Assembly (NCBI RefSeq): GCF_902810435.1
Contig: NZ_LR778174.1
Location: 1,720,501 to 1,784,500, forward strand
Length of the DNA: 64,000 nt
Source of the DNA: Veillonella parvula
GTDB taxonomy: Bacteria; Bacillota; Negativicutes; Veillonellales; Veillonellaceae
Reading direction: 5' to 3'
Part shown: in pieces, positions 1-64,000 of the stretch
How positions within the stretch are numbered: position 1 is the first letter of the stretch
Layout: each line of letters starts with the position of its first letter
Notes under the pieces: model-generated
Told to the model about the DNA's origin: nothing
The model's database searches: none
The model's input: the letters and a program-made list of their open reading frames with translations, nothing else
Translations under genes and position numbers: made by a program

Positions 1-915
1 AACTTTTCCTAAGTCATCAATGGTTTTGTCTAGCAAGTCTGCAATTGTATTAATGCCAGCACGTTTCAAGCAGTTATACGCACGAACAGAGAGTTCCAAC
101 TCGTCGATGGAAATCTTTGCTGGGCCGTCATCTACAGCTGGTTCTTCATTATCGGAACCTACTGGATCTATAACGATACCGCCTTCACCAGTGTTTACAT
201 CTACAACATCTGCAGAATGCGCTAATTTAGTGAAGTTCCCTAAATAACCAATCATAATGGCAGCAGATTTTGCCACTGCATCAGCAGCAGTAATGGAGCC
301 ATCAGTCCAAACTTCTAATGTAAGTTTGTCGAAGTCCATTTCATTGCCTACACGAACATCACTCACTTCGTATTTAGCACGAAGAATTGGAGAGAAGATG
401 GAATCGATTGGAATACAACCAATAACATCAGTATCTTTTTTATTCTTCGTTGAAGGAACATAGCCTTTACCTCGTTCGATTACTACGTCCATTACGAGAT
501 GAGCTGTCTCATCCATTGTCGCAATCACGAGTTCAGGATTCAATACTTCTACCTCTGGTGGGAATTGTTCAGCCAAATCAGCAGCTGTCAATATTCCATC
601 CTTTTGGAAGTCGAAATGAACTTCCAAAGGTAATTGTGCTTCTTCTTCAACTTTGATGCACAATTGCTTTAAGTTAAGGATGATATCCGTAACGTCTTCG
701 CGAATACCAGGAATAGTAGAGAATTCATGAAGAACTCCATCAATTTTGATAGAGGTTATAGCTGCCCCATCCAAGGATGAAAGCAAAATTCTGCGTAAGC
801 TATTACCGAGAGTGATCCCATAACCACGATCTAATGGTTCACATACGAACTTACCATAACGACCGCCATCGGCGATGTCCACTTTCTCGATTTTAAGTTT
901 CTTTTCTTCGCTCAT
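1..915 (-). CDS. rpoA: RNA polymerase alpha subunit (3' end cut by window)
   Basis: Alpha subunit of the core RNA polymerase; its N-terminal domain dimerises and scaffolds beta and beta', and its C-terminal domain contacts upstream DNA and activators. About 305 residues are visible. They begin MSEEKKLKIEKV and contain the GNSLRR segment typical of the alpha N-terminal domain. The part nearest the window edge (SVRAYNCLKRAGI) is the start of the C-terminal helix-hairpin-helix domain, so only the last few residues are missing. A Glu/Asp-rich linker lies between the domains. The ATG follows an AGGAGG box. It is the last visible gene of the alpha operon and follows rpsK directly, with no rpsD between them. 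Confidence 0.97.
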   Translation of the reverse strand, partial: MSEEKKLKIEKVDIADGGRYGKFVCEPLDRGYGITLGNSLRRILLSSLDGAAITSIKIDGVLHEFSTIPGIREDVTDIILNLKQLCIKVEEEAQLPLEVHFDFQKDGILTAADLAEQFPPEVEVLNPELVIATMDETAHLVMDVVIERGKGYVPSTKNKKDTDVIGCIPIDSIFSPILRAKYEVSDVRVGNEMDFDKLTLEVWTDGSITAADAVAKSAAIMIGYLGNFTKLAHSADVVDVNTGEGGIVIDPVGSDNEEPAVDDGPAKISIDELELSVRAYNCLKRAGINTIADLLDKTIDDLGKV

Positions 916-985
916 CAGGAACATCCTCCTATATAACACACGTTCATAGTTAATTATAGCACCGTATCATATCGGTCGCTATAAA

Positions 986-1375
986 TTATACACGACGGCG
1001 TTTTGGAGGGCGACAACCATTGTGAGGAATTGGAGTTACGTCTTTAATGGAAGTAACTTCAAGACCTGCAGCTTGTAAAGCACGGATTGCAGCTTCACGG
1101 CCGGATCCAGGACCTTTTACGAATACTTCAACAGTGCGAAGACCATGTTCCATTGCAGCTTTAGCAGCTTGTTCAGCAGCCATTTGAGCAGCAAATGGAG
1201 TGGATTTACGAGAACCACGGAAGCCCAAGCCACCAGCGGAAGCCCAAGACAACGCATTACCGTTTGTATCTGTCAAAGTTACGATAGTGTTATTGAATGT
1301 AGAACGAATATGAGCCGCACCGGATTCAATATGTTTCTTTTCTTTTCTTTTAGTTCTAACAACTTTTTTAGCCAC
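986..1375 (-). CDS. rpsK: 30S ribosomal protein S11
   Basis: uS11 of the small-subunit platform, which helps shape the mRNA exit site. The 129-residue product has the conserved body [17 protein letters not shown] and the C-terminal signature [18 protein letters not shown]. It lies 19 bp after rpsM and 70 bp before rpoA. In many bacteria rpsD sits in that last gap, but here the gap is too short to hold it. Confidence 0.98.
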
Positions 1376-1394
1376 GCTTTATCCCTCCTTTATC

Positions 1395-1763
1395 TTATTT
1401 CTTTTTACCAGCAATTGCTTTTCTAGGACCTTTGCGAGTACGTGCATTCGTTTTAGTACGTTGACCACGAAGTGGTAAACCCATACGATGACGTTTGCCT
1501 CGATAGGAGTTGATTTCAATTAAGCGTTTAATGTTAAGAGCTTCTTCACGACGAAGGTCACCTTCTACTTTGTAATCAGCATCTAACAATTCACGGATTT
1601 TCGCTACTTCATCTTCAGAAAGATCGCGAACGCGTGTGTCAGGATTGATACCAGTTTTAGCAATAATTTCAGATGCTAAAGTCGGACCAATACCATAAAT
1701 ATAAGTTAAACCAATTTCCACTCGTTTATCACGAGGTAAATCTACACCGGCGATACGTGCCAT
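1395..1763 (-). CDS. rpsM: 30S ribosomal protein S13
   Basis: uS13 of the small-subunit head, which makes intersubunit bridges and contacts P-site tRNA. The 122 residues begin [14 protein letters not shown] and have the helix-two-turn-helix segment with YIYGIG, then the basic tail [18 protein letters not shown] that reaches towards the tRNAs. The length is usual. It follows rpmJ by 23 bp in the alpha operon order rpmJ-rpsM-rpsK-rpoA. Confidence 0.98.
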
Positions 1764-1786
1764 CTAATCATCCACCTCCTATCAGA

Positions 1787-1900
1787 TTATCCTTGTTTTT
1801 GTTTATGTTTTGGATTTTCGCAAATAACCATTACACGGCCTTTGCGTTTAATGATTTTACATTTTTCGCATATCTTTTTAACTGATGGTTGAACCTTCAT
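1787..1900 (-). CDS. rpmJ: 50S ribosomal protein L36 (zinc form)
   Basis: Small 37-residue bL36 read directly from the sequence: it starts [15 protein letters not shown] and ends NPKHKQKQG before TAA. The zinc-binding pattern is intact, with Cys11, Cys14, Cys27 and His32. An AGGAGG box precedes the ATG. It lies between infA and rpsM, the usual Firmicute position. Keeping the zinc-binding form here contrasts with the S14 in the same cluster, which lacks its zinc cysteines. Confidence 0.96.
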
Positions 1901-1926
1901 TAGTACCTCCTTTGTGGACCCTATGC

Positions 1927-2145
1927 TTATTTAAAGCGATAGGTGATGCGACCACGATTTAAGTCATACGGTGTCAGTTCCATAGTAACTTTATCACCAG
2001 GAAGAATACGGATAAAATTCATACGCATTTTACCTGACACATGAGCCAATACGATATGACCATTTTCCAATTCAACTTGGAACATGGCATTCGGTAATGC
2101 CTCAACGACCGTACCTTCCACCTCAATAACGTCTTCTTTTGACAT
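1927..2145 (-). CDS. infA: translation initiation factor IF-1
   Basis: IF-1 is a one-domain OB-fold protein that occupies the A site during initiation. The 72-residue product starts [19 protein letters not shown] and has [19 protein letters not shown], typical of the family. It sits between map and rpmJ, the classical Firmicute order. Confidence 0.97.
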
Positions 2146-2167
2146 ATCTTTTCCTCCGGTTACCTGT

Positions 2168-2938
2168 TTATTTAATTAACCGCGGTTCTTCCCGCATAGT
2201 TAATATTTCAGGGCCGTTTTCTGTAACAACCACTGTATGTTCGAAATGAGCAGCAGGTTTACCATCTACTGTAACTGCTGTCCAGTCATCCCCTAATACA
2301 CGAACACGGTGAGTACCTAATGTAATCATCGGTTCAATACACAATACCATACCTGGTTTCATAAGAGGTCCTTGATCAAGACTACCATAGTTTGGTATTT
2401 GCGGATCTTCATGCATTTCGCGGCCTAAACCATGACCTACGAAGTCGCGTACGACACCGTAACCATGTTTCTCACAATACGTTTGAACAGCGTGACCGAT
2501 AGCACCAATACGGTTACCGACTTTCACTTGTTCAATTCCCTTGAACAGACTTTCCTCTGTAACTTTTAACAATTTCATCACATCGGGTTTGACGTGACCG
2601 ATAGGAATCGTCACAGCCGAATCGCCGTGATATCCATCAATAGATGATACGAGATCAATACTGAGGACATCGCCGTTTTTAAGCTTACGCTTAGCGCTCG
2701 GAATACCATGAACGACTTCTTCGTTAATAGAAGCACAGATTGTAGCGGGGAATCCATAGTACCCTTTACAACTTGGTATACCACCGTGGCTGCGAATATA
2801 TTCTTCGGCAATTGTATCTAACTCAAGCGTCGTGATGCCAGGTTTAGCCTTTTTTACTAACAAGGACAACGTGTCTGCTGTAAGCTTACTTGCCTTGCGG
2901 ATACATTCAATCTCATGGGGCGATTTCAAAATAATCAT
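2168..2938 (-). CDS. map: methionine aminopeptidase, type I
   Basis: Removes the initiator methionine from nascent proteins with a two-metal site. The 256 residues have no N-terminal zinc-finger extension, so this is type Ia. Metal-ligand regions are recognisable: [36 protein letters not shown] and the C-terminal [11 protein letters not shown]. The gene starts 3 bp after the adk stop codon, suggesting coupled translation within the secY-adk-map-infA run. Confidence 0.96.
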
Positions 2939-2941
2939 AGA

Positions 2942-3505
2942 TTATTTCTCCAACGCCTTAATGATGTCAGCAAATACTGCGTCTACATCTTGTAAACCAT
3001 TAATTTCTTGATATAATCCGCTATTGCGATAGTAATCAATTAATGGTTTAGTAGATTCTTCGTACACAGCTAGACGTTTCTGTACTGTTTCAGGGTTATC
3101 ATCAGCACGATTTTCTAGAACAGCTCGTTCGCTAATACGTTTAACCAATTCCTCGGAAGGAACGTTTAAATTAAGTACAGCGTCCAAAGAAATTCCTAAT
3201 TCTTTAAGGATTGCATCCAAGGATACAGCTTGCGCTGTAGTTCTTGGAAATCCATCAAGAATAAATCCAGATTTGCAGTCATCTTTCACCAAGCGATCAC
3301 GTACGATACCAACAGTTACACTGTCTGGTACCAATTGACCAGCATCGATGTATTTCTTAGCCTCAACTCCAAGAGGTGTTTCGTTCTTAATCGCAGCGCG
3401 GAACATATCACCTGTTGAAATTTGGGGAATACCGTATTTTTCAATAAGTCGAGCTGCCTGAGTGCCTTTACCAGCACCAGGAGGTCCCATTAATAAAATA
3501 TACAT
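2942..3505 (-). CDS. adk: adenylate kinase (short-LID form)
   Basis: Catalyses ATP + AMP to 2 ADP. The P-loop [11 protein letters not shown] is at residues 7-17 and the AMP-binding segment DGFPRT is near residue 84. At 187 residues it is shorter than the ~215-residue Bacillus enzyme because the LID is reduced ([11 protein letters not shown]) and lacks the four-cysteine zinc site. Location right after secY is typical of Firmicutes. Confidence 0.95.
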
Positions 3506-3517
3506 ATCGTTTCCCTC

Positions 3518-4780
3518 CTATTTCACAAAGCCTTTATAGTGGCGTGTTACCATGAGCGACTCAATTTGTTGCATTGTATCAAGTGCTACACCTACAACGA
3601 TAAGAAGAGCCGTACCACCAAAGTATACGCCTTGGACGCCGGTTATACTACCGAGGAAATTCGGTATAATAGCAACGACAGCTAAGAATACAGCGCCAGC
3701 CAAAGTGATCTTGGTCATCACGTTATCCACATAATCAGCAGTTGGTTTACCCGCACGAATACCTGGGATAAAACCACCGTATTTTTTCATATTATCTGCC
3801 ATATCTGTAATGTTGATAGAGATTGCAGTATAGAAATACGTAAAGATAAAGATCAATATCGCATACAATGCCGTTTGTAACGGCGTCCCCCATGTAAATA
3901 AATCAGCAACTTTATGAACAAATTCATTGTCAATAAATTGTGCAATTGTTACAGGGAACATCAACACAGATGACGCAAAGATAATTGGGATTACACCTGC
4001 CTGATTGACTTTCAACGGCAAGAATGTAGAGTGACCACCGTACATTTTACGCCCTACTACGCGTTTTGCGTATTGGATAGGAATGCGACGTTGGCCTTGT
4101 GTAACTGCCACTACGACAGCGATCATCGCAAGTGCAATTACAGCAAATAAGAATGCTTGGAACATGTTAATGGTTCCGTTTTGGATATATTGATAAATAG
4201 TTTCGAGACCATCTGGCAATCGAGCTACGATACCAGCAAAGATGATCAAGGAAATACCATTACCTATACCATATGCTGTGATTTGCTCACCAATCCACAT
4301 CAACAAACATGTGCCTGCTGTGAGGATGATGGCCACAACGAATACGCTAAGGAAATCATTATTTACCAAAGCGTTGTTTGCTCTAAGAGCAAATGCCATA
4401 CCAGCGGCTTGTACAAAGCCAAGGACTACGGTGCCATAACGAGTTACCTTCGCTATTTTCTTACGCCCGTCTTCACCATCTTTACTCCATGCTTCAAACT
4501 GAGGAACTACAGACTGAAGCAGTTGCATGATGATGGAAGCATTAATGTAAGGGGTAATACTCATCGCAAAGATAGAGAACTTACTTAGCGCACCACCAGC
4601 AAACAAGTCTAATAGACCAAATAGGTTACCGGATGTAAACAAGGATTCGATAACAGATGCATCTACACCTGGTACTGGGATGTGAATGCCGGCTCTAAAC
4701 ACAGCAAACATCATCAATGTGTACAAGATCTTGTTACGTAACTCAGTAATCTTAAAGATGTTCGAGAGGCTATCTAGCAC
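3518..4780 (-). CDS. secY: protein translocase subunit SecY
   Basis: Channel-forming subunit of the Sec translocon. The 420-residue protein has ten hydrophobic spans and family landmarks: FRAGIHIPVPGVD in the first segment, QGQRRIPIQYAKR in the cytoplasmic loop and FIPGIRAGKPTADY near the C-terminal half. The start is a GTG whose ribosome binding site, GAGGTGAT, lies inside the last codons of rplO; only 1 bp separates the genes, so translation is probably coupled. The partner SecE is encoded at about 36.4 kb. Confidence 0.97.
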   Translation of the reverse strand: MLDSLSNIFKITELRNKILYTLMMFAVFRAGIHIPVPGVDASVIESLFTSGNLFGLLDLFAGGALSKFSIFAMSITPYINASIIMQLLQSVVPQFEAWSKDGEDGRKKIAKVTRYGTVVLGFVQAAGMAFALRANNALVNNDFLSVFVVAIILTAGTCLLMWIGEQITAYGIGNGISLIIFAGIVARLPDGLETIYQYIQNGTINMFQAFLFAVIALAMIAVVVAVTQGQRRIPIQYAKRVVGRKMYGGHSTFLPLKVNQAGVIPIIFASSVLMFPVTIAQFIDNEFVHKVADLFTWGTPLQTALYAILIFIFTYFYTAISINITDMADNMKKYGGFIPGIRAGKPTADYVDNVMTKITLAGAVFLAVVAIIPNFLGSITGVQGVYFGGTALLIVVGVALDTMQQIESLMVTRHYKGFVK

Positions 4781-4781
4781 C

Positions 4782-5228
4782 CTAGATCACCTCAACTTTT
4801 CCGCCTGCTGCTGTGATTTTTTCTTCAGCAGCTTTAGTGAAGCCATTAGCGATAACAGTCAAGTTTTTAGTTTCCAATGTACCGTTACCTAAAATACGAA
4901 TACCATCGCGTACATTTTTCAAAATGCCAGCTTCAATAAGAGCTACTGGATCAACTGTTGCACCATCTTCAAAGCGATTTAATTGTGCTACGTTAACTTC
5001 AGCATATTGTTTAGCAAAAACGCTGTTGTTGAAACCGCGTTTTGGTAAACGACGATAAAGAGGCATTTGGCCGCCTTCAAAACCGGAGCGAACGCCACCG
5101 CCAGAACGGGAGTTTTGACCTTTTTGACCACGACCAGATGTTTTACCCAAGCCAGAACCTAAACCACGGCCTACACGAGTACGAGTTTTTTTAGAACCAG
5201 CTGCTGGTTGTAATTCATGAAGTTTCAT
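4782..5228 (-). CDS. rplO: 50S ribosomal protein L15
   Basis: uL15, a late-assembly large-subunit protein. The 148 residues begin [14 protein letters not shown], then the Gly/Arg-rich extension [19 protein letters not shown] that threads into 23S rRNA, followed by the globular domain. Its 3' end contains the ribosome binding site of secY. It lies between rpmD and secY, the standard spc operon order. Confidence 0.97.
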
Positions 5229-5250
5229 TCAGTGCACCTCCTTATCAGTA

Positions 5251-5430
5251 TTAAACTTCTTCAACTTTTACTAAATGTCTAACTTTATGAAGCATACCTT
5301 CGATTTGAGGTGTTACTTCTTTTACGACTTGAGAATTAGTTTTTTTCAAGCCCAAAGCTTTAACTGTCGCGCGTTGATCTTCAGGACGACCGATTAAGCT
5401 TCTTGTTAATGTTACTTTAACTTGTGCCAT
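5251..5430 (-). CDS. rpmD: 50S ribosomal protein L30
   Basis: uL30, 59 residues read from the sequence: begins [20 protein letters not shown] and ends [12 protein letters not shown] before TAA. The short bacterial length and the position between rpsE and rplO support the call. The ATG is preceded by an AAGGAG box directly after the rpsE stop region. Confidence 0.95.
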
Positions 5431-5444
5431 TTCTTGTCTCCTTA

Positions 5445-5948
5445 TTACGCGTTATAGATTTCTTCAACGGTTTTACCACGAAGCTCAGCAACTTCGCTAG
5501 CGCGTTTCAAATCTTTCAAACCTTCGATTGTAGCGCGAACCATATTGTTAGGGTTAGAAGAACCCAAAGATTTAGTCAAGATGTTACGAACACCTACTAA
5601 TTCCAATACGGCACGAACAGGGCCACCAGCGATAACGCCAGTACCTTCAGCAGCTGGTTTCAAGAATACGCGGCCTGCACCGAATACGCCTGTTACGCTG
5701 TGAGGGATTGTACCATTTTTAATAGCTACGTTTACAATATTTTTCTTAGCATCATCGATACCTTTGCGAATTGCTTCTGGTACTTCCGCTGCTTTACCTA
5801 AGCCAACGCCTACATAACCGTTGCCATCACCAACAACTACAAGAGCGCTGAAGGAAAAACGACGACCACCTTTAACTACTTTGGCTACGCGGTTGATGAA
5901 TACTACTCTTTCTTTAAGATCAAGACTGGTGTAGTCAATTCTCGCCAT
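5445..5948 (-). CDS. rpsE: 30S ribosomal protein S5
   Basis: uS5 contributes to decoding accuracy and the mRNA entry channel. The 167 residues contain the N-terminal dsRBD-like domain ([20 protein letters not shown]) and the C-terminal domain with [15 protein letters not shown] and [14 protein letters not shown]. Standard spc order after rplR. Confidence 0.97.
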
Positions 5949-5966
5949 GTCTATAGTTCCTCCTTC

Positions 5967-6329
5967 TTAGAATTTTAAGCCTGCTTCACGAGCACCTTCT
6001 GCAAGGGCTGCTACGCGGCCGTGGTAAATGTAACCACCACGGTCAAACACTACAGTGTCAATGCCTTTAGCGATAGCTTTTTTAGCAACTGCTTCACCAA
6101 CAGCTTTAGCAGCAGCTACGTTACCACCATAGGATAAGTTCAAATCTTTATCTAAAGAGCTAGCAGCAACCAAAGTTGTACCTGCTACGTCATCGATTAC
6201 TTGTGCGTAAATGTTGCTCAAAGAACGGTAAACGTTCAAACGTGGGCAAGTTGCCGTACCAGAGATGTGACGGCGAATACGAAGATGACGTTTTGCTCGA
6301 GCGATATTTCTACTAGATTTACGAGGCAA
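5967..6329 (-). CDS. rplR: 50S ribosomal protein L18
   Basis: uL18 binds 5S rRNA together with L5. I place the start at a TTG at 6329 (product begins [15 protein letters not shown], read as Met, 120 residues), because an AAAGGAG box ends 8 nt upstream of it. An in-frame ATG six codons earlier lies inside that box and has no ribosome binding site of its own. The C-terminus [24 protein letters not shown] is typical. Confidence 0.93.
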
Positions 6330-6364
6330 GATATTCACTCCTTTCATTCATATAGATGATATTA

Positions 6365-6910
6365 CTATTTACCTTTTGCACCAGCTTTACCAGCTTTGCG
6401 ACGAACAACTTCGCCTTCATAGCGGATACCTTTACCTTTGTAAGGTTCAGGTTTTCTCCATTTACGGATATCAGCTGCTACTGCACCTACAACTTCTTTG
6501 TCTGCACCAGACACAACGATTTTGTTAGGAGCTGGAACGTCGATTGTAATACCAGCTGGAGCTTCCATTTCTACTGGATGAGAGAAGCCAAGTGTAAGAG
6601 CTAATTTATTGCCTTGTTTAGCCGCTCTGTAACCAACACCGTTGATTTCAAGAGTTTTTGTAAATCCTTCAGATACGCCTGTTACCATATTAGCAACAAG
6701 AGCGCGAGTCAAACCGTGAAGGGAACGATGATTTTTATCGTCGGAAGGACGAGTTACTGTGATTGTGTTACCTTCTACAGTGATATTCATATCTGGATGC
6801 AAATCGCGAGATAATTCACCTTTAGGGCCTTTTACGTTCATATGATGGTTATCATATGTAACAGTAACGCCTGCAGGGATCTCGATAGGCATTCTACCGA
6901 TACGTGACAT
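6365..6910 (-). CDS. rplF: 50S ribosomal protein L6
   Basis: uL6 near the factor-binding centre. The 181 residues start [15 protein letters not shown] and hold two related domains; the C-terminal signature [21 protein letters not shown] is diagnostic. Standard spc order between rpsH and rplR. Confidence 0.97.
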
Positions 6911-6934
6911 TATTTCTACCTCCTATTGCTACTA

Positions 6935-7321
6935 TTACCAAACGTATGCGATTACTTCGCCACCAAGACCTTCTTTACGAGCTTGTTTGTCGCTCATAAC
7001 GCCTTTGGACGTAGAAATAACTGCGATACCCAAACCACCAAGTACACGAGGAAGTTCTTCCTTTTTCGCGTAAACACGTAAACCTGGTTTGGAAATACGT
7101 TTAATTCCTGTAATAACTTTCTCGTTATTGGAACCATATTTCAAAGTTACTTTTAAAGTGTTTTCTTCTTTTTCAACGTTCTTTACAAAGCCTTCTTGTA
7201 AAAGGATGTCAAGAACGGCTGCTTTCATTCTAGATGCAGGAATGTTTACCGTTTCATGAAGTGCAGCGTTTGCATTACGGATGCGCGTAAGCATATCCGC
7301 GATAGGATCGGTCATTACCAT
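6935..7321 (-). CDS. rpsH: 30S ribosomal protein S8
   Basis: uS8, a primary 16S rRNA binder and in many bacteria the translational repressor of the spc operon. The 128 residues begin [18 protein letters not shown] and end with [22 protein letters not shown], the family signature. The first ATG has an AGGAGG box 10 nt upstream and is preferred over the second at 7315. Confidence 0.97.
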
Positions 7322-7348
7322 AATCTAAAAACCTCCTCTCGTCTAATA

Positions 7349-7618
7349 TTACCAGCTGGCTTTTTTAACACCAGGAATTTGTCCTTTGTACGCCAATTCA
7401 CGGAACGCAATACGGCTGATACCGAATTTACGCATATAGCCGTGAGGACGACCAGTTAAGTTGCAACGGTTGTGCAAGCGTGTTGGGGATGCATTTGCTG
7501 GTAATTTGGATAAGCCTTCATAATCACCTGCTGCTTTTAACGCTTCACGTTTAGCTGCATATTTTTCAACGATTTTAGCGCGTTTCTTTTCGCGTTCAAT
7601 CATAGATTTTTTAGCCAT
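7349..7618 (-). CDS. rpsN: 30S ribosomal protein S14, cysteine-poor long form
   Basis: uS14 of the 30S head. At 89 residues with [20 protein letters not shown] at the N-terminus and RHNRC-type region [20 protein letters not shown], this is the long C-minus form. Only one cysteine is present, so the two-CxxC zinc site of the 61-residue form is missing. In Bacillus the zinc form occupies this operon position and the long form is a separate paralogue; here the long form is in the operon itself. Confidence 0.96.
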
Positions 7619-7634
7619 CTATATGTTCCTCCTA

Positions 7635-8174
7635 TTATTTTTCAAAAGGCATACCGAATTGAGTCAACAATTCACGAGCTTCTTCATCTGTCTTAGCACT
7701 TGTTACGATAATGATGTCCATACCAGTAACACGTTCTACCTGATCATATTCGATTTCAGGGAAGATGAGCTGTTCTTTAAGACCCAAAGCGTAGTTACCA
7801 CGGCCATCGAATGCAGTAGCGCTGATACCGCGGAAGTCACGTACACGAGGTAATGCCGCATTGATCAATCTATCAAGGAATTCATACATGCGTTCGCCAC
7901 GAAGAGTAACTTTTGTACCCAACGCCATGCCTTCACGAACTTTGAAGTTCGCAATGGATTTTTTAGCTTTTGTGATGACAGGTTTTTGACCAGCAATGAT
8001 AGTCAAATCATTAACTGCTGCTTCCAATGCTTTTGCATTGCCCACTGCATCACCTACGCCGATGTTGATAACGATTTTTTCCAATTTAGGAATTTCCATT
8101 ACATTGCCGTATTGGAATTTTTCTTGCATACTCTTTTTGATTTCAGAGTTGTATTGTTCAAACAAACGAGACAT
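7635..8174 (-). CDS. rplE: 50S ribosomal protein L5
   Basis: uL5 binds 5S rRNA and contacts P-site tRNA and S13. The 179 residues show [15 protein letters not shown] and [17 protein letters not shown] at the N-terminal half and [21 protein letters not shown] at the end, all typical. Standard position between rplX and rpsN. Confidence 0.97.
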
Positions 8175-8197
8175 TTATGTAGCTCCTCCTTTCCTGA

Positions 8198-8518
8198 TTA
8201 TTTAAGTACTGTACCGGATTTAACAGTAGCGCGAACGAATTTACCGTCCTTGCCTTCTACCTTTTTGATACGAGTAGCTGTTTTAGTTTCTGGGTCAACA
8301 ACCATTACGTTAGAAACATGAATGCCAGCTTCTTTAGTAACGATGCCGCCTTGTGGGTTAGCTTGGGAAGGTTTTGTGTGACGTTTTACAGTGTTAACGC
8401 CTTCAACAAATACGCGTTCTTTTTTAGGTTCAGTTGCGATAACTGTACCTTGCTTACCTTTATCTTTACCGGAGATAACAACAACTGTATCGCCTTTTTT
8501 GATTTGTAGCTTAGCCAT
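8198..8518 (-). CDS. rplX: 50S ribosomal protein L24
   Basis: uL24, an assembly initiator at the peptide exit. The 106 residues have the KOW motif [20 protein letters not shown] at the N-terminus and [21 protein letters not shown] in the middle. Standard position after rplN. Confidence 0.97.
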
Positions 8519-8536
8519 ATGCTGCGTTCCTCCTTC

Positions 8537-8905
8537 TTATAATACTTCTGGAGCCAAAGAAACGATTTTCATGAAATCTTTTTCACGAAGTTCTCTAGCT
8601 ACAGGTCCAAAGATACGAGTACCACGAGGGGTCTTGTCATCTTTAATAACTACTGCTGCGTTTTCATCGAAACGAATATAGGAACCGTCTTGACGGCGGA
8701 TACCTTTTTTAGAACGAACAATAACAGCTTTAACTACGTCGCCTTTCTTGACAACGCCACCGGGTGATGCATCTTTTACAGAAGCAACGATTACGTCACC
8801 GATATTGCCGAATTTGCGATAAGAACCGCCCATGACTTGGATGCACATAATACGTTTAGCACCAGTGTTGTCGGCAACATTCAAAATTGTTTGTTGCTGG
8901 ATCAT
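8537..8905 (-). CDS. rplN: 50S ribosomal protein L14
   Basis: uL14 lies at the subunit interface. The 122 residues begin [20 protein letters not shown] and include [20 protein letters not shown] and the C-terminal [23 protein letters not shown]. First gene of the spc group here, following rpsQ. Confidence 0.98.
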
Positions 8906-8929
8906 CGTCTATTCCTCCTTACATCACTC

Positions 8930-9190
8930 TTATTTTTGTCTTTCAAGAATTTCAACAACTCTCCAACATTTATCTTTAGAAAGTGGACGAGTTTCTACAA
9001 TTTTAACTGTATCGCCAATTTGACACTCATTATTTTCATCATGAGCTTTGAAGCGTTTTGTGCTAACCATTGGCTTGTTATATAATGCGTGAGGTACTTT
9101 ACGTTCAACAGCAACAACAACAGTTTTGTCCATTTTGTCGCTAACAACTTTACCTACGCGGACTTTACGTACGTTTCTTTCTTCTGCCAC
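8930..9190 (-). CDS. rpsQ: 30S ribosomal protein S17
   Basis: uS17, a primary 16S rRNA binder. I choose a GTG start at 9190 (product begins [15 protein letters not shown] after Met, 86 residues) because a perfect AAAAGGAGG box lies 9 nt upstream. The in-frame ATG at 9211 lies upstream of that box and would add seven basic residues. The body [17 protein letters not shown] and [20 protein letters not shown] is typical. Confidence 0.94.
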
Positions 9191-9229
9191 GATTTTAAGC
9201 CTCCTTTTCAAACTTTAACAAATCTGTTA

Positions 9230-9433
9230 TTATGCGTTTTCAGATTTAAGTTCAACTTCACGTTGTACAGTTTTAATACGAGCGATTGTCTTCTTAACTT
9301 CACGAATGCGCATAGGATTTTCTAATTGACCTGTTGCAAGCTGAAAACGGAGGTTAAATAACTCTTCCTTAAGACCGGAAACTTTTTGTTCCATTTCGGC
9401 AGCGCTCATATTGCGAATGTCATTAACCTTCAT
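9230..9433 (-). CDS. rpmC: 50S ribosomal protein L29
   Basis: uL29, a small helical protein at the exit tunnel, 67 residues. It begins [20 protein letters not shown] and contains [23 protein letters not shown], the family signature. Its start overlaps the end of rplP by 11 bp, so translation is probably coupled. Confidence 0.97.
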
Positions 9434-9860
9434 TTACGTCACCACCCAATTCTTTACCCTTAACAACAAATTTGCATTTGATTGGAAGTTTATGGCTTGC
9501 AAGACGCATAGCTTCACGAGCTGTAGCTTCTGGCACACCGTCCATTTCAAACATTACACGACCTGGTTTAACCACTGCTACCCAGTATTCAGGAGAACCT
9601 TTACCGGAACCCATACGAGTACCAGCTGGTTTAGCTGTGATTGGTTTGTCAGGGAAAATTTTAATCCATACTTTACCACCACGTTTGATATAACGAGTCA
9701 TAGCAATACGGGCAGCTTCGATTTGACGGTTAGTGATCCAAGATGGTTCGCATGCTACCAAGCCGAACTCACCATGAGACACTGTATTACCGCGCATAGC
9801 ACGACCTTTCATACGGCCGCGGAATTGCTTACGATGTTTTACGCGCTTTGGAATAAGCAT
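9423..9860 (-). CDS. rplP: 50S ribosomal protein L16
   Basis: uL16 organises the A-tRNA site of the large subunit. The 145 residues begin [15 protein letters not shown] and include the conserved [19 protein letters not shown] region. It shares a TAATG junction with rpsC (1-bp overlap) and overlaps rpmC by 11 bp. Confidence 0.98.
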
Positions 9861-10528
9861 TACTTGCCACCTTCTTCCTTCTTAGCAGGTGCTTGTTTTG
9901 CTTCTGGCAAAACTTCACCTTTGTAAATCCATACTTTAATGCCGATACAACCATATGTTGTATGAGCTTCAGCAGTACCGTAGTCGATGTCTGCACGAAG
10001 TGTATGCAAAGGAATAGAACCTTCACGATAGGATTCGCTACGAGCGATTTCAGCACCGCCAAGACGACCGCTTACCATGATTTTAATACCTTTTGCACCT
10101 AAGCGCATTGTACGACCTACAGCTTGTTTCATTGCACGGCGGAAGCCGATACGACGTTCCAATTGGCCCGCAATGTTTTCAGCAACTAATGTTGCATCCA
10201 TGTCTGCTTGTTTAATTTCTGCAATGTTAACGTCCACTTGTTTATCAGTGAAACGAGTCATTGCTTTTTTGATATCTTCGATACCAGCACCACCACGACC
10301 GATAACCATACCTGGTTTCGCAGTGTGGATAGTCAATTTAATACGTTTATTTGTACGCTCGATTTCAATGCGGGAAATACCAGCAATGAAAAGGGTTTCT
10401 TTCAAGAAGTTACGAATTTTTACGTCTTCATGAAGATTAGCAGCGAAATCTTTATCTGCATACCATTTTGCGTCCCAATCTTTTACGATACCGACACGCA
10501 AACCGTGTGGATTAACTTTTTGACCCAC
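9860..10528 (-). CDS. rpsC: 30S ribosomal protein S3
   Basis: uS3 at the mRNA entry. The 222 residues start [19 protein letters not shown], contain a KH domain with [16 protein letters not shown], and the C-terminal domain [19 protein letters not shown]. Standard position between rplV and rplP. Confidence 0.98.
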
Positions 10529-10544
10529 TCTGTTTCCCTCCTTC

Positions 10545-10880
10545 TTAAGCTCTTTCTTTAACTACTACTGTTACGTGGCTAGTACGTTTCAAAATTTTGA
10601 AAGCTTGACCACGGGAACGAGGATGAATGCGTTTTAATGTAGGGCCTTGATCAACGAAGATCTCGGATACGTAAAGATTGTCAACATTCATATCGAAATT
10701 ATGTTCAGCGTTTGCGATTGCAGAACGCATAACTTTTTCTACTACATCAGCGCCAACTTTCGGAGTGAACTTCAAGATGGCAAATGCTTCGCCGATGTTT
10801 TTACCGCGCACTAAATCTGCAACGATACGGATTTTACGAGGCGCGATTCGGATATGTCTAGCGATTGCTTTTGCTTCCAT
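10545..10880 (-). CDS. rplV: 50S ribosomal protein L22
   Basis: uL22 lines the exit tunnel; its loop is the usual site of macrolide-resistance changes. The 111 residues begin [18 protein letters not shown] and end with the beta-hairpin region [18 protein letters not shown]. No insertion or deletion is apparent in that loop. Confidence 0.98.
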
Positions 10881-10893
10881 GTATTATTTCCTC

Positions 10894-11175
10894 CTATTTT
10901 TTGCCTGTAGATTTTTCGTCCTTACCATGACCTCTATAAGTACGTGTAGGAGCGAACTCACCTAATTTATGACCTACCATATCTTCTGTAATGAATACAG
11001 GTACATGTTTGCGACCATCATGCACAGCAATTGTGTGGCCTACAAAACTTGGGATAATAGTAGAGGCACGGGACCAGGTTTTTACAACTTTCTTTTCGTT
11101 AGTTTCGTTTAAAGCTTCAACTTTCTTAAGCAAATGATCTGCTACGAAAGGGCCTTTTTTAATAGATCTGGACAC
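10894..11175 (-). CDS. rpsS: 30S ribosomal protein S19
   Basis: uS19 of the 30S head. The 93 residues begin [20 protein letters not shown] and have [20 protein letters not shown] and [13 protein letters not shown], the family signature. Standard S10 operon order. Confidence 0.98.
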
Positions 11176-11198
11176 TATTTTATCTCCTTTCCTTTATC

Positions 11199-12029
11199 CT
11201 ATTTTGTACGACGTTTAATAATTAAGCTGTTAGAAGCTTTTTTCTTGTCGCGAGTTTTAACACCATGTGCTGGTTTGCCCCAAGGTGTAACAGGATGTTT
11301 ACGACCAACAGGAGATTTACCTTCACCACCACCATGTGGATGGTCACAAGGGTTCATTACAACACCACGGTTGCCAGGGCGAACACCCATCCAACGATGA
11401 CGACCAGCTTTACCAATTACAAGGTTGCTGTGGTCAGCGTTACCAACAACACCAATTGTTGCACGGCACTCTTGACGAACACGACGCATTTCACCAGATG
11501 GTAAACGAAGAATAGCGTAGCCATTATCTTTACCCATCAATTGAGCAGATGTACCAGCGGAACGAACGATTTGACCACCTTTACCGATTTTCAATTCGAT
11601 ATTGTGGATTTGTGTACCGTCTGGAATATTAGCCAATGGTAAGCAGTTACCAGGTTTAATATCGGACTCAGGACCGGAGAATACAACGTCACCAACTTTT
11701 AGACCGTTAGGAGCTAAAATGTAGCGTTTTTCACCATCAGCGTAGTTAAGCAAAGCGATACGAGAAGAACGGTTAGGATCATACTCAATTGTTGCTACTT
11801 TAGCTGGAATATTATCTTTAGTACGTTTGAAGTCAATAATACGGTATTGACGTTTGTGACCGCCACCTTGGTGACGAACTGTCATTTTACCAGTATTGTT
11901 ACGACCACCTTTTTGAGAAATCTTAGCGAGCAAGGATTTTTCTGGTTTGCTTGCTGTGATTTCGTCGAAGGCGGATACTGTCATAAACCGGCGACCAGCG
12001 GAGTACGGTTTAAATGATTTAATTGCCAT
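11199..12029 (-). CDS. rplB: 50S ribosomal protein L2
   Basis: uL2, needed for subunit joining and peptidyl transfer. The 276 residues show [34 protein letters not shown] and the C-terminal signature [20 protein letters not shown] with the conserved His near the catalytic centre. Strong AAGGAGG box before the ATG. Confidence 0.98.
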
Positions 12030-12055
12030 TAGTGGGCCTCCTTACAACTAGACTC

Positions 12056-12340
12056 TTAGACACCTTCAAAGAATTCAATGGATTCGCCAGCTTTTAAGGT
12101 TACGATAGCTTTTTTATAATCGCTACGTTTACCTTGTGTACGACCCATGCGTTTAGTCTTACCTAAAACACGAATAGTAGCTACTTTTTCTACTTTTACA
12201 TTGAAGATTTTTTCAACTGCTTGACGGATTTGCACTTTATTTGCAGTCAAAGGCACACGAAAAGTGTATTTGCCTTCTTCCATAAGCATAGTGGATTTTT
12301 CGGTAATAACCGGGCGGATTAGTACATCATGTAATTGCAT
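12056..12340 (-). CDS. rplW: 50S ribosomal protein L23
   Basis: uL23 at the tunnel exit, the docking site for trigger factor and SRP. The 94 residues contain [22 protein letters not shown] and the loop [21 protein letters not shown]. Its ATG overlaps the rplD stop codon by one base (TAATG). Confidence 0.97.
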
Positions 12341-12963
12341 TATCCGAGCACCTCCTCGATTTTTGCGACAGCGCCTTTAGTAATGAAGAGCTTATCGTAA
12401 TGAAGAAGATCGAAAATGTTCATACCTTCGCAAGCCAAAGCTTTAACACCTTGGATATTACGAGCGGAACGTTCAACATTTACATCACCTTCAGTGATGA
12501 ACAATACTTTTGCATCACCAACGTTGAAGCTGTTAATAATGTTCAACACTTCTTTTGTTTTAGGAGCTGCTAATGTGATTTCTTCCAAAACGTATAATTC
12601 GCTATTATTCACTTTATCGCTAAGAGCAGATTTAACTGCTAAACGTCTAGCCTTACGAGGCATAGCTTTGTAATAGCTGCGAGGTTGTGGACCAAATGTA
12701 GTACCACCACCGATCCAGATTGGGGAACGGCTGGAGCCTGCACGAGCACGGCCAGTACCTTTTTGTTTCCAAGGTTTGCGGCCACCGCCACGAACCATAC
12801 CTCTAGTTTTTGTTGCATGTGTGCCGAGACGTTCGTTAGACAATTGACGAACTACGGCTTGATGCATTACGGCTTCGTTAACTTCAACGCCGAATACTGC
12901 ATCGTTTAACTGTATTTCACCGACTTTAACGCCGGATTGATTATATGTTGCTACTGTAGGCAT
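12340..12963 (-). CDS. rplD: 50S ribosomal protein L4
   Basis: uL4, an assembly protein whose extended loop lines the tunnel. The 207 residues contain the loop [19 protein letters not shown] and the C-terminal Rossmann-like domain ending VAKIEEVLG. In E. coli L4 is the autogenous repressor of the S10 operon; whether that holds here cannot be seen. Confidence 0.98.
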
Positions 12964-12989
12964 TACATAATCCTCCTTTCGACAAATGA

Positions 12990-13631
12990 TTATTTAACAG
13001 GTTTAACCGTGTTGCGAACCATAACCAAGCTACCTTTAGCGCCTGGGATACCACCTTTAACCAATAAAAGGTTACGTTCAGCATCAACTTTCACAACGGA
13101 TAAGCGTTGTACGGTAACTCTGTAACCACCCATTTGTCCAGGGAGTTTTTTACCTTTGTATACCTTACCGCCGCCACCGGAGATCATAGGACCGATGGAA
13201 CCAGGTTCACGGTGAGATTTAGAACCATGAGTTTCAGGACCACGGGAGAAGTTATGGCGTTTAATTGTGCCAGCAAAACCCTTACCTTTACCTGTACCCA
13301 CTACGTCCACCAATTCACCTTCTGCGAAGATATCAGCTGCCAGAGTTTGGCCTACTGTGTAGTCAGCTGCATTAGCTACGCGAACTTCGCGAAGATATTT
13401 CACTGGAGCTACGCCAGCTTTGTCGAACTGACCTTTTACAGGTTTTGTTAAATGTTTTTCTTTAATGGAACCGTAACCAATTTGTACTGCTTCGTAGCCG
13501 TCTGTTTCTACAGTCTTTACGCGCACTACAACGCTTGGGGTAGTTTCCACTACTGTTACAGGAACTAATTGGCCTTCAGCTGTGAAGACTTGTGTCATTC
13601 CTAATTTTTTACCCAAAATAGCTTTAGACAT
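12990..13631 (-). CDS. rplC: 50S ribosomal protein L3
   Basis: uL3, an early assembly protein. The 213 residues begin MSKAILGKKLGMTQVFTAEG and include GTGKGKGFAGTIKRHNFSRG, the classic signature, and the extension reaching the peptidyl transferase centre. Standard S10 operon order after rpsJ. Confidence 0.98.
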   Translation of the reverse strand: MSKAILGKKLGMTQVFTAEGQLVPVTVVETTPSVVVRVKTVETDGYEAVQIGYGSIKEKHLTKPVKGQFDKAGVAPVKYLREVRVANAADYTVGQTLAADIFAEGELVDVVGTGKGKGFAGTIKRHNFSRGPETHGSKSHREPGSIGPMISGGGGKVYKGKKLPGQMGGYRVTVQRLSVVKVDAERNLLLVKGGIPGAKGSLVMVRNTVKPVK

Positions 13632-13643
13632 TATCGCACCTCC

Positions 13644-13955
13644 TTATAGTTTTATTTCAATAGATACACCAGCTGGTAAATCTAAACGAGTGATAGCATC
13701 TACTGTTTTCGAATTTGGTTCAAGAATATCGATTAAGCGTTTATGTGTACGCATTTCGAATTGTTCACGAGAATCTTTGTTTACGTGTACAGAACGAAGA
13801 ATTGTGAAGATATTCTTTTCTGTTGGCAATGGAATCGGACCAGATACCATAGCGCCATTTCTTTTTGCAGTGTCTACGATCTTAGCAGCGCTTTGATCGA
13901 GAGCTTTGTGGTCGTATGCCTTAAGGCGAATACGGATTTTTTGCTGTTTAGCCAT
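13644..13955 (-). CDS. rpsJ: 30S ribosomal protein S10
   Basis: uS10 (NusE), a 30S head protein that also joins transcription antitermination complexes. The 103 residues begin [20 protein letters not shown] and include the loop [26 protein letters not shown]. First gene of the S10 operon. The 180-bp gap upstream holds two small hairpins and the tuf terminator. Confidence 0.98.
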
Positions 13956-14058
13956 TATTAATAATTCCTCCTGTCGTCCATTTCGTGAATGGGCTGCTCC
14001 ATAGAAATTCTCCTCCGCAGAGGCAACCTTCTACTTCATAGTTTAAAAACACAACACG

Positions 14059-14081
14059 AGAGCGGCATTATCTGCCGCTCT
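14059..14081 (-). terminator. probable intrinsic terminator after tuf copy 1
   Basis: A 9-bp GC-rich stem (AGAGCGGCA / TGCCGCTCT) with a 5-nt loop, followed on the minus strand by a T-rich stretch ending in TTTTT. It lies between tuf and rpsJ. The U-tract is imperfect, so termination may be partial and could set the ratio of tuf to S10 operon transcript. Confidence 0.55.
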
Positions 14082-14135
14082 GAGTGCTGCATGTATTGTG
14101 CTCAACGCATTCTACGATGAGCATAAAAGGTTAAA

Positions 14136-15323
14136 TTAACCTTCGATTTCTGTTACTACGCCAGCGCCTACTGTATGGCCACCTTCGCGGATCGCGAAGC
14201 GAAGACCTTCTTCGATAGCGATTGGAGTAATCAATTCGATTTCCATTGTTACGTTATCGCCAGGCATACACATTTCTACACCTTCAGGAAGGTTTACAAC
14301 ACCTGTTACGTCTGTTGTACGGAAGTAGAATTGTGGACGGTAGTTGGAGAAGAATGGAGTATGACGGCCACCTTCTTCTTTAGTCAATACGTATACTTCT
14401 GCTTTGAATTTTGTGTGTGGGTTGATGGAGCCTGGTTTAGCCAATACTTGACCACGTTCGATGTCTTTACGATCAACACCACGAAGCAATGCACCTACGT
14501 TGTCACCTGCTACTGCAGAATCCAACACTTTACGGAACATTTCAAGACCTGTTACTACGTATTGTTCAGCTTTTTCTTTCAAGCCTACTACTTCAACAGT
14601 ATCACCAACGTTTACTTGACCACGTTCAACACGGCCAGTTGCTACTGTACCACGACCAGTGATTGTGAAAACGTCTTCCACAGGCATCAAGAATGGTTTA
14701 TCAGTATCACGAACTGGTGTTGGGATGTAGGAGTCTACAGCATCCATCAATTCGTCAATTTTAGCTACATATTGAGCATCGCCTTCCAAAGCTTTCAACG
14801 CGGAACCTACAACGATAGGTACTTCGTCGCCAGGGAATTCGTAGGAAGAAAGAAGTTCACGAACTTCCATTTCTACCAATTCGATCAATTCTTCATCGTC
14901 AACCATGTCAGCTTTGTTCAAGAATACTACGATTGCAGGAACACCAACTTGGCGAGCCAACAAGATGTGTTCGCGAGTTTGAGGCATAGGGCCGTCAGCT
15001 GCGGATACAACCAAGATAGCGCCGTCCATTTGAGCCGCACCAGTAATCATGTTTTTAACATAGTCAGCATGGCCTGGGCAGTCAACGTGTGCATAGTGAC
15101 GGTTAGCAGTTTCATACTCAACGTGTGCAGTGTTGATTGTGATACCGCGTTCGCGTTCTTCTGGAGCTTTATCGATCATGCTGTAATCTTGGAAGTCAGC
15201 TTGACCTTTTTCAGCCAATACTTTAGTGATTGCAGCAGTCAAAGTAGTTTTACCATGGTCAACGTGACCGATTGTACCGATGTTAACATGCGGTTTCGTA
15301 CGTTCAAATTTTTCTTTTGCCAT
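14136..15323 (-). CDS. tuf: elongation factor Tu, copy 1
   Basis: GTPase that brings aminoacyl-tRNA to the ribosome. The 395 residues have the G1 motif GHVDHGKTT near residue 19, DCPGHADY for G3, [10 protein letters not shown] for G4, and the beta-barrel domains ending [11 protein letters not shown]. It follows fusA in the str operon. A second copy at 39549-40736 encodes the same protein; by eye the two ORFs differ at about six single bases, all silent, while their flanks are unrelated. Confidence 0.98.
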
Positions 15324-15373
15324 TTTAAATTATCCTCCGAGGAAAATAGTAATTCTATTAATCTAATATGAGA

Positions 15374-17449
15374 TTAACCGTTTTTCTTTGCTTGAATTTC
15401 TTCAGCAATTTTCTTAGGAACTTCTTCGTAATGATCGAATGTCATGGAGTAGTTACCACGGCCTTGCGTTTTGGAACGAAGGTCAGTTGCGTAACCGAAC
15501 ATTTCGCTCAATGGAACATATGCTTTGATATGTTGGGAACCATTACGAGCTTCCATGCCGTCCATGCGACCACGACGAGAGTTCAAGTCACCGATAACGT
15601 CGCCCATATATTCTTCAGGAACGTCTACTTCTACAGCCATGTATGGTTCAAGCAATGCAGGATCTGCTTTGCGAGCACCTTCTTTGAAGCCCATAGAACC
15701 AGCAATTTTGAAGGCCATTTCGTTGGAGTCAACGTCATGGTAGGAACCATCAAATACGATAACTTTAACATCAACCATAGGGTACCCAGCGATAACACCG
15801 GATTCCATAGCTTCTTTAACACCGCTTTCAACAGGTCCGATGTATTCACGAGGAATCGCACCACCTACAACCTTGTTTTCAAACTCGAAGCCAGCACCTG
15901 GTTCTTGAGGAATCAATTCCAACCAGCAGTGACCATATTGACCACGACCACCAGATTGACGTACGAATTTACCTTCAGCCTTAACAGCTTTACGGATAGT
16001 TTCGCGGTATGCTACTTGAGGTTTACCTACGTTACAATCTACTTTGAATTCACGGTTCATACGGTCAACGATGATATCCAAGTGAAGTTCGCCCATACCG
16101 GAGATAATAGTTTGACCTGTTTCTTCATCAGTACGAACTTTGAAAGTAGGATCTTCTTCTGCCAAACGAGCAAGAGCTGTACCCATTTTTTCTTGGTCAG
16201 CTTTTGTTTTAGGTTCAACAGCAACGGAGATAACTGGTTCAGGGAATTCCATGGACTCAAGAATTACAGGAGATTTTTCATCACACAATGTGTCGCCTGT
16301 AGTAGTATCCTTTAAGCCAACCGCCGCAGCGATGTCACCAGAATATACGCGTTCGATTTCTTTACGGGAGTTAGCGTGCATTTGAAGAATACGACCGATA
16401 CGTTCTTTTTTACCTTTAGTGGAGTTGAAAACGTAGGAGCCGGATTCCAATGTACCGGAGTACACACGGAAGAACGCTAATTTACCAACATAAGGGTCAG
16501 CCATGATTTTGAATGCCAACGCAGAGAATGGTTCTTCATCGGAAGAAGGACGAGTTGTTTCTTCTTCAGTACCAGGAACAACACCCTTAATAGGTGGGAT
16601 ATCGATTGGAGCTGGCATGTAATCGATAACAGCATCCAATAACATTTGAACACCTTTATTTTTATAGGAAGAACCGCAAAGAACTGGGAATAATTGGTTA
16701 GCAATAACAGCTTTACGCAATGCCGCTTTCAATTCTTCCACAGAAATTTCTTCGCCTTCCAAATATTTCATCATGATATCATCATCTGTTTCAGCGATAG
16801 CATCGATCATCATTTCGCGACGAGCTTCTGCTACTTCTTGATATTCAGCAGGGATATCAGTGATTTCATATTCTTTACCGTCATCGGATTTATAAATTTC
16901 CGCTTTCATAGTCATCAAGTCAATGATGCCTTCAAAAGTATCTTCAGCACCGATTGGTACTTGAATAGCTACGGAATTTGCACCCAAACGAGCTTTCATC
17001 ATGTCAACTACGTTGAAGAAGTCAGCACCTACAGTATCCATCTTATTTACATAAGCGATACGAGGTACGCCGTAGTTAGAAGCCTGACGCCATACTGTTT
17101 CGGATTGAGGTTCAACGCCACCTTTAGCACTGAACACCGCAACAGAACCGTCAAGTACACGTAGAGAACGTTCTACTTCTACAGTAAAGTCAACGTGACC
17201 AGGAGTATCGATGATATTGATACGATGTTCTTTCCATTGACAAGTTGTTGCAGCAGAAGTGATTGTGATACCACGTTCTTGCTCTTGCTCCATCCAGTCC
17301 ATCGTAGCAGCGCCTTCATGTACTTCGCCGATCTTGTGAACGATACCTGTATAGTAGAGGATACGTTCTGTAGTTGTTGTTTTACCAGCATCGATGTGAG
17401 CCATGATACCGATATTACGAGTTTTTGCTAAGGAAAACTCTCTTGCCAC
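15374..17449 (-). CDS. fusA: elongation factor G
   Basis: GTPase that drives translocation. G-motifs are [21 protein letters not shown] and [10 protein letters not shown]. The later domains include [19 protein letters not shown] and the C-terminal [18 protein letters not shown] start at the GTG at 17449 (691 residues, [11 protein letters not shown] after Met) because an AAGAGGTGA box lies just upstream. A GTG three codons earlier overlaps that box. Standard position between rpsG and tuf. Confidence 0.96.
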
Positions 17450-17464
17450 AGTTGTCACCTCTTA

Positions 17465-17974
<510 letters not shown>

Positions 17975-17987
17975 TTAATGGCTAAAA

Positions 17988-18362
17988 TTATTTTTTAGCT
18001 TTTTTCGCGCCGTATTTGGAACGACTTTGCATACGATTTTGTACGCCAGCTGTATCCAATGCACCACGAACGATGTGATAACGCACACCTGGAAGGTCTT
18101 TTACACGACCGCCTCTGATAAGTACAACACTGTGTTCTTGTAAATTGTGACCAATGCCTGGGATGTAAGCAGTTACTTCAATAGCGTTTGTCAAACGTAC
18201 ACGGGCAACTTTACGAAGCGCGGAGTTTGGTTTCTTTGGAGTAGCTGTGTACACACGAGTACATACACCACGTTTTTGTGGAGATTCTTGAAGGGCAGGA
18301 GCTGTAGATTTTTTAGTCAAGCTCATGCGGCCTTTGCGTACTAGCTGATTAATTGTTGGCAT
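17988..18362 (-). CDS. rpsL: 30S ribosomal protein S12
   Basis: uS12 at the decoding centre. The 124 residues contain [17 protein letters not shown] and [22 protein letters not shown]. The lysines that mutate in streptomycin resistance (near residues 43 and 88) are wild-type. Standard first classical gene of the str operon, here preceded by the L7Ae-like gene. Confidence 0.98.
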
Positions 18363-18438
18363 TTGGGCACCTCCTTTCCAAATTTGAGATTTATAATTGA
18401 TCCGTCATAACAAAGTGTTACATCGGATATTACCAAGA

Positions 18439-18684
18439 TTAACGTAGGACGCCTACAGCTGTGGCCCGCACCTTAATGCGACACGCACGACCGAGATCAT
18501 CCATGGTGTGTTTGTCATTCACAGGTATTCCCTGTTCTTCACAAGCAATCCGTAAAGGCTGTACCACACGTTCATCACTATCACAACCCAGGAACACGTA
18601 CTTCACAGCACCTTTAGCAATTTGTTTCAACGTTTGCTTGGCACCGATTGTTTTGTTCACCGACTTCAGATGGGCAATGTCCAT
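18439..18684 (-). CDS. L7Ae/L30e-family RNA-binding protein (YbxF-like)
   Basis: Small 81-residue protein starting MDIAHLKSVNKTIGAKQTLK with AVKYVFLGCDSDERVVQPL and VNDKHTMDDLGRACRIKV, which match the L7Ae/L30e/YbxF fold. Family members bind kink-turn RNA; the cellular target is not shown by the sequence. I choose the ATG at 18684, with an AAGGAG box 9 nt upstream, over one at 18723 that lacks a box. It is the first gene of the str operon and sits 76 bp before rpsL, as in Bacillus. Confidence 0.9.
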   Translation of the reverse strand: MDIAHLKSVNKTIGAKQTLKQIAKGAVKYVFLGCDSDERVVQPLRIACEEQGIPVNDKHTMDDLGRACRIKVRATAVGVLR

Positions 18685-18745
18685 TGTACTAATTCTCCTT
18701 ACGAAATTATGCCCATTAGGCATACCTCGCCTAAAGCACTATGTA

Positions 18746-18774
18746 AGTATATCAATTACAGCAGTCCATGTCAA
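18746..18774 (-). promoter_or_regulatory. strong promoter of the str and downstream ribosomal operons
   Basis: On the minus strand: -35 TTGACA (18769-18774), a 17-nt spacer ending TGA, and -10 TATACT (18746-18751). This is near-consensus with an extended -10. It lies about 60 bp upstream of the L7Ae-like gene and can drive L7Ae-rpsL-rpsG-fusA-tuf and, by read-through, the S10 and spc genes. Confidence 0.85.
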
Positions 18775-19039
18775 ACAATTTCCAATGTCACACACCGCTC
18801 TACAGCTGCATTTTATGTGTACACTCATCCGTGTGTTTCATTCAATCTTAAATTATAAATGAAGAGTGATTTTTTATTCATATATCATTATTTTCATGTA
18901 TAAATAATCATTCTATGCATTTGCTATTATTTTTTCTTTTACCAATTATGCAAAATTAATATAAACACCATTTTATTATGATATAAATTAATACAGAACA
19001 AATATTTGTATTTATAAGTTACTAAAGAAAGGAGATTAT
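18775..19039. other. AT-rich intergenic region before the BCCT gene
   Basis: No credible ORF. Beyond the minus-strand promoter this divergent region is very AT-rich towards the transporter gene. A TATGATATAAAT stretch near 18978 could supply a plus-strand -10, but I see no good matching -35. Confidence 0.5.
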
Positions 19040-21061
19040 ATGATTAAACTCATTAAACGTTATTCAAACTTTAATCCCCCTGTAATTATAGGTAGCTTGT
19101 CTATCGTCTTAGGGCTGAGCTTATGTGCCCTTCTGATTCCGCAAATATCTCAAACGATCCTCCAAGGGATTCGTGATATTATATTTGAAGATTTCAGCTG
19201 GTTTTATGTTTTATCCATAAGTCTCTTCTTTATCTTCAATATCTTTCTTGCACTTAGTTCGCTAGGTGACATCAAACTTGGTAGCGACGATGAAGAAGCG
19301 GAATTCTCTTATACAGCTTGGCTCGCCATGTTATTTGCGGCAGGTACTGGTGTAGGTCTCATGTTCTTCGGTACTGCTGAACCGCTCTCACATTATCACT
19401 CCGCTGTAGGCTTAGTCGATGGTGCTCCTAGCGCCAAGGAAGCGTTATTCCGCTCCATCTTCCACTGGGGCATCAATGCATGGACGGTATACGGAATTAT
19501 GGCTTTAGCATTAGCGTATTTTGGTTTTCGCTATAAGTTGCCTTTATCACTACGTTCATGTTTCTATCCGCTGTGGAAGGATAAGATCAATGGCCCACGA
19601 GGGCACATTATCGATATCATCGCACTTTGTGTAACTTTATTAGGTATCGTAACCACCTTAGGATTTGGTGCGGCCCAACTAGGTGCAGGGTTCCTATATA
19701 TTGATATCATCTCCACTAATGACTTTTCCGCCCAAACGGTCATCATTATCATCATTATGTCCATTGCCGTTCTATCTGCTGTTACAGGTATTGATAAAGG
19801 CGTTAAGCTGCTCAGCGAAATTAATATATCTGTTGCATTAGTCTTAATGCTTTTTGTACTCTGTGCAGGTCCTACATTACTCCTATTAAATACAATGGTA
19901 GAAAACTTTGGATACTATCTATCACATATTTTAGGGCAAAGCTTCTATACATCTATCTATACACCAGAAACCCGTCCATGGTTCTTCAGCTGGACCATAC
20001 TATTCTGGGCTTGGTGGTTATCTTGGGCACCATTTGTGGGCATGTTCATTGCGCGTATTTCAAAAGGTAGGACTATTCGAGAGTTCATCTTTGGGGTACT
20101 CATTATTCCAACTGTTTTTACTATCGTTTGGTTTACTATCTTTGGTAATACTGCAATTTATATCGATGAAACAGTAGCAAACGGTGCACTCGGTGCATTA
20201 ACCGATAAACCAGAACAACTACTCTTTGCATTCCTTGAATATTTACCATTATCCAGTTTAACTAGTCTTCTATCAATTATCGTATTAGCATTATTTTTTA
20301 TCACATCTGCCGATTCAGGCATTTATGTGTTAAATAATATTGCGGCCTATGATAAATCCACTTCATCTCCAAAGTGGCAATGCTTAATATGGGGCTCTGT
20401 AATGTCCTTTCTTGCCATCAGTTTGCTCAGCATTGGTGGGCTTAATGTACTACAATCGGTAACGCTCATTCTCGCCTTACCATTTGCAGCCTTGATGGTT
20501 ATCATGTGCTACAGCTTATGGCAAGGATTATTAACAGATACGCAATACTTTAACACAAAATTTTCAACCACATCCATCTACTGGGACAGCAAGAACTGGA
20601 AACAAGGTCTTGCCAAAATACTCAACCAAACGCAGTCGGAAGATGTTATTTCCTTTATGAAAACAACAGCATTGCCTGCTATGTATCAGCTCAACAAAGA
20701 ATTAACAGAAGAGTACGGATTAACTACGAGAATTGACAAACATTTCAATGGTAACGACGCCTCTGTAGAGTTAACCATCGAAAAAGAATCCATGCGCAAC
20801 TTTACCTACGGCATCAAACTCGTTACGCAAGAGGTATCGGATCATCTCATCGAAGATCCTAACATTCCTCACATTACTGAAAGCACCAACGCAATTCCTA
20901 TGACATATTTCAGTGACGGGCGCGCCGGATACGATGCGCAGTATATGACACGGGAGGATATCATTACCGATATCATTCGACAGTACGAACGATATCTTAC
21001 TTTATCGGATGACGTCGGTTATGACATCATGTCTCATGACGCGAAAGAAACAGCTGAATAG
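19040..21061 (+). CDS. BCCT-family transporter (choline/betaine/carnitine type)
   Basis: Secondary transporter of the BCCT family for quaternary ammonium compounds such as choline or glycine betaine. The 673-residue product has about 12 hydrophobic spans. Family landmarks are the glycine motif region GTGVGLMFFGTAEPLSHY near residue 101 and the Trp-rich helix FWAWWLSWAPFVGMFIAR near 320. A long hydrophilic C-terminal tail (about 500-673) gives a length like E. coli BetT. The exact substrate cannot be told from sequence. The start follows an AAAGGAG box. It is a single plus-strand gene inserted between the L7Ae gene and rpoC, which are neighbours in many Firmicutes. Confidence 0.9.
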   Translation: MIKLIKRYSNFNPPVIIGSLSIVLGLSLCALLIPQISQTILQGIRDIIFEDFSWFYVLSISLFFIFNIFLALSSLGDIKLGSDDEEAEFSYTAWLAMLFAAGTGVGLMFFGTAEPLSHYHSAVGLVDGAPSAKEALFRSIFHWGINAWTVYGIMALALAYFGFRYKLPLSLRSCFYPLWKDKINGPRGHIIDIIALCVTLLGIVTTLGFGAAQLGAGFLYIDIISTNDFSAQTVIIIIIMSIAVLSAVTGIDKGVKLLSEINISVALVLMLFVLCAGPTLLLLNTMVENFGYYLSHILGQSFYTSIYTPETRPWFFSWTILFWAWWLSWAPFVGMFIARISKGRTIREFIFGVLIIPTVFTIVWFTIFGNTAIYIDETVANGALGALTDKPEQLLFAFLEYLPLSSLTSLLSIIVLALFFITSADSGIYVLNNIAAYDKSTSSPKWQCLIWGSVMSFLAISLLSIGGLNVLQSVTLILALPFAALMVIMCYSLWQGLLTDTQYFNTKFSTTSIYWDSKNWKQGLAKILNQTQSEDVISFMKTTALPAMYQLNKELTEEYGLTTRIDKHFNGNDASVELTIEKESMRNFTYGIKLVTQEVSDHLIEDPNIPHITESTNAIPMTYFSDGRAGYDAQYMTREDIITDIIRQYERYLTLSDDVGYDIMSHDAKETAE

Positions 21062-21081
21062 AAACCAATAATACCTATAAC

Positions 21082-21112
21082 AAAAGGGTGCACCTCGCAG
21101 GTGCACCCTTTT
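21082..21112. terminator. bidirectional terminator between the BCCT gene and rpoC
   Basis: Perfect 14-bp stem with a CGC loop, AAAAGGGTGCACCT paired with AGGTGCACCCTTTT, flanked by A and T runs so it can work in both directions. It lies between convergent genes. Confidence 0.92.
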
Positions 21113-21185
21113 TATTATGTCGCACAATATCAACTATGCAACAAGTCTATACAATTAATATAGCTTAACGGCTGGTCCAAAGTAA

Positions 21186-24100
21186 TTAATCTTCAGACAT
21201 AACCTCTTCCGTAATATCAATGATTTCAGGTGTATTTTTTACAACTTCAATCTTACGGTAACGACTCATGCCTGTACCAGCAGGAATCAACTTACCGATA
21301 ATTACGTTTTCTTTCAAGCCCAACAATGGATCGATTTTACCCTTGATAGCAGCGTCGGTAAGAACACGTGTTGTTTCTTGGAAGGACGCAGCGGACAAGA
21401 AGGAGTCCGTTGCCAAAGCGGCTTTCGTAATACCCAATAGCGTGCGTTTGCCTGTAGCATTTTCACGACCATTGAGGGTAAGACGACGGTTTTCTTCGTC
21501 AAAGGTATTAACGTCCACCATATCCCCTGGAAGCATATCCGCATCGCCAGCTGTTTCAATTTTAACTTTATGAAGCATTTGACGAACGATAACTTCGATA
21601 TGTTTATCGTTAATTTCTACACCTTGGGATTTGTATACTTTTTGTACTTCGTATACGAGATAACGTTGAGTCGCTTCAGTACCCATGACGCGCATGATGT
21701 CATGAGGATTGATGGAACCTTCTGTTAAACGAGCGCCCAAGGATACCACGTCACCGTCTTTAACGATAATGCGCGAACCGTAAGGAATGAGGTAATCAAG
21801 TTCAATACCATCTTCACCAGTGATAAAGATAGTGTTCGTACCTTTCTTACCTTCATTAGGTACAACGCGAACTGTACCTTCGTTTTCGGCAATGATAGCA
21901 TTACGTTTTGGTTTACGAGCTTCGAACAATTCTTCGACACGTGGCAAACCTTGTGTAATATCGTCACCTGCGACACCACCAGTATGGAATGTACGCATTG
22001 TCAACTGAGTACCAGGTTCACCGATGGATTGTGCCGCAATGATACCTACAGCTTCACCAACTTGAACTTGGTTGCCAGTTCCTAGATCACGACCATAGCA
22101 CTTGCGGCATACGCCATATGGGCTACGGCAAGTCAATACGGAACGGATTTTTACTGTTTCATAATGTTTTACAACTTCATCAGCTAACGCCTCTGTGATT
22201 TCACCATTAAGAGGAACGATGACTTCGCCAGTTTCCTTATTAACTAATTCTTCAGCTGCAATACGACCTACGATACGGTCTTTTAATGGCTCGATAACAC
22301 CAGTGCCTTCAACGATAGCTTCCACTTCAATACCGTGGATTTCATTGTTCCGCACTTGTACTTCTTTTACATCGGAGTTAAGGATAGCTTCGATGCCTTC
22401 TTCTGTAAGACGTGTATCAGCTGGGAAGATTTCTACACCTTCGCTGTCAACGATTGCTTGTACAGTATCCTTGTTCAACATATTTTGAACCATAGTTTCT
22501 TTCAATGTTGCACGGATACTATCGTCGCTTTCACCAAGAATAATTTTTTGAACCAAGTTAGTATGATTAATATCGCTATCAGAGCCCAAATGTGCACCGC
22601 GCAATGCGATAGATGTAACACCAGCTTCAGCAATATCTGCCAAGCATTGTTCATCCAAGATAGTTTCAGCTGGTACAACAAGTTCCCCTGTTTCAGCATT
22701 CACAACATCTTTATCTAAAACGCGACCAATGAGTTTATCCTTAAGCAATTCTAATGCTTGACGTGGAGATGTAGCCAAACGAGCACGTTCACGAACGAGA
22801 TCGATACCTACAACGTCACAATCGTCCTCACGAACGATTACATCTTGAGATACGTCAACAAGACGACGTGTCAAGTAACCAGAGTCAGCTGTACGAAGCG
22901 CTGTATCGGCCAAACCTTTACGCGCACCATGAGAGGATGTAAAGTAATCCAATACAGTCAAACCTTCTTTAAAGTTTGCTTTGATTGGTAAGTCGATGAT
23001 ACGACCAGATGGATCGGCCATCAAACCACGCATACCAGCAAGCTGACGAATTTGTTGTTTATTACCGCGGGCACCAGAGATAGCCATCATGTAAACAGGG
23101 TTAAAGCCGTCTTTATCGCACGCCATATTATCCATCATCGCATCGGTAACATCTTCTGTTGCCTTTGTCCATAATTGGATAGTTTTACGGTAACGTTCTT
23201 CCTCTGTAATAAGACCACGGCGGTACATACGAGATACTTTTTCTACCTCTTGTTCCGCTGTATCTAACAAACTAGTTTTAACTTCTGGTACTTTAATATC
23301 AGCAATAGCTACCGTCATACCTGCGCGACGAGCGAAGGAGTAACCCAAGGACTTGATGCGGTCCAATAGTTCTGCTGTTTTTTCATTACCAAACAATTGG
23401 AAACATTGATCAACCAATTTACCAACTGTTTTCTTATCCATAACCTTACCTAAAGAGTAAGTGCCATCTTCACGTTTCTCGTATTGCCACAATTCTGGGA
23501 ATAAAGCATTGTTGAAGATCAAGCGACCTGCTGTTGTTTCTACACGGCCATGATCAGGTAAACGGATATAAAGAATATCTTGCAAACCAATGATATGAGA
23601 CTCATAGGCAAGCATAACTTCATCATAGGTAGCAAATGTTTTTGCTTTATCACGAGTATCTTCGCGTACAACTGTTAGGTAGTATGTACCTAAGATCATA
23701 TCTTGAGAAGGTACTGCTACTGGCTTGCCGTCCTTAGTAGACAAAATATTATGGCTAGAAAGCATCAATGTACGAGCTTCCGCTTGTGCTTCTACGGACA
23801 ATGGTAAGTGACACGCCATTTGGTCACCGTCAAAGTCGGCATTGAAGGCTGTACATACTAATGGATGCAATTTGATAGCACGACCTTCCCAAAGGATTGG
23901 TTCGAAGGCTTGGATACCAAGTCTATGCAATGTAGGGGCACGGTTCAAGAGAACTGGATGTTCTTTAATTACCTCTTCCAAGGATTCCCACACGCCAGGG
24001 CCAATTCTTTCAACTTGGCGTTTAGCAGCCTTGATGTTGGATGCTTGACCGCGTTCTACCAAACGTTTCATAACGAATGGTTTGAACAATTCTAATGCCA

Positions 24101-25388
24101 TCTCTTTTGGCAAACCACATTGGTGCATTTTAAGTTCAGGACCTACTACGATTACGGAACGACCGGAGTAGTCAACACGTTTACCGAGCAAGTTTTGACG
24201 GAAACGACCTTGTTTACCTTTAAGCATGTCGGACAAGGATTTCAATGGGCGGTTACCAGGACCTGTAACAGGACGACCGCGACGACCATTATCAATCAAT
24301 GCATCAACCGCTTCTTGAAGCATGCGTTTTTCGTTGCGCACGATGATATCAGGAGCACCCAAGTCGAGTAAACGTTTCAAACGGTTGTTACGGTTGATAA
24401 CACGACGGTATAAATCGTTGAGGTCAGATGTAGCAAAACGGCCACCATCTAATTGGACCATAGGACGCAATTCAGGTGGGATTACAGGAACGATGTCCAT
24501 AATCATCCATTCTGGACGGTTCCCAGATTGACGGAATGCTTCTACTACTTCCAAACGACGAACTGCACGGATTTTACGTTGACCACTAGCAGTGTTCAAC
24601 TCTTCGCGCAATTCGGCATTCAATGCTTCAAGATCAAGTTCTGATAAGAGAGCTTTTACCGCTTCAGCACCCATGTCGATACATGCGAAGAGAACCTCTT
24701 CAGCAGCGCCTAACTCATAGCGTTCTTCGCGAGTTAATTCTTCGTATTCCTTATCAGCTTCTGGTATTGTTGCATCATCACGAAGAGCCGCATTATAGCG
24801 CTCTTTGCGTTGTGCTTCACGAACAATAGCTAAACGTTCATTACGTTGAGCCACTGTTTCGATTACGACGGATTTACCACCGATAGTATAACCGTCTTCA
24901 TTAAATTGAGCTTCGTATTCGCGGTATTCTTGCTCGGACAACAATTGACGTTTTGTCAATGGTGTACCAGCTGGATCTACTACGATGTAGGAAGCAAAGT
25001 ATAATACGCGTTCCAAAGAACGTGGTGATATGTCAAGGATAAGACCCATACGGGATGGGATTCCTTTGAAGTACCAAATGTGAGATACAGGAGTAGCCAA
25101 TTGAATATGGCCCATACGTTCACGACGTACTTTCGCACGGGTAACCTCTACACCACATTTGTCGCAGACTACGCCTTTATGGCGGATGCGTTTATATTTG
25201 CCGCAGTGACATTCCCAGTCCTTTGTTGGTCCAAAAATGCGTTCACAGAATAGACCATCACGTTCTGGCTTCAACGTACGGTAGTTAATTGTTTCAGGTT
25301 TCTTAACTTCCCCATGAGACCAGGATAAAATCTGCTCTGGAGAGGCTAAACCGATTCGCATGGAATCGAATTCATTTACGTCTAGCAC
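21186..25388 (-). CDS. rpoC: RNA polymerase beta' subunit
   Basis: Catalytic large subunit of RNA polymerase. The 1400-residue product has the N-terminal zinc ribbon with Cys60, Cys62, Cys75 and Cys78, and the invariant magnesium-binding loop [10 protein letters not shown] near residue 515. The bridge-helix region is around [22 protein letters not shown], and a long insertion precedes the second zinc site [13 protein letters not shown]. The start is a GTG with GGGAG 8 nt upstream. It lies 29 bp after rpoB, a normal operon arrangement. Confidence 0.98.
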
Positions 25389-25417
25389 TACTATCGCTCC
25401 CTTCCTTATAGATAGTT

Positions 25418-28400
25418 TTAGTCTTCATCGTTAGAGGAGTCGCCCATTGGGTACGCCAATTGGCTAAGGATATCATCTTCACCGCCATTATCAGCTGGTA
25501 AGTCTTCCTCTTCCTCTTCCTCTTCCTCTTCCTCTACTTCTGGTTCTACTACAGTTACTTCATCAGTTTCTACAGCACTGCCTTCCATAACTTCTTCAAT
25601 ACCAGTTTCTACCACCTCATCTTCGTCCTCAAGTTCTTTCATAACAACTTCTTCTTGATCTTCGTTCAAGATTTTTACATCGAGACCGATACTTTGAAGT
25701 TCTTTAAGCAATACCTTGAAGGACTCAGGTACACCTGGTTCAGGGATGTTTTCGCCTTTAACGATTTTTTCGTATGCTTTCACACGACCAACAACGTCGT
25801 CAGACTTAACAGTTAATAGCTCTTGAAGGGTATAGGCTGCGCCATATGCTTCTAGAGCCCAAACTTCCATTTCCCCGAAACGTTGGCCACCGAACTGAGC
25901 TTTACCGCCCAAAGGTTGTTGTGTAACAAGGGAGTACGGACCTGTAGAACGAGCATGGATTTTGTCATCAACCAAATGATGGAGTTTAAGCATGTAAACG
26001 TAACCAACAGTGACGCGGTTATCCATCGGTTCACCAGTACGACCATCATATAGAACAGTTTTACCATCATCAGGACGACCTGCAATCGCCAATGTTTCGA
26101 ATACGTCCTTTTCGTGAGCACCATCAAATACAGGTGTAGCAATATGAATACCTGCTACATCTGGTTTTGGCATGCCATATTTGTCAAAATCATAGCCAAG
26201 GCTTTCCAACTCTTTGCGAATTTCAACGCGTTTTTCTTCAGCAGAGTGAATGTTGTTAAGAGTATTCTTGACTTTGCTAATTGCCTCTAATTCTTCTACA
26301 AGCGCAGGATCCATTTCAGGAGCCTCTTCTTCAGAATCAAAGAATTCTACATGAAGTGCATTGTATTTAGCTTCAATAGCTTTAAGCTCTTGGTAACGAG
26401 CTTCGCCACCCATAGCATCCAATTTCTTTTGCGCTGCTGCTTCTACATGTTTTAAAATTTTAGTTTTCAAAGCAATGATTTGCTCATTTTCTTCGAAATG
26501 ATTTACCGTAACATCTTCCGCAACTTTCGCTTCCAATACCTCAATTTGAGCATAAAGGTCGCGGATTGCATCGATTTGTTCCCAGTAAGATGCATCAGTA
26601 CGGGCTTCTTTCAACACGTTTTGAATGTGAAGGTCCGTAGCTTTGATTTTCATACCTAAGCCTTGAACAGCCCACCCCAAGTGAGTTTCAAGAACCTGAC
26701 CGATGTTCATACGAGAAGGTACGCCCAATGGGTTCAATACGATTTGTACTGGAGTACCATCTGGAAGGAATGGCATATCTTCTTTTCTCATAACGCGAGA
26801 AACGACACCTTTGTTACCATGACGGCCCGCCATTTTATCGCCTTCATGAATCTTACGTTTTTGAGCGATATATACGCGAACAAGTTTATTTACGCCTGGT
26901 TGTAATTCGTCGCCATTTTCACGGGTAAAGACTTTTACATCTACGACTTTACCAGATTCACCATGAGGCACGCGCAAGGAAGTGTCGCGAACTTCACGTT
27001 CTTTGTCACCAAAAATAGCACGCAACAAACGTTCTTCTGGAGTAAGCTCAGTTTCACCTTTTGGTGTAGCTTTACCTACAAGGATATCGCCAGGATGTAC
27101 TTCTGCACCAATACAGATAATACCATCTTCGTCTAAGTTTTTAAGTGTGTCGTCACCTGTATTAGGCAACTCACGAGTAATTTCTTCAGCGCCTAATTTG
27201 GTATCACGAGCATCACATTCGTATTCTTCAATATGAATGGATGTATAGATATCTTCTTTGCAGAGTTCTTCACTAAGCAAGATAGCATCTTCATAGTTAT
27301 AACCTTCCCAAGGCATGAACGCTACAAGAACGTTATAACCTAATGCCAATTCGCCGCCATCTGTAGCAGGACCATCAGCCAATACTTGGCCTTTTACAAC
27401 ATGGTCGCCACGATTAACGATTGGTTTTTGGTTAAAGCATGTGGATTGGTTAGAACGAAGGAATTTATTCAAATGGTATGTATCAACACGACCATCGCTA
27501 TCGCGAAGAACGTGGATTTCATTACCCCAACAACGTACAACTTTACCCGCTTCACGCGCCAATACGCAAACACCAGAGTCAGTAGCTGCTGTATATTCCA
27601 TACCTGTACCAACAAGTGGTGCTTGAGCACGCAAAAGTGGTACCGCTTGACGTTGCATGTTCGCGCCCATCAAGGCACGGTTAGCATCATCATTTTCAAG
27701 GAATGGAATCATAGCTGTACCAATAGATACAACTTCTTTTGGACTAACGTCCATATAGTCAACCTTATCTGGTGTAACTTCCAATACATCATGACCACGA
27801 CGACAAGCAACATGTTCAGTTGTGAAGTACCCCTCTGCATCAAGCGGAGAGTTTGCTTGGGCAATTGTCATGCCTTCTTCTTCATCAGCGGTCATGTATA
27901 CTACGCTATCAGATACGCGCACTTTAACAACTTTATCAGCATCCTTGCCTTTACCATACACTTTTTCTACTTTACGGTATGGTGCTTCGATGAAGCCAAA
28001 TTCGTTTACCTTTGCATAGTTGGACAAGGAGTTAATCAAGCCAATGTTTGGACCTTCTGGAGTTTCAATAGGACACATACGACCATAGTGAGAATGATGC
28101 ACGTCACGAACTTCGAAACCTGCACGCTCACGAGACAAGCCGCCAGGGCCAAGGGCAGAAAGACGACGTTTGTGGGTCAATTCCGCCAATGGGTTTGTTT
28201 GGTCCATGAACTGAGACAATTGAGAAGAACCAAAGAATTCTTTGATAGCTGCCACTACAGGGCGAATATTGATCAACGCTTGAGGTGTAATGGATTCAGT
28301 TTCTTGAATTGTCATGCGCTCACGAACAACACGTTCCATACGAGTTAAACCGATACGGAATTGGTTTTGCAACAATTCGCCTACGCAACGAAGGCGACGG

Positions 28401-29596
28401 TTACCCAAGTGGTCGATATCATCTGTATGACCTGCACCATCCATAAGGTTGAGCAAGTAAGAAATGTTAGCGATCATGTCTTCACGTGTTACTGTACGGT
28501 GATCATATGGTAAGTTGCAGTTATTACAGATAACTTTAGACTCTACACCATCATTATTTACGATATAGAATTCAGCAAAACCTTCACCATCAAAAACATG
28601 GCTATTAGCAACGATATCAAGTTGTTCTTCCCCAACTTGTACGCCTGCATCAAGGATAACTTCGCCAGTTTCTGGATCTACAATTGGTTGAGCCAATGTT
28701 TGACCCAACATACGTTGGCGCCAGCCAAGTTTTTTGTTCAATTTGTAACGACCAACGCGCGCTAAGTCATAACGGCGTGCATCGAAGAATAAGTTATCGA
28801 ACAAGTTACGAGCAGACTCTACAGTAGGAGGCTCACCTGGACGTAATTTTTTATAGATTTCAACCAATGCTTCATCAGCAGATTGAGTTGTATCTTTTTC
28901 TAATGTACGAACGATGCGTTCATCATATACTGGTAAACCATCCTCATCAGTTTTACCATTCCAGAAGAGGTCGAGGATACTTTCATTCGTATCCCAACCT
29001 AATGCACGTACCAATACAGTGGCTGGTAATTTACGGTTACGGTCAATACGAACAGCTACCACTTCACTAGCATCTGTTTCAAGTTCAATCCATGCACCAC
29101 GGTTAGGAATAACTGTGGAATCATACAAACGGTTACCCATTGTATCGATTTCTTTATTGTAGTAAACGCCTGGAGAACGTACTAATTGGGATACGATAAC
29201 ACGTTCTGCACCATTGATGATGAAAGTACCTGTATCTGTCATCAATGGGAAATCGCCCATGAATACTTCTTGTTCTTTAATGTCCATATTTTCTGGATCA
29301 TTATTTACCAAGCGAATATTTACACGAAGTGGTGCTGCGTAAGTAGCATCACGGTTTTTACATTCATTAATATCATACTTAGGTTCACCTAAGCTGAAAC
29401 CTTCAAAAGAAAGTACTAGATTACCTGAATTGTCTTTAATCGGAGAAATATCGTTGAAAATATTTTGTAAACCACTCTCCAAGAACCACTCATACGATTT
29501 ACGTTGAATGTCCAATAAATGCGGCATCTTGATAACTTCGTTAATTTTAGCGTACGTATAACGAGTTCGTTTGCCTACCTGTTCAGGTTTGAACAT
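25418..29596 (-). CDS. rpoB: RNA polymerase beta subunit
   Basis: Beta subunit of RNA polymerase, 1392 residues from the ATG at 29596, which has an AGGGGTGA box at good spacing. In-frame ATGs up to 29635 lack one. The rifampicin region is intact and wild-type in pattern ([14 protein letters not shown] then [13 protein letters not shown]). The catalytic-domain motifs [13 protein letters not shown] and the C-terminal [22 protein letters not shown] are present. The C-terminus is unusual: after the family core comes a tail of about 60 residues rich in Glu and Asp, with a run of about ten Glu encoded by a hexanucleotide repeat. Confidence 0.98.
25503..25532 (-). repeat. hexanucleotide repeat in rpoB coding a poly-Glu run
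   Basis: Five perfect tandem copies of TCTTCC on the plus strand, continuing partly at 25533-25535. In the rpoB frame they encode alternating Glu codons. Copy-number changes would alter the acidic tail in units of two residues without breaking the frame. Confidence 0.95.
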
Positions 29597-29852
29597 ATTT
29601 GCTTTCACCCCTATCAAAACACACTGGTCTACCATTTTCTATAACGGCATGAAAAAGACATCTTACAGGTCTCAGTTTTCCTGCTCGGGCAACGTCAAAT
29701 AAAGCAAGGTCCATTTCATTTTTAAAATAACCTTGCTTCCCATTAACCAAGCACAACCTTGGAAGAAAACCTCATCACTATTTGTGTTATAGTTTTTACA
29801 TCCAAAAGCAGAAAACGCTACTTTTGCAATATATAATTTTATCAGTATTAAA
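29597..29852 (-). promoter_or_regulatory. rpoBC leader region
   Basis: About 256 bp without an ORF, upstream of rpoB. A promoter must lie here because a terminator precedes it and no other minus-strand gene is in between, but I cannot pick a consensus -35/-10 pair. A 9-bp inverted repeat (AAGCAAGGT at 29702-29710 and ACCTTGCTT at 29730-29738) could form a leader hairpin. Confidence 0.45.
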
Positions 29853-29885
29853 AAAGACTGTCAACCAAAAGGGTTGACAGTCTTT
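29853..29885 (-). terminator. intrinsic terminator after aspartase
   Basis: A 14-bp stem (AAAGACTGTCAACC / GGTTGACAGTCTTT) with a 5-nt loop, followed on the minus strand by a T run. It lies 42 bp beyond the aspartase stop codon and isolates rpoBC from the upstream gene. Confidence 0.9.
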
Positions 29886-29926
29886 CATTTTCATGCTTTA
29901 TTCATGTATCAAAAGAGAACCATAAA

Positions 29927-31342
29927 TTAGTTGCCTTTTTGTTTTAAAAGATTCGCACCAGCGATACCAGGGCGAGTCATTTCTTTAGGAGAAAGAATAT
30001 GATTAATTTCATCCTCAGTCAATAAACCTTGATCCAAGATGATATCACGAATAGCTCGACCTGTTTCATACGCTTCTTTCGCCAATGCAGAAGCTGTTTC
30101 ATAGCCAAGATGTGGCAACAATGCTGTTACGATACCAACGGAACGATTCAACCAGTACTCGCATTGTTCACGGTCTACTTCAAGATCAACAAGCAATTTA
30201 TCAACGAATGTATTTACACCGTTTTTGAGGTAGCAAAGGTTATTGAACAAGTTGTATGCCAATACAGGTTCCATAACATTTAACTCGAATTGACCATTTT
30301 CTACAGCTAATGTAATAGTAAGGTCATTACCGATAACTTGGTAACACACTTGATTCAATACTTCAGCGATAACAGGATTTACTTTTCCTGGCATGATAGA
30401 GGAGCCTGGTTGACGGGCAGGCAATTTTAATTCACCAATGCCACAGCGAGGGCCAGATGCCATTAAGCGAAAATCATTAGCCATCTTAATCAACACAAGT
30501 GCAGTTACCTTCAAACCGCTAGAGATATCAGCAAATACATCTGTATTGTTTGTGGCATCGATTAAGTTCTCTGCAGTGTAGAACGGTTCGCCTACTACTT
30601 CACTAAGTTCATAAGCTACATCATGAATATAATTAGGTTCAGCATTAAGACCTGTACCAACTGCAGTGGCACCCATATTGATTACATGTGCACCTTCAAC
30701 GGCAGATTTAATACGTTTAATACCACGACGAATACCAGATGCATAAGCGCCCATCTCTTGTCCCAATGTAATAGGCACCGCATCTTGTAAATGAGTACGC
30801 CCCATTTTTAAAATTTCACTATATTCTTCAGCTTTTTTCTCAAGCTCATCAACAAGACGTTGCAAAGCTTCAAGCAACGGTTTAGATTTCAAAATTGCAC
30901 AAACTTTAATCGCTGTTGGGAAAGCGTCATTTGTAGATTGTGCCATGTTACAGTGATTGTTAGGGCTTACAATATCATAGCTACCTTTTGGATGACCTAA
31001 AATTTCACAAGCACGATTTGCCAACACTTCGTTCATATTCATATTCACAGAAGTGCCAGCACCGCCTTGAATTGGATCAACTGGAAATTGGTCAGCAAAT
31101 TCACCTGCAATAACTTCATCAGCGGCTTGAACAATCGCTTTACCGATAGATACATTGAGACGACCTGTTTTCATATTAGCTAAAGCAGATGCTTTTTTTA
31201 CCATCGCTAGAGCTTTAATAAAATCTTGGTCTAAATGTTTCCCTGTAATATGGAAGTTTTCTAAGGCACGAATCGTTTGCACACCATAATATAACTCATC
31301 CGCTACTTCTAATTCACCTAGGAAATCATGTTCTTTTCTCAT
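29927..31342 (-). CDS. aspA: aspartate ammonia-lyase
   Basis: Converts L-aspartate to fumarate and ammonia, feeding fumarate to anaerobic C4 metabolism. The 471-residue product has the superfamily loop GSSIMPGKVNP, where the catalytic serine sits, followed by VIAEVLNQVCYQVIGND. The N-terminus MRKEHDFLGELEVADELYYG matches aspartases rather than class II fumarases. I use the ATG at 31342, with an AGAGGA box 7 nt upstream, rather than an earlier GTG. It stands alone between terminators, where many bacteria have rplL joined to rpoB. A palindrome overlaps its promoter. Confidence 0.9.
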   Translation of the reverse strand: MRKEHDFLGELEVADELYYGVQTIRALENFHITGKHLDQDFIKALAMVKKASALANMKTGRLNVSIGKAIVQAADEVIAGEFADQFPVDPIQGGAGTSVNMNMNEVLANRACEILGHPKGSYDIVSPNNHCNMAQSTNDAFPTAIKVCAILKSKPLLEALQRLVDELEKKAEEYSEILKMGRTHLQDAVPITLGQEMGAYASGIRRGIKRIKSAVEGAHVINMGATAVGTGLNAEPNYIHDVAYELSEVVGEPFYTAENLIDATNNTDVFADISSGLKVTALVLIKMANDFRLMASGPRCGIGELKLPARQPGSSIMPGKVNPVIAEVLNQVCYQVIGNDLTITLAVENGQFELNVMEPVLAYNLFNNLCYLKNGVNTFVDKLLVDLEVDREQCEYWLNRSVGIVTALLPHLGYETASALAKEAYETGRAIRDIILDQGLLTEDEINHILSPKEMTRPGIAGANLLKQKGN

Positions 31343-31412
31343 AATAGATCCTCTTTCCACTATTTCATATATTAGATGATAGTTTAATGAAACGGTTTTA
31401 TCTTATGCGCTC

Positions 31413-31437
31413 ATTATAGCATGTATTTTGTATACAT
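31413..31437 (-). promoter_or_regulatory. aspA promoter -10 with overlapping palindrome
   Basis: On the minus strand a perfect -10 TATAAT (31413-31418) preceded by TGC, an extended -10 context, but no good -35. Immediately upstream, at 31421-31437, is a perfect inverted repeat ATGTAT-N5-ATACAT that fills the -10/-35 spacer. That position suits a repressor operator. The binding protein is unknown. Confidence 0.6.
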
Positions 31438-31625
31438 AAAAGTCATTTCATGTATTCCGAATAAACAATATTCTATACAATATATTATTTCATAAATAAT
31501 TATTTTTTTGTAACTATCTCCATATTATCTCCATATTTATAAAGGCTATGTTTTTATCTTTGATTGGTTTAAATATTACACGCCCTATAGTACAATAATA
31601 TAAACTATGTAAGTAAGGAGTAACT

Positions 31626-33266
31626 ATGATTAACAATCACATGCTGCGCATAGGTGCGCTCTTTTTATTAACCGTTTTGAGCTACGGCTTTTATAATGCC
31701 TATTTGCCAATCACTGATCCGGTGGAGTCCAACTATGTTCTCTCCGCCATCACCATGCTAAAACATAACTCATGGATATCCCCCATGATATACGATCACG
31801 TATGGTATGATAAACCACCGCTCACCTATTGGGCACTTATGATTACGTACAAACTATTTGGCATATCAGACTTTACATCTCGTATACCGAATACGCTTGT
31901 TGCGGGAGCTAGTGTGGCCCTAATGTATCATATAACTTACCGCATGTCTAAAAGCACCTTTGCTAGTGTACTTTGTGCGATTTTATTAATGAGTACACTA
32001 CAGTTTTGGTACATATCTCATGCAGTTATAACCGATGGATTTTTATTTTTCTTCACCTTAGCTATATTTGGATATAGTTATTTAGCATTTACCAACAATG
32101 ACAAGTCAGCTATGGTGAAAGCTTACATTGCTGCGGCCTTAGCTGTAATTACCAAAGGACCTATAGGCATCATCTTACCTGGTCTAATATTACTTATTTA
32201 TGTATGTGCACGCTACGCAATCCATAGAAAGGATGAAATCTATCAACTTTCAAAGGATATAAAATTACTATTTAATCCCTTCGGACTATTAGTCTTTATA
32301 GCGATAGCTAGCCCTTGGTATATTGCTATGTATTCCATACACGGTGAGCAGTTTATTTCTGGATTCTTGGGTCTACACAATGTAGATCGAGCCCTTGTAT
32401 CTGAGCATCCTAAATTTGATGTATGGTATTACTATCTATTAATTGTGCCCCTTTCACTATTACCATGGACACCTGTAATAGTCTATCATTTAAAAGATAT
32501 TAACTGGAAAGATGATTTTGATCTATTAGGTATTATATGGTTTATAGTTATAGTACTCTTCTACTCTCTAGTAGCTACAAAGTATCTAACCTACACATTA
32601 CCTGCCATTATCCCTTGTATAATATGGGCGGCCGTAAAAATTTGTGAATTAGTTACTGACAAAGAAACCGGTGAATTTACTCAATCATTCAAAAAGTTTA
32701 ATTATTTAATTACCCTACCACTAGGTATTTACTACATGATTTTTACATTTGCTACAGCTTTTGATCAAAGTCTTGATAGTAAACCGTTAATCGTAGGTTC
32801 CTTTATTATAGTATGTATGATTTTAATCGGTCGATACTACATAACATCATTTTTTAAACTAGAAATATATGCTTTAGTTCCACTAATTACTTTATACTCG
32901 GCTATTACAATTACAGTACCACCAATATTATTTAATCAATCTGGTTTACAGTTTAGAACGTTCATTGAAGATACATCAAAACCAATATATATATATGGCA
33001 GTTACTATACTTCTATTGTATATTACATGAATACTATACCCACCCAAGTTTTCGTAGATACAACTGATGATTCTATATGGACCGAAGGCAAAACATTAAT
33101 GCCTACCATAACTAAAGAAACATTTTTAAATAACACATCAAATAATCGCGGTGCCTATGTCATCGTTCCTAAAAAATATGACAAGGATTTCTCTAATGCA
33201 TTACCGTATCCAAAGGCAAAATTAGTCAACAAAACAAAACTCGCATCAATTTATAAGCTTCAATAA
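31626..33266 (+). CDS. ArnT-like membrane glycosyltransferase (GT83 / PMT_2 family)
   Basis: Integral membrane glycosyltransferase resembling ArnT, which moves a sugar from an undecaprenyl-phosphate carrier to lipid A or another extracytoplasmic acceptor. The 546 residues have about 12 hydrophobic spans. The first periplasmic loop carries acidic residues (YLPITDPVESNY, near residue 31), and the motif WYDKPPLTYWA and the cytoplasmic KGP motif (VITKGPIG) follow. The donor and acceptor are not deducible. A clear TAAGGAG box precedes the ATG. It is divergent from aspA and convergent with rplL. Confidence 0.82.
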   Translation: MINNHMLRIGALFLLTVLSYGFYNAYLPITDPVESNYVLSAITMLKHNSWISPMIYDHVWYDKPPLTYWALMITYKLFGISDFTSRIPNTLVAGASVALMYHITYRMSKSTFASVLCAILLMSTLQFWYISHAVITDGFLFFFTLAIFGYSYLAFTNNDKSAMVKAYIAAALAVITKGPIGIILPGLILLIYVCARYAIHRKDEIYQLSKDIKLLFNPFGLLVFIAIASPWYIAMYSIHGEQFISGFLGLHNVDRALVSEHPKFDVWYYYLLIVPLSLLPWTPVIVYHLKDINWKDDFDLLGIIWFIVIVLFYSLVATKYLTYTLPAIIPCIIWAAVKICELVTDKETGEFTQSFKKFNYLITLPLGIYYMIFTFATAFDQSLDSKPLIVGSFIIVCMILIGRYYITSFFKLEIYALVPLITLYSAITITVPPILFNQSGLQFRTFIEDTSKPIYIYGSYYTSIVYYMNTIPTQVFVDTTDDSIWTEGKTLMPTITKETFLNNTSNNRGAYVIVPKKYDKDFSNALPYPKAKLVNKTKLASIYKLQ

Positions 33267-33267
33267 A

Positions 33268-33294
33268 AAAGGCGTACCCATAGGGTACGCCTTT
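33268..33294. terminator. bidirectional terminator between the glycosyltransferase and rplL
   Basis: A 12-bp stem (AAAGGCGTACCC / GGGTACGCCTTT) with a 3-nt ATA loop and A/T runs on both sides, placed between convergent genes. Confidence 0.92.
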
Positions 33295-33307
33295 AATATG
33301 GTTAGAA

Positions 33308-33676
33308 TTATTTCAATTCTACGGATGCGCCAGCTTCTTCTAATTGAGCTTTCAAAGCTTCAGCAGCTTCAGCAGCAACGCCTTCTTTTACAGGTGCAGG
33401 AGCACCGTCAACGATAGCTTTAGCTTCTTTCAAGCCAAGACCAGTTGCTTCACGAACAACTTTGATTACGTTGATTTTAGATGCGCCAGCATCTTTCAAG
33501 ATTACGTCGAAGGAATCTTTAGCAGTGCCGCCTTCAGCACCACCAGCAGCTGCTACAGCTACAGGAGCTGCTGCAGTTACGCCAAATTCTTCTTCGATTG
33601 CTTTTACAAGATCATTAAGTTCAAGGATTGTTGCTTCTTTCAATTCAGCAACGATGTTTTCAATGTTCAATGCCAT
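33308..33676 (-). CDS. rplL: 50S ribosomal protein L7/L12
   Basis: bL12 of the ribosomal stalk that recruits translation GTPases. The 122 residues have the N-terminal dimerisation helix, an Ala/Gly-rich hinge ([16 protein letters not shown]) and the C-terminal domain [20 protein letters not shown]. It follows rplJ after 70 bp and is not followed by rpoB. Confidence 0.98.
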
Positions 33677-33746
33677 TTTAGATTTCCTCCATAAATTAGT
33701 TTATAGTGCCAGCCTCAAGCGGCCAACGAATACTTTGCAAAAAATA
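33677..33746 (-). promoter_or_regulatory. rplJ-rplL spacer with an L10-leader-like half motif
   Basis: This 70-bp spacer holds CCGCTTGAGGCTGGCACTAT on the minus strand. It closely resembles CCGCTGAGGCTGACACTAG in the rplJ leader at about 34350-34370. The matching left half of the leader is not apparent, so any role is uncertain. Confidence 0.45.
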
Positions 33747-34244
33747 TTATTCTGCAGGTTTTGCTTCTGCAACAGCTTTGACAGCGTATGCAACATTGCG
33801 AACAGGAGCTTGCAATACGGAAAGCAACATGGAAAGCATACCTTCGCGATTTGGAAGAGATGCAATTGCTTTAACGCCTGCTGCGTCCATAACTTCGCCT
33901 TCAACGATACCAGCTTTAACTGTTACAACTTCTTTTTCAGTTGCTTTGATGAATTGTTCGATTACACGAGCAGGTGCAACAGCATCGTCTTTAGAAGTAG
34001 CCAACGCAGTTGGACCTTCTAAATGCTCAGAGAAACCTTCAAGATTCAATTCGTTTGCAGCGATACGAGTCAAAGTATTTTTGATTACTTTGTATTCAAC
34101 ACCTTCAGCCAACATTTTGCGACGAAGATCAGTTGCTTGCGCAACAGTTAAACCAGAGTAACCAATCAATACAGCACCTTTTGCTTCAGAAAGAGTTTCT
34201 TTCATTTGAGCAACGATTGCTTTTTTTGATTCAGTGACAGCCAT
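33747..34244 (-). CDS. rplJ: 50S ribosomal protein L10
   Basis: uL10 anchors L7/L12 dimers on the ribosome. The 165 residues begin MAVTESKKAIVAQMKETLSE with KGAVLIGYSGLTVAQATDLR and VEYKVIKNTLTRIA. The C-terminal helix binds L12. Its leader looks like the L10 autoregulatory RNA. Confidence 0.97.
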   Translation of the reverse strand: MAVTESKKAIVAQMKETLSEAKGAVLIGYSGLTVAQATDLRRKMLAEGVEYKVIKNTLTRIAANELNLEGFSEHLEGPTALATSKDDAVAPARVIEQFIKATEKEVVTVKAGIVEGEVMDAAGVKAIASLPNREGMLSMLLSVLQAPVRNVAYAVKAVAEAKPAE

Positions 34245-34419
34245 TAGATTACCTCCTTGTAGATTTTTTTGGTGCTCTATGTACTATCTTAGCGTAAAAA
34301 CGACCCCATCGCACGCGATGAGGTCGTAACTAGTCCTAGGTTGTTCTAGTGTCAGCCTCAGCGGGCGGATTTTCATCCATTATACATACCAGCCGTCTAC
34401 AGCTAAGAGACATATTTAA
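34245..34419 (-). ncRNA. L10 leader with terminator-like hairpin
   Basis: The 175-bp leader of rplJ contains GTAGACGGCTGGTATG and CCCGCTGAGGCTGACACTAG, resembling the conserved halves of the L10 leader RNA bound by the L10-L12 complex. Downstream, at 34300-34327, is a 12-bp hairpin with one G-U pair, followed on the minus strand by TTTTT, which is a good intrinsic terminator or attenuator. In Bacillus this operon is known to be controlled by attenuation. The same scheme here is an inference. Confidence 0.72.
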
Positions 34420-35130
34420 TTATTGCTCTTTGGAAACAGTGCTCAATTTGAACACATTCAAAGGTACACCAGGGCCCATTGTAGCGGACAAGGTTACAGA
34501 TTTAATGTATTGACCTTTAGCTGCTACAGGTTTAGCCTTGATAATAGTATCAACGATTGTACGGTAGTTGTCAAGTAATTTTTCTTCATCGAAAGATGCT
34601 TTACCGATAGAGCAAGAGATAATACCTGCTTTATCAGTACGGTATTCGATTTTACCAGCTTTGATTTCGTTTACTGCACGAGCAACGTCTGGAGTTACTG
34701 TACCAACTTTAGGGTTTGGCATCAAGCCTTTAGGACCCAAAATTTTACCAAGACGGCCAACTTGACCCATCATGTCTGGTGTAGCAACTACTACGTCGAA
34801 GTCGCTCCAACCACCTTGGATTTTAGCTACTAACTCTTCAGAACCTACAAAATCTGCACCAGCTTCTTCAGCTGCCTTAATATTGTCGCCTTTTGCGAAT
34901 ACAAGAACGCGTTTAGTTTTGCCAGTACCATGAGGCAATACTACTGCACCACGAACTTGTTGATCAGCGTATTTAGGGTCGACATTCAAGTTGAAAGCAA
35001 TTTCAACTGTTTCATCGAAATTTGCAGTTGCAGTTTTCTTAACCAACTCAATTGCTTCTACTGGTTCGTAGAATTTACCAGCTTCAATAAGTTTTACTGC
35101 TTCAGCGTATTTCTTACCTACTTTTGCCAT
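34420..35130 (-). CDS. rplA: 50S ribosomal protein L1
   Basis: uL1 of the ribosomal stalk and, in many bacteria, repressor of its own operon. The 236 residues have [21 protein letters not shown] and the signature [18 protein letters not shown]. It lies 76 bp after rplK, and that spacer holds an L1-binding-like hairpin. Confidence 0.97.
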
Positions 35131-35146
35131 TATAATATCCTCCTTA

Positions 35147-35174
35147 TGTGGTCAAACGGGAATTCCCTCCCACC
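35147..35174 (-). ncRNA. L1-binding-like RNA motif before rplA
   Basis: On the minus strand an outer GUGG/CCAC helix flanks an asymmetric internal loop (GA on one side, GUUUGA on the other) and an inner helix from GGGAAUUCCC. This resembles the L1 site in 23S rRNA (GGUGGGAGG) and in rplK leaders. It sits 16 bp before the rplA start codon. Confidence 0.65.
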
Positions 35175-35206
35175 GATTTGCGCCTTATGCGCAAGTCGTA
35201 CGCTTA

Positions 35207-35632
35207 TTAGTCAACGATTTCAATGCCCATGCTGCGAGCAGTACCTTCCACCATGCGCATACCTTGTTCTACGGTATTAGCATTCAAGTCAGGCATTTTC
35301 AATTCAGCAATTTCACGAACTTTATCGCGACCTACTTTTGCTACTTTATCACGGTTAGGCACACCAGAACCTTTTGGAATACCTGCAGCTTTTTTCAACA
35401 ATACTGCAGCTGGTGGAGTCTTAGTGATGAAGTCGAAGCTACGATCTTCATATACGTTAATAACTACTGGAATAATTAAGCCAGCTTGTTTAGCAGTACG
35501 TTCGTTGAATTCTTTTGTGAAAGCAACGATGTTAACACCTGCTTGACCTAGTGCAGGACCAACTGGTGGTGCTGGAGTAGCTTTAGCGGCTTCAATTTGT
35601 AGTTTTACTTGTTTAACTAATTTCTTAGCCAT
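35207..35632 (-). CDS. rplK: 50S ribosomal protein L11
   Basis: uL11 at the GTPase-associated centre, needed for the stringent response. The 141 residues show [20 protein letters not shown] (thiopeptide-binding region) and [20 protein letters not shown], both typical. It follows nusG, the classical order nusG-rplK-rplA. Confidence 0.98.
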
Positions 35633-35659
35633 GGGTAATTAAACCTCCTATGCTTATAC

Positions 35660-35692
35660 TGTGGTGGTAACGGATATATATCCTCCCACTGG
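35660..35692 (-). ncRNA. L1-binding-like RNA motif before rplK
   Basis: Same architecture as the motif before rplA: outer GUGG/CCAC helix, internal loop GA opposite GUUA, and an inner GGAUAU/AUAUCC helix. It lies 28 bp before the rplK start. L1 is known to repress L11-L1 operons by binding such a mimic of its 23S rRNA site. Confidence 0.7.
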
Positions 35693-35741
35693 CAACCAAA
35701 ATCGATTGCTCTTTTTAGAGTTATATTATTATATTTATATA

Positions 35742-36278
35742 TTAAAGAGCTTTCTCAACTTGAGAGAACTCTAACTCTACCTCGGTATCTCGATTGAACA
35801 TTTCTACGCTAAGTTTCAATGTTCCTTTATCAGGGTTAAGTTCGGTAATAACACCTAGTTTATCTTCAAAGGCACCGGACGTAATGCGAACCGTTTCACC
35901 AACTTCTACATCAACGTTAATGGTTGGTTTCTTATCCAAGCCCTGAGACTTAAGTATATGTTCTACTTCGGAATCAGAAAGTGGAACTGGTTTTGTAGCA
36001 GAGCCAACGAAACCTGTTACACCTGGCGTGTTGCGTACAACATACCAAGAACGGTCATTAACTTCCATTTCCACCAATACATACCCAGGAAATATCTTAC
36101 GTTTTACTACTTTTTTAACCCCATCTTTTTCATCTATTTCGTCTTCAAGAGGCACCAAAATTCGGCTGATCACATCTTGTAGCCCCATAGATTGAACTTT
36201 AAGTTCAAGAGTGGTTTTTACTTTATTTTCGTAGCCTGAATAGGTATGAATTACATACCACTTCTTATCTGCTTCCAT
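35742..36278 (-). CDS. nusG: transcription antitermination protein NusG
   Basis: NusG links RNA polymerase to the ribosome and affects pausing. The 178 residues begin MEADKKWYVIHTYSGYENKV (NGN domain), contain FPGYVLVEMEVNDRSWYVVRN, and end with a KOW domain (VEVGETVRITSGAFEDKLGVI). It lies 12 bp after secE. Confidence 0.97.
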   Translation of the reverse strand: MEADKKWYVIHTYSGYENKVKTTLELKVQSMGLQDVISRILVPLEDEIDEKDGVKKVVKRKIFPGYVLVEMEVNDRSWYVVRNTPGVTGFVGSATKPVPLSDSEVEHILKSQGLDKKPTINVDVEVGETVRITSGAFEDKLGVITELNPDKGTLKLSVEMFNRDTEVELEFSQVEKAL

Positions 36279-36290
36279 GTAATGGCCCCC

Positions 36291-36512
36291 TTATCCAACA
36301 AAGTGCAACAACGTATTAAAAAGTTGGGCAAAGAGTCCATCAAGCACAGAAATAATCAAAGCGATGAATATGGTCACTAAGAATACTACTATTGTGTAAT
36401 TGATAAGCTCTTTTTTTGTTGGCCAGACTACTTTTTTTAGTTCAGCTTTCACACCGCGGAAGAATTTTCCAAATCCACCACGCTGCTGCACTGCTGAGTT
36501 AGACTTTGCCAT
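36291..36512 (-). CDS. secE: protein translocase subunit SecE
   Basis: Small Sec translocon subunit that stabilises SecY. The 73 residues have a hydrophilic N-terminus, the amphipathic RGVKAELKKVVWPTKKELI helix typical of SecE, and one transmembrane helix near residues 45-68. The single-span short form is usual in Firmicutes. Confidence 0.95.
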   Translation of the reverse strand: MAKSNSAVQQRGGFGKFFRGVKAELKKVVWPTKKELINYTIVVFLVTIFIALIISVLDGLFAQLFNTLLHFVG

Positions 36513-36555
36513 TGTGTTTCACATCCTCAAATCAACAGGTAATGAATGATAAGAA

Positions 36556-36705
36556 TTATTTTGTTTCACGGTGTAATGTATGTTTACCGCAGAATTTGCA
36601 ATATTTCATCATTTCAATACGATCAGGATTGTTCTTTTTATTCTTGTTCGTTTGATAGTTGCGTTGTTTGCAATCTGTGCAAGCTAAAGTAATGGCATTA
36701 CGCAT
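36556..36705 (-). CDS. rpmG: 50S ribosomal protein L33 (zinc form)
   Basis: bL33, 49 residues read from the sequence: begins [20 protein letters not shown] and ends [11 protein letters not shown] before TAA. The two CxxC pairs (Cys9/Cys12 and Cys36/Cys39) show the zinc-binding form. It is the first gene of the rpmG-secE-nusG operon, a common bacterial order. Confidence 0.95.
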
Positions 36706-36776
36706 CCGGATACACCTCGCTTTATATTTACTAATCTGTCTCTTGTACTCGAAAACGCTCGACTACATACTAAAAA

Positions 36777-36805
36777 ACTATATCATACGTAGCAAGCGAT
36801 GTCAA
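36777..36805 (-). promoter_or_regulatory. promoter of rpmG-secE-nusG-rplKA
   Basis: Minus strand: -35 TTGACA (36800-36805), 17-nt spacer ending TGA, -10 TATAGT (36777-36782). It has the same architecture as the promoters at 18.75 kb and 41.38 kb and lies 72 bp upstream of rpmG. Confidence 0.85.
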
Positions 36806-36820
36806 GAAATTAAGCAACTC

Positions 36821-36846
36821 AAAAAAGCCAGGCACGTATGCCTGAC
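36821..36846 (-). terminator. intrinsic terminator after the nitric oxide reductase gene
   Basis: Hairpin CAGGCA-CGTA-TGCCTG (36829-36844) followed on the minus strand by GC and six T. It lies 130 bp beyond the norB stop codon and just upstream of the rpmG promoter. Confidence 0.8.
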
Positions 36847-36975
36847 ATGGATAGTATAACAGACAATGGCGCCCCTTGTCTACCCAAAGAACGCCATGTC
36901 ATATTAGCTTATAGTTAGCTTATATATATTATATTTAATATTATAATTACATATTTACTATTATTGCTTCGTTTA

Positions 36976-39213
36976 TTACTGTTTCTTTGTGAAAGTTACT
37001 TTCACGATTTGCCAGAAGAAGGCCAATGCCCCCAATATCATGATGGTATCGCCAACCATGCGAAGCCAACGCAAATTTTGTAACAATGGTTGTTGCATAA
37101 AGTCTTCACTGCGAGCGAGCCATAAGCCTTGTGTAACACTTGCCCAACTTTGAATCAAGCCAATTGGCAATAGACTGATAAGAACCATTAACGCAAGGCC
37201 CCAATTCAATGCCCAGAAACCGAATTTCATCAACTTGTCGTTAAATTCCACTTCAGGTCGAATATAACGAGCGATGAGGAATACAAAGCCTAAACTCAAG
37301 AACCCGTATACGCCGAACAACGCCGTATGAGCATGAACAGCTGTCGTATTTAGACCTTGAATATAGAACAAGGAAACCGGCATATTAATTAAGAAGCCGA
37401 AGATGCCTGCACCCACCAAGTTCCAGAAGGATACGGCAATGAAGCAGTATACAGGCCATTTTAGTCGATGCATCCAAGGAGCACTATGAAGGCGTGTATA
37501 ATTTTCAAACGCTTCATATCCCAAGAGTACAAGAGGCACTACTTCCAACGCGGAGAACGATGCCCCTGTGGCCACGATAGTCGATGTAACACCGGTGAAA
37601 TAAAGATGATGGAATGTACCAGGGATACCGCCGATAAGGTAAATGGCACCGGACGAAATCGCTGCTATGGTACCTGCACGGTAAGATACGAGACCAAGTG
37701 TTACGAAAATAAAGGCCATCAACGTAGTAGAGAATACTTCAAAGAATCCTTCTACCCAAAGGTGAATAACCCACCAGCGCCAGTATTCCATGATTGCCAA
37801 GTGGCTGTGTTCTCCGTAGAAAAGACCTGGTCCATAGAAAATACCGACCATCACAACGGAGAAAATAAAGGCAGCAATAAGGTTTTTATCCCCTTTATTT
37901 TTGAAAGCACCAATGATGCTGCGCACCATGAGTACAAGCCAAAATAGAATGCCGATATATTCAATCCATTGCCATACGCGCCCCAACTCGATAAACTCAT
38001 ATCCTTGGTGACCCAAGTAGAAGTTTAGAGACGCCGGAATCTCATGAGCAACACCTAAATATGTACCTGTAAAGGAACCCACTACCAACACAACGAGTGC
38101 CCAGAACAAAATATCCACGCCCAATTTTTGGAACTTAGGATCTTTACCGCCATTAATAATCGGCGCCAAGAATAAACCGGCACTCAAGAATGCCATCGCA
38201 ATCCAGAACAAGGATGCTTGAATATGCCAAGTACGAGCAATAGAATATGGGAAATACTGCGCCAATGGAATGCCATAGAAAGCCTGTCCTTCTACGGTGT
38301 AGTGCGCAATGATACCACCCATACCAAGTTGGAGTAAAAATAATGCCAAAATCGTAAATAAATATTTTCCTAAAGACCGTTGAGATGGTGTGAGATGCAA
38401 TTTGGAAATTGGATCTTCCGCAGGTGGTGTTAATTCATGTTCATCTTGTTTGCGACCGAATGCCCACATCCATACGACAATACCAATACCACAAAGTAAA
38501 ATAATAACACTCACAACAGACCAAGCTACGCTTTCCGGTGTTGGATTATGATCTAACAATGGCTCGTGAGGCCAATTGTTGGTGTATGTTGCATCTGTAC
38601 CAGGGCGTTGAGTCGATGCCATCCACGTAGTCCAGAAGAAGAATCGTGCCATATCAATACGATCTTTTAATTCTGGCAACGTATTGTCTTTCATCGCAAA
38701 ATGATCGCGTGTTTCGGACAATTTAGGGTTATCACCATACAGTTCAATAAAATATTGTCCGGTTAAATTCATCGCTGTAATACGTTCCGGTGAAAGCACA
38801 ACAGTTCCATCTTCACGAACAGCACTGTTAAAGTACTCTGCTTTAACTGCTTCTTTAACAGCCGCTTTCTGCACATCACCTAACTGTTCATAAAGAACAC
38901 CAAAAGCTTCTTGAGACTTGATATCAAGCATTACGGACACTTCTTTGTGCAACCAATCAGCTGTCCAGTCCGGGGCTTGATATGCGCCATGACCTAGTAC
39001 GGTCCCTACAGATTGACCACCTGTAGATTGCCAAGCCGATTGACCATGTAAGATATCATCCTTAGTGAACAAAACCTGTCCATCTTGAGATACATACGCG
39101 GTTGGTACCGGTGGCGCTTGATGATATACATCAGTACCCAAATAGCCAAGAATAGAGAATCCAATAATAAGAACTGCTACTACGGCTATCCAATACTTTT
39201 TGTATTCGCCCAT
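36976..39213 (-). CDS. norB: quinol-dependent nitric oxide reductase (qNOR)
   Basis: Membrane enzyme reducing 2 NO to N2O with electrons from quinol. The 745-residue product has one N-terminal membrane helix, a periplasmic cytochrome c-like domain lacking a CxxCH haem motif, and then the haem-copper-oxidase-like core of about 12 spans. Conserved His motifs include RTWHIQASLFWIAMAFL and VIHLWVEGFFEVFSTTLMAF. The fused N-terminal domain and missing haem c mark the single-subunit quinol form. The ATG at 39213 has an AAAGGAGGT box. It stands alone between terminators, between tuf copy 2 and rpmG. Nitric oxide detoxification is the likely role in an anaerobe. Confidence 0.93.
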   Translation of the reverse strand: MGEYKKYWIAVVAVLIIGFSILGYLGTDVYHQAPPVPTAYVSQDGQVLFTKDDILHGQSAWQSTGGQSVGTVLGHGAYQAPDWTADWLHKEVSVMLDIKSQEAFGVLYEQLGDVQKAAVKEAVKAEYFNSAVREDGTVVLSPERITAMNLTGQYFIELYGDNPKLSETRDHFAMKDNTLPELKDRIDMARFFFWTTWMASTQRPGTDATYTNNWPHEPLLDHNPTPESVAWSVVSVIILLCGIGIVVWMWAFGRKQDEHELTPPAEDPISKLHLTPSQRSLGKYLFTILALFLLQLGMGGIIAHYTVEGQAFYGIPLAQYFPYSIARTWHIQASLFWIAMAFLSAGLFLAPIINGGKDPKFQKLGVDILFWALVVLVVGSFTGTYLGVAHEIPASLNFYLGHQGYEFIELGRVWQWIEYIGILFWLVLMVRSIIGAFKNKGDKNLIAAFIFSVVMVGIFYGPGLFYGEHSHLAIMEYWRWWVIHLWVEGFFEVFSTTLMAFIFVTLGLVSYRAGTIAAISSGAIYLIGGIPGTFHHLYFTGVTSTIVATGASFSALEVVPLVLLGYEAFENYTRLHSAPWMHRLKWPVYCFIAVSFWNLVGAGIFGFLINMPVSLFYIQGLNTTAVHAHTALFGVYGFLSLGFVFLIARYIRPEVEFNDKLMKFGFWALNWGLALMVLISLLPIGLIQSWASVTQGLWLARSEDFMQQPLLQNLRWLRMVGDTIMILGALAFFWQIVKVTFTKKQ

Positions 39214-39461
39214 CACATTACCTCCTTTTCTATAAAAGCACAAAAAGAGAGCCTATGCTCTCCTCATATATAATATACACTAATTTTATAAATAAAGTTG
39301 TATCTAAGGTTACAATATATTAAAATTTCTTCTCAATTTGTATCAATAGTATGATTATCCTTTGAAGCCTGAATACAACGTATATATCACCTTACAAAAT
39401 CATCATTGTTTCAATATATTAGCGATTCAATTCTATACTCTTAATCATCAATATATACAAA
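39214..39461 (-). promoter_or_regulatory. norB upstream region
   Basis: About 250 bp of AT-rich sequence with no ORF. A -10-like TATATT lies near 39275-39280 on the minus strand. I found no convincing Fnr or Dnr box; TTGATACAAATTGA near 39345 has only half of one. Confidence 0.4.
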
Positions 39462-39490
39462 ATAAAAGGGACCCATTGGGTCCCTTTTAT
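39462..39490 (-). terminator. intrinsic terminator after tuf copy 2
   Basis: A 13-bp stem (ATAAAAGGGACCC / GGGTCCCTTTTAT) with a 3-nt loop, 58 bp beyond the tuf stop codon, with T-rich sequence on the minus strand. Confidence 0.92.
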
Positions 39491-39548
39491 TGAGTCTAAA
39501 ATTCAATTATATAGCTAATGTATCGATACATTGAGCTATAAACTTGTA

Positions 39549-40736
39549 TTAACCTTCGATTTCTGTTACTACGCCAGCGCCTACTGTATGGCCACCTTCG
39601 CGGATCGCAAAGCGAAGACCTTCTTCGATAGCGATTGGAGTAATCAATTCGATTTCCATTGTTACGTTATCGCCAGGCATACACATTTCTACACCTTCAG
39701 GAAGGTTTACAACACCTGTTACGTCTGTTGTACGGAAGTAGAATTGTGGACGGTAGTTGGAGAAGAATGGAGTATGACGACCACCTTCTTCTTTAGTCAA
39801 TACGTATACTTCTGCTTTGAATTTTGTGTGTGGGTTGATGGAACCTGGTTTAGCCAATACTTGACCACGTTCGATGTCTTTACGATCAACACCACGAAGC
39901 AATGCACCTACGTTGTCACCTGCTACTGCAGAATCCAACACTTTACGGAACATTTCAAGACCTGTTACTACGTATTGTTCAGCTTTTTCTTTCAAGCCTA
40001 CTACTTCAACAGTATCACCAACGTTTACTTGACCACGTTCAACACGGCCAGTTGCTACTGTACCACGACCAGTGATTGTGAAAACGTCTTCCACAGGCAT
40101 CAAGAATGGTTTATCAGTGTCACGAACTGGTGTTGGGATGTAGGAGTCTACAGCGTCCATCAATTCGTCAATTTTAGCTACATATTGAGCATCGCCTTCC
40201 AAAGCTTTCAACGCGGAACCTACAACGATAGGTACTTCGTCGCCAGGGAATTCGTAGGAAGAAAGAAGTTCACGAACTTCCATTTCTACCAATTCGATCA
40301 ATTCTTCATCGTCAACCATGTCAGCTTTGTTCAAGAATACTACGATTGCAGGAACACCAACTTGGCGAGCCAACAAGATGTGTTCGCGAGTTTGAGGCAT
40401 AGGGCCGTCAGCTGCGGATACAACCAAGATAGCGCCGTCCATTTGAGCCGCACCAGTAATCATGTTTTTAACATAGTCAGCATGGCCTGGGCAGTCAACG
40501 TGTGCATAGTGACGGTTAGCAGTTTCATACTCAACGTGTGCAGTGTTGATTGTGATACCGCGTTCACGTTCTTCTGGAGCTTTATCGATCATGCTGTAAT
40601 CTTGGAAGTCAGCTTGACCTTTTTCAGCCAATACTTTAGTGATTGCAGCAGTCAAAGTAGTTTTACCATGGTCAACGTGACCGATTGTACCGATGTTAAC
40701 ATGCGGTTTCGTACGTTCAAATTTTTCTTTTGCCAT
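39549..40736 (-). CDS. tuf: elongation factor Tu, copy 2
   Basis: Second EF-Tu gene, encoding a 395-residue protein that appears identical to copy 1. Nucleotide differences seen by eye are about six silent changes. The ATG at 40736 has AAGGAGG upstream; the four codons before it are not needed. Unlike copy 1 it is outside the str operon, downstream of a tRNA cluster, matching the E. coli tufB position. It has its own extended -10 promoter after a terminator that follows the tRNAs. Confidence 0.98.
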
Positions 40737-40836
40737 TAGGATTATATCCTCCTTCACAAAAACAAATTACATTCTAGTATTAATATAATATATTAACCCT
40801 AATTTATCAATGGAATATAAGATTTCCTTACCTATT

Positions 40837-40842
40837 ATTATA
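40837..40842 (-). promoter_or_regulatory. extended -10 promoter of tuf copy 2
   Basis: Minus strand TATGGTATAAT: consensus -10 TATAAT preceded by TGG. No good -35 is present. It lies about 100 bp upstream of the tuf start and downstream of the tRNA cluster terminator. Confidence 0.6.
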
Positions 40843-40883
40843 CCATATATACAAAGTCTTAGAATAGCATGTCATATGTAAAG

Positions 40884-40911
40884 AAATAAAAAAATCCCCA
40901 CCAAGGTGAGG
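40884..40911 (-). terminator. terminator between the tRNA cluster and tuf
   Basis: On the minus strand CCTCACC pairs with GGTGGGG through a tight loop (40896-40911), followed by A and seven T. It would end the tRNA transcript just after tRNA-Met, with possible read-through into tuf. Confidence 0.7.
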
Positions 40912-40916
40912 TTTAA

Positions 40917-40993
40917 TGGTGGCGGCACACGGATTTGAACCGCGGACACACCGGGTATGAACCGATTGCTCTAGCCAACTGAGCTATGCCGCC
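40917..40993 (-). tRNA. tRNA-Met (CAT), elongator type
   Basis: Cloverleaf starts GGCGGCATAGCTCAGTTGG, with anticodon loop TTCATAC and a closing acceptor TGCCGCC-A. The CCA end is encoded. It has a normal 1:72 pair and lacks the three G-C pairs of initiators, so it is elongator Met (or, if lysidinylated, Ile; less likely given its sequence). Last in the cluster. Confidence 0.88.
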
Positions 40994-40998
40994 ATGTA

Positions 40999-41074
40999 TG
41001 GAGCTAGTGACCGGGATTGAACCGGTGACCTTATCCTTACCAAGGATACGCTCTGCCGACTGAGCTACACCAGC
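40999..41074 (-). tRNA. tRNA-Thr (GGT)
   Basis: 76-nt cloverleaf starting GCTGGTGTAGCTCAGTCGG, anticodon loop TTGGTAA (anticodon GGT), acceptor closed by CACTAGC, discriminator T, encoded CCA. Confidence 0.93.
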
Positions 41075-41105
41075 ACAATGAACGATCATTTCACTGTGGT
41101 TTTTA

Positions 41106-41181
<76 letters not shown>

Positions 41182-41186
41182 ATGAA

Positions 41187-41271
<85 letters not shown>

Positions 41272-41281
41272 ATAAATAAAA

Positions 41282-41357
41282 TGGAGCTGGCGATAGGAAT
41301 TGAACCCACAACCTGCTGATTACAAGTCAGCTGCTCTACCTATTGAGCTACGCCAGC
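41282..41357 (-). tRNA. tRNA-Thr (TGT)
   Basis: 76-nt cloverleaf starting GCTGGCGTAGCTCAATAGG, anticodon loop CTTGTAA (anticodon TGT), encoded TCCA end. First of the five tRNAs in transcription order. Confidence 0.94.
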
Positions 41358-41375
41358 ATCATTACGACAAGATGA

Positions 41376-41404
41376 ATTGTATCACCTAGCACACTAAGTG
41401 TCAA
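41376..41404 (-). promoter_or_regulatory. promoter of the five-tRNA operon
   Basis: Minus strand: -35 TTGACA (41399-41404), 17-nt spacer ending TGA, -10 TACAAT (41376-41381). The predicted start is about 10 nt before tRNA-Thr(TGT). Confidence 0.88.
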
Positions 41405-41728
41405 GAACATTTAAAAACTTTTTTGAAGTTTTTCGTTCACTGTGGTCACTCTTAGTGCTTAATCATAATAACATGAAACGATACCCTATGCAAGTATTTT
41501 GTCAAAAAAAATTTATATTTTATCAATCCTCTATAAAATGCCTCGTTTTCAGTATATATCCAGTAATCAACTTTTATTTACTAGTATATTCTTTATATAC
41601 CTTTACATAGTTTCATTCCTTACCAGTCCATGTCTGCTAACATCCATATTTCAGGTTTACTAAAATCAAATAATAGGAAATTACAAAACTATATTTTTTA
41701 CCTAATAACTGTAATTATATAACTAAAA
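41405..41728. other. AT-rich intergenic region
   Basis: About 320 bp between the tRNA promoter and the terminator of the next gene. I see no credible ORF, RNA or repeat in it. Confidence 0.5.
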
Positions 41729-41752
41729 AAGGAGATAGCCCGCTATCTCCTT
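41729..41752 (-). terminator. terminator after the BrxF-like gene
   Basis: Stem AAGGAGATAGC / GCTATCTCCTT with a CC turn, followed on the minus strand by TTTTTT. It lies 52 bp beyond the stop codon. Confidence 0.85.
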
Positions 41753-41803
41753 CTATACATTTATAGTTTTCCCTATATTCAACCAATATGTTCAAACATA
41801 CAT

Positions 41804-42268
41804 TTAGTCGATTGCAATAACATGATCTGGATGTGCAATACTAACTACAGCATGTTTAGGATTATTGTTATGTTCTAAGTACAACTGATCCCCTTCAATA
41901 TGTCCACGCCAGCCAACGACAATAGGATACTTCTTACTAATAGTTTTTAACAACTCAAATGGTTTTAGATTTAAGATAGGTGCAAAGAATACATTAATGC
42001 CATCTAGCAAGACTACTTCCGTATCGCTACGGCTAAGAGCACGGCAAATAACTTCTTCCGCTAATTGAGGCCGTTCATCACGAGGCACGAGCAAAAACTC
42101 TTCCTCGATGAGTTGCTTAGCTTCCAAGTATTTCCAGCCCTTCTGCTCAGACAATTCACGAATTAGCAAACTTTTACCAGAACCTGGACCACCAACGATA
42201 AACAATATACGTTCATCATCACCTTGAATCTTTTCCCAACGTTCTTTTACATCTTGTACAGTAACCAT
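41804..42268 (-). CDS. BrxF-like P-loop ATPase (orphan)
   Basis: A 154-residue single-domain P-loop protein. Walker A is GGPGSGKS at residues 26-33 and Walker B is VVLLDG at 85-90. The layout matches BrxF, the small P-loop protein of BREX-3 phage-defence systems: short helical N-terminus, GxPGSGK, LLDGINVFFAPILNLKPFELL, then PIVVGWRGHIEGDQLYLEH. That assignment rests on recalled family features, not a search. No other BREX gene (brxC, pglX, pglZ, brxHII) is nearby. The gene follows a secreted protein and hypAB by 28 bp, probably in the same operon. Its role here is unknown. Confidence 0.6.
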   Translation of the reverse strand: MVTVQDVKERWEKIQGDDERILFIVGGPGSGKSLLIRELSEQKGWKYLEAKQLIEEEFLLVPRDERPQLAEEVICRALSRSDTEVVLLDGINVFFAPILNLKPFELLKTISKKYPIVVGWRGHIEGDQLYLEHNNNPKHAVVSIAHPDHVIAID

Positions 42269-42296
42269 ACCCTTTGCCTCCTCGCTGTGACCTATC

Positions 42297-43718
42297 CTAT
42301 TTTACAGGACGGTCAGATAACATAACGGATTTGATATATTGGTTTTTATCATCTAGGGCAAACTGTAAATAAGAGTTGCTTGCCGCTGGATTTTTATATT
42401 CATATACGGTAGACGTCCCCGCCTTTGTTGTAGATTCAACAATACGAGTTGGCATACCATACACAAAGAGCAATAAATATTTGGTATCACCCATCGCGAT
42501 TCCACGACGTGTAGGCGTATAAACATTTAATAATACGCGATTGATAAGATCTTTTTTATCTACACTCACACCGTATTCATTATAGCCAATAAATGTGGAG
42601 CCAAACAATATGCCTTGATGTTTCCAATCATTATTAGGATCATTAACAAAATGGTCATTCAACTTGAAACCACGCAATACAAAATCATCAGCCGTAAGTG
42701 TACCAGCTTCAAAATCATACACTTCAGCTTTCGGCAATCCAAACCTAGGCCATACTTGTCCACTAATAATGTCTACAGCCTCTATATTGCTTTGTTTAAT
42801 GGTGAAAGCAATATATTCTTTTTGCTGACCAAGCATAGATTGTTGTTGGCTATTACTATTTGTATTCTCTACAGGACTCTTAAACTCCTTTTTTTGAGGC
42901 AATGAATTTTCGGAATGCCCCTCATAAAGGAAAATATACGTCTCATTTTTCTTATCACGCCACATCGCATTAGGACTGCCATAGGCAAATATCAATTCCA
43001 TCCGTGTGCTACCAGGGCCAATGTCACGTACTGTATTAGCGCCTTTTTTCGTACTATGAATATTTGTAATAGTATTTGGTTCAAAGAAGTAAGTCGCCCC
43101 TTGACCGCGCAATTGATTGTTAACCAACAATTCTTGAGCAGGTCCAGTATATACAGTTACTGCTACATCTTTCATGTAATACGTAGTAAAGTTATCACGT
43201 ACCTCAGTTTTTTCTACATCTTTTGGGACTTCAAACTGATTCCCCAATCGGTATGTGCCAATAGCATAGTCATCTTGAGAACCTAAAGGCGGTAAACTGT
43301 TTGCCGTATAAGACTTACCAATATCAGCTAAATTATTCTGAGTGATACTCGGCAAAGGACCTTCGTTCTCACTAGCCGCTTGCCAGAATTGTATAGAATC
43401 ACCAAATTCAGTTACAGCCATTTGCTCTGCGAGCCATCCAGTTTTAGAACCTTCCTGTTTCGTTTTTGGGTCTAGCTTAACAACTCTAACTGGTGCATTA
43501 TCAAGGTAAGACAAGCTATCAACCTCACCAGTTCCATCTACACTACCATCATTGCTCGCATTAGCGGAATCTTGAGCTACAACGTTAGTGTCATCAGTAG
43601 TTTCTACTGCAACTGGGTTAACAGTGGAAATGGCAGGCTCTGCTGCATAACTGATTGTAGTAGCACACAAGCCCACAAGGAGGGCTGCTACAATACGGCT
43701 CTTCATAGAATAGTTCAT
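42297..43718 (-). CDS. exported protein of unknown function with an internal duplication
   Basis: A 473-residue protein with a signal peptide (hydrophobic segment about 9-22, likely cleavage after SYA near residue 25) and a low-complexity acidic Asn/Asp/Thr stretch up to about 65. The rest contains two related units. Unit 1 (about 152-318) has YRLGNQFEV, GSTRMELIFAYGSPNAMW and a final YIAFTIKQSNIEAVDI. Unit 2 (about 347-470) has RGFKLNDHFV, GDTKYLLLFVYGMPTRIV and YLQFALDDKNQYIKSVML. I do not recognise the family; the fold may resemble SmpA/OmlA-like modules. The ATG overlaps the hypB stop as ATGA, so it is co-translated with hypB. Confidence 0.85.
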   Translation of the reverse strand: MNYSMKSRIVAALLVGLCATTISYAAEPAISTVNPVAVETTDDTNVVAQDSANASNDGSVDGTGEVDSLSYLDNAPVRVVKLDPKTKQEGSKTGWLAEQMAVTEFGDSIQFWQAASENEGPLPSITQNNLADIGKSYTANSLPPLGSQDDYAIGTYRLGNQFEVPKDVEKTEVRDNFTTYYMKDVAVTVYTGPAQELLVNNQLRGQGATYFFEPNTITNIHSTKKGANTVRDIGPGSTRMELIFAYGSPNAMWRDKKNETYIFLYEGHSENSLPQKKEFKSPVENTNSNSQQQSMLGQQKEYIAFTIKQSNIEAVDIISGQVWPRFGLPKAEVYDFEAGTLTADDFVLRGFKLNDHFVNDPNNDWKHQGILFGSTFIGYNEYGVSVDKKDLINRVLLNVYTPTRRGIAMGDTKYLLLFVYGMPTRIVESTTKAGTSTVYEYKNPAASNSYLQFALDDKNQYIKSVMLSDRPVK

Positions 43719-44368
43719 CGATTATTCTCCAACTGTGCACGCAACCAATTCAACCATGTTTCAAGACCGTTGTGGGCCGTGCAACTTACTTCAAAAATTT
43801 CTCCATTTGGATTTAAATTACGGATATCTTGTATTGCCTGCTCCTTTTTGAAAGGCACATAAGGCAATAAATCAATCTTGTTAATAAGGATGGCCTTAGA
43901 CTCTTTAAAGATTAACGGATACTTAAGGGGCTTATCTTCACCTTCGGTAACAGATAAAATCGTTACTTTCATGCTTTCACCAATCTCAAATTCCGCAGGG
44001 CAGACTAAATTGCCTACATTTTCAATAATAATCATATCGAGATCATCAAGATTAAGATCACCTAAGGCATCTTGAATCATCTGTGCATCGAGATGGCACC
44101 CACCAACTGTATTAATCTGGATAACAGGCACACCCAACTCATGAATGCGCTTGGCATCCTTTGCCGTAAATAAATCGCCTTCAATAACGGCTAAGCGATA
44201 ATCCTTTTTTAAATCTTGTAAGGTTGCCTCCAAAAGGGAGGTCTTACCTGCCCCAGGTGAACCTAACAGGTTAAATACAAATATATTCTTTTCCTTAAAC
44301 AACTGTTGTAAGGACTCTGCAATAGCATCGTTTTTTGCCAGTACATTAGTTTTAACTTGAACTTGCAT
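43715..44368 (-). CDS. hypB: hydrogenase nickel incorporation GTPase HypB
   Basis: GTPase that delivers nickel to the NiFe hydrogenase large subunit. The 217 residues have the P-loop GSPGAGKTS near residue 38, the metal-site Cys-His in NTVGGCHLDAQMI, the switch region NVGNLVCPAEFEIGE, and the G4 motif NKIDLLPY. The N-terminal His-rich or CxxCGC nickel-storage segment is absent. It follows hypA by 15 bp. No hydrogenase structural gene is in the window. Confidence 0.93.
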   Translation of the reverse strand: MQVQVKTNVLAKNDAIAESLQQLFKEKNIFVFNLLGSPGAGKTSLLEATLQDLKKDYRLAVIEGDLFTAKDAKRIHELGVPVIQINTVGGCHLDAQMIQDALGDLNLDDLDMIIIENVGNLVCPAEFEIGESMKVTILSVTEGEDKPLKYPLIFKESKAILINKIDLLPYVPFKKEQAIQDIRNLNPNGEIFEVSCTAHNGLETWLNWLRAQLENNR

Positions 44369-44383
44369 GCCCTAACCTTTCTA

Positions 44384-44725
44384 TCAATCGATATCTATAG
44401 AGGTCACTTGTAGCTCGCGACCGCCTATAGTTTGTACGAAATGGCTGTCACAATAAGGACAAATAAACGTATAATTTTTTACAAAAAATATTTTATCACA
44501 ATCTAAACACTTTCCTTCAATAGGAACTGTATTGATTTCTATGCGTGAGCCTTCCGCAGGTGTTCCCTTCGTAATGGCTTCCCAACAAAATAGCAATGAA
44601 TCCGGTTCTACCCCACTCATTAAACCTAAGTCTAGTTGAATAGAATGAATGACTGTCGCATCATGTTGACGTAAGGTATCGAGCGCTACATCAAGAATAC
44701 CTTCTGCTATAGACATCTCATGCAT
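44384..44725 (-). CDS. hypA: hydrogenase maturation nickel metallochaperone HypA
   Basis: Nickel chaperone working with HypB. The 113 residues start MHEMSI, which holds the nickel-binding N-terminal His2. The zinc domain has two CxxC pairs (CLDC and CPYC) separated by a short loop. The start overlaps the folD stop by 8 bp, so folD-hypA-hypB form one transcript. The cysteine spacing fits HypA well. Confidence 0.93.
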   Translation of the reverse strand: MHEMSIAEGILDVALDTLRQHDATVIHSIQLDLGLMSGVEPDSLLFCWEAITKGTPAEGSRIEINTVPIEGKCLDCDKIFFVKNYTFICPYCDSHFVQTIGGRELQVTSIDID

Positions 44726-45545
44726 GATATGCCTCGTATACCGCTTCTAGCATCATTGTCGTTGTTACGGATCCAACACCTCCTGGTACAGGAGTAATGG
44801 CAGATGCAATATCTTTTACCGCATCATAATCAACATCACCTACAGTTTTGCCGTCCAGTTCATTAATACCTACATCAATAACAACAGCACCAGGCTTAAT
44901 CATATTAGCAGTAATCATATGAGCACGACCAGCCGCAGCAATAATAATATCACCACGCTTTACTTGCTCTACTAGATCAGAAGTTCTAGAATGGCACATT
45001 GTAACAGTACCATGTGCAGCGAGTGCCATAAGCGCTACAGGTTTACCGATAACTTGGCTACGACCGACTACAACCACATGTTTTCCTTCTAAAGGAATAT
45101 TATAGTGATTTAAAATAGCCATACAAGCCTTAGCCGTACAAGGAGCAAAGCCACCCTTACCAGCTGTTACTAAACCGATGTTATATGTTGTAAGACCATC
45201 AATATCTTTTTTAGGATCTAACATATCGATAAGAGCTTCTGTATCAATGTGTTTAGGCATTGGCATTAGCGGTAAAATTCCATGAATAGATGGATCAGTA
45301 TTTAATTCATGCAACGCCGCTACTACTTCATCTTGCGTTGCCGTTTCAGGCAATTGCTTTAGCACAAAACCATAGCCAAAATTTTTAGCTGTTTTTTCCA
45401 TAAATGTAGCATACATATGAGCGCCATGGTCTTCACCGACAAGTAACACTGCCATAGTAATCACAGAGTTGCCTACTGCTGCAACTTTTTCTTGTAAAAT
45501 CGCCTTGTGGGCATCTGCTACCGCTTTCCCTCGTAATTCGATCAT
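44718..45545 (-). CDS. folD: methylenetetrahydrofolate dehydrogenase / cyclohydrolase
   Basis: Bifunctional enzyme of one-carbon folate metabolism, interconverting methylene- and formyl-THF. The 275 residues (ATG at 45545 with a GGAG box 6 nt upstream) contain the catalytic-loop region GAHMYATFMEKTAKNFGYGF, the GRSQVIGKPVALMAL NADP-binding motif and the C-terminal TPVPGGVGSVTTTMML. The last motif is usually PGGVGPMT; SV replaces PM. A terminator separates it from the upstream PBP gene. Confidence 0.93.
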   Translation of the reverse strand: MIELRGKAVADAHKAILQEKVAAVGNSVITMAVLLVGEDHGAHMYATFMEKTAKNFGYGFVLKQLPETATQDEVVAALHELNTDPSIHGILPLMPMPKHIDTEALIDMLDPKKDIDGLTTYNIGLVTAGKGGFAPCTAKACMAILNHYNIPLEGKHVVVVGRSQVIGKPVALMALAAHGTVTMCHSRTSDLVEQVKRGDIIIAAAGRAHMITANMIKPGAVVIDVGINELDGKTVGDVDYDAVKDIASAITPVPGGVGSVTTTMMLEAVYEAYHA

Positions 45546-45580
45546 AAGTATCTCCATTCATTCAAACTATTTATAAAAAA

Positions 45581-45600
45581 GGTGCCTCCTGAGAGGCACC
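45581..45600 (-). terminator. intrinsic terminator after the PBP gene
   Basis: Stem GGTGCCTC / GAGGCACC with loop CTGA, followed on the minus strand by TTTTTT. It lies between the PBP stop codon and folD. Confidence 0.92.
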
Positions 45601-45645
45601 AAAGTCTCTTATTCTATTATATAACGAACTGTCTATAATTTCTAA

Positions 45646-47616
45646 TTATCTACTAAAGTGAACGGTAATTGCCGTCCCGGGTTGAACAGTAGTGCCCCCA
45701 CTTTCATCTTGAGAAACGGCAATACCCGTTCCATCTGGCTTAAACGCAAGCCCCGCCTTATGTAACCAATCACGTACCTCACCATAGGTGAAGCCCGTAA
45801 AATTAGGTAATGTTACGGAACCATCACCAGAAAGATGTGGCTCTGGTAATGTATTGCTAGGTTTAACAGCTACAGGAGTACTATCTTTAACATATGGGCT
45901 CAATTGGTAGTACCGTACAAGTTGAGACACGATGTCTTTAAATACTGGCGCTGCAATTTGTCCACCATAAATAGACCCTTTTTGAGGATCGTCAATGGCT
46001 ACAAGGACCACAAATTTTGGATCCTCTACAGGGCCAAAGCCGATAAAGGATGCAATGTATTGACCATCTAAATAGCCCCCACGTTTAGTGTCTAGTTTTT
46101 CTGCGGTACCAGTTTTACCACCGAAGTGGTAGCCTTCCACCATCGCTTTGTTACCACCGCCTTCAGACACCTCTTTTTCCAAGATATCTACAATAGTTTT
46201 TGCTGTTTCCTCTGGCACTGGTTGACCTACTACAGTATTTTCGGTAGTGCTTGTTACTTCCCCTTGAGCATTACTATAGGACTTGATAATATGCGGACGC
46301 ATCATAGCACCCCCATTAGAAAGAGCACCAAAGGCACGTACCATTTGTAACGGCGTAACCGCAATACCTTGACCGATAGACATAGTCGCTACATCCAACT
46401 TACTCATATCTTCCGGATTATACAGGATACCTGCCCCTTCACCAGGCAATTCAATGCCCGTTTCAGAGCCAAAACCATAATCGCGTACATATTTAGAAAG
46501 GATATCTGCTCCAGTTGTTGTACCAATTTCTGCCATACCTGTATTGATAGAATACTTCAAGATATCTAGCAATCGAACTGGTCCATAACCTTCACCATTC
46601 CAGTTTCTCATCACATGACCATTCGCTACAAAGGCCCCTTTATCATTGTACACGGTTTCTAATTTCCACTTTCCTGACGCAAGAGCTGCAGATGCAACGA
46701 TTGGTTTGAATGTAGAACCTGGTTCGTATAAGTTAGTAACAGCAATATTTTTGAAAGCCTCTTCCCCACTTTGGTTATAATTGTTAGGATCATAGCTTGG
46801 ACGATTTGCCATCGCAAGAATTTCACCAGTCTTAGGATCCATAACAATAACGCTAGCATGTTTAGCCCCTGTATCAGCCATCGCTTTATCAAGCGCACGT
46901 TCTGCAATAAATTGGATGGTCGCATCGATTGTTAATGTTACGCTTTTACCCTTATCAGGTAAGAACTTGGACAATACGGAACCAAAGATAGCATTACCTT
47001 TGTTATCAGTAGCAACGATTTCTTGCTGCACACCACCCTTTAACTCTTCATCAAGGACCATTTCGAGGCCATCAAGGCCTTTATCATCGGTGCCTACAAA
47101 CCCTAGTATTTGAGCCGCTAGTACACCATTTGGGTAATAACGTTTGGACTCTTCCACAAAGTTAAGGCCCGCAATATTATTCTCCTTAATGACTTGTGCC
47201 ACCGCCTTAGACTTGTCCGCATCCATCATGCGATTAATCCATACGAAGGCAGAATCCTCTTGCAGAGCTTTCACAATATTTTCTTTTGACATGGTTACAT
47301 ATGGCGAAATGAGTTCCGCAATCTCTTGGGGAGACTGTTTAATCATCTTAGGATCCGCATACAAAGATTTTGTAACCACACTCATCGCCAAAGGCTTACC
47401 ATTACGGTCATAGATCGTACCGCGCGGTGATTGTAATTTTCTATCTACTTGAACCTGTAATAAATTTTTCTTCTCCAGGTCAAATGTATCAAAGACCTGC
47501 AACTGTGCCAAACGCCCTATGAGGACAAAGGCAACAGTCATGAGAATGGCAAGACACCAAGTAGTACGACTCCAACCACTCATGCGTCGCAACGCTTTAT
47601 TTAGTAAATTCATCAT
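45646..47616 (-). CDS. class B penicillin-binding protein (SpoVD/FtsI type) with PASTA domain
   Basis: Transpeptidase for septal or cell-wall peptidoglycan crosslinking. The 656-residue protein has one N-terminal membrane helix (about 19-40) and the dimerisation domain RGTIYDRNGKPLAMS. The penicillin-binding core has the catalytic STFK (near 303), SIN (near 357) and KTGT (near 500) motifs. A single C-terminal PASTA domain follows at about 598-656. This layout is the SpoVD/PBP2 type, and in a non-sporulating Negativicute it probably acts as the division PBP. The ATG overlaps the cca stop as ATGA. Two adjacent ATGs leave a one-codon uncertainty in the start. Confidence 0.93.
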   Translation of the reverse strand: MMNLLNKALRRMSGWSRTTWCLAILMTVAFVLIGRLAQLQVFDTFDLEKKNLLQVQVDRKLQSPRGTIYDRNGKPLAMSVVTKSLYADPKMIKQSPQEIAELISPYVTMSKENIVKALQEDSAFVWINRMMDADKSKAVAQVIKENNIAGLNFVEESKRYYPNGVLAAQILGFVGTDDKGLDGLEMVLDEELKGGVQQEIVATDNKGNAIFGSVLSKFLPDKGKSVTLTIDATIQFIAERALDKAMADTGAKHASVIVMDPKTGEILAMANRPSYDPNNYNQSGEEAFKNIAVTNLYEPGSTFKPIVASAALASGKWKLETVYNDKGAFVANGHVMRNWNGEGYGPVRLLDILKYSINTGMAEIGTTTGADILSKYVRDYGFGSETGIELPGEGAGILYNPEDMSKLDVATMSIGQGIAVTPLQMVRAFGALSNGGAMMRPHIIKSYSNAQGEVTSTTENTVVGQPVPEETAKTIVDILEKEVSEGGGNKAMVEGYHFGGKTGTAEKLDTKRGGYLDGQYIASFIGFGPVEDPKFVVLVAIDDPQKGSIYGGQIAAPVFKDIVSQLVRYYQLSPYVKDSTPVAVKPSNTLPEPHLSGDGSVTLPNFTGFTYGEVRDWLHKAGLAFKPDGTGIAVSQDESGGTTVQPGTAITVHFSR

Positions 47617-49031
47617 TTCTCCACTGGACGGCGTAACTTATGGTCTAATGCGTCATATAGCGCATCTGGTTTATTAGGAATAACCCCATTTTGTACCTGA
47701 CCTAATAAATACTGCAATCCTTCCCCTACTTGTTTCCCAGCGAGCTTAATCACTCGTTCGTCATAATTTAAGTCCTTGGTATGTACAGGCATCTCTAAAC
47801 TAAGATCTGCCATACATTCTCCAAAGGCTAATGTTCCGTCTGTAGACGAGTAAGGTTTCCCACAACCTAATACATCGGCAGCACAAACCTTAGCTAATTG
47901 CTCCCATGCAGTGCGCATAATTTGGCTATCTCGGAATTCACCACTACGGGCTTCCTTGCGAAGCCATTTTTTCTCATTTGCATCGCCATTTTGTACAAAA
48001 TAGTGAAAGCGCATGTGGTTTTTCACAATCCACGCCACGCGTTTTACAAAGGCCTCCGGATATCCTAGTCGGGTTAATAACGTTTCTGCCATCTCCGCTC
48101 CTAGTGTATCATGCCCACGATCCGTAAGGCGTCCATTGATAACAGCACGTACCGCTGGCATTCCCTTTGCCACATCATGTAATAAGGCACCCCAACGCAA
48201 CACCAAATCCGGCTCCGTATGGGACACAACGGCTAATGTATGGTACCAACCATCGAATTCATGAAAGTCCTTTTCTTGGGGCAAATTCACGAGATGATAT
48301 AGTTCAGGCAAGATGGGAACCTCCCGAGCCGCACCATTTTCTACAACACGACAAGAGCATTCTGCCAAGCGGGATTGAACAAGGACATCAAGGCCTTTAG
48401 CCACCGCAGGCTCTAACATGAGACGATTAATCTCATTTCGTACACGTTCTAAAGACAAGCCAGGTACGCGGTGAAAAGCCTTGGGCATAGCCTCTAATAG
48501 GTCTTTACTCGGCAAAAAATCCAACTTCGCCACAAAACGGCACGCTCTAAATAATCGTAACGCATCTTCTTCAAAACGTTCCTGCGCATTACCAATGGTT
48601 CGTAACGTCTTATGTTTAATATCACGTCGTCCACCTACAAGGTCTATAACTTCACCATAACGGTTCATAGCCATGCCGTTGACAGTAAAATCACGACGCA
48701 ACACATCTTCTTCTAAGGTATCGGCATAAGTAATTTCTTCGGGACGATGGCTATCTGCACCATATCGTTCTGTTCTATATGTAGCGATTTCGTATTGCTT
48801 GCCCTCTAATGTAGCTACCACTACACCAAAAGATTTTCCTACGAGGTCTGTCGTTTGAATATCATGACCGCGAAGAACCTCAATCACTGTATCGGGACGT
48901 GCAGACGTCACAATATCGAAGTCATGTGGCTTTTGATGCATCAAAATATCGCGCACAGCGCCGCCTATGATATAAGCTTCATGGCCGGCTTCTTCTAATA
49001 CGGTCAATATTCGATTTGCTTGTTCCATCAT
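47613..49031 (-). CDS. cca: CCA tRNA nucleotidyltransferase (poly(A) polymerase family) with HD domain
   Basis: Adds or repairs the 3' CCA of tRNAs. The 472 residues include the class II nucleotidyltransferase head with GGAVRDILMHQKPHDFDIVT (catalytic Asp pair), then RRDFTVNGMAMN and EEDALRLFRACRFVAKL. A later HD-type segment has LLHDVAKG near residue 284. The ATG at 49031 has an AAAGGAG box. Several tRNAs in the window encode their CCA, so a repair role is likely. CCA-adding versus poly(A) polymerase activity cannot be settled from sequence alone. Confidence 0.88.
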   Translation of the reverse strand: MMEQANRILTVLEEAGHEAYIIGGAVRDILMHQKPHDFDIVTSARPDTVIEVLRGHDIQTTDLVGKSFGVVVATLEGKQYEIATYRTERYGADSHRPEEITYADTLEEDVLRRDFTVNGMAMNRYGEVIDLVGGRRDIKHKTLRTIGNAQERFEEDALRLFRACRFVAKLDFLPSKDLLEAMPKAFHRVPGLSLERVRNEINRLMLEPAVAKGLDVLVQSRLAECSCRVVENGAAREVPILPELYHLVNLPQEKDFHEFDGWYHTLAVVSHTEPDLVLRWGALLHDVAKGMPAVRAVINGRLTDRGHDTLGAEMAETLLTRLGYPEAFVKRVAWIVKNHMRFHYFVQNGDANEKKWLRKEARSGEFRDSQIMRTAWEQLAKVCAADVLGCGKPYSSTDGTLAFGECMADLSLEMPVHTKDLNYDERVIKLAGKQVGEGLQYLLGQVQNGVIPNKPDALYDALDHKLRRPVEK

Positions 49032-49090
49032 ACACGCTCCTTTCTGAACTAGTCTAATCTTTATTTTACTACAAATGAAAGCATGAAAAA

Positions 49091-49116
49091 AGTGCAATCC
49101 TTATAAGGATTGCACT
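49091..49116 (-). terminator. terminator overlapping the sdaAA stop codon
   Basis: A perfect 26-bp palindrome, 13 bp per arm (AGTGCAATCCTTA / TAAGGATTGCACT), followed on the minus strand by TTTTTT. The stop codon and last five codons of sdaAA are inside the hairpin. Confidence 0.88.
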
Positions 49117-49976
49117 CGTTCTGCAATAGCTGTACCTGTCGGTGTCACCGCAAGACCGCCATCACTTGTTTCACGCAATGCTGCCGGCATAGCACGGCCT
49201 ATATTATTCATCGCTTCGATAACTTCATCTGGTGGAATTTGGCTTTCAATATTCATTAACGCCATTTCAGATGCAGTAATAGCATGGACTGCATAAAAGC
49301 CATTACGCTTAACACATGGCACCTCTACGAGCCCTGCTACCGGATCACAAGCAAGCCCCAATAGATTTTTCATGCACAATGCGATAGCATGACCTACTTG
49401 ACGTGGTGAACCGCCCATCATTTCGACAATCGCTCCTGCTGCCATACACGCAGCCGTACCAATTTCCGCTTGGCAACCGCCAACAGCACCAGCAACACAA
49501 GCGCGATTTGCTACTACATTACCAATACCGGACGCAGCTAAGAAGCCTTTTACAACTGTGGCTCTCTCTAATTGGTAGTGGTCTGCTACGGCTTTCACCG
49601 CACCAGGCATAACACCACAAGAGCCCGCCGTAGGACAAGCAACAATGCGGAACATCTTTGCATTTGCCTCATTTACAGCAATAGCATACGTCATTGCCTT
49701 ATACGCAATATCGCTCATAAAACGAGGTGTTTGCCCATTAAGCTGTGCCGCTTGACCACCGGACATACCAGAAGCCGTTTTCTCCGCATAAGCTATGCCA
49801 TCTTGAATGGAGCTTTCAAAAATATCTAAGCGATTTTCTATTTCATGAACAACCGCATCTTCACTGCGGTCGTAATTCTCTAATTCATAACGCAATACTA
49901 CATCGCCAAAAGAAATATTGTTTTCCTCACCTAGGCGAATAATATCTGCAATTGTATCATATGCATAACTCATCAT
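49101..49976 (-). CDS. sdaAA: L-serine dehydratase, iron-sulfur-dependent, alpha subunit
   Basis: With SdaAB converts L-serine to pyruvate and ammonia using a labile [4Fe-4S] cluster. The 291 residues have the cysteine regions RIVACPTAGSCGVMPGAV and NLLGLACDPVAGLVEVPC, and the signature AAGAIVEMMGGSPRQVGHA. It lies 8 bp after sdaAB. Split alpha and beta subunits are typical of Firmicutes. Confidence 0.95.
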   Translation of the reverse strand: MMSYAYDTIADIIRLGEENNISFGDVVLRYELENYDRSEDAVVHEIENRLDIFESSIQDGIAYAEKTASGMSGGQAAQLNGQTPRFMSDIAYKAMTYAIAVNEANAKMFRIVACPTAGSCGVMPGAVKAVADHYQLERATVVKGFLAASGIGNVVANRACVAGAVGGCQAEIGTAACMAAGAIVEMMGGSPRQVGHAIALCMKNLLGLACDPVAGLVEVPCVKRNGFYAVHAITASEMALMNIESQIPPDEVIEAMNNIGRAMPAALRETSDGGLAVTPTGTAIAERVQSL

Positions 49977-49984
49977 TCGCCCTC

Positions 49985-50647
49985 CTATAATGCTTCAAAG
50001 GTCATCACATCCTGGATGCCTGGAAACTCGCGCATAAACTGAACTGTAATAGGATTTACCACCGTATCTGTAGTAATAACCATGACTGCATCCTTATGCT
50101 TGCCCTTACGGAATACGCGCATCGTAGCGATGTTAATATCGGACTCGCTCAATGCTTGGCTCACAAGAGAAATCGCACCAGGTCTATCCTCATGGAACAC
50201 AACGAGCGTAAACTCATCTCCTGTAATGGACATATCATTTCCATCTACTTCGGTAATCATAATCTGACCACCGCCGAGAGAGCGACCAATAACAGTCATA
50301 TGACGATTATGTTCATCATACATATCAAAACGCACCACATTCGGATGCCCTACATCAAGAGGAGACTCAATAAAAGAAAACTCCATCCCCTCTTTTTTCG
50401 CTAATTCATGGGCAACTCGGATGTTCGCATCATCCTCTTTATAACCTAATAAGCCGCCAATCAAAGCACGATCCGTACCATGCCCTTTATAAGTTTTTGC
50501 AAAAGATCCATATAATGTTAAATCTACCTTTTTAGGAGTAGCACGAAAAATACAACGCGCCATCTTGCCTAGCCGAGCAGCACCCGCTGTATGCGAACTA
50601 GACGGACCAATCATAATAGGCCCTATAATATCAAAAATACTGTTCAT
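49985..50647 (-). CDS. sdaAB: L-serine dehydratase, iron-sulfur-dependent, beta subunit
   Basis: Partner of SdaAA. The 220-residue product (ATG at 50647, after GAGG) starts MNSIFDIIGPIMIGPSSSHT with the conserved SSSHTAGA serine-binding segment. It ends with an ACT domain (FHEDRPGAISLVSQALSESD), which usually senses serine. An apparent promoter lies about 50 bp upstream. Confidence 0.95.
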   Translation of the reverse strand: MNSIFDIIGPIMIGPSSSHTAGAARLGKMARCIFRATPKKVDLTLYGSFAKTYKGHGTDRALIGGLLGYKEDDANIRVAHELAKKEGMEFSFIESPLDVGHPNVVRFDMYDEHNRHMTVIGRSLGGGQIMITEVDGNDMSITGDEFTLVVFHEDRPGAISLVSQALSESDINIATMRVFRKGKHKDAVMVITTDTVVNPITVQFMREFPGIQDVMTFEAL

Positions 50648-50698
50648 ACATACCTCTATATACACATAAACCATGTGAAAAAATCCTATTTCACCTAT

Positions 50699-50728
50699 AG
50701 TATAGCAACCAATATCGAGCCTTGTCTA
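50699..50728 (-). promoter_or_regulatory. probable sdaAB promoter
   Basis: Minus strand: -35 TAGACA (50723-50728), 18-nt spacer, -10 TATACT (50699-50704), about 50 bp upstream of the sdaAB start. Confidence 0.6.
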
Positions 50729-50768
50729 TATGCACATTAGAGGCATATTTGTTTGTCTACAGAGGACT

Positions 50769-51092
50769 ACTATTCTTGTGAAAGCTGTTCTAAAACTTTG
50801 TATATTGATGGGACGCATCTATATCTACAGTTATAAAAAGGAAAGACTATACTTATGCAGCGACATCTCCCCCTCACCTCACTATTCTGATGAAAGCTAT
50901 TTTATGAGTTTGTATATTGATGGGACTTATATTTCAGAAACGTTTTACTAATGGGCATAACCTATTGAGGGCCGACTTACGCTGAGTATGGAGGCATGAG
51001 ATAGGTTATGCCCATTAGTAATCTAGTTGTCGCAATACTGTCAGGCCCCATCAATAAACAAACACTCGATAGATAGCTTTCACAATAATAGT
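50769..51092. repeat. three-copy 46-48 bp repeat with a 21-bp inverted repeat
   Basis: Unit copies at 50769-50814 and 50881-50926 are direct (about 39 of 46 bases alike); a third at 51045-51092 is inverted and 2 bp longer. Each starts ACTATT and ends with TATTGATGGG. Between copies 2 and 3 lies a perfect 21-bp inverted repeat (50945-50965 and 51001-51021) around a 35-nt loop. No transposase or coherent ORF is present. It could be a MITE-like element, a decayed repeat-coding gene, or a structured RNA. Confidence 0.8.
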
Positions 51093-51126
51093 AAAAAAAA
51101 CGCACCTAAGGATAACCCTAAGTGCG
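51093..51126 (-). terminator. terminator after hcp
   Basis: Hairpin at 51101-51126 with an 11-bp stem that is complete on the minus strand through two G-U pairs, followed by eight T. It lies 75 bp beyond the hcp stop codon. Confidence 0.85.
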
Positions 51127-51200
51127 TTATTTATAACAACAGTCCTAAATCATAAAAGAGAGGGGACGTAGGACTGTAGTTAACAGATTAATAGATCCTA

Positions 51201-52766
51201 TTAGCCCAAGATAGCTTTCATGTCAGCTTCTGGAGTTGTAATTGGATGTAATTGGAATTTTTCTACCAAAATGTTCAATACATTGCTGGAGAAGAATTTA
51301 GGCAAGGAAGGTCCGATGTAAATGTTACGGATACCCAATGCTAACAATGTTAACAAGATACATACCGCTTTTTGTTCGTACCAGGACAATACCAATGTCA
51401 ATGGCAAGTCGTTTACATCACATTCAAATGCACCAGCTAAAGCTACTGCTACTTGAATAGCGGAGTAAGCATCGTTACATTGACCCATATCAAGGATACG
51501 AGGGATACCACCGATTTCGCCGATGTTCATGTCGTTGAAACGGAATTTACCACAAGCCAATGTCAATACTACAGTATCATTTGGAGTTTGTTTAACGAAT
51601 TCAGTGTAGTAGTTACGGCCTACTTTAGCACCGTCACAACCACCTACCAAGAAGAAGTGTTTAATAGCGCCAGCTTTTACAGCATCAATTACTTTATCAG
51701 CAATACCCAATACTGTGCCATGACCGAAACCAGTAGTTACTTCATGACCACCGTTGATACCAGTGAATTCTTGAGCTTCTTTGTAGCCGCCCAATTCGAT
51801 AGCACGGTTGATAACTGCGGAGAAGTCTTTAGTACCATCTTCTTTTTCTTCGATATGTGCACAACCATCGAAACCTACCATATCTGTAGTGAAGATATTA
51901 GCTTTGTAGTTTTCTTTTGGTGGCATAATGCAGTTTGTAGTGAACAAGAATGCGCCAGGAACATCAACAAATTCTTTTTGTTGGTTTTGCCATGCTGTAC
52001 CGAAGTTACCTTTCAATTGAGGATGTTTCTTCAATTCAGGATAAGCGTGGCAAGGCAACATTTCACCATGAGTATAGATATTTACACCTTTACCATCAGT
52101 TTGTTCCAATAATTGTTTCAAGTCATGAAGGTCATGACCAGTTACAACGATGAAAGGACCTGGTTCTACAGTCAAAGGAACTGTAGTTGGTACAGGTGTA
52201 CCATATGTTTCAGTATTAGCTTTATCAAGAACAGCCATACATTTCAAGTTAATTTGACCAAATTCCATCAAAAGATCAAGCCATTCTTCAGCGCTGTGAT
52301 CTTTAGCGAATTCTACCATGCCTTTAACAAACCAAGCGTCAACATCAGCATCGTGGAAGCCAAGGCGAGCAGCATGCCATGCGTATGCAGCCATACCGCG
52401 CATACCTAACAATAATGTGGAGCGAAGGGATACGATGTCTTCTTCACCTTTCCACAATTGTTCCCAATCAAAGTTTTGTTGAGCGCTATCCACTTTTGCA
52501 TGGTAAGCATTTACTTCGTCAATGAATTCTTGAACGCGGTCTTCAGAGAAGTTTACGTTTGTTACACACATGAACAAACCGCGCATAATATAATCGATAC
52601 CTTCTTTAGTATGACCCTTTACGTCTAAAGCGCGAGCCAAGCCAACTAAGGCAGCAGTTAATTCGTCTTGTAAGTTAGCAACTGGTGCAGTTTTACCACA
52701 TACACCTTGTACAGTACAGCCACCTGGTGCTGCAGATTGTTCGCATTGATAACAGAACATGCTCAT
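51201..52766 (-). CDS. hcp: hydroxylamine reductase (hybrid cluster protein)
   Basis: Iron-sulfur protein with a hybrid Fe-S-O cluster, linked to hydroxylamine reduction and nitric oxide / S-nitrosation stress. The 521 residues begin MSMFCYQCEQSAAPGGC, giving N-terminal ligands Cys5, Cys8, Cys17 and Cys23 (C-x2-C-x8-C-x5-C), the spacing typical of anaerobe-type Hcp. Later ligand regions include GVNIYTHGEMLPCHAYPE, NCIMPPKENYK and FLVGGCDGAK. No hcr reductase is adjacent. It is divergent from a Crp/Fnr-family gene that probably controls it. Confidence 0.96.
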   Translation of the reverse strand: MSMFCYQCEQSAAPGGCTVQGVCGKTAPVANLQDELTAALVGLARALDVKGHTKEGIDYIMRGLFMCVTNVNFSEDRVQEFIDEVNAYHAKVDSAQQNFDWEQLWKGEEDIVSLRSTLLLGMRGMAAYAWHAARLGFHDADVDAWFVKGMVEFAKDHSAEEWLDLLMEFGQINLKCMAVLDKANTETYGTPVPTTVPLTVEPGPFIVVTGHDLHDLKQLLEQTDGKGVNIYTHGEMLPCHAYPELKKHPQLKGNFGTAWQNQQKEFVDVPGAFLFTTNCIMPPKENYKANIFTTDMVGFDGCAHIEEKEDGTKDFSAVINRAIELGGYKEAQEFTGINGGHEVTTGFGHGTVLGIADKVIDAVKAGAIKHFFLVGGCDGAKVGRNYYTEFVKQTPNDTVVLTLACGKFRFNDMNIGEIGGIPRILDMGQCNDAYSAIQVAVALAGAFECDVNDLPLTLVLSWYEQKAVCILLTLLALGIRNIYIGPSLPKFFSSNVLNILVEKFQLHPITTPEADMKAILG

Positions 52767-53038
52767 TTGAAAATCCTCCTTTGCGAGACTTCCTCGCAGT
52801 CAAGCTAGATAATATAAAACCTATACATTACACTGATGTTTTATCAGTTGTCTGATTGATTACATTTGAAAGTATAACGTAAAGATGATACAATTTCTGT
52901 AGCTTGAGCAACAAATAAAAACTTTTTCAAAAATTTTCCTGACTCCCCTTATGGAACAGGTAGACCATTCGGTCTTATACTTTTATTATACAATAATCAT
53001 TTTTAATTGCTATAGACTTTATCACACCGGAGGTGCCT
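52767..53038. promoter_or_regulatory. hcp / Crp-Fnr divergent promoter region
   Basis: For hcp, a perfect -10 TATACT on the minus strand (52871-52876) has no -35, suggesting an activator. A palindrome AGACC-ATTC-GGTCT lies at 52962-52975, about 20 bp before plus-strand -10-like sequences (TACAAT at 52989-52994) of the regulator gene. It may be that regulator's own operator. Confidence 0.5.
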
Positions 53039-53764
53039 ATGAAACAAATACTTTCAAACGATATCATTAATCAGTATATGCCCACCCTCGTGAAATGTCC
53101 TTTATTCAATACATTAGGAGAGCCAGAGCTGCGTGGCTATTTAAATAATGCCAAAGTTATCATCCACAGTTACAAAAAAAACGATTTTATAGCCCTCGCT
53201 GGAGATCCTATGGAGGGTATCGGCGTCATCCTTGAGGGCAGCGCTTTACTAACTCGTGAAAATGTCATGGGCCAACGGGTTATTATGGCAAACTTAGAAC
53301 AATCAGATATTTTCGGAGAAGCACTACTATTTAGTAAACAGCCTTTATGGCCTGCTACCATTAAGGCAACAAAAGCAACTAAAATTATGTTTATTCCGCT
53401 TGAAACCTTTATTAAAACATTGCCGGATTGTCATCAATGCCAAACTAAAATCCTATCTAATCTATTAGAGGATTTATCTGAAAAAGCAATTCTATTAACC
53501 AGAAAAGTCCACTACCTCACATTAAAAGGGATGCGCGAAAAGATTTTTGCGTACTTAACAGATATTTATAAACGTCAGCATTCTAACACAATTCAATTAC
53601 CCCATAACCGCGAGCAAATGGCTGAGGTACTCAATGTATCTCGCACAGCCCTTAGCCGTGAACTAGGGCGCCTTCGCGATGAAGGTCTCATTGATATTAC
53701 AGGGCGCACCGTAACAATTAAAAACATTGAAGACATTGAAGAATTCGGCTTTAACACCTTTTAA
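53039..53764 (+). CDS. Crp/Fnr-family transcriptional regulator
   Basis: A 241-residue protein with a cyclic-nucleotide-binding-like beta-roll (about 20-140) and a C-terminal winged helix with the recognition-helix segment NREQMAEVLNVSRTALSRELGRL. The Fnr N-terminal four-cysteine cluster is missing; cysteines are at LVKCPLF and PDCHQCQ. I use the ATG at 53039, since a GTG six bases earlier overlaps the CGGAGG box. Being divergent from hcp suggests a regulator of nitrosative stress of the HcpR or Dnr type. This is an inference. Confidence 0.88.
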   Translation: MKQILSNDIINQYMPTLVKCPLFNTLGEPELRGYLNNAKVIIHSYKKNDFIALAGDPMEGIGVILEGSALLTRENVMGQRVIMANLEQSDIFGEALLFSKQPLWPATIKATKATKIMFIPLETFIKTLPDCHQCQTKILSNLLEDLSEKAILLTRKVHYLTLKGMREKIFAYLTDIYKRQHSNTIQLPHNREQMAEVLNVSRTALSRELGRLRDEGLIDITGRTVTIKNIEDIEEFGFNTF

Positions 53765-53793
53765 TACTTAATGGCTATTAAATTTAACAAACT

Positions 53794-53828
53794 AAAAAGT
53801 CTCTCAAGATTATCTTGAGAGACTTTTT
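53794..53828. terminator. bidirectional terminator after the Crp/Fnr gene
   Basis: A 16-bp stem (AAAAAGTCTCTCAAGA / TCTTGAGAGACTTTTT) with a 3-nt loop, with A and T runs at both ends, between convergent genes. Confidence 0.92.
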
Positions 53829-53929
53829 TATTACACGACTCATAAAGTATATAACGGTTTTAAGTATATACCCATATTAATAACTATATAATATAATTTT
53901 TTAAACTATATAGTGTTTAAAATTGTAAA

Positions 53930-55693
53930 TTAGAACCAATGAGACAAATCAAATTCTTCACCAATGGTTGCTTTCACATGAGCACGGCCTAAGTAAAGGC
54001 CTAACAATGTTAAGCTAATTTTAGACATTGGCGTGCTATCAAAGACATCAGCTAAGTCCAATAGAACCGGTGAAATATCATCCATAATATCACGCGCCTC
54101 TTGGCCCCTGAAAGCAGTAGGTTTGCTCTTCATCAGAGCTAAAAGATCACGTTGAACCATCGCATTAGAAATTCGTGTTTGTCTAAAGAATTGTGGTGCC
54201 AAAGACTCATCTACCAAGGCTAATTTATAAAGATTGGAATTCAAGCTACGCACCACATAACGTGGATCTACACCATGACCATCTGTAGCACGGAAGAGTT
54301 CTTCCTTAGAAAAACCACGATAGTTAAATACAAACGGATATGAATTAGACAACACTTGGCATAAAGTGATAGGCTCTTGTTCTTCTTGTGTACAGCGTAA
54401 ATAGTCTAGCTGGCGATAGAAGGAATCATTTCGAGGCAAATCAGAGATGAATGGCTCAATATATTTTTCCACATAATGTTGGAAATGAATCAATCCATAG
54501 TTATTAGAGTTTCTAGAATATTGTAACAATAATGTTAAGGCCATAACTTGGAAGTGACCTAATGTTAAATGAGGTAATACACGTAATGCATCAAAAGCTA
54601 CGAGGTATGGCGTACTAGATTTAGGAGATTGAACCACATCTAGAAAAGCACCTAACGCAGCGGACTTCATCCACTCTGTATTTGTAGCGGCATATGCCTT
54701 TTGCATACTCATCAACGCTTCTTGAATAACAATATTCTCTAGTAATGCATTCACTTCAACAATTTTTGTAATATTGAGAGCTGCTAAAGCATCTCTTGTA
54801 ATAGATTCTACATAGTGTTGCGTATCACCATGTAACACCCCAAAGGAATGAACAAATGGTGCTATAGCCAACTCAACGCATTTATCCTCATGCGCCGCTT
54901 TTGCCCATTGACCATGCGGTTCCTCCTCTTCATTTAAACTTGTTGCCGCCAATTGTGCTTCAATTTCAGAAGCATCAAACAAACGCGTTTCATCTAATAC
55001 CGATGGGCCTTCCGCGGTTTGTATTTCGTTCGCACCACCTATCATCTGCGTAGCATCTATGCTATCCGCTTCATCAGCTTCAAAGGCTTCCACAGATTCA
55101 CCCATAGCAATTGTATCTTCAACAGAGTTTGCGTTATTGAGAAATTCATCTGTAACAACATCGAGGACAATAGTTTTATCCACCAACGGAGTAACACCTT
55201 GATTAGCTTGATTAGCTTGCTTAAGATCTGATACGGCTGTCATCACAATGGTTTCATCCCCTATTGGTGTGCCATTATCCGATCCTATTGGTGTTCCATT
55301 ATCCGAACCTAATGCTAACGCATATTCTCCCTCTGAAACATGACTTGAATTAGACTTTAGAGTACTTCTTCTATTATAAGAGGTATCTATAGGATCAACC
55401 AGAGGTTCAGCCGGTTCTCGCTCTTCACCGACCACCGTTTCAACTGTATCCGGAATTGATGCAGTATATACATTAGTTCCACTCGTATGTGTGATTGTTA
55501 CATTGCCCTCTTGCGACTCCGTTGCAAATATAACATCATGATGCTCTTTAAGATTATTTTTATTACTTATGTTTTTATAGGATTTTTCTTTTGCCTTACT
55601 TTCACCATCACCACCGCTAAATACAGCATAGCAAACAGCAAAGAATCCCAATGCCACGACGGCTAATACAAAATACGGTATTAGGTTTGACAT
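53930..55693 (-). CDS. membrane-anchored protein of unknown function with D-x-T motifs
   Basis: A 587-residue protein: one N-terminal membrane helix (about 5-25), a long hydrophilic acidic linker to about 250, and a helical C-terminal domain (about 260-587) that I do not recognise. The linker carries a tandem GSDNGTPI repeat (129-144). It also has five threonines in an acidic D/E-x-T setting: T148 (DETIVM), T174 (DKTIVL), T194 (EDTIAM), T215 (DATQMI), T236 (DETRLF). These resemble phosphothreonine sites read by FHA domains, but no kinase or FHA gene is next to it. It precedes nothing on the minus strand before a terminator and follows the UPF0340 gene by 9 bp. Confidence 0.8.
   Translation of the reverse strand: MSNLIPYFVLAVVALGFFAVCYAVFSGGDGESKAKEKSYKNISNKNNLKEHHDVIFATESQEGNVTITHTSGTNVYTASIPDTVETVVGEEREPAEPLVDPIDTSYNRRSTLKSNSSHVSEGEYALALGSDNGTPIGSDNGTPIGDETIVMTAVSDLKQANQANQGVTPLVDKTIVLDVVTDEFLNNANSVEDTIAMGESVEAFEADEADSIDATQMIGGANEIQTAEGPSVLDETRLFDASEIEAQLAATSLNEEEEPHGQWAKAAHEDKCVELAIAPFVHSFGVLHGDTQHYVESITRDALAALNITKIVEVNALLENIVIQEALMSMQKAYAATNTEWMKSAALGAFLDVVQSPKSSTPYLVAFDALRVLPHLTLGHFQVMALTLLLQYSRNSNNYGLIHFQHYVEKYIEPFISDLPRNDSFYRQLDYLRCTQEEQEPITLCQVLSNSYPFVFNYRGFSKEELFRATDGHGVDPRYVVRSLNSNLYKLALVDESLAPQFFRQTRISNAMVQRDLLALMKSKPTAFRGQEARDIMDDISPVLLDLADVFDSTPMSKISLTLLGLYLGRAHVKATIGEEFDLSHWF
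55260..55307 (-). repeat. 24-bp tandem repeat in the membrane-anchored protein gene
   Basis: Two copies of a 24-bp unit (55260-55283 and 55284-55307) that differ at two positions; they encode GSDNGTPI twice. The unit is in frame, so copy-number change keeps the reading frame. Confidence 0.93.
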
Positions 55694-55702
55694 ACTATCC
55701 CC

Positions 55703-56254
55703 CTACATCAATGCTTCATTATATGCAGCACGCTCACCGCCAATGCTCTTCGGACGAACACGACAAGCGGTCACATGTGCTTTCCCAATTTCTTTCACAC
55801 AAAGACGTACAGGCACTGCAACGTGTTTCATGTGCATACCAATGAAAGTATCTCCAATATCGATGCCTACATCAGCTTGAATAAATTCAACCATCACAGG
55901 ATCATCAAAATGTTCGTACGCCACCACAGCCAGGGCACCACCCGCATGACGTTGAGGAACAACATTAACTTCCTCCTCCCATGTCATAACGCTACGGTCC
56001 ATAACAAGTGCACGATTAATATGTTCACAACATTGAATCGCCAAGTTAAGTCCTTTAGCCTTAACAGCATTGTATATTTCATCAAATACGACCTGAGCCA
56101 CATCAAGGTGAGAGTCAGTGCCGATTTTTTTACCTACAATTTCGCTAGTGGAACAGCCAACAACGAATAATTGACCTTCGCGAACCTTTGCTAAATCAAG
56201 TAATTCAGCCATCGCGTTGCGAGTTGACTGACGAATAGTTTCTACAGAAGTCAT
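55703..56254 (-). CDS. UPF0340 (YwlG-like) protein
   Basis: A 183-residue cytoplasmic protein of the YwlG/UPF0340 family. Recognisable segments are REGQLFVVGCSTSEIVGKKIG, LAIQCCEHINRALVMDR and GIDIGDTFIGMHMKHVAVPVR. The biochemical role is not established. It forms a two-gene unit with the membrane-anchored protein 9 bp downstream. Confidence 0.85.
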   Translation of the reverse strand: MTSVETIRQSTRNAMAELLDLAKVREGQLFVVGCSTSEIVGKKIGTDSHLDVAQVVFDEIYNAVKAKGLNLAIQCCEHINRALVMDRSVMTWEEEVNVVPQRHAGGALAVVAYEHFDDPVMVEFIQADVGIDIGDTFIGMHMKHVAVPVRLCVKEIGKAHVTACRVRPKSIGGERAAYNEALM

Positions 56255-56378
56255 TTTATCGCCTCACTCAAATTGAATGTATAAAATCTATATGTATATT
56301 ATCATAAAACCGACAGAATCGGTAGACTAAACTCTACACGTAACGGATGAACATCTTATGATTATGGCTTAACAACAA

Positions 56379-56406
56379 AAAGAGGCTTGCTTTAGCAAGC
56401 CTCTTT
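56379..56406 (-). terminator. terminator after the fumarase genes
   Basis: A 12-bp stem (AAAGAGGCTTGC / GCAAGCCTCTTT) with loop TTTA and T-rich sequence on the minus strand, 19 bp after the beta-subunit stop codon. Confidence 0.92.
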
Positions 56407-56425
56407 CAATCACTCAATGGTGATA

Positions 56426-56986
56426 TTAGATTTTTCTGTAAGGTTTTTGGCCTAATTCGTAGAAGTTATTACCTTCAGTATCGCCAACTACGATGCAAGG
56501 GAAATCTTCAACAGTCAATTCAGCCAAAGCTTCTGGTCCAAGTTCACCATAAGCAAGTACTTCATATTTTTTGATGGATTTTGCAATCAATGCTGCCGCG
56601 CCACCAACTGCTGCGAAGTATGTGCAACCATTTTTCTTCATGGATTCAACTACTTCTGGTTTACGGGAACCTTTACCAATCATGCCTTTGATACCTTGAT
56701 CAAGCATTGTTGGTGTGTAAGCATCCATACGACCGGAAGTTGTAGGACCAGCGGAACCAATTGGATCACCAGGTTTTGCTGGTGTTGGTCCAAGATAATA
56801 AACAAACTTATTTGTCCAGTCGATTGGCAATTTTTCACCACGCGCTAAAGCTTCAGTCATAACTTTATGAGCAGCGTCACGAGCGGAGTAAATTTTACCA
56901 GTAATAAGAACGCTATCACCAACTTTTAATTTGCGGGAAAACTCTTCATTATATTCTTCAGTATTAATGCGAATTGATTCAGCCAT
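56426..56986 (-). CDS. class I fumarate hydratase, beta subunit
   Basis: C-terminal half of an oxygen-sensitive iron-sulfur hydro-lyase of the class I fumarase / tartrate dehydratase family. The 186 residues contain GKIYSARDAAHKVM, GPTTSGRMDAYTP and GMIGKGSRKPEV, the typical substrate-binding segments. It lies 19 bp after the alpha subunit. Together they hydrate fumarate to malate or the reverse; tartrate dehydratase remains possible, but the aspartase elsewhere in the window and central C4 metabolism favour fumarase. Confidence 0.88.
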   Translation of the reverse strand: MAESIRINTEEYNEEFSRKLKVGDSVLITGKIYSARDAAHKVMTEALARGEKLPIDWTNKFVYYLGPTPAKPGDPIGSAGPTTSGRMDAYTPTMLDQGIKGMIGKGSRKPEVVESMKKNGCTYFAAVGGAAALIAKSIKKYEVLAYGELGPEALAELTVEDFPCIVVGDTEGNNFYELGQKPYRKI

Positions 56987-57005
56987 TGTTTTTACCTCCT
57001 ATCGA

Positions 57006-57848
57006 TTAAAGTACTACGTGAGCATGACGAGCAGCATGGCACATAATAGTAACTGCAACAGGAAGACCTGCGATGTGAGTTGCACCCCATTCGATGTTTA
57101 CACCGATACAAGTTGTAGTGCCACCCAATTGTGGTCCAATACCAGTTTTGTTAACCATTTCCATGATTTCTTCTTCTAATTTTGCATAGTCTGCATCTTT
57201 ATGAGGTACACTAATGTCACGAAGCAACGCTTTTTTGGACATAACAGCTGCTTGGTCCATAGTACCGCCAATACCAATGCCGAGTACGATTGGAGGGCAT
57301 GGGTTAGGGCCTGCATGTTTTACGATTTCAAGGACTGCATTTTTAACGCCTTCCACACCATCAGCAGGTACGAGCATAGCTACATCGGATTTATTTTCAG
57401 AACCGAAACCTTTTAATTCTACTTGAATATCTACTTTATCGCCAGGAACGATTTCAGTGTAGATGATTGCAGGTGTGTTATTTTGTGTATTTTTACGGTT
57501 GAACAATGGTTCAGCTACAACGGATTTACGAAGATAACCTTCAACATAACCAGCTGCAACGCCAGCATTGATAGCTTCTGTAAGATCACCACCAACGAAA
57601 TGAACATCTTGACCAACTTTTAAGAATACCATAGTCATACCAGTATCTTGGCAGTATGGACGATCTTCAGCATCGGCAATTTCTGCATTTTTAATAATTT
57701 GATCAAGAACGATACGACCTACTGAAGACTCTTCTGTTTCACGGCCTTTTTTCAAACCTTCATAGATGTCTTTTGGCAAGTGGTAAGCTGCGTCCATACA
57801 CATTTGACGGACTGTTTTTGTGATTTCAGATACTTGAATCTCGCGCAA
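57006..57848 (-). CDS. class I fumarate hydratase, alpha subunit
   Basis: N-terminal half of the class I fumarase, carrying the [4Fe-4S] cluster. The 280 residues include the cysteine regions RPYCQDTGMTMVFL, HAGPNPCPPIVLGIGIGGTM and GGTTTCIGVNIEWGATHIAG. The start is a TTG with a GGAGGG box 6 nt upstream. It is first of a two-gene operon, and two operator-like sequences lie upstream. Confidence 0.9.
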   Translation of the reverse strand: MREIQVSEITKTVRQMCMDAAYHLPKDIYEGLKKGRETEESSVGRIVLDQIIKNAEIADAEDRPYCQDTGMTMVFLKVGQDVHFVGGDLTEAINAGVAAGYVEGYLRKSVVAEPLFNRKNTQNNTPAIIYTEIVPGDKVDIQVELKGFGSENKSDVAMLVPADGVEGVKNAVLEIVKHAGPNPCPPIVLGIGIGGTMDQAAVMSKKALLRDISVPHKDADYAKLEEEIMEMVNKTGIGPQLGGTTTCIGVNIEWGATHIAGLPVAVTIMCHAARHAHVVL

Positions 57849-57883
57849 GATAATCCCTCCTCAGGAAAATAGTTGAATATTAA

Positions 57884-57953
57884 TTCTAATACCGATGAGA
57901 TAAAATAAAATTCTCAAACATATGAAAGAATATCTATCTCAAACCGATGAGAT
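57884..57953 (-). promoter_or_regulatory. paired 18-bp operator-like sequences upstream of fumarase
   Basis: At 57936-57953 is a perfect palindrome ATCTCA-N6-TGAGAT. At 57884-57901 a second copy matches it at 15 of 18 positions, including the core ACCGATGAGAT. Centres are 52 bp apart, about five DNA turns. This spacing fits cooperative binding of a regulator at the fumarase promoter. The regulator is unknown. Confidence 0.6.
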
Positions 57954-58545
57954 TAACTCTATACATAAATCGTAGCACACAATATAGGGGGATTCAACGC
58001 CTTACCTATACAGTTTTCTCAATGCTTTTTCGGTTTTTGAGAATTGTTTTCATGAATATTTTTGTATATATTTCGGTTTTTCAATAGGCTATATAGACCT
58101 TATTCTCTAGTCACTAAAATAGCCCTGCATTGTGATAAAAGTCATAGTCTATCATATATCAATAAGATTTTTATATCTTATATTTTTACCTACTTTATTA
58201 TATATAGATTTGGTTTAAAATGAACCACAAACATAGGCTATATCTAATAAGATAAATACACTTCTTTCTTAACTGATACTACTTTTCAACTAAATCTTTT
58301 AAACTTTTCTATAATGCATATGTATACCGATTATCTTCAATATACTTATATTGCTAACTCCCATGCATTTGGAGTCATACAATCACCTTAGAACACAGTA
58401 AATATCTATAATTATTAAGCTCTATAGATTTTATTAATTTTAATGACTCTCTCATCAAAATTATTGATAACCAATTTTATTTATAAAGTTATGTCTTTTA
58501 GTCATAATTGATAGTATCTATTTTATAGTGTTCTAAAAAAAATGC
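57954..58545. other. long AT-rich gene-free region
   Basis: About 590 bp between the fumarase promoter region and a tRNA cluster. No plausible ORF or RNA gene is seen. It contains two TTCGGTTTTT stretches (near 58028 and 58070) that partly resemble the reverse of the fumarase operator core. Confidence 0.55.
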
Positions 58546-58574
58546 TTGCTTTTATAATTAATCTAACATATAAT
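58546..58574 (+). promoter_or_regulatory. promoter of the Asn-Glu-Val tRNA cluster
   Basis: -35 TTGCTT (58546-58551), 17-nt spacer, -10 TATAAT (58569-58574). The predicted start is a few bases before tRNA-Asn. Confidence 0.78.
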
Positions 58575-58588
58575 AACAATCGTACCAT

Positions 58589-58664
58589 TCCTCGATAGCT
58601 CAGTCGGTAGAGCAATCGGCTGTTAACCGATCGGTCGTAGGTTCGAGTCCTACTCGAGGAGCCA
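58589..58664 (+). tRNA. tRNA-Asn (GTT)
   Basis: 76-nt cloverleaf starting TCCTCGATAGCTCAGTCGG, anticodon loop CTGTTAA (anticodon GTT), acceptor TCGAGGA, discriminator G, encoded CCA. Confidence 0.95.
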
Positions 58665-58668
58665 TTCT

Positions 58669-58743
58669 GGCCCGTTGGTCAAGCGGTTAAGACACCGCCC
58701 TTTCACGGCGGTATCCCGGGTTCGATTCCCGGACGGGTCACCA
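58669..58743 (+). tRNA. tRNA-Glu (TTC)
   Basis: 75-nt cloverleaf starting GGCCCGTTGGTCAAGCGG, anticodon loop CTTTCAC (anticodon TTC), acceptor ACGGGTC with one G-U pair, encoded CCA. Confidence 0.95.
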
Positions 58744-58748
58744 CATAT

Positions 58749-58824
<76 letters not shown>

Positions 58825-58828
58825 AACT

Positions 58829-58863
58829 AAAGGAGCAAGCTGTTAAGCTTGCTCCTTTTTTTT
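58829..58863 (+). terminator. terminator of the tRNA cluster
   Basis: Stem AAAGGAGCAAGCT / AGCTTGCTCCTTT with loop GTTA, followed by a long T run, just after tRNA-Val. Confidence 0.93.
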
Positions 58864-58933
58864 ATATATATGATATAATAATATAAATTGTATAATTTGT
58901 AATTTTAAAAGAGTTTTATTAAGAGGAGGAATT

Positions 58934-59842
58934 ATGTTACATAACTTCGGACTCTATAAACGTCCACTACTTACAGTACTTGCTGTACTACTCACAACTG
59001 CATTTACAACAGCCAGTGCCGCTATGATCGATTTGAGTCAGCTAACACCAAATACAACGCAACCTGTGGTTCTTAGCACTATACAAAGTAACACAAGTAA
59101 TGAGGCTTCTACATTGACCCCTAAAACAAATATGGAGCCTGTCATAAAAGTAGCTGCCACACCAACATCTACACCAATTTCTGGAGTTTCAGAAAAAGCA
59201 ACTATTAATGCTACTAGTACAAGTCATGATGGTCACTTGGAAAACTTTCCAAGCCGCAAAGTAACTATTGTTGTACCAGCAAATTTGCGCAATGAAAACA
59301 CAGCTCAATTTGGTCACTACATGACAGATCGCTTATCAAATACACTTAAATATCCTTACTATGATACAACCATTGTAAGTACTAACACACCAACTGCAGA
59401 AATTAAAGCCGCTGATCTTGCTCAAATTGCAGAGGCCCAAAATTCTGAAATCGTTATTATGCCTGTACCATTACAAGACGTATATGTACAAGTTAATACT
59501 ATTAACAGCCCAGATCCATACAATAAGGATAATCATGAAATTTATATCGCTGCAAAGGTTAATGCCCTTTTATACTATTATGATGTAAACGATAAGGTAA
59601 TCCATACTGTTCGTACGGGCTTCAACCAAACTGATGACTCTTTAACTATGCCAACACATAAATCAGTTTGGAACAAAGTTATGACTATATTACTTGATAA
59701 ATTACCATACAAACGAATTCCAACAGATCGTGACCGCTACCAAGCACCTGGTATCAATTCTGAGGCACCTGTTGTATTAGATTTTCAAGTAGAACAACCT
59801 AAGAATACTGCATACTCCTTAAAAGGTGTGAGCGTTTTATAA
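58934..59842 (+). CDS. exported protein of unknown function
   Basis: A 302-residue protein with a signal peptide (hydrophobic about 12-26, likely cleavage after SAA near residue 30), a Thr/Ser/Pro-rich low-complexity stretch to about 95, then a folded domain (about 108-260) starting SRKVTIVVPANLRNENT. I do not recognise the family. The domain pattern (a strand, then HYMTDRLSNTLKYPYYD, then EIVIMPVPLQDVYVQ) could be a periplasmic alpha/beta fold. A good GAGGAGG box precedes the ATG. It is a single gene between terminators. Confidence 0.85.
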   Translation: MLHNFGLYKRPLLTVLAVLLTTAFTTASAAMIDLSQLTPNTTQPVVLSTIQSNTSNEASTLTPKTNMEPVIKVAATPTSTPISGVSEKATINATSTSHDGHLENFPSRKVTIVVPANLRNENTAQFGHYMTDRLSNTLKYPYYDTTIVSTNTPTAEIKAADLAQIAEAQNSEIVIMPVPLQDVYVQVNTINSPDPYNKDNHEIYIAAKVNALLYYYDVNDKVIHTVRTGFNQTDDSLTMPTHKSVWNKVMTILLDKLPYKRIPTDRDRYQAPGINSEAPVVLDFQVEQPKNTAYSLKGVSVL

Positions 59843-59858
59843 TCAAAATTAGAAAGAT

Positions 59859-59888
59859 AAAAAGGCTAGCCAGATGGCTAGCCTTTTT
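59859..59888. terminator. bidirectional terminator of the exported-protein gene and atp operon
   Basis: A 13-bp stem (AAAAAGGCTAGCC / GGCTAGCCTTTTT) with loop AGAT. It is between convergent genes and directly abuts the atpC stop codon. Confidence 0.93.
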
Positions 59889-59889
59889 C

Positions 59890-60297
59890 TTATAACATTT
59901 TTGTAACATGCAAGCGCAGTAAAGCACGTTGCAATGCTGCTTCCGCTCTTTCTACATCAATATCAGGTGTAGGATTTGATAACCGACCTTCTGCACGCTC
60001 TTTAGCTCGACGAGCACGTTCCACATCAATGGATGTTGGATCTTGACAGTCAGGGGTTACAATACTCACCTTATTATGTTCAATTTCACAGAAGCCACCA
60101 AATACAGCATATTCACGAGATGTTCCATCTGGTTGTTCAATGCGTAAAGGTGCCAAGTCTAATGCAATAATCATAGGCGCATGATTTGGCAAAATACCAA
60201 AACCACCATCGATAGCTTTACCTACAAAGAATGTAGATTGGCCCTCGAATACGATTGCATCAGGTGTAATTATCTGTAGGGTCATAGGTTCCGCCAT
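59890..60297 (-). CDS. atpC: ATP synthase F1 epsilon subunit
   Basis: Regulatory subunit of the F1 rotor stalk. The 135 residues contain TLQIITPDAIVFEGQSTFF, GGFGILPNHAPMIIALD and a C-terminal helical hairpin ending RALLRLHVTKML. Last gene of the atp operon, 3 bp after atpD. Confidence 0.96.
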   Translation of the reverse strand: MAEPMTLQIITPDAIVFEGQSTFFVGKAIDGGFGILPNHAPMIIALDLAPLRIEQPDGTSREYAVFGGFCEIEHNKVSIVTPDCQDPTSIDVERARRAKERAEGRLSNPTPDIDVERAEAALQRALLRLHVTKML

Positions 60298-60300
60298 GGA

Positions 60301-61743
<1,443 letters not shown>

Positions 61744-62598
61744 CTATTGCAAGGCATTAGCGCCACCAACGATTTCAGAAATTTCGTTTGTAATGCTAGA
61801 TTGACGCAACTTGTTGTATTCAAGGCCTAAGGACTCAATGAGTTCCCCTGCATTATCCGTTGCGGATGTCATGGCCGTCATACGAGCACCTAATTCACTA
61901 GCTGCAGATTGCAACAATCCATTATAAACTGTAATTTCTAAGTATTTTGGCAGCAACGCCTCCAAGACGGATACGGCGGACGGCATGAAATCATACTCTT
62001 CGCCTTTTACCTCATCTTGTGGTTGCTCTATTGGCAACAAGCGCTCAGCCTGTGCAATTTGCGTCATAGAATTTACAAAACGTGTATAGATCATGATGAC
62101 TTCGTCTACTTCATGACGTTCATATAGTGAAAGTGCTTCATGCATAATAGTACGCGCATGTTCATAGGATGGTTTATCCGAGAAGCCCGCATAAGACTTA
62201 TCGATGCGAACACCTCTAGATTTCATGCTGTCTCTAGGCTTTCTGCCTGCCGTGATAACACGGTATGTATCAGGAGATTTACCATGTAATTGTTCCATGG
62301 CAAATTTCAATACATTAGACGAAAATGCCCCTGCAAGACCTTTATCTGCACCTACTACAATATAGCAAGTGCGCTCTACAGGTCGCACATCTAAAAGAGG
62401 ACTTTCAAAGCCTTCTAAATCACTATTAGACATATGACGCAAGATTTGCCCTATCTTTTCTGCGTAAGGACGAGTAGCTTCCGCTTTTGTTTGTGCCCTA
62501 CGAAGACGAGCAGAAGCTACCATCTTCATCGCTTTTGTAATTTGTTGCGTATTGGTAACACTTTTTATGCGTTTTCGCAAATCTTGTGCACTAGCCAT
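61744..62598 (-). CDS. atpG: ATP synthase F1 gamma subunit
   Basis: Central rotor shaft of F1. The 284 residues have the N-terminal helix SAQDLRKRIKSVTNTQQITKAMKMVA, the VGADKGLAGAFSSNV region and the C-terminal helix NAGELIESLGLEYNKLRQSSITNEI. It lies 3 bp after atpA. Confidence 0.97.
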   Translation of the reverse strand: MASAQDLRKRIKSVTNTQQITKAMKMVASARLRRAQTKAEATRPYAEKIGQILRHMSNSDLEGFESPLLDVRPVERTCYIVVGADKGLAGAFSSNVLKFAMEQLHGKSPDTYRVITAGRKPRDSMKSRGVRIDKSYAGFSDKPSYEHARTIMHEALSLYERHEVDEVIMIYTRFVNSMTQIAQAERLLPIEQPQDEVKGEEYDFMPSAVSVLEALLPKYLEITVYNGLLQSAASELGARMTAMTSATDNAGELIESLGLEYNKLRQSSITNEISEIVGGANALQ

Positions 62599-62601
62599 AC
62601 A

Positions 62602-64000
62602 TTACGCCTCCTTACGAGACACTAATGTATGTGTAGAGCCAAATGCTTCAACACATTCTGGGATTGCTTGCTTCAATAGATTTTCAGTTTCTTCGTCAAT
62701 TTTCTTAGACGTTTCAATGTTAGTGATGATTTCAGGATAATTTGCTTTTACATAACGTAAAAGTTCAGCTTCAAAGGACAATACATCTGCCACTTGAATA
62801 TCTGCTAAGTACCCTTTAGTACCAGCGTAAAGGTTGATAACCATTTCCGCTACACTCATAGGCTCATATTGACCTTGTTTTAACATTTCAGTTAAGCGTT
62901 CACCACGATCAAGTTGAGCGCGTGTAGCCGCATCAAGGTCAGAACCAAACTGAGCGAAAGCAGCCAACTCACGATATTGAGCAAGGTCCAAACGCAATTG
63001 GCCCGCCACTTGCTTCATCGCTTTAGTTTGTGCGCTACCACCTACACGGGATACGGACAGACCTACGTCAACAGCTGGACGAATACCAGAATAGAACATA
63101 TCTGTTCCCAAGAAAATTTGACCATCAGTAATGGAAATTACGTTTGTTGGAATGTATGCAGATACGTCACCTGCTTGTGTTTCAATGATTGGCAACGCTG
63201 TAATAGAACCTCCACCAAGTTCAGATGAAAGTTTCGCAGCCCGCTCTAATAGACGACTGTGTAAGTAGAATACGTCGCCTGGATATGCTTCACGCCCTGG
63301 TGGACGGCGCAATAATAGGGACATAGCACGATATGCAGCCGCTTGTTTTGTTAAGTCATCATATACGCATAATACGTGTTTACCTTGGTACATAAAGTAT
63401 TCACCCATGGCAACACCAGCGTATGGGGCAATGTATTGAAGAGGTGCACCAGTGGAAGCACTCGCAGAAACTACGATTGTATATTCCATAGCCCCTGCTT
63501 CTTCAAGTTTTTGTACTACACGAGCAACCGTAGATTCTTTTTGACCAATAGCTACATAAATACAAATAACATCTTTGCCTTTTTGGTTCAAAATAGTATC
63601 TAAGGCAATCGCAGTTTTACCTGTACCACGGTCACCGATGATAAGCTCACGTTGACCACGGCCGATTGGTACCATCGCATCAATCGCTTTAAGACCTGTT
63701 TGCAATGGTTCGTTTACGGATTGACGATCCGCAATACCAGGTGCTGGATGTTCGATAGGACGACGTTCTGTAGCTTGGATAGCACCCTTGCCATCAAGAG
63801 GTTGACCAAGAGGGTTTACTACGCGACCAATCAAGGCATCTCCAGCAGGAACGTCCATAATTTTGCCAGTACGGCGCACTTGGTCTCCTTCTTTAATCAA
63901 GAAGTCATCACCTAATAGTACGGCACCAACATTATCTAATTCTAAGTTCAAAACCAAGCCATATACGCCGTGTGGTAATTCTAGCAACTCACCGGCCATG
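62602..64000 (-). CDS. atpA: ATP synthase F1 alpha subunit (5' end cut by window)
   Basis: Non-catalytic nucleotide-binding subunit of F1. About 465 residues are visible. They start inside the N-terminal beta-barrel ([14 protein letters not shown]), so that Met is internal and roughly the first 60 residues are outside the window. The P-loop GDRGTGKTA, the [15 protein letters not shown]-like [19 protein letters not shown] and the C-terminal helical part are present. Upstream atp genes should lie beyond the right edge. Confidence 0.97.

Follow-up and report, generated by a model that had tools for sequence, protein, structure and literature searches.

Long imperfect hairpins at gene ends in Veillonella form a dispersed repeat family that may have been shaped by replication template switching

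We find that a non-coding patch of the Veillonella parvula chromosome consists of one complete hairpin unit preceded by a 5' half-unit that is cut in its loop. We propose that the patch belongs to a family of long, imperfect hairpins that are dispersed in the Veillonellaceae and maintained by vertical descent. The repeat is kept at gene ends, where its arms, its arrays of half-units and one inverted core fit template switching during replication, and where the units, judged from their sequence, probably work as putative terminators or mRNA-end hairpins. To this reading as a whole, family, origin and function together, we give about an even chance. As far as the tools used here show, the family is previously undescribed.

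The stretch of DNA analysed, hereafter the window, is 64,000 nucleotides long and corresponds to positions 1,720,501-1,784,500 of a 2.146-Mb genome whose contig begins at dnaA. The patch is flanked by an sdaAB-like gene (49985-50674, - strand) and hcp (51201-52766, - strand), and its features are as follows.

50769-50864, + strand: 5' half-unit of type A, 3' half missing; closely resembles the corresponding half of full type A units in the Veillonella genomes G004, G005, G006 and G011
50769-50807, + strand: outer arm of the half-unit
50808-50814, + strand: conserved ATGGGAC of the half-unit
50834-50854, + strand: stem arm of the half-unit, TAAAAAGGAAAGACTATACTT
50860-50864, + strand: tip motif GCGAC of the half-unit, which is cut after this motif, in the loop
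50865-50880, + strand: C-rich spacer of 16 nt, ATCTCCCCCTCACCTC, between half-unit and complete unit, read from the sequence
50881-51092, + strand: complete unit, type B
50881-50919, + strand: 5' outer arm of the complete unit; its ATGAAAGCTATTTT copies the coding end of hcp (ATGAAAGCTATCTT) in the sense orientation
50917-51054, + strand: core of the complete unit, covariance model R1, 111.9 bits
50920-50926, + strand: conserved base motif ATGGGAC
50945-50965, + strand: 5' arm of the perfect 21-bp stem
50966-51000, + strand: 35-nt tip, in which CCGAC (50972-50976) and GGAGG (50990-50994) are the compensated form of the family motifs GCGAC/GGAGC
51001-51021, + strand: 3' arm of the perfect 21-bp stem
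51044-51051, + strand: conserved base motif GGCCCCAT, pairing with ATGGGAC around an invariant A.C mismatch
51052-51093, + strand: 3' outer arm
51071-51082, + strand: AGATAGCTTTCA within the 3' outer arm, repeating the antisense of the hcp coding end (51209-51220)
51099-51128, - strand: intrinsic terminator belonging to hcp itself, located between gene and element

The 341-nt patch folds with -111 kcal/mol compared to -70 +/- 5 for dinucleotide shuffles, far beyond chance (z = -7.9 on the + strand and -9.4 on the - strand). The preliminary description had seen here three copies of a repeat surrounding a perfect inverted repeat, and all of its coordinates were reproduced: two direct copies of 46 nt (50769-50814 and 50881-50926, 85% identical), an inverted copy (51047-51093) with segments of 17-29 nt that are 76-95% complementary to both direct copies, and the 21-bp inverted repeat with its 35-nt loop (50945-50965/51001-51021). 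While these sequences are real, the three copies are actually outer arms of one and a half hairpin units, namely the 5' arm of the truncated half-unit and the 5' and 3' arms of the complete unit. Similar peptides in the two direct copies had been taken as a hint of a decayed repeat protein. Both peptides (YSCESC.. and YSDESY..) are readable, but orthologous copies do not preserve the frame: their arms measure 45, 46, 47 or 51 nt and contain in-frame stops. The 73-aa ORF has no Pfam match. We reject a repeat-protein gene on these grounds.

A search of related genomes, proposed as a check in the preliminary description, found that the unit is not unique to this locus and has relatives across Veillonella. 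At the DNA level, further relatives of parts of the patch lie at 906, 1972 and 2120 kb of its own genome, and 10 of 14 Veillonella genomes have matches. A covariance model built from 18 cores (R1) detects the family in 13 of the 14 genomes (its own and 12 of 13 relatives) with up to 17 matches per genome, a few of which count one palindrome a second time, on the opposite strand; in the order, R1 gives weak matches in two other genera only. A second model of tip and stem alone (R2) finds the family in 13 of 14 Veillonella genomes and in six of seven genomes of one sister genus of the family (g4), and in none of the remaining genomes (about 360) among the 380 searched in the class Negativicutes. 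The sole R2 match in a 398-genome sample of the phylum is the window's own genome. No match was found in phages or plasmids, and three exact loop patterns are absent from viral contigs; a phage or plasmid origin was rejected on these results. A known Rfam RNA was likewise rejected, with nothing reaching the gathering score. Our literature search found no description of the repeat, nor did we find one in the main text of a Breaker-lab survey that reports several Veillonella-specific motifs (PMC8632094).

In the window's own genome (G000), 8 of 9 loci lie within about 380 kb of dnaA on the 2.15-Mb chromosome, a zone that makes up about 35% of the genome (post hoc binomial p of about 0.0015, calculated by hand); old conserved loci could account for this clustering. 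One pair of units sits in the rnpA-dnaA interval, beside the origin.

Read from the outside in, a unit begins with a C-rich leader on its 5' side and an imperfect outer stem that is specific to the locus. The conserved base follows, then a section with loose pairing, the stem of about 21 bp and finally the tip. The base is formed by ATGGGAC opposite GGCCCCAT with its invariant A.C mismatch, and in the tip GCGAC lies opposite GGAGC, an arrangement in which tandem G.A pairs would be possible. Two alignments (A1 and A2) define a core of about 136 nt in which ATGGGAC, GCGA, GAGC and GGCCCCAT are invariant. The bases beside ATGGG are variable yet complementary (TCAATGGG/CCCATTGA, TCTATGGG/CCCATAGA and AGGATGGG/CCCATCCA). 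The boxes RYYYAAC and GTTRRRY of an integron attC site are absent at the hairpin base, which is ATGGGAC/GGCCCCAT in A1, and this candidate was rejected. At one locus (L080, 1700-2000) a single long hairpin contains two ATGGGRC/GGGCCCCAT base motifs, one above the other, as if units were nested.

The inner stem changes its sequence and keeps its pairing. Double-sided changes are found at all 18 aligned pairs, and 96.9% of cells are paired compared to 59.3% in shuffles and at most 51.5% in controls slid by one to three columns. Across 41 distinct stems, 99% of positions pair with the stem's own arm while this fraction drops to 56% with the arms of others. The same holds for 65 segments picked by their end motifs alone: 53 contain a perfect stem of 9 bp or more and 43 one of 15 bp or more, compared to an average of 4.9 and a maximum of 10 when the interiors were shuffled. 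The first pair of the tip switches from GC to CG with compensation, both in the window (CCGAC/GGAGG) and in the sister genus. Covariation of the stem alone cannot tell selection from correction by template switching, and it could arise partly from the latter instead of from selection. The tip and base are conserved across two genera, which points to selection or recognition, since template switching alone would not preserve the loop.

One explanation for these features is a structured RNA family transcribed from promoters of its own on the + strand, for example a protein-binding sRNA whose C-rich (TCTCCCC) leader would pair with ribosome-binding sites. Such an RNA would account for the strong covariation around a conserved tip, for the tandem G.A-like GCGA/GAGC motif and for the C-rich leader that most units have in front of them. 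A functional + strand would be expected to show more G.U than A.C, and the wobble pairs lean that way: a first count in otherwise perfect stems gave 17 G.T to 2 A.C. In the larger set the raw G.U to A.C count is 41:10, but on 114 units with orthologues removed it is 16:8 and not significant (p = 0.15). The + strand may be favoured, though we do not take these counts as proof. Promoter-like sites show no excess (4 versus 2.4 +/- 1.4 in shuffles), there is no Rfam relative, and the units face gene ends instead of keeping a fixed regulatory position. We consider an RNA family of this kind quite unlikely.

The C-rich motif itself, resembling TCTCCCC, lies 35-45 nt before ATGGGAC and precedes most 5' arms and half-units, despite differing spacers, and would be complementary to a Shine-Dalgarno-like GGGGAGA.

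Nearly all units lie head-on to the 3' end of a gene, with their 3' side facing the gene and usually 6-60 nt from its stop codon. The distance is 28-30 nt at dnaB, 18-59 nt at a nitrite/sulphite reductase-like gene, 28-30 nt at an MFS transporter (58 in G008), 11 nt at carbonic anhydrase and 6-9 or 35 nt at sfsA; at hcp it is 144-150 nt, with the gene's own terminator between. Exceptions to this placement are a divergent gap at 906 kb and the pair in the rnpA-dnaA interval. At many loci a divergent pair of units surrounds a central palindrome. The region between divergent pairs often carries a strong palindrome such as AAAGGGAATGGCTTAGCCATTCCCTTT or GGAGATGTGCCATAGGCACATCTCC (L068, L069, L070, L073, L074, L076, L077, L078, L079 and L080). 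At the carbonic anhydrase-bioD locus of G009 (L072, 2060-4520), 2.5 kb with two ORFs (251 and 455 aa) splits the two units and is absent in the other species read there.

On the mRNA strand the stem terminates with A/T pairs, and in most units a stable hairpin is followed by a T-run behind the stop codon, as in an intrinsic terminator. A/T pairs occupy the stem base (positions 17-19) in 33-39 of 41 stems and give a T-run on both strands. The type B stem of the window has no T-run, and hcp there has its separate terminator. In G002 and G013 dnaB has no unit and is followed by a plain hairpin after the stop codon, while in G011 a remnant of a plain terminator hairpin is recognisable beyond the unit, which places the unit between the dnaB stop codon and the old terminator.

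These observations bring the units close to intrinsic, bidirectional terminators, with which they share a hairpin behind the stop codon, an A-run before it and a T-run after it. Ordinary bidirectional terminators that simply grew long, without special recognition, would explain the position, the A/T pairs on both strands and the replacement or accompaniment of plain terminators at dnaB. The units are, however, very long, and a loop of about 30 nt, a tip and base motif shared by the whole family and the invariant A.C mismatch are not needed for termination; some units lie outside gene ends and the family is confined to two genera. We regard this explanation as very improbable. As to function, the units are most economically read as terminators or as protective hairpins downstream of the stop codon, to whose tip a putative factor would bind. 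In the mRNA such a unit would be a terminator-like hairpin that blocks exonucleases, its conserved tip would be read by a protein or nuclease, and selection on the tip would preserve the family.

The outer arms bear a relation to the genes that they face. In Veillonella, the last 10-45 coding bases of the gene recur, inverted and imperfectly copied, in the 5' outer arm at five loci: sfsA, the nitrite reductase-like gene, carbonic anhydrase, the MFS transporter and hcp. Local alignment scores at these loci are mostly 20-36 compared to shuffle 95th percentiles of 17-19, and the opposite orientation scores 10-18. For the window the score against the hcp coding end is 23 (95th percentile 18, p 0.008). 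The 5' outer arm thus matches the sense gene end and is an inverted duplicate of it with the core at the centre. When the mRNA end is folded, 19-46 coding nt pair with the 5' outer arm in 7 of 8 units tested (sfsA, nitrite reductase-like, carbonic anhydrase and MFS). A search for such a copy found none in the sister genus or for the gene that flanks the MFS locus on its far side, and at dnaB no more than seven bases agree. In most cases the arm matches the gene ends of other species nearly as well as its own, which suggests that the copying is old and not ongoing; concerted evolution of arm and gene end was rejected on the same small difference between the scores.

The hcp-sdaAB locus presents the family in various states across species. 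There is one type A unit in G004 and G006, an A-half with a B-unit in G000 and G008, an A-half, a B-half and an A-unit in G011, a remnant with a B-half and an A-unit in G005, and five 5' halves with a B-unit in G009. G012 has a 3' remnant only, and G001, G002, G003 and G013 have no element. In G010 (L142) the entire core has the opposite orientation to that in G004 (L143) while the outer arms are the same, which amounts to a natural inversion of a hairpin spacer.

The motif TGTCTATATGCACA (50725-50745), upstream of sdaAB in this region of the window, is shared by species that have the hairpin and species that lack it; it is likely a promoter or operator of sdaAB. A divergent gene for a Crp/Fnr-type regulator (53033-53764, cNMP-binding and HTH_Crp_2 domains) adjoins hcp and is a plausible hcp regulator.

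Dispersed copies whose occupancy differs between species would be expected of a non-autonomous transposon, MITE-like or REP-like, with the core mobilised in trans by an enzyme that recognises tip and base and prefers gene ends, and with the arms as remains of the site. A type A or type B core at the same locus (dnaB, L002 versus L026), the nested units of L080 and the insertion between the dnaB stop codon and its old terminator agree with this. Yet G008 has 16 R1 matches and no IS200-type Y1 transposase (Y1_Tnp), reverse transcriptase (RVT_1) occurs in 3 of 14 genomes and not in G000, and the family is absent from phages, plasmids and, by the three loop patterns, viral contigs. Outer arms copied from host gene ends at five loci are not expected as transposon cargo. 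Units are present or absent depending on the locus, with no target duplication seen; at hcp and dnaB the empty sites are too diverged to define junctions. We consider a transposon possible but unlikely. The suggestion of a mobile or RNA element in the preliminary description is partly supported: the units are scattered over many loci, differ in occupancy between genomes and have a structure that covaries. Neither a target duplication nor a mobilising enzyme was found, and template switching at a hairpin accounts better for part of the inverted-repeat pattern.

Neither Y1_Tnp nor RVT_1, searched in the 14 genomes, correlates with the family, and mobilisation by IS200/RAYT or reverse transcriptase was rejected; a retron or other reverse-transcribed element fails on the same RVT_1 distribution (3 of 14 genomes, not G000). 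The close pair G000/G009 does not provide a clean empty site, the G000 locus being occupied by about 3.6 kb of other DNA. This DNA (L224, G000:C1:212300-217100) includes a DNA cytosine methyltransferase-like gene and takes the place of the hairpin unit seen in G008 and G009. Y1 transposase matches number 0 to 14 per genome, fragments included, vary between related species and do not track hairpin copy number.

We hypothesize instead that the units originate by template switching. A DNA polymerase copying through the gene end would switch template at the hairpin and copy back; this would write the gene end onto the far arm and make the stem perfect again, older 5' arms would be pushed outward as half-units, as in the array of the window, and the core would sometimes be flipped. 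Template switching between inverted repeats has been described to homogenise arms and invert spacers (PMC8604942), and hairpin copy-back has been studied in an E. coli system (PMC7202029). We infer that this one process would cover four features: the inverted copies of gene ends, the perfect but drifting stems, the displaced 5' halves with a single 3' half and the flip in G010. It does not explain the arrival of the core at new loci or the alternation of A and B cores at one locus, and some mobility in trans, or recombination between copies, is therefore still needed. It is conceivable, though we think it unlikely, that the unit is a self-propagating hairpin renewed or moved by fold-back DNA synthesis, capturing host gene ends as its outer arms, with a tip recognised by a dedicated factor; such an element would be built by template switching and not by a transposase.

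The family is best classed among interspersed palindromic repeats, with a likely origin that is unusual. Like REP, REPIN and BIME repeats, which go with RAYT transposases, the units are extragenic palindromes, often at gene 3' ends and in pairs of alternating orientation, and for those repeats too roles in termination and mRNA stability have been proposed. REP sequences, however, are 20-40 nt long with a GTAG or CGTC tag, occur in more than 100 copies and go with a RAYT (Y1_Tnp), whereas the Veillonella units are about 200 nt long with a 21-bp stem and a tip of about 30 nt, reach up to about 17 copies and have no associated Y1 transposase. MITEs and repeats of the ERIC and BOX type, the latter with repeated inner modules, are similarly non-coding, palindromic, intergenic and modular, and terminal inverted repeats, by which MITEs are recognised, are present in the unit. 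Unlike these, the Veillonella hairpin has no parent transposon found (Y1_Tnp and reverse transcriptase families searched) and no target duplication seen, its arms derive from host genes at several loci, and its stem covaries instead of being copied identically. Homogenisation of arms and spacer flips, both seen here, are patterns of quasipalindrome template-switch mutagenesis, which is known as a mutation process but is not known to build dispersed element families that share a conserved tip.

Palindromes interspersed at the ends of bacterial genes were recognised decades ago, and their origin is usually ascribed to transposases. This small and well-bounded family shows apparent intermediates of a route without transposase: arms copied from genes, ladders of displaced 5' arms, an inverted core and drifting paired stems. 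It offers a natural system to test the construction of palindromes by template switching, and it extends the structured nucleic-acid families of a common human commensal genus by one whose tip is conserved.
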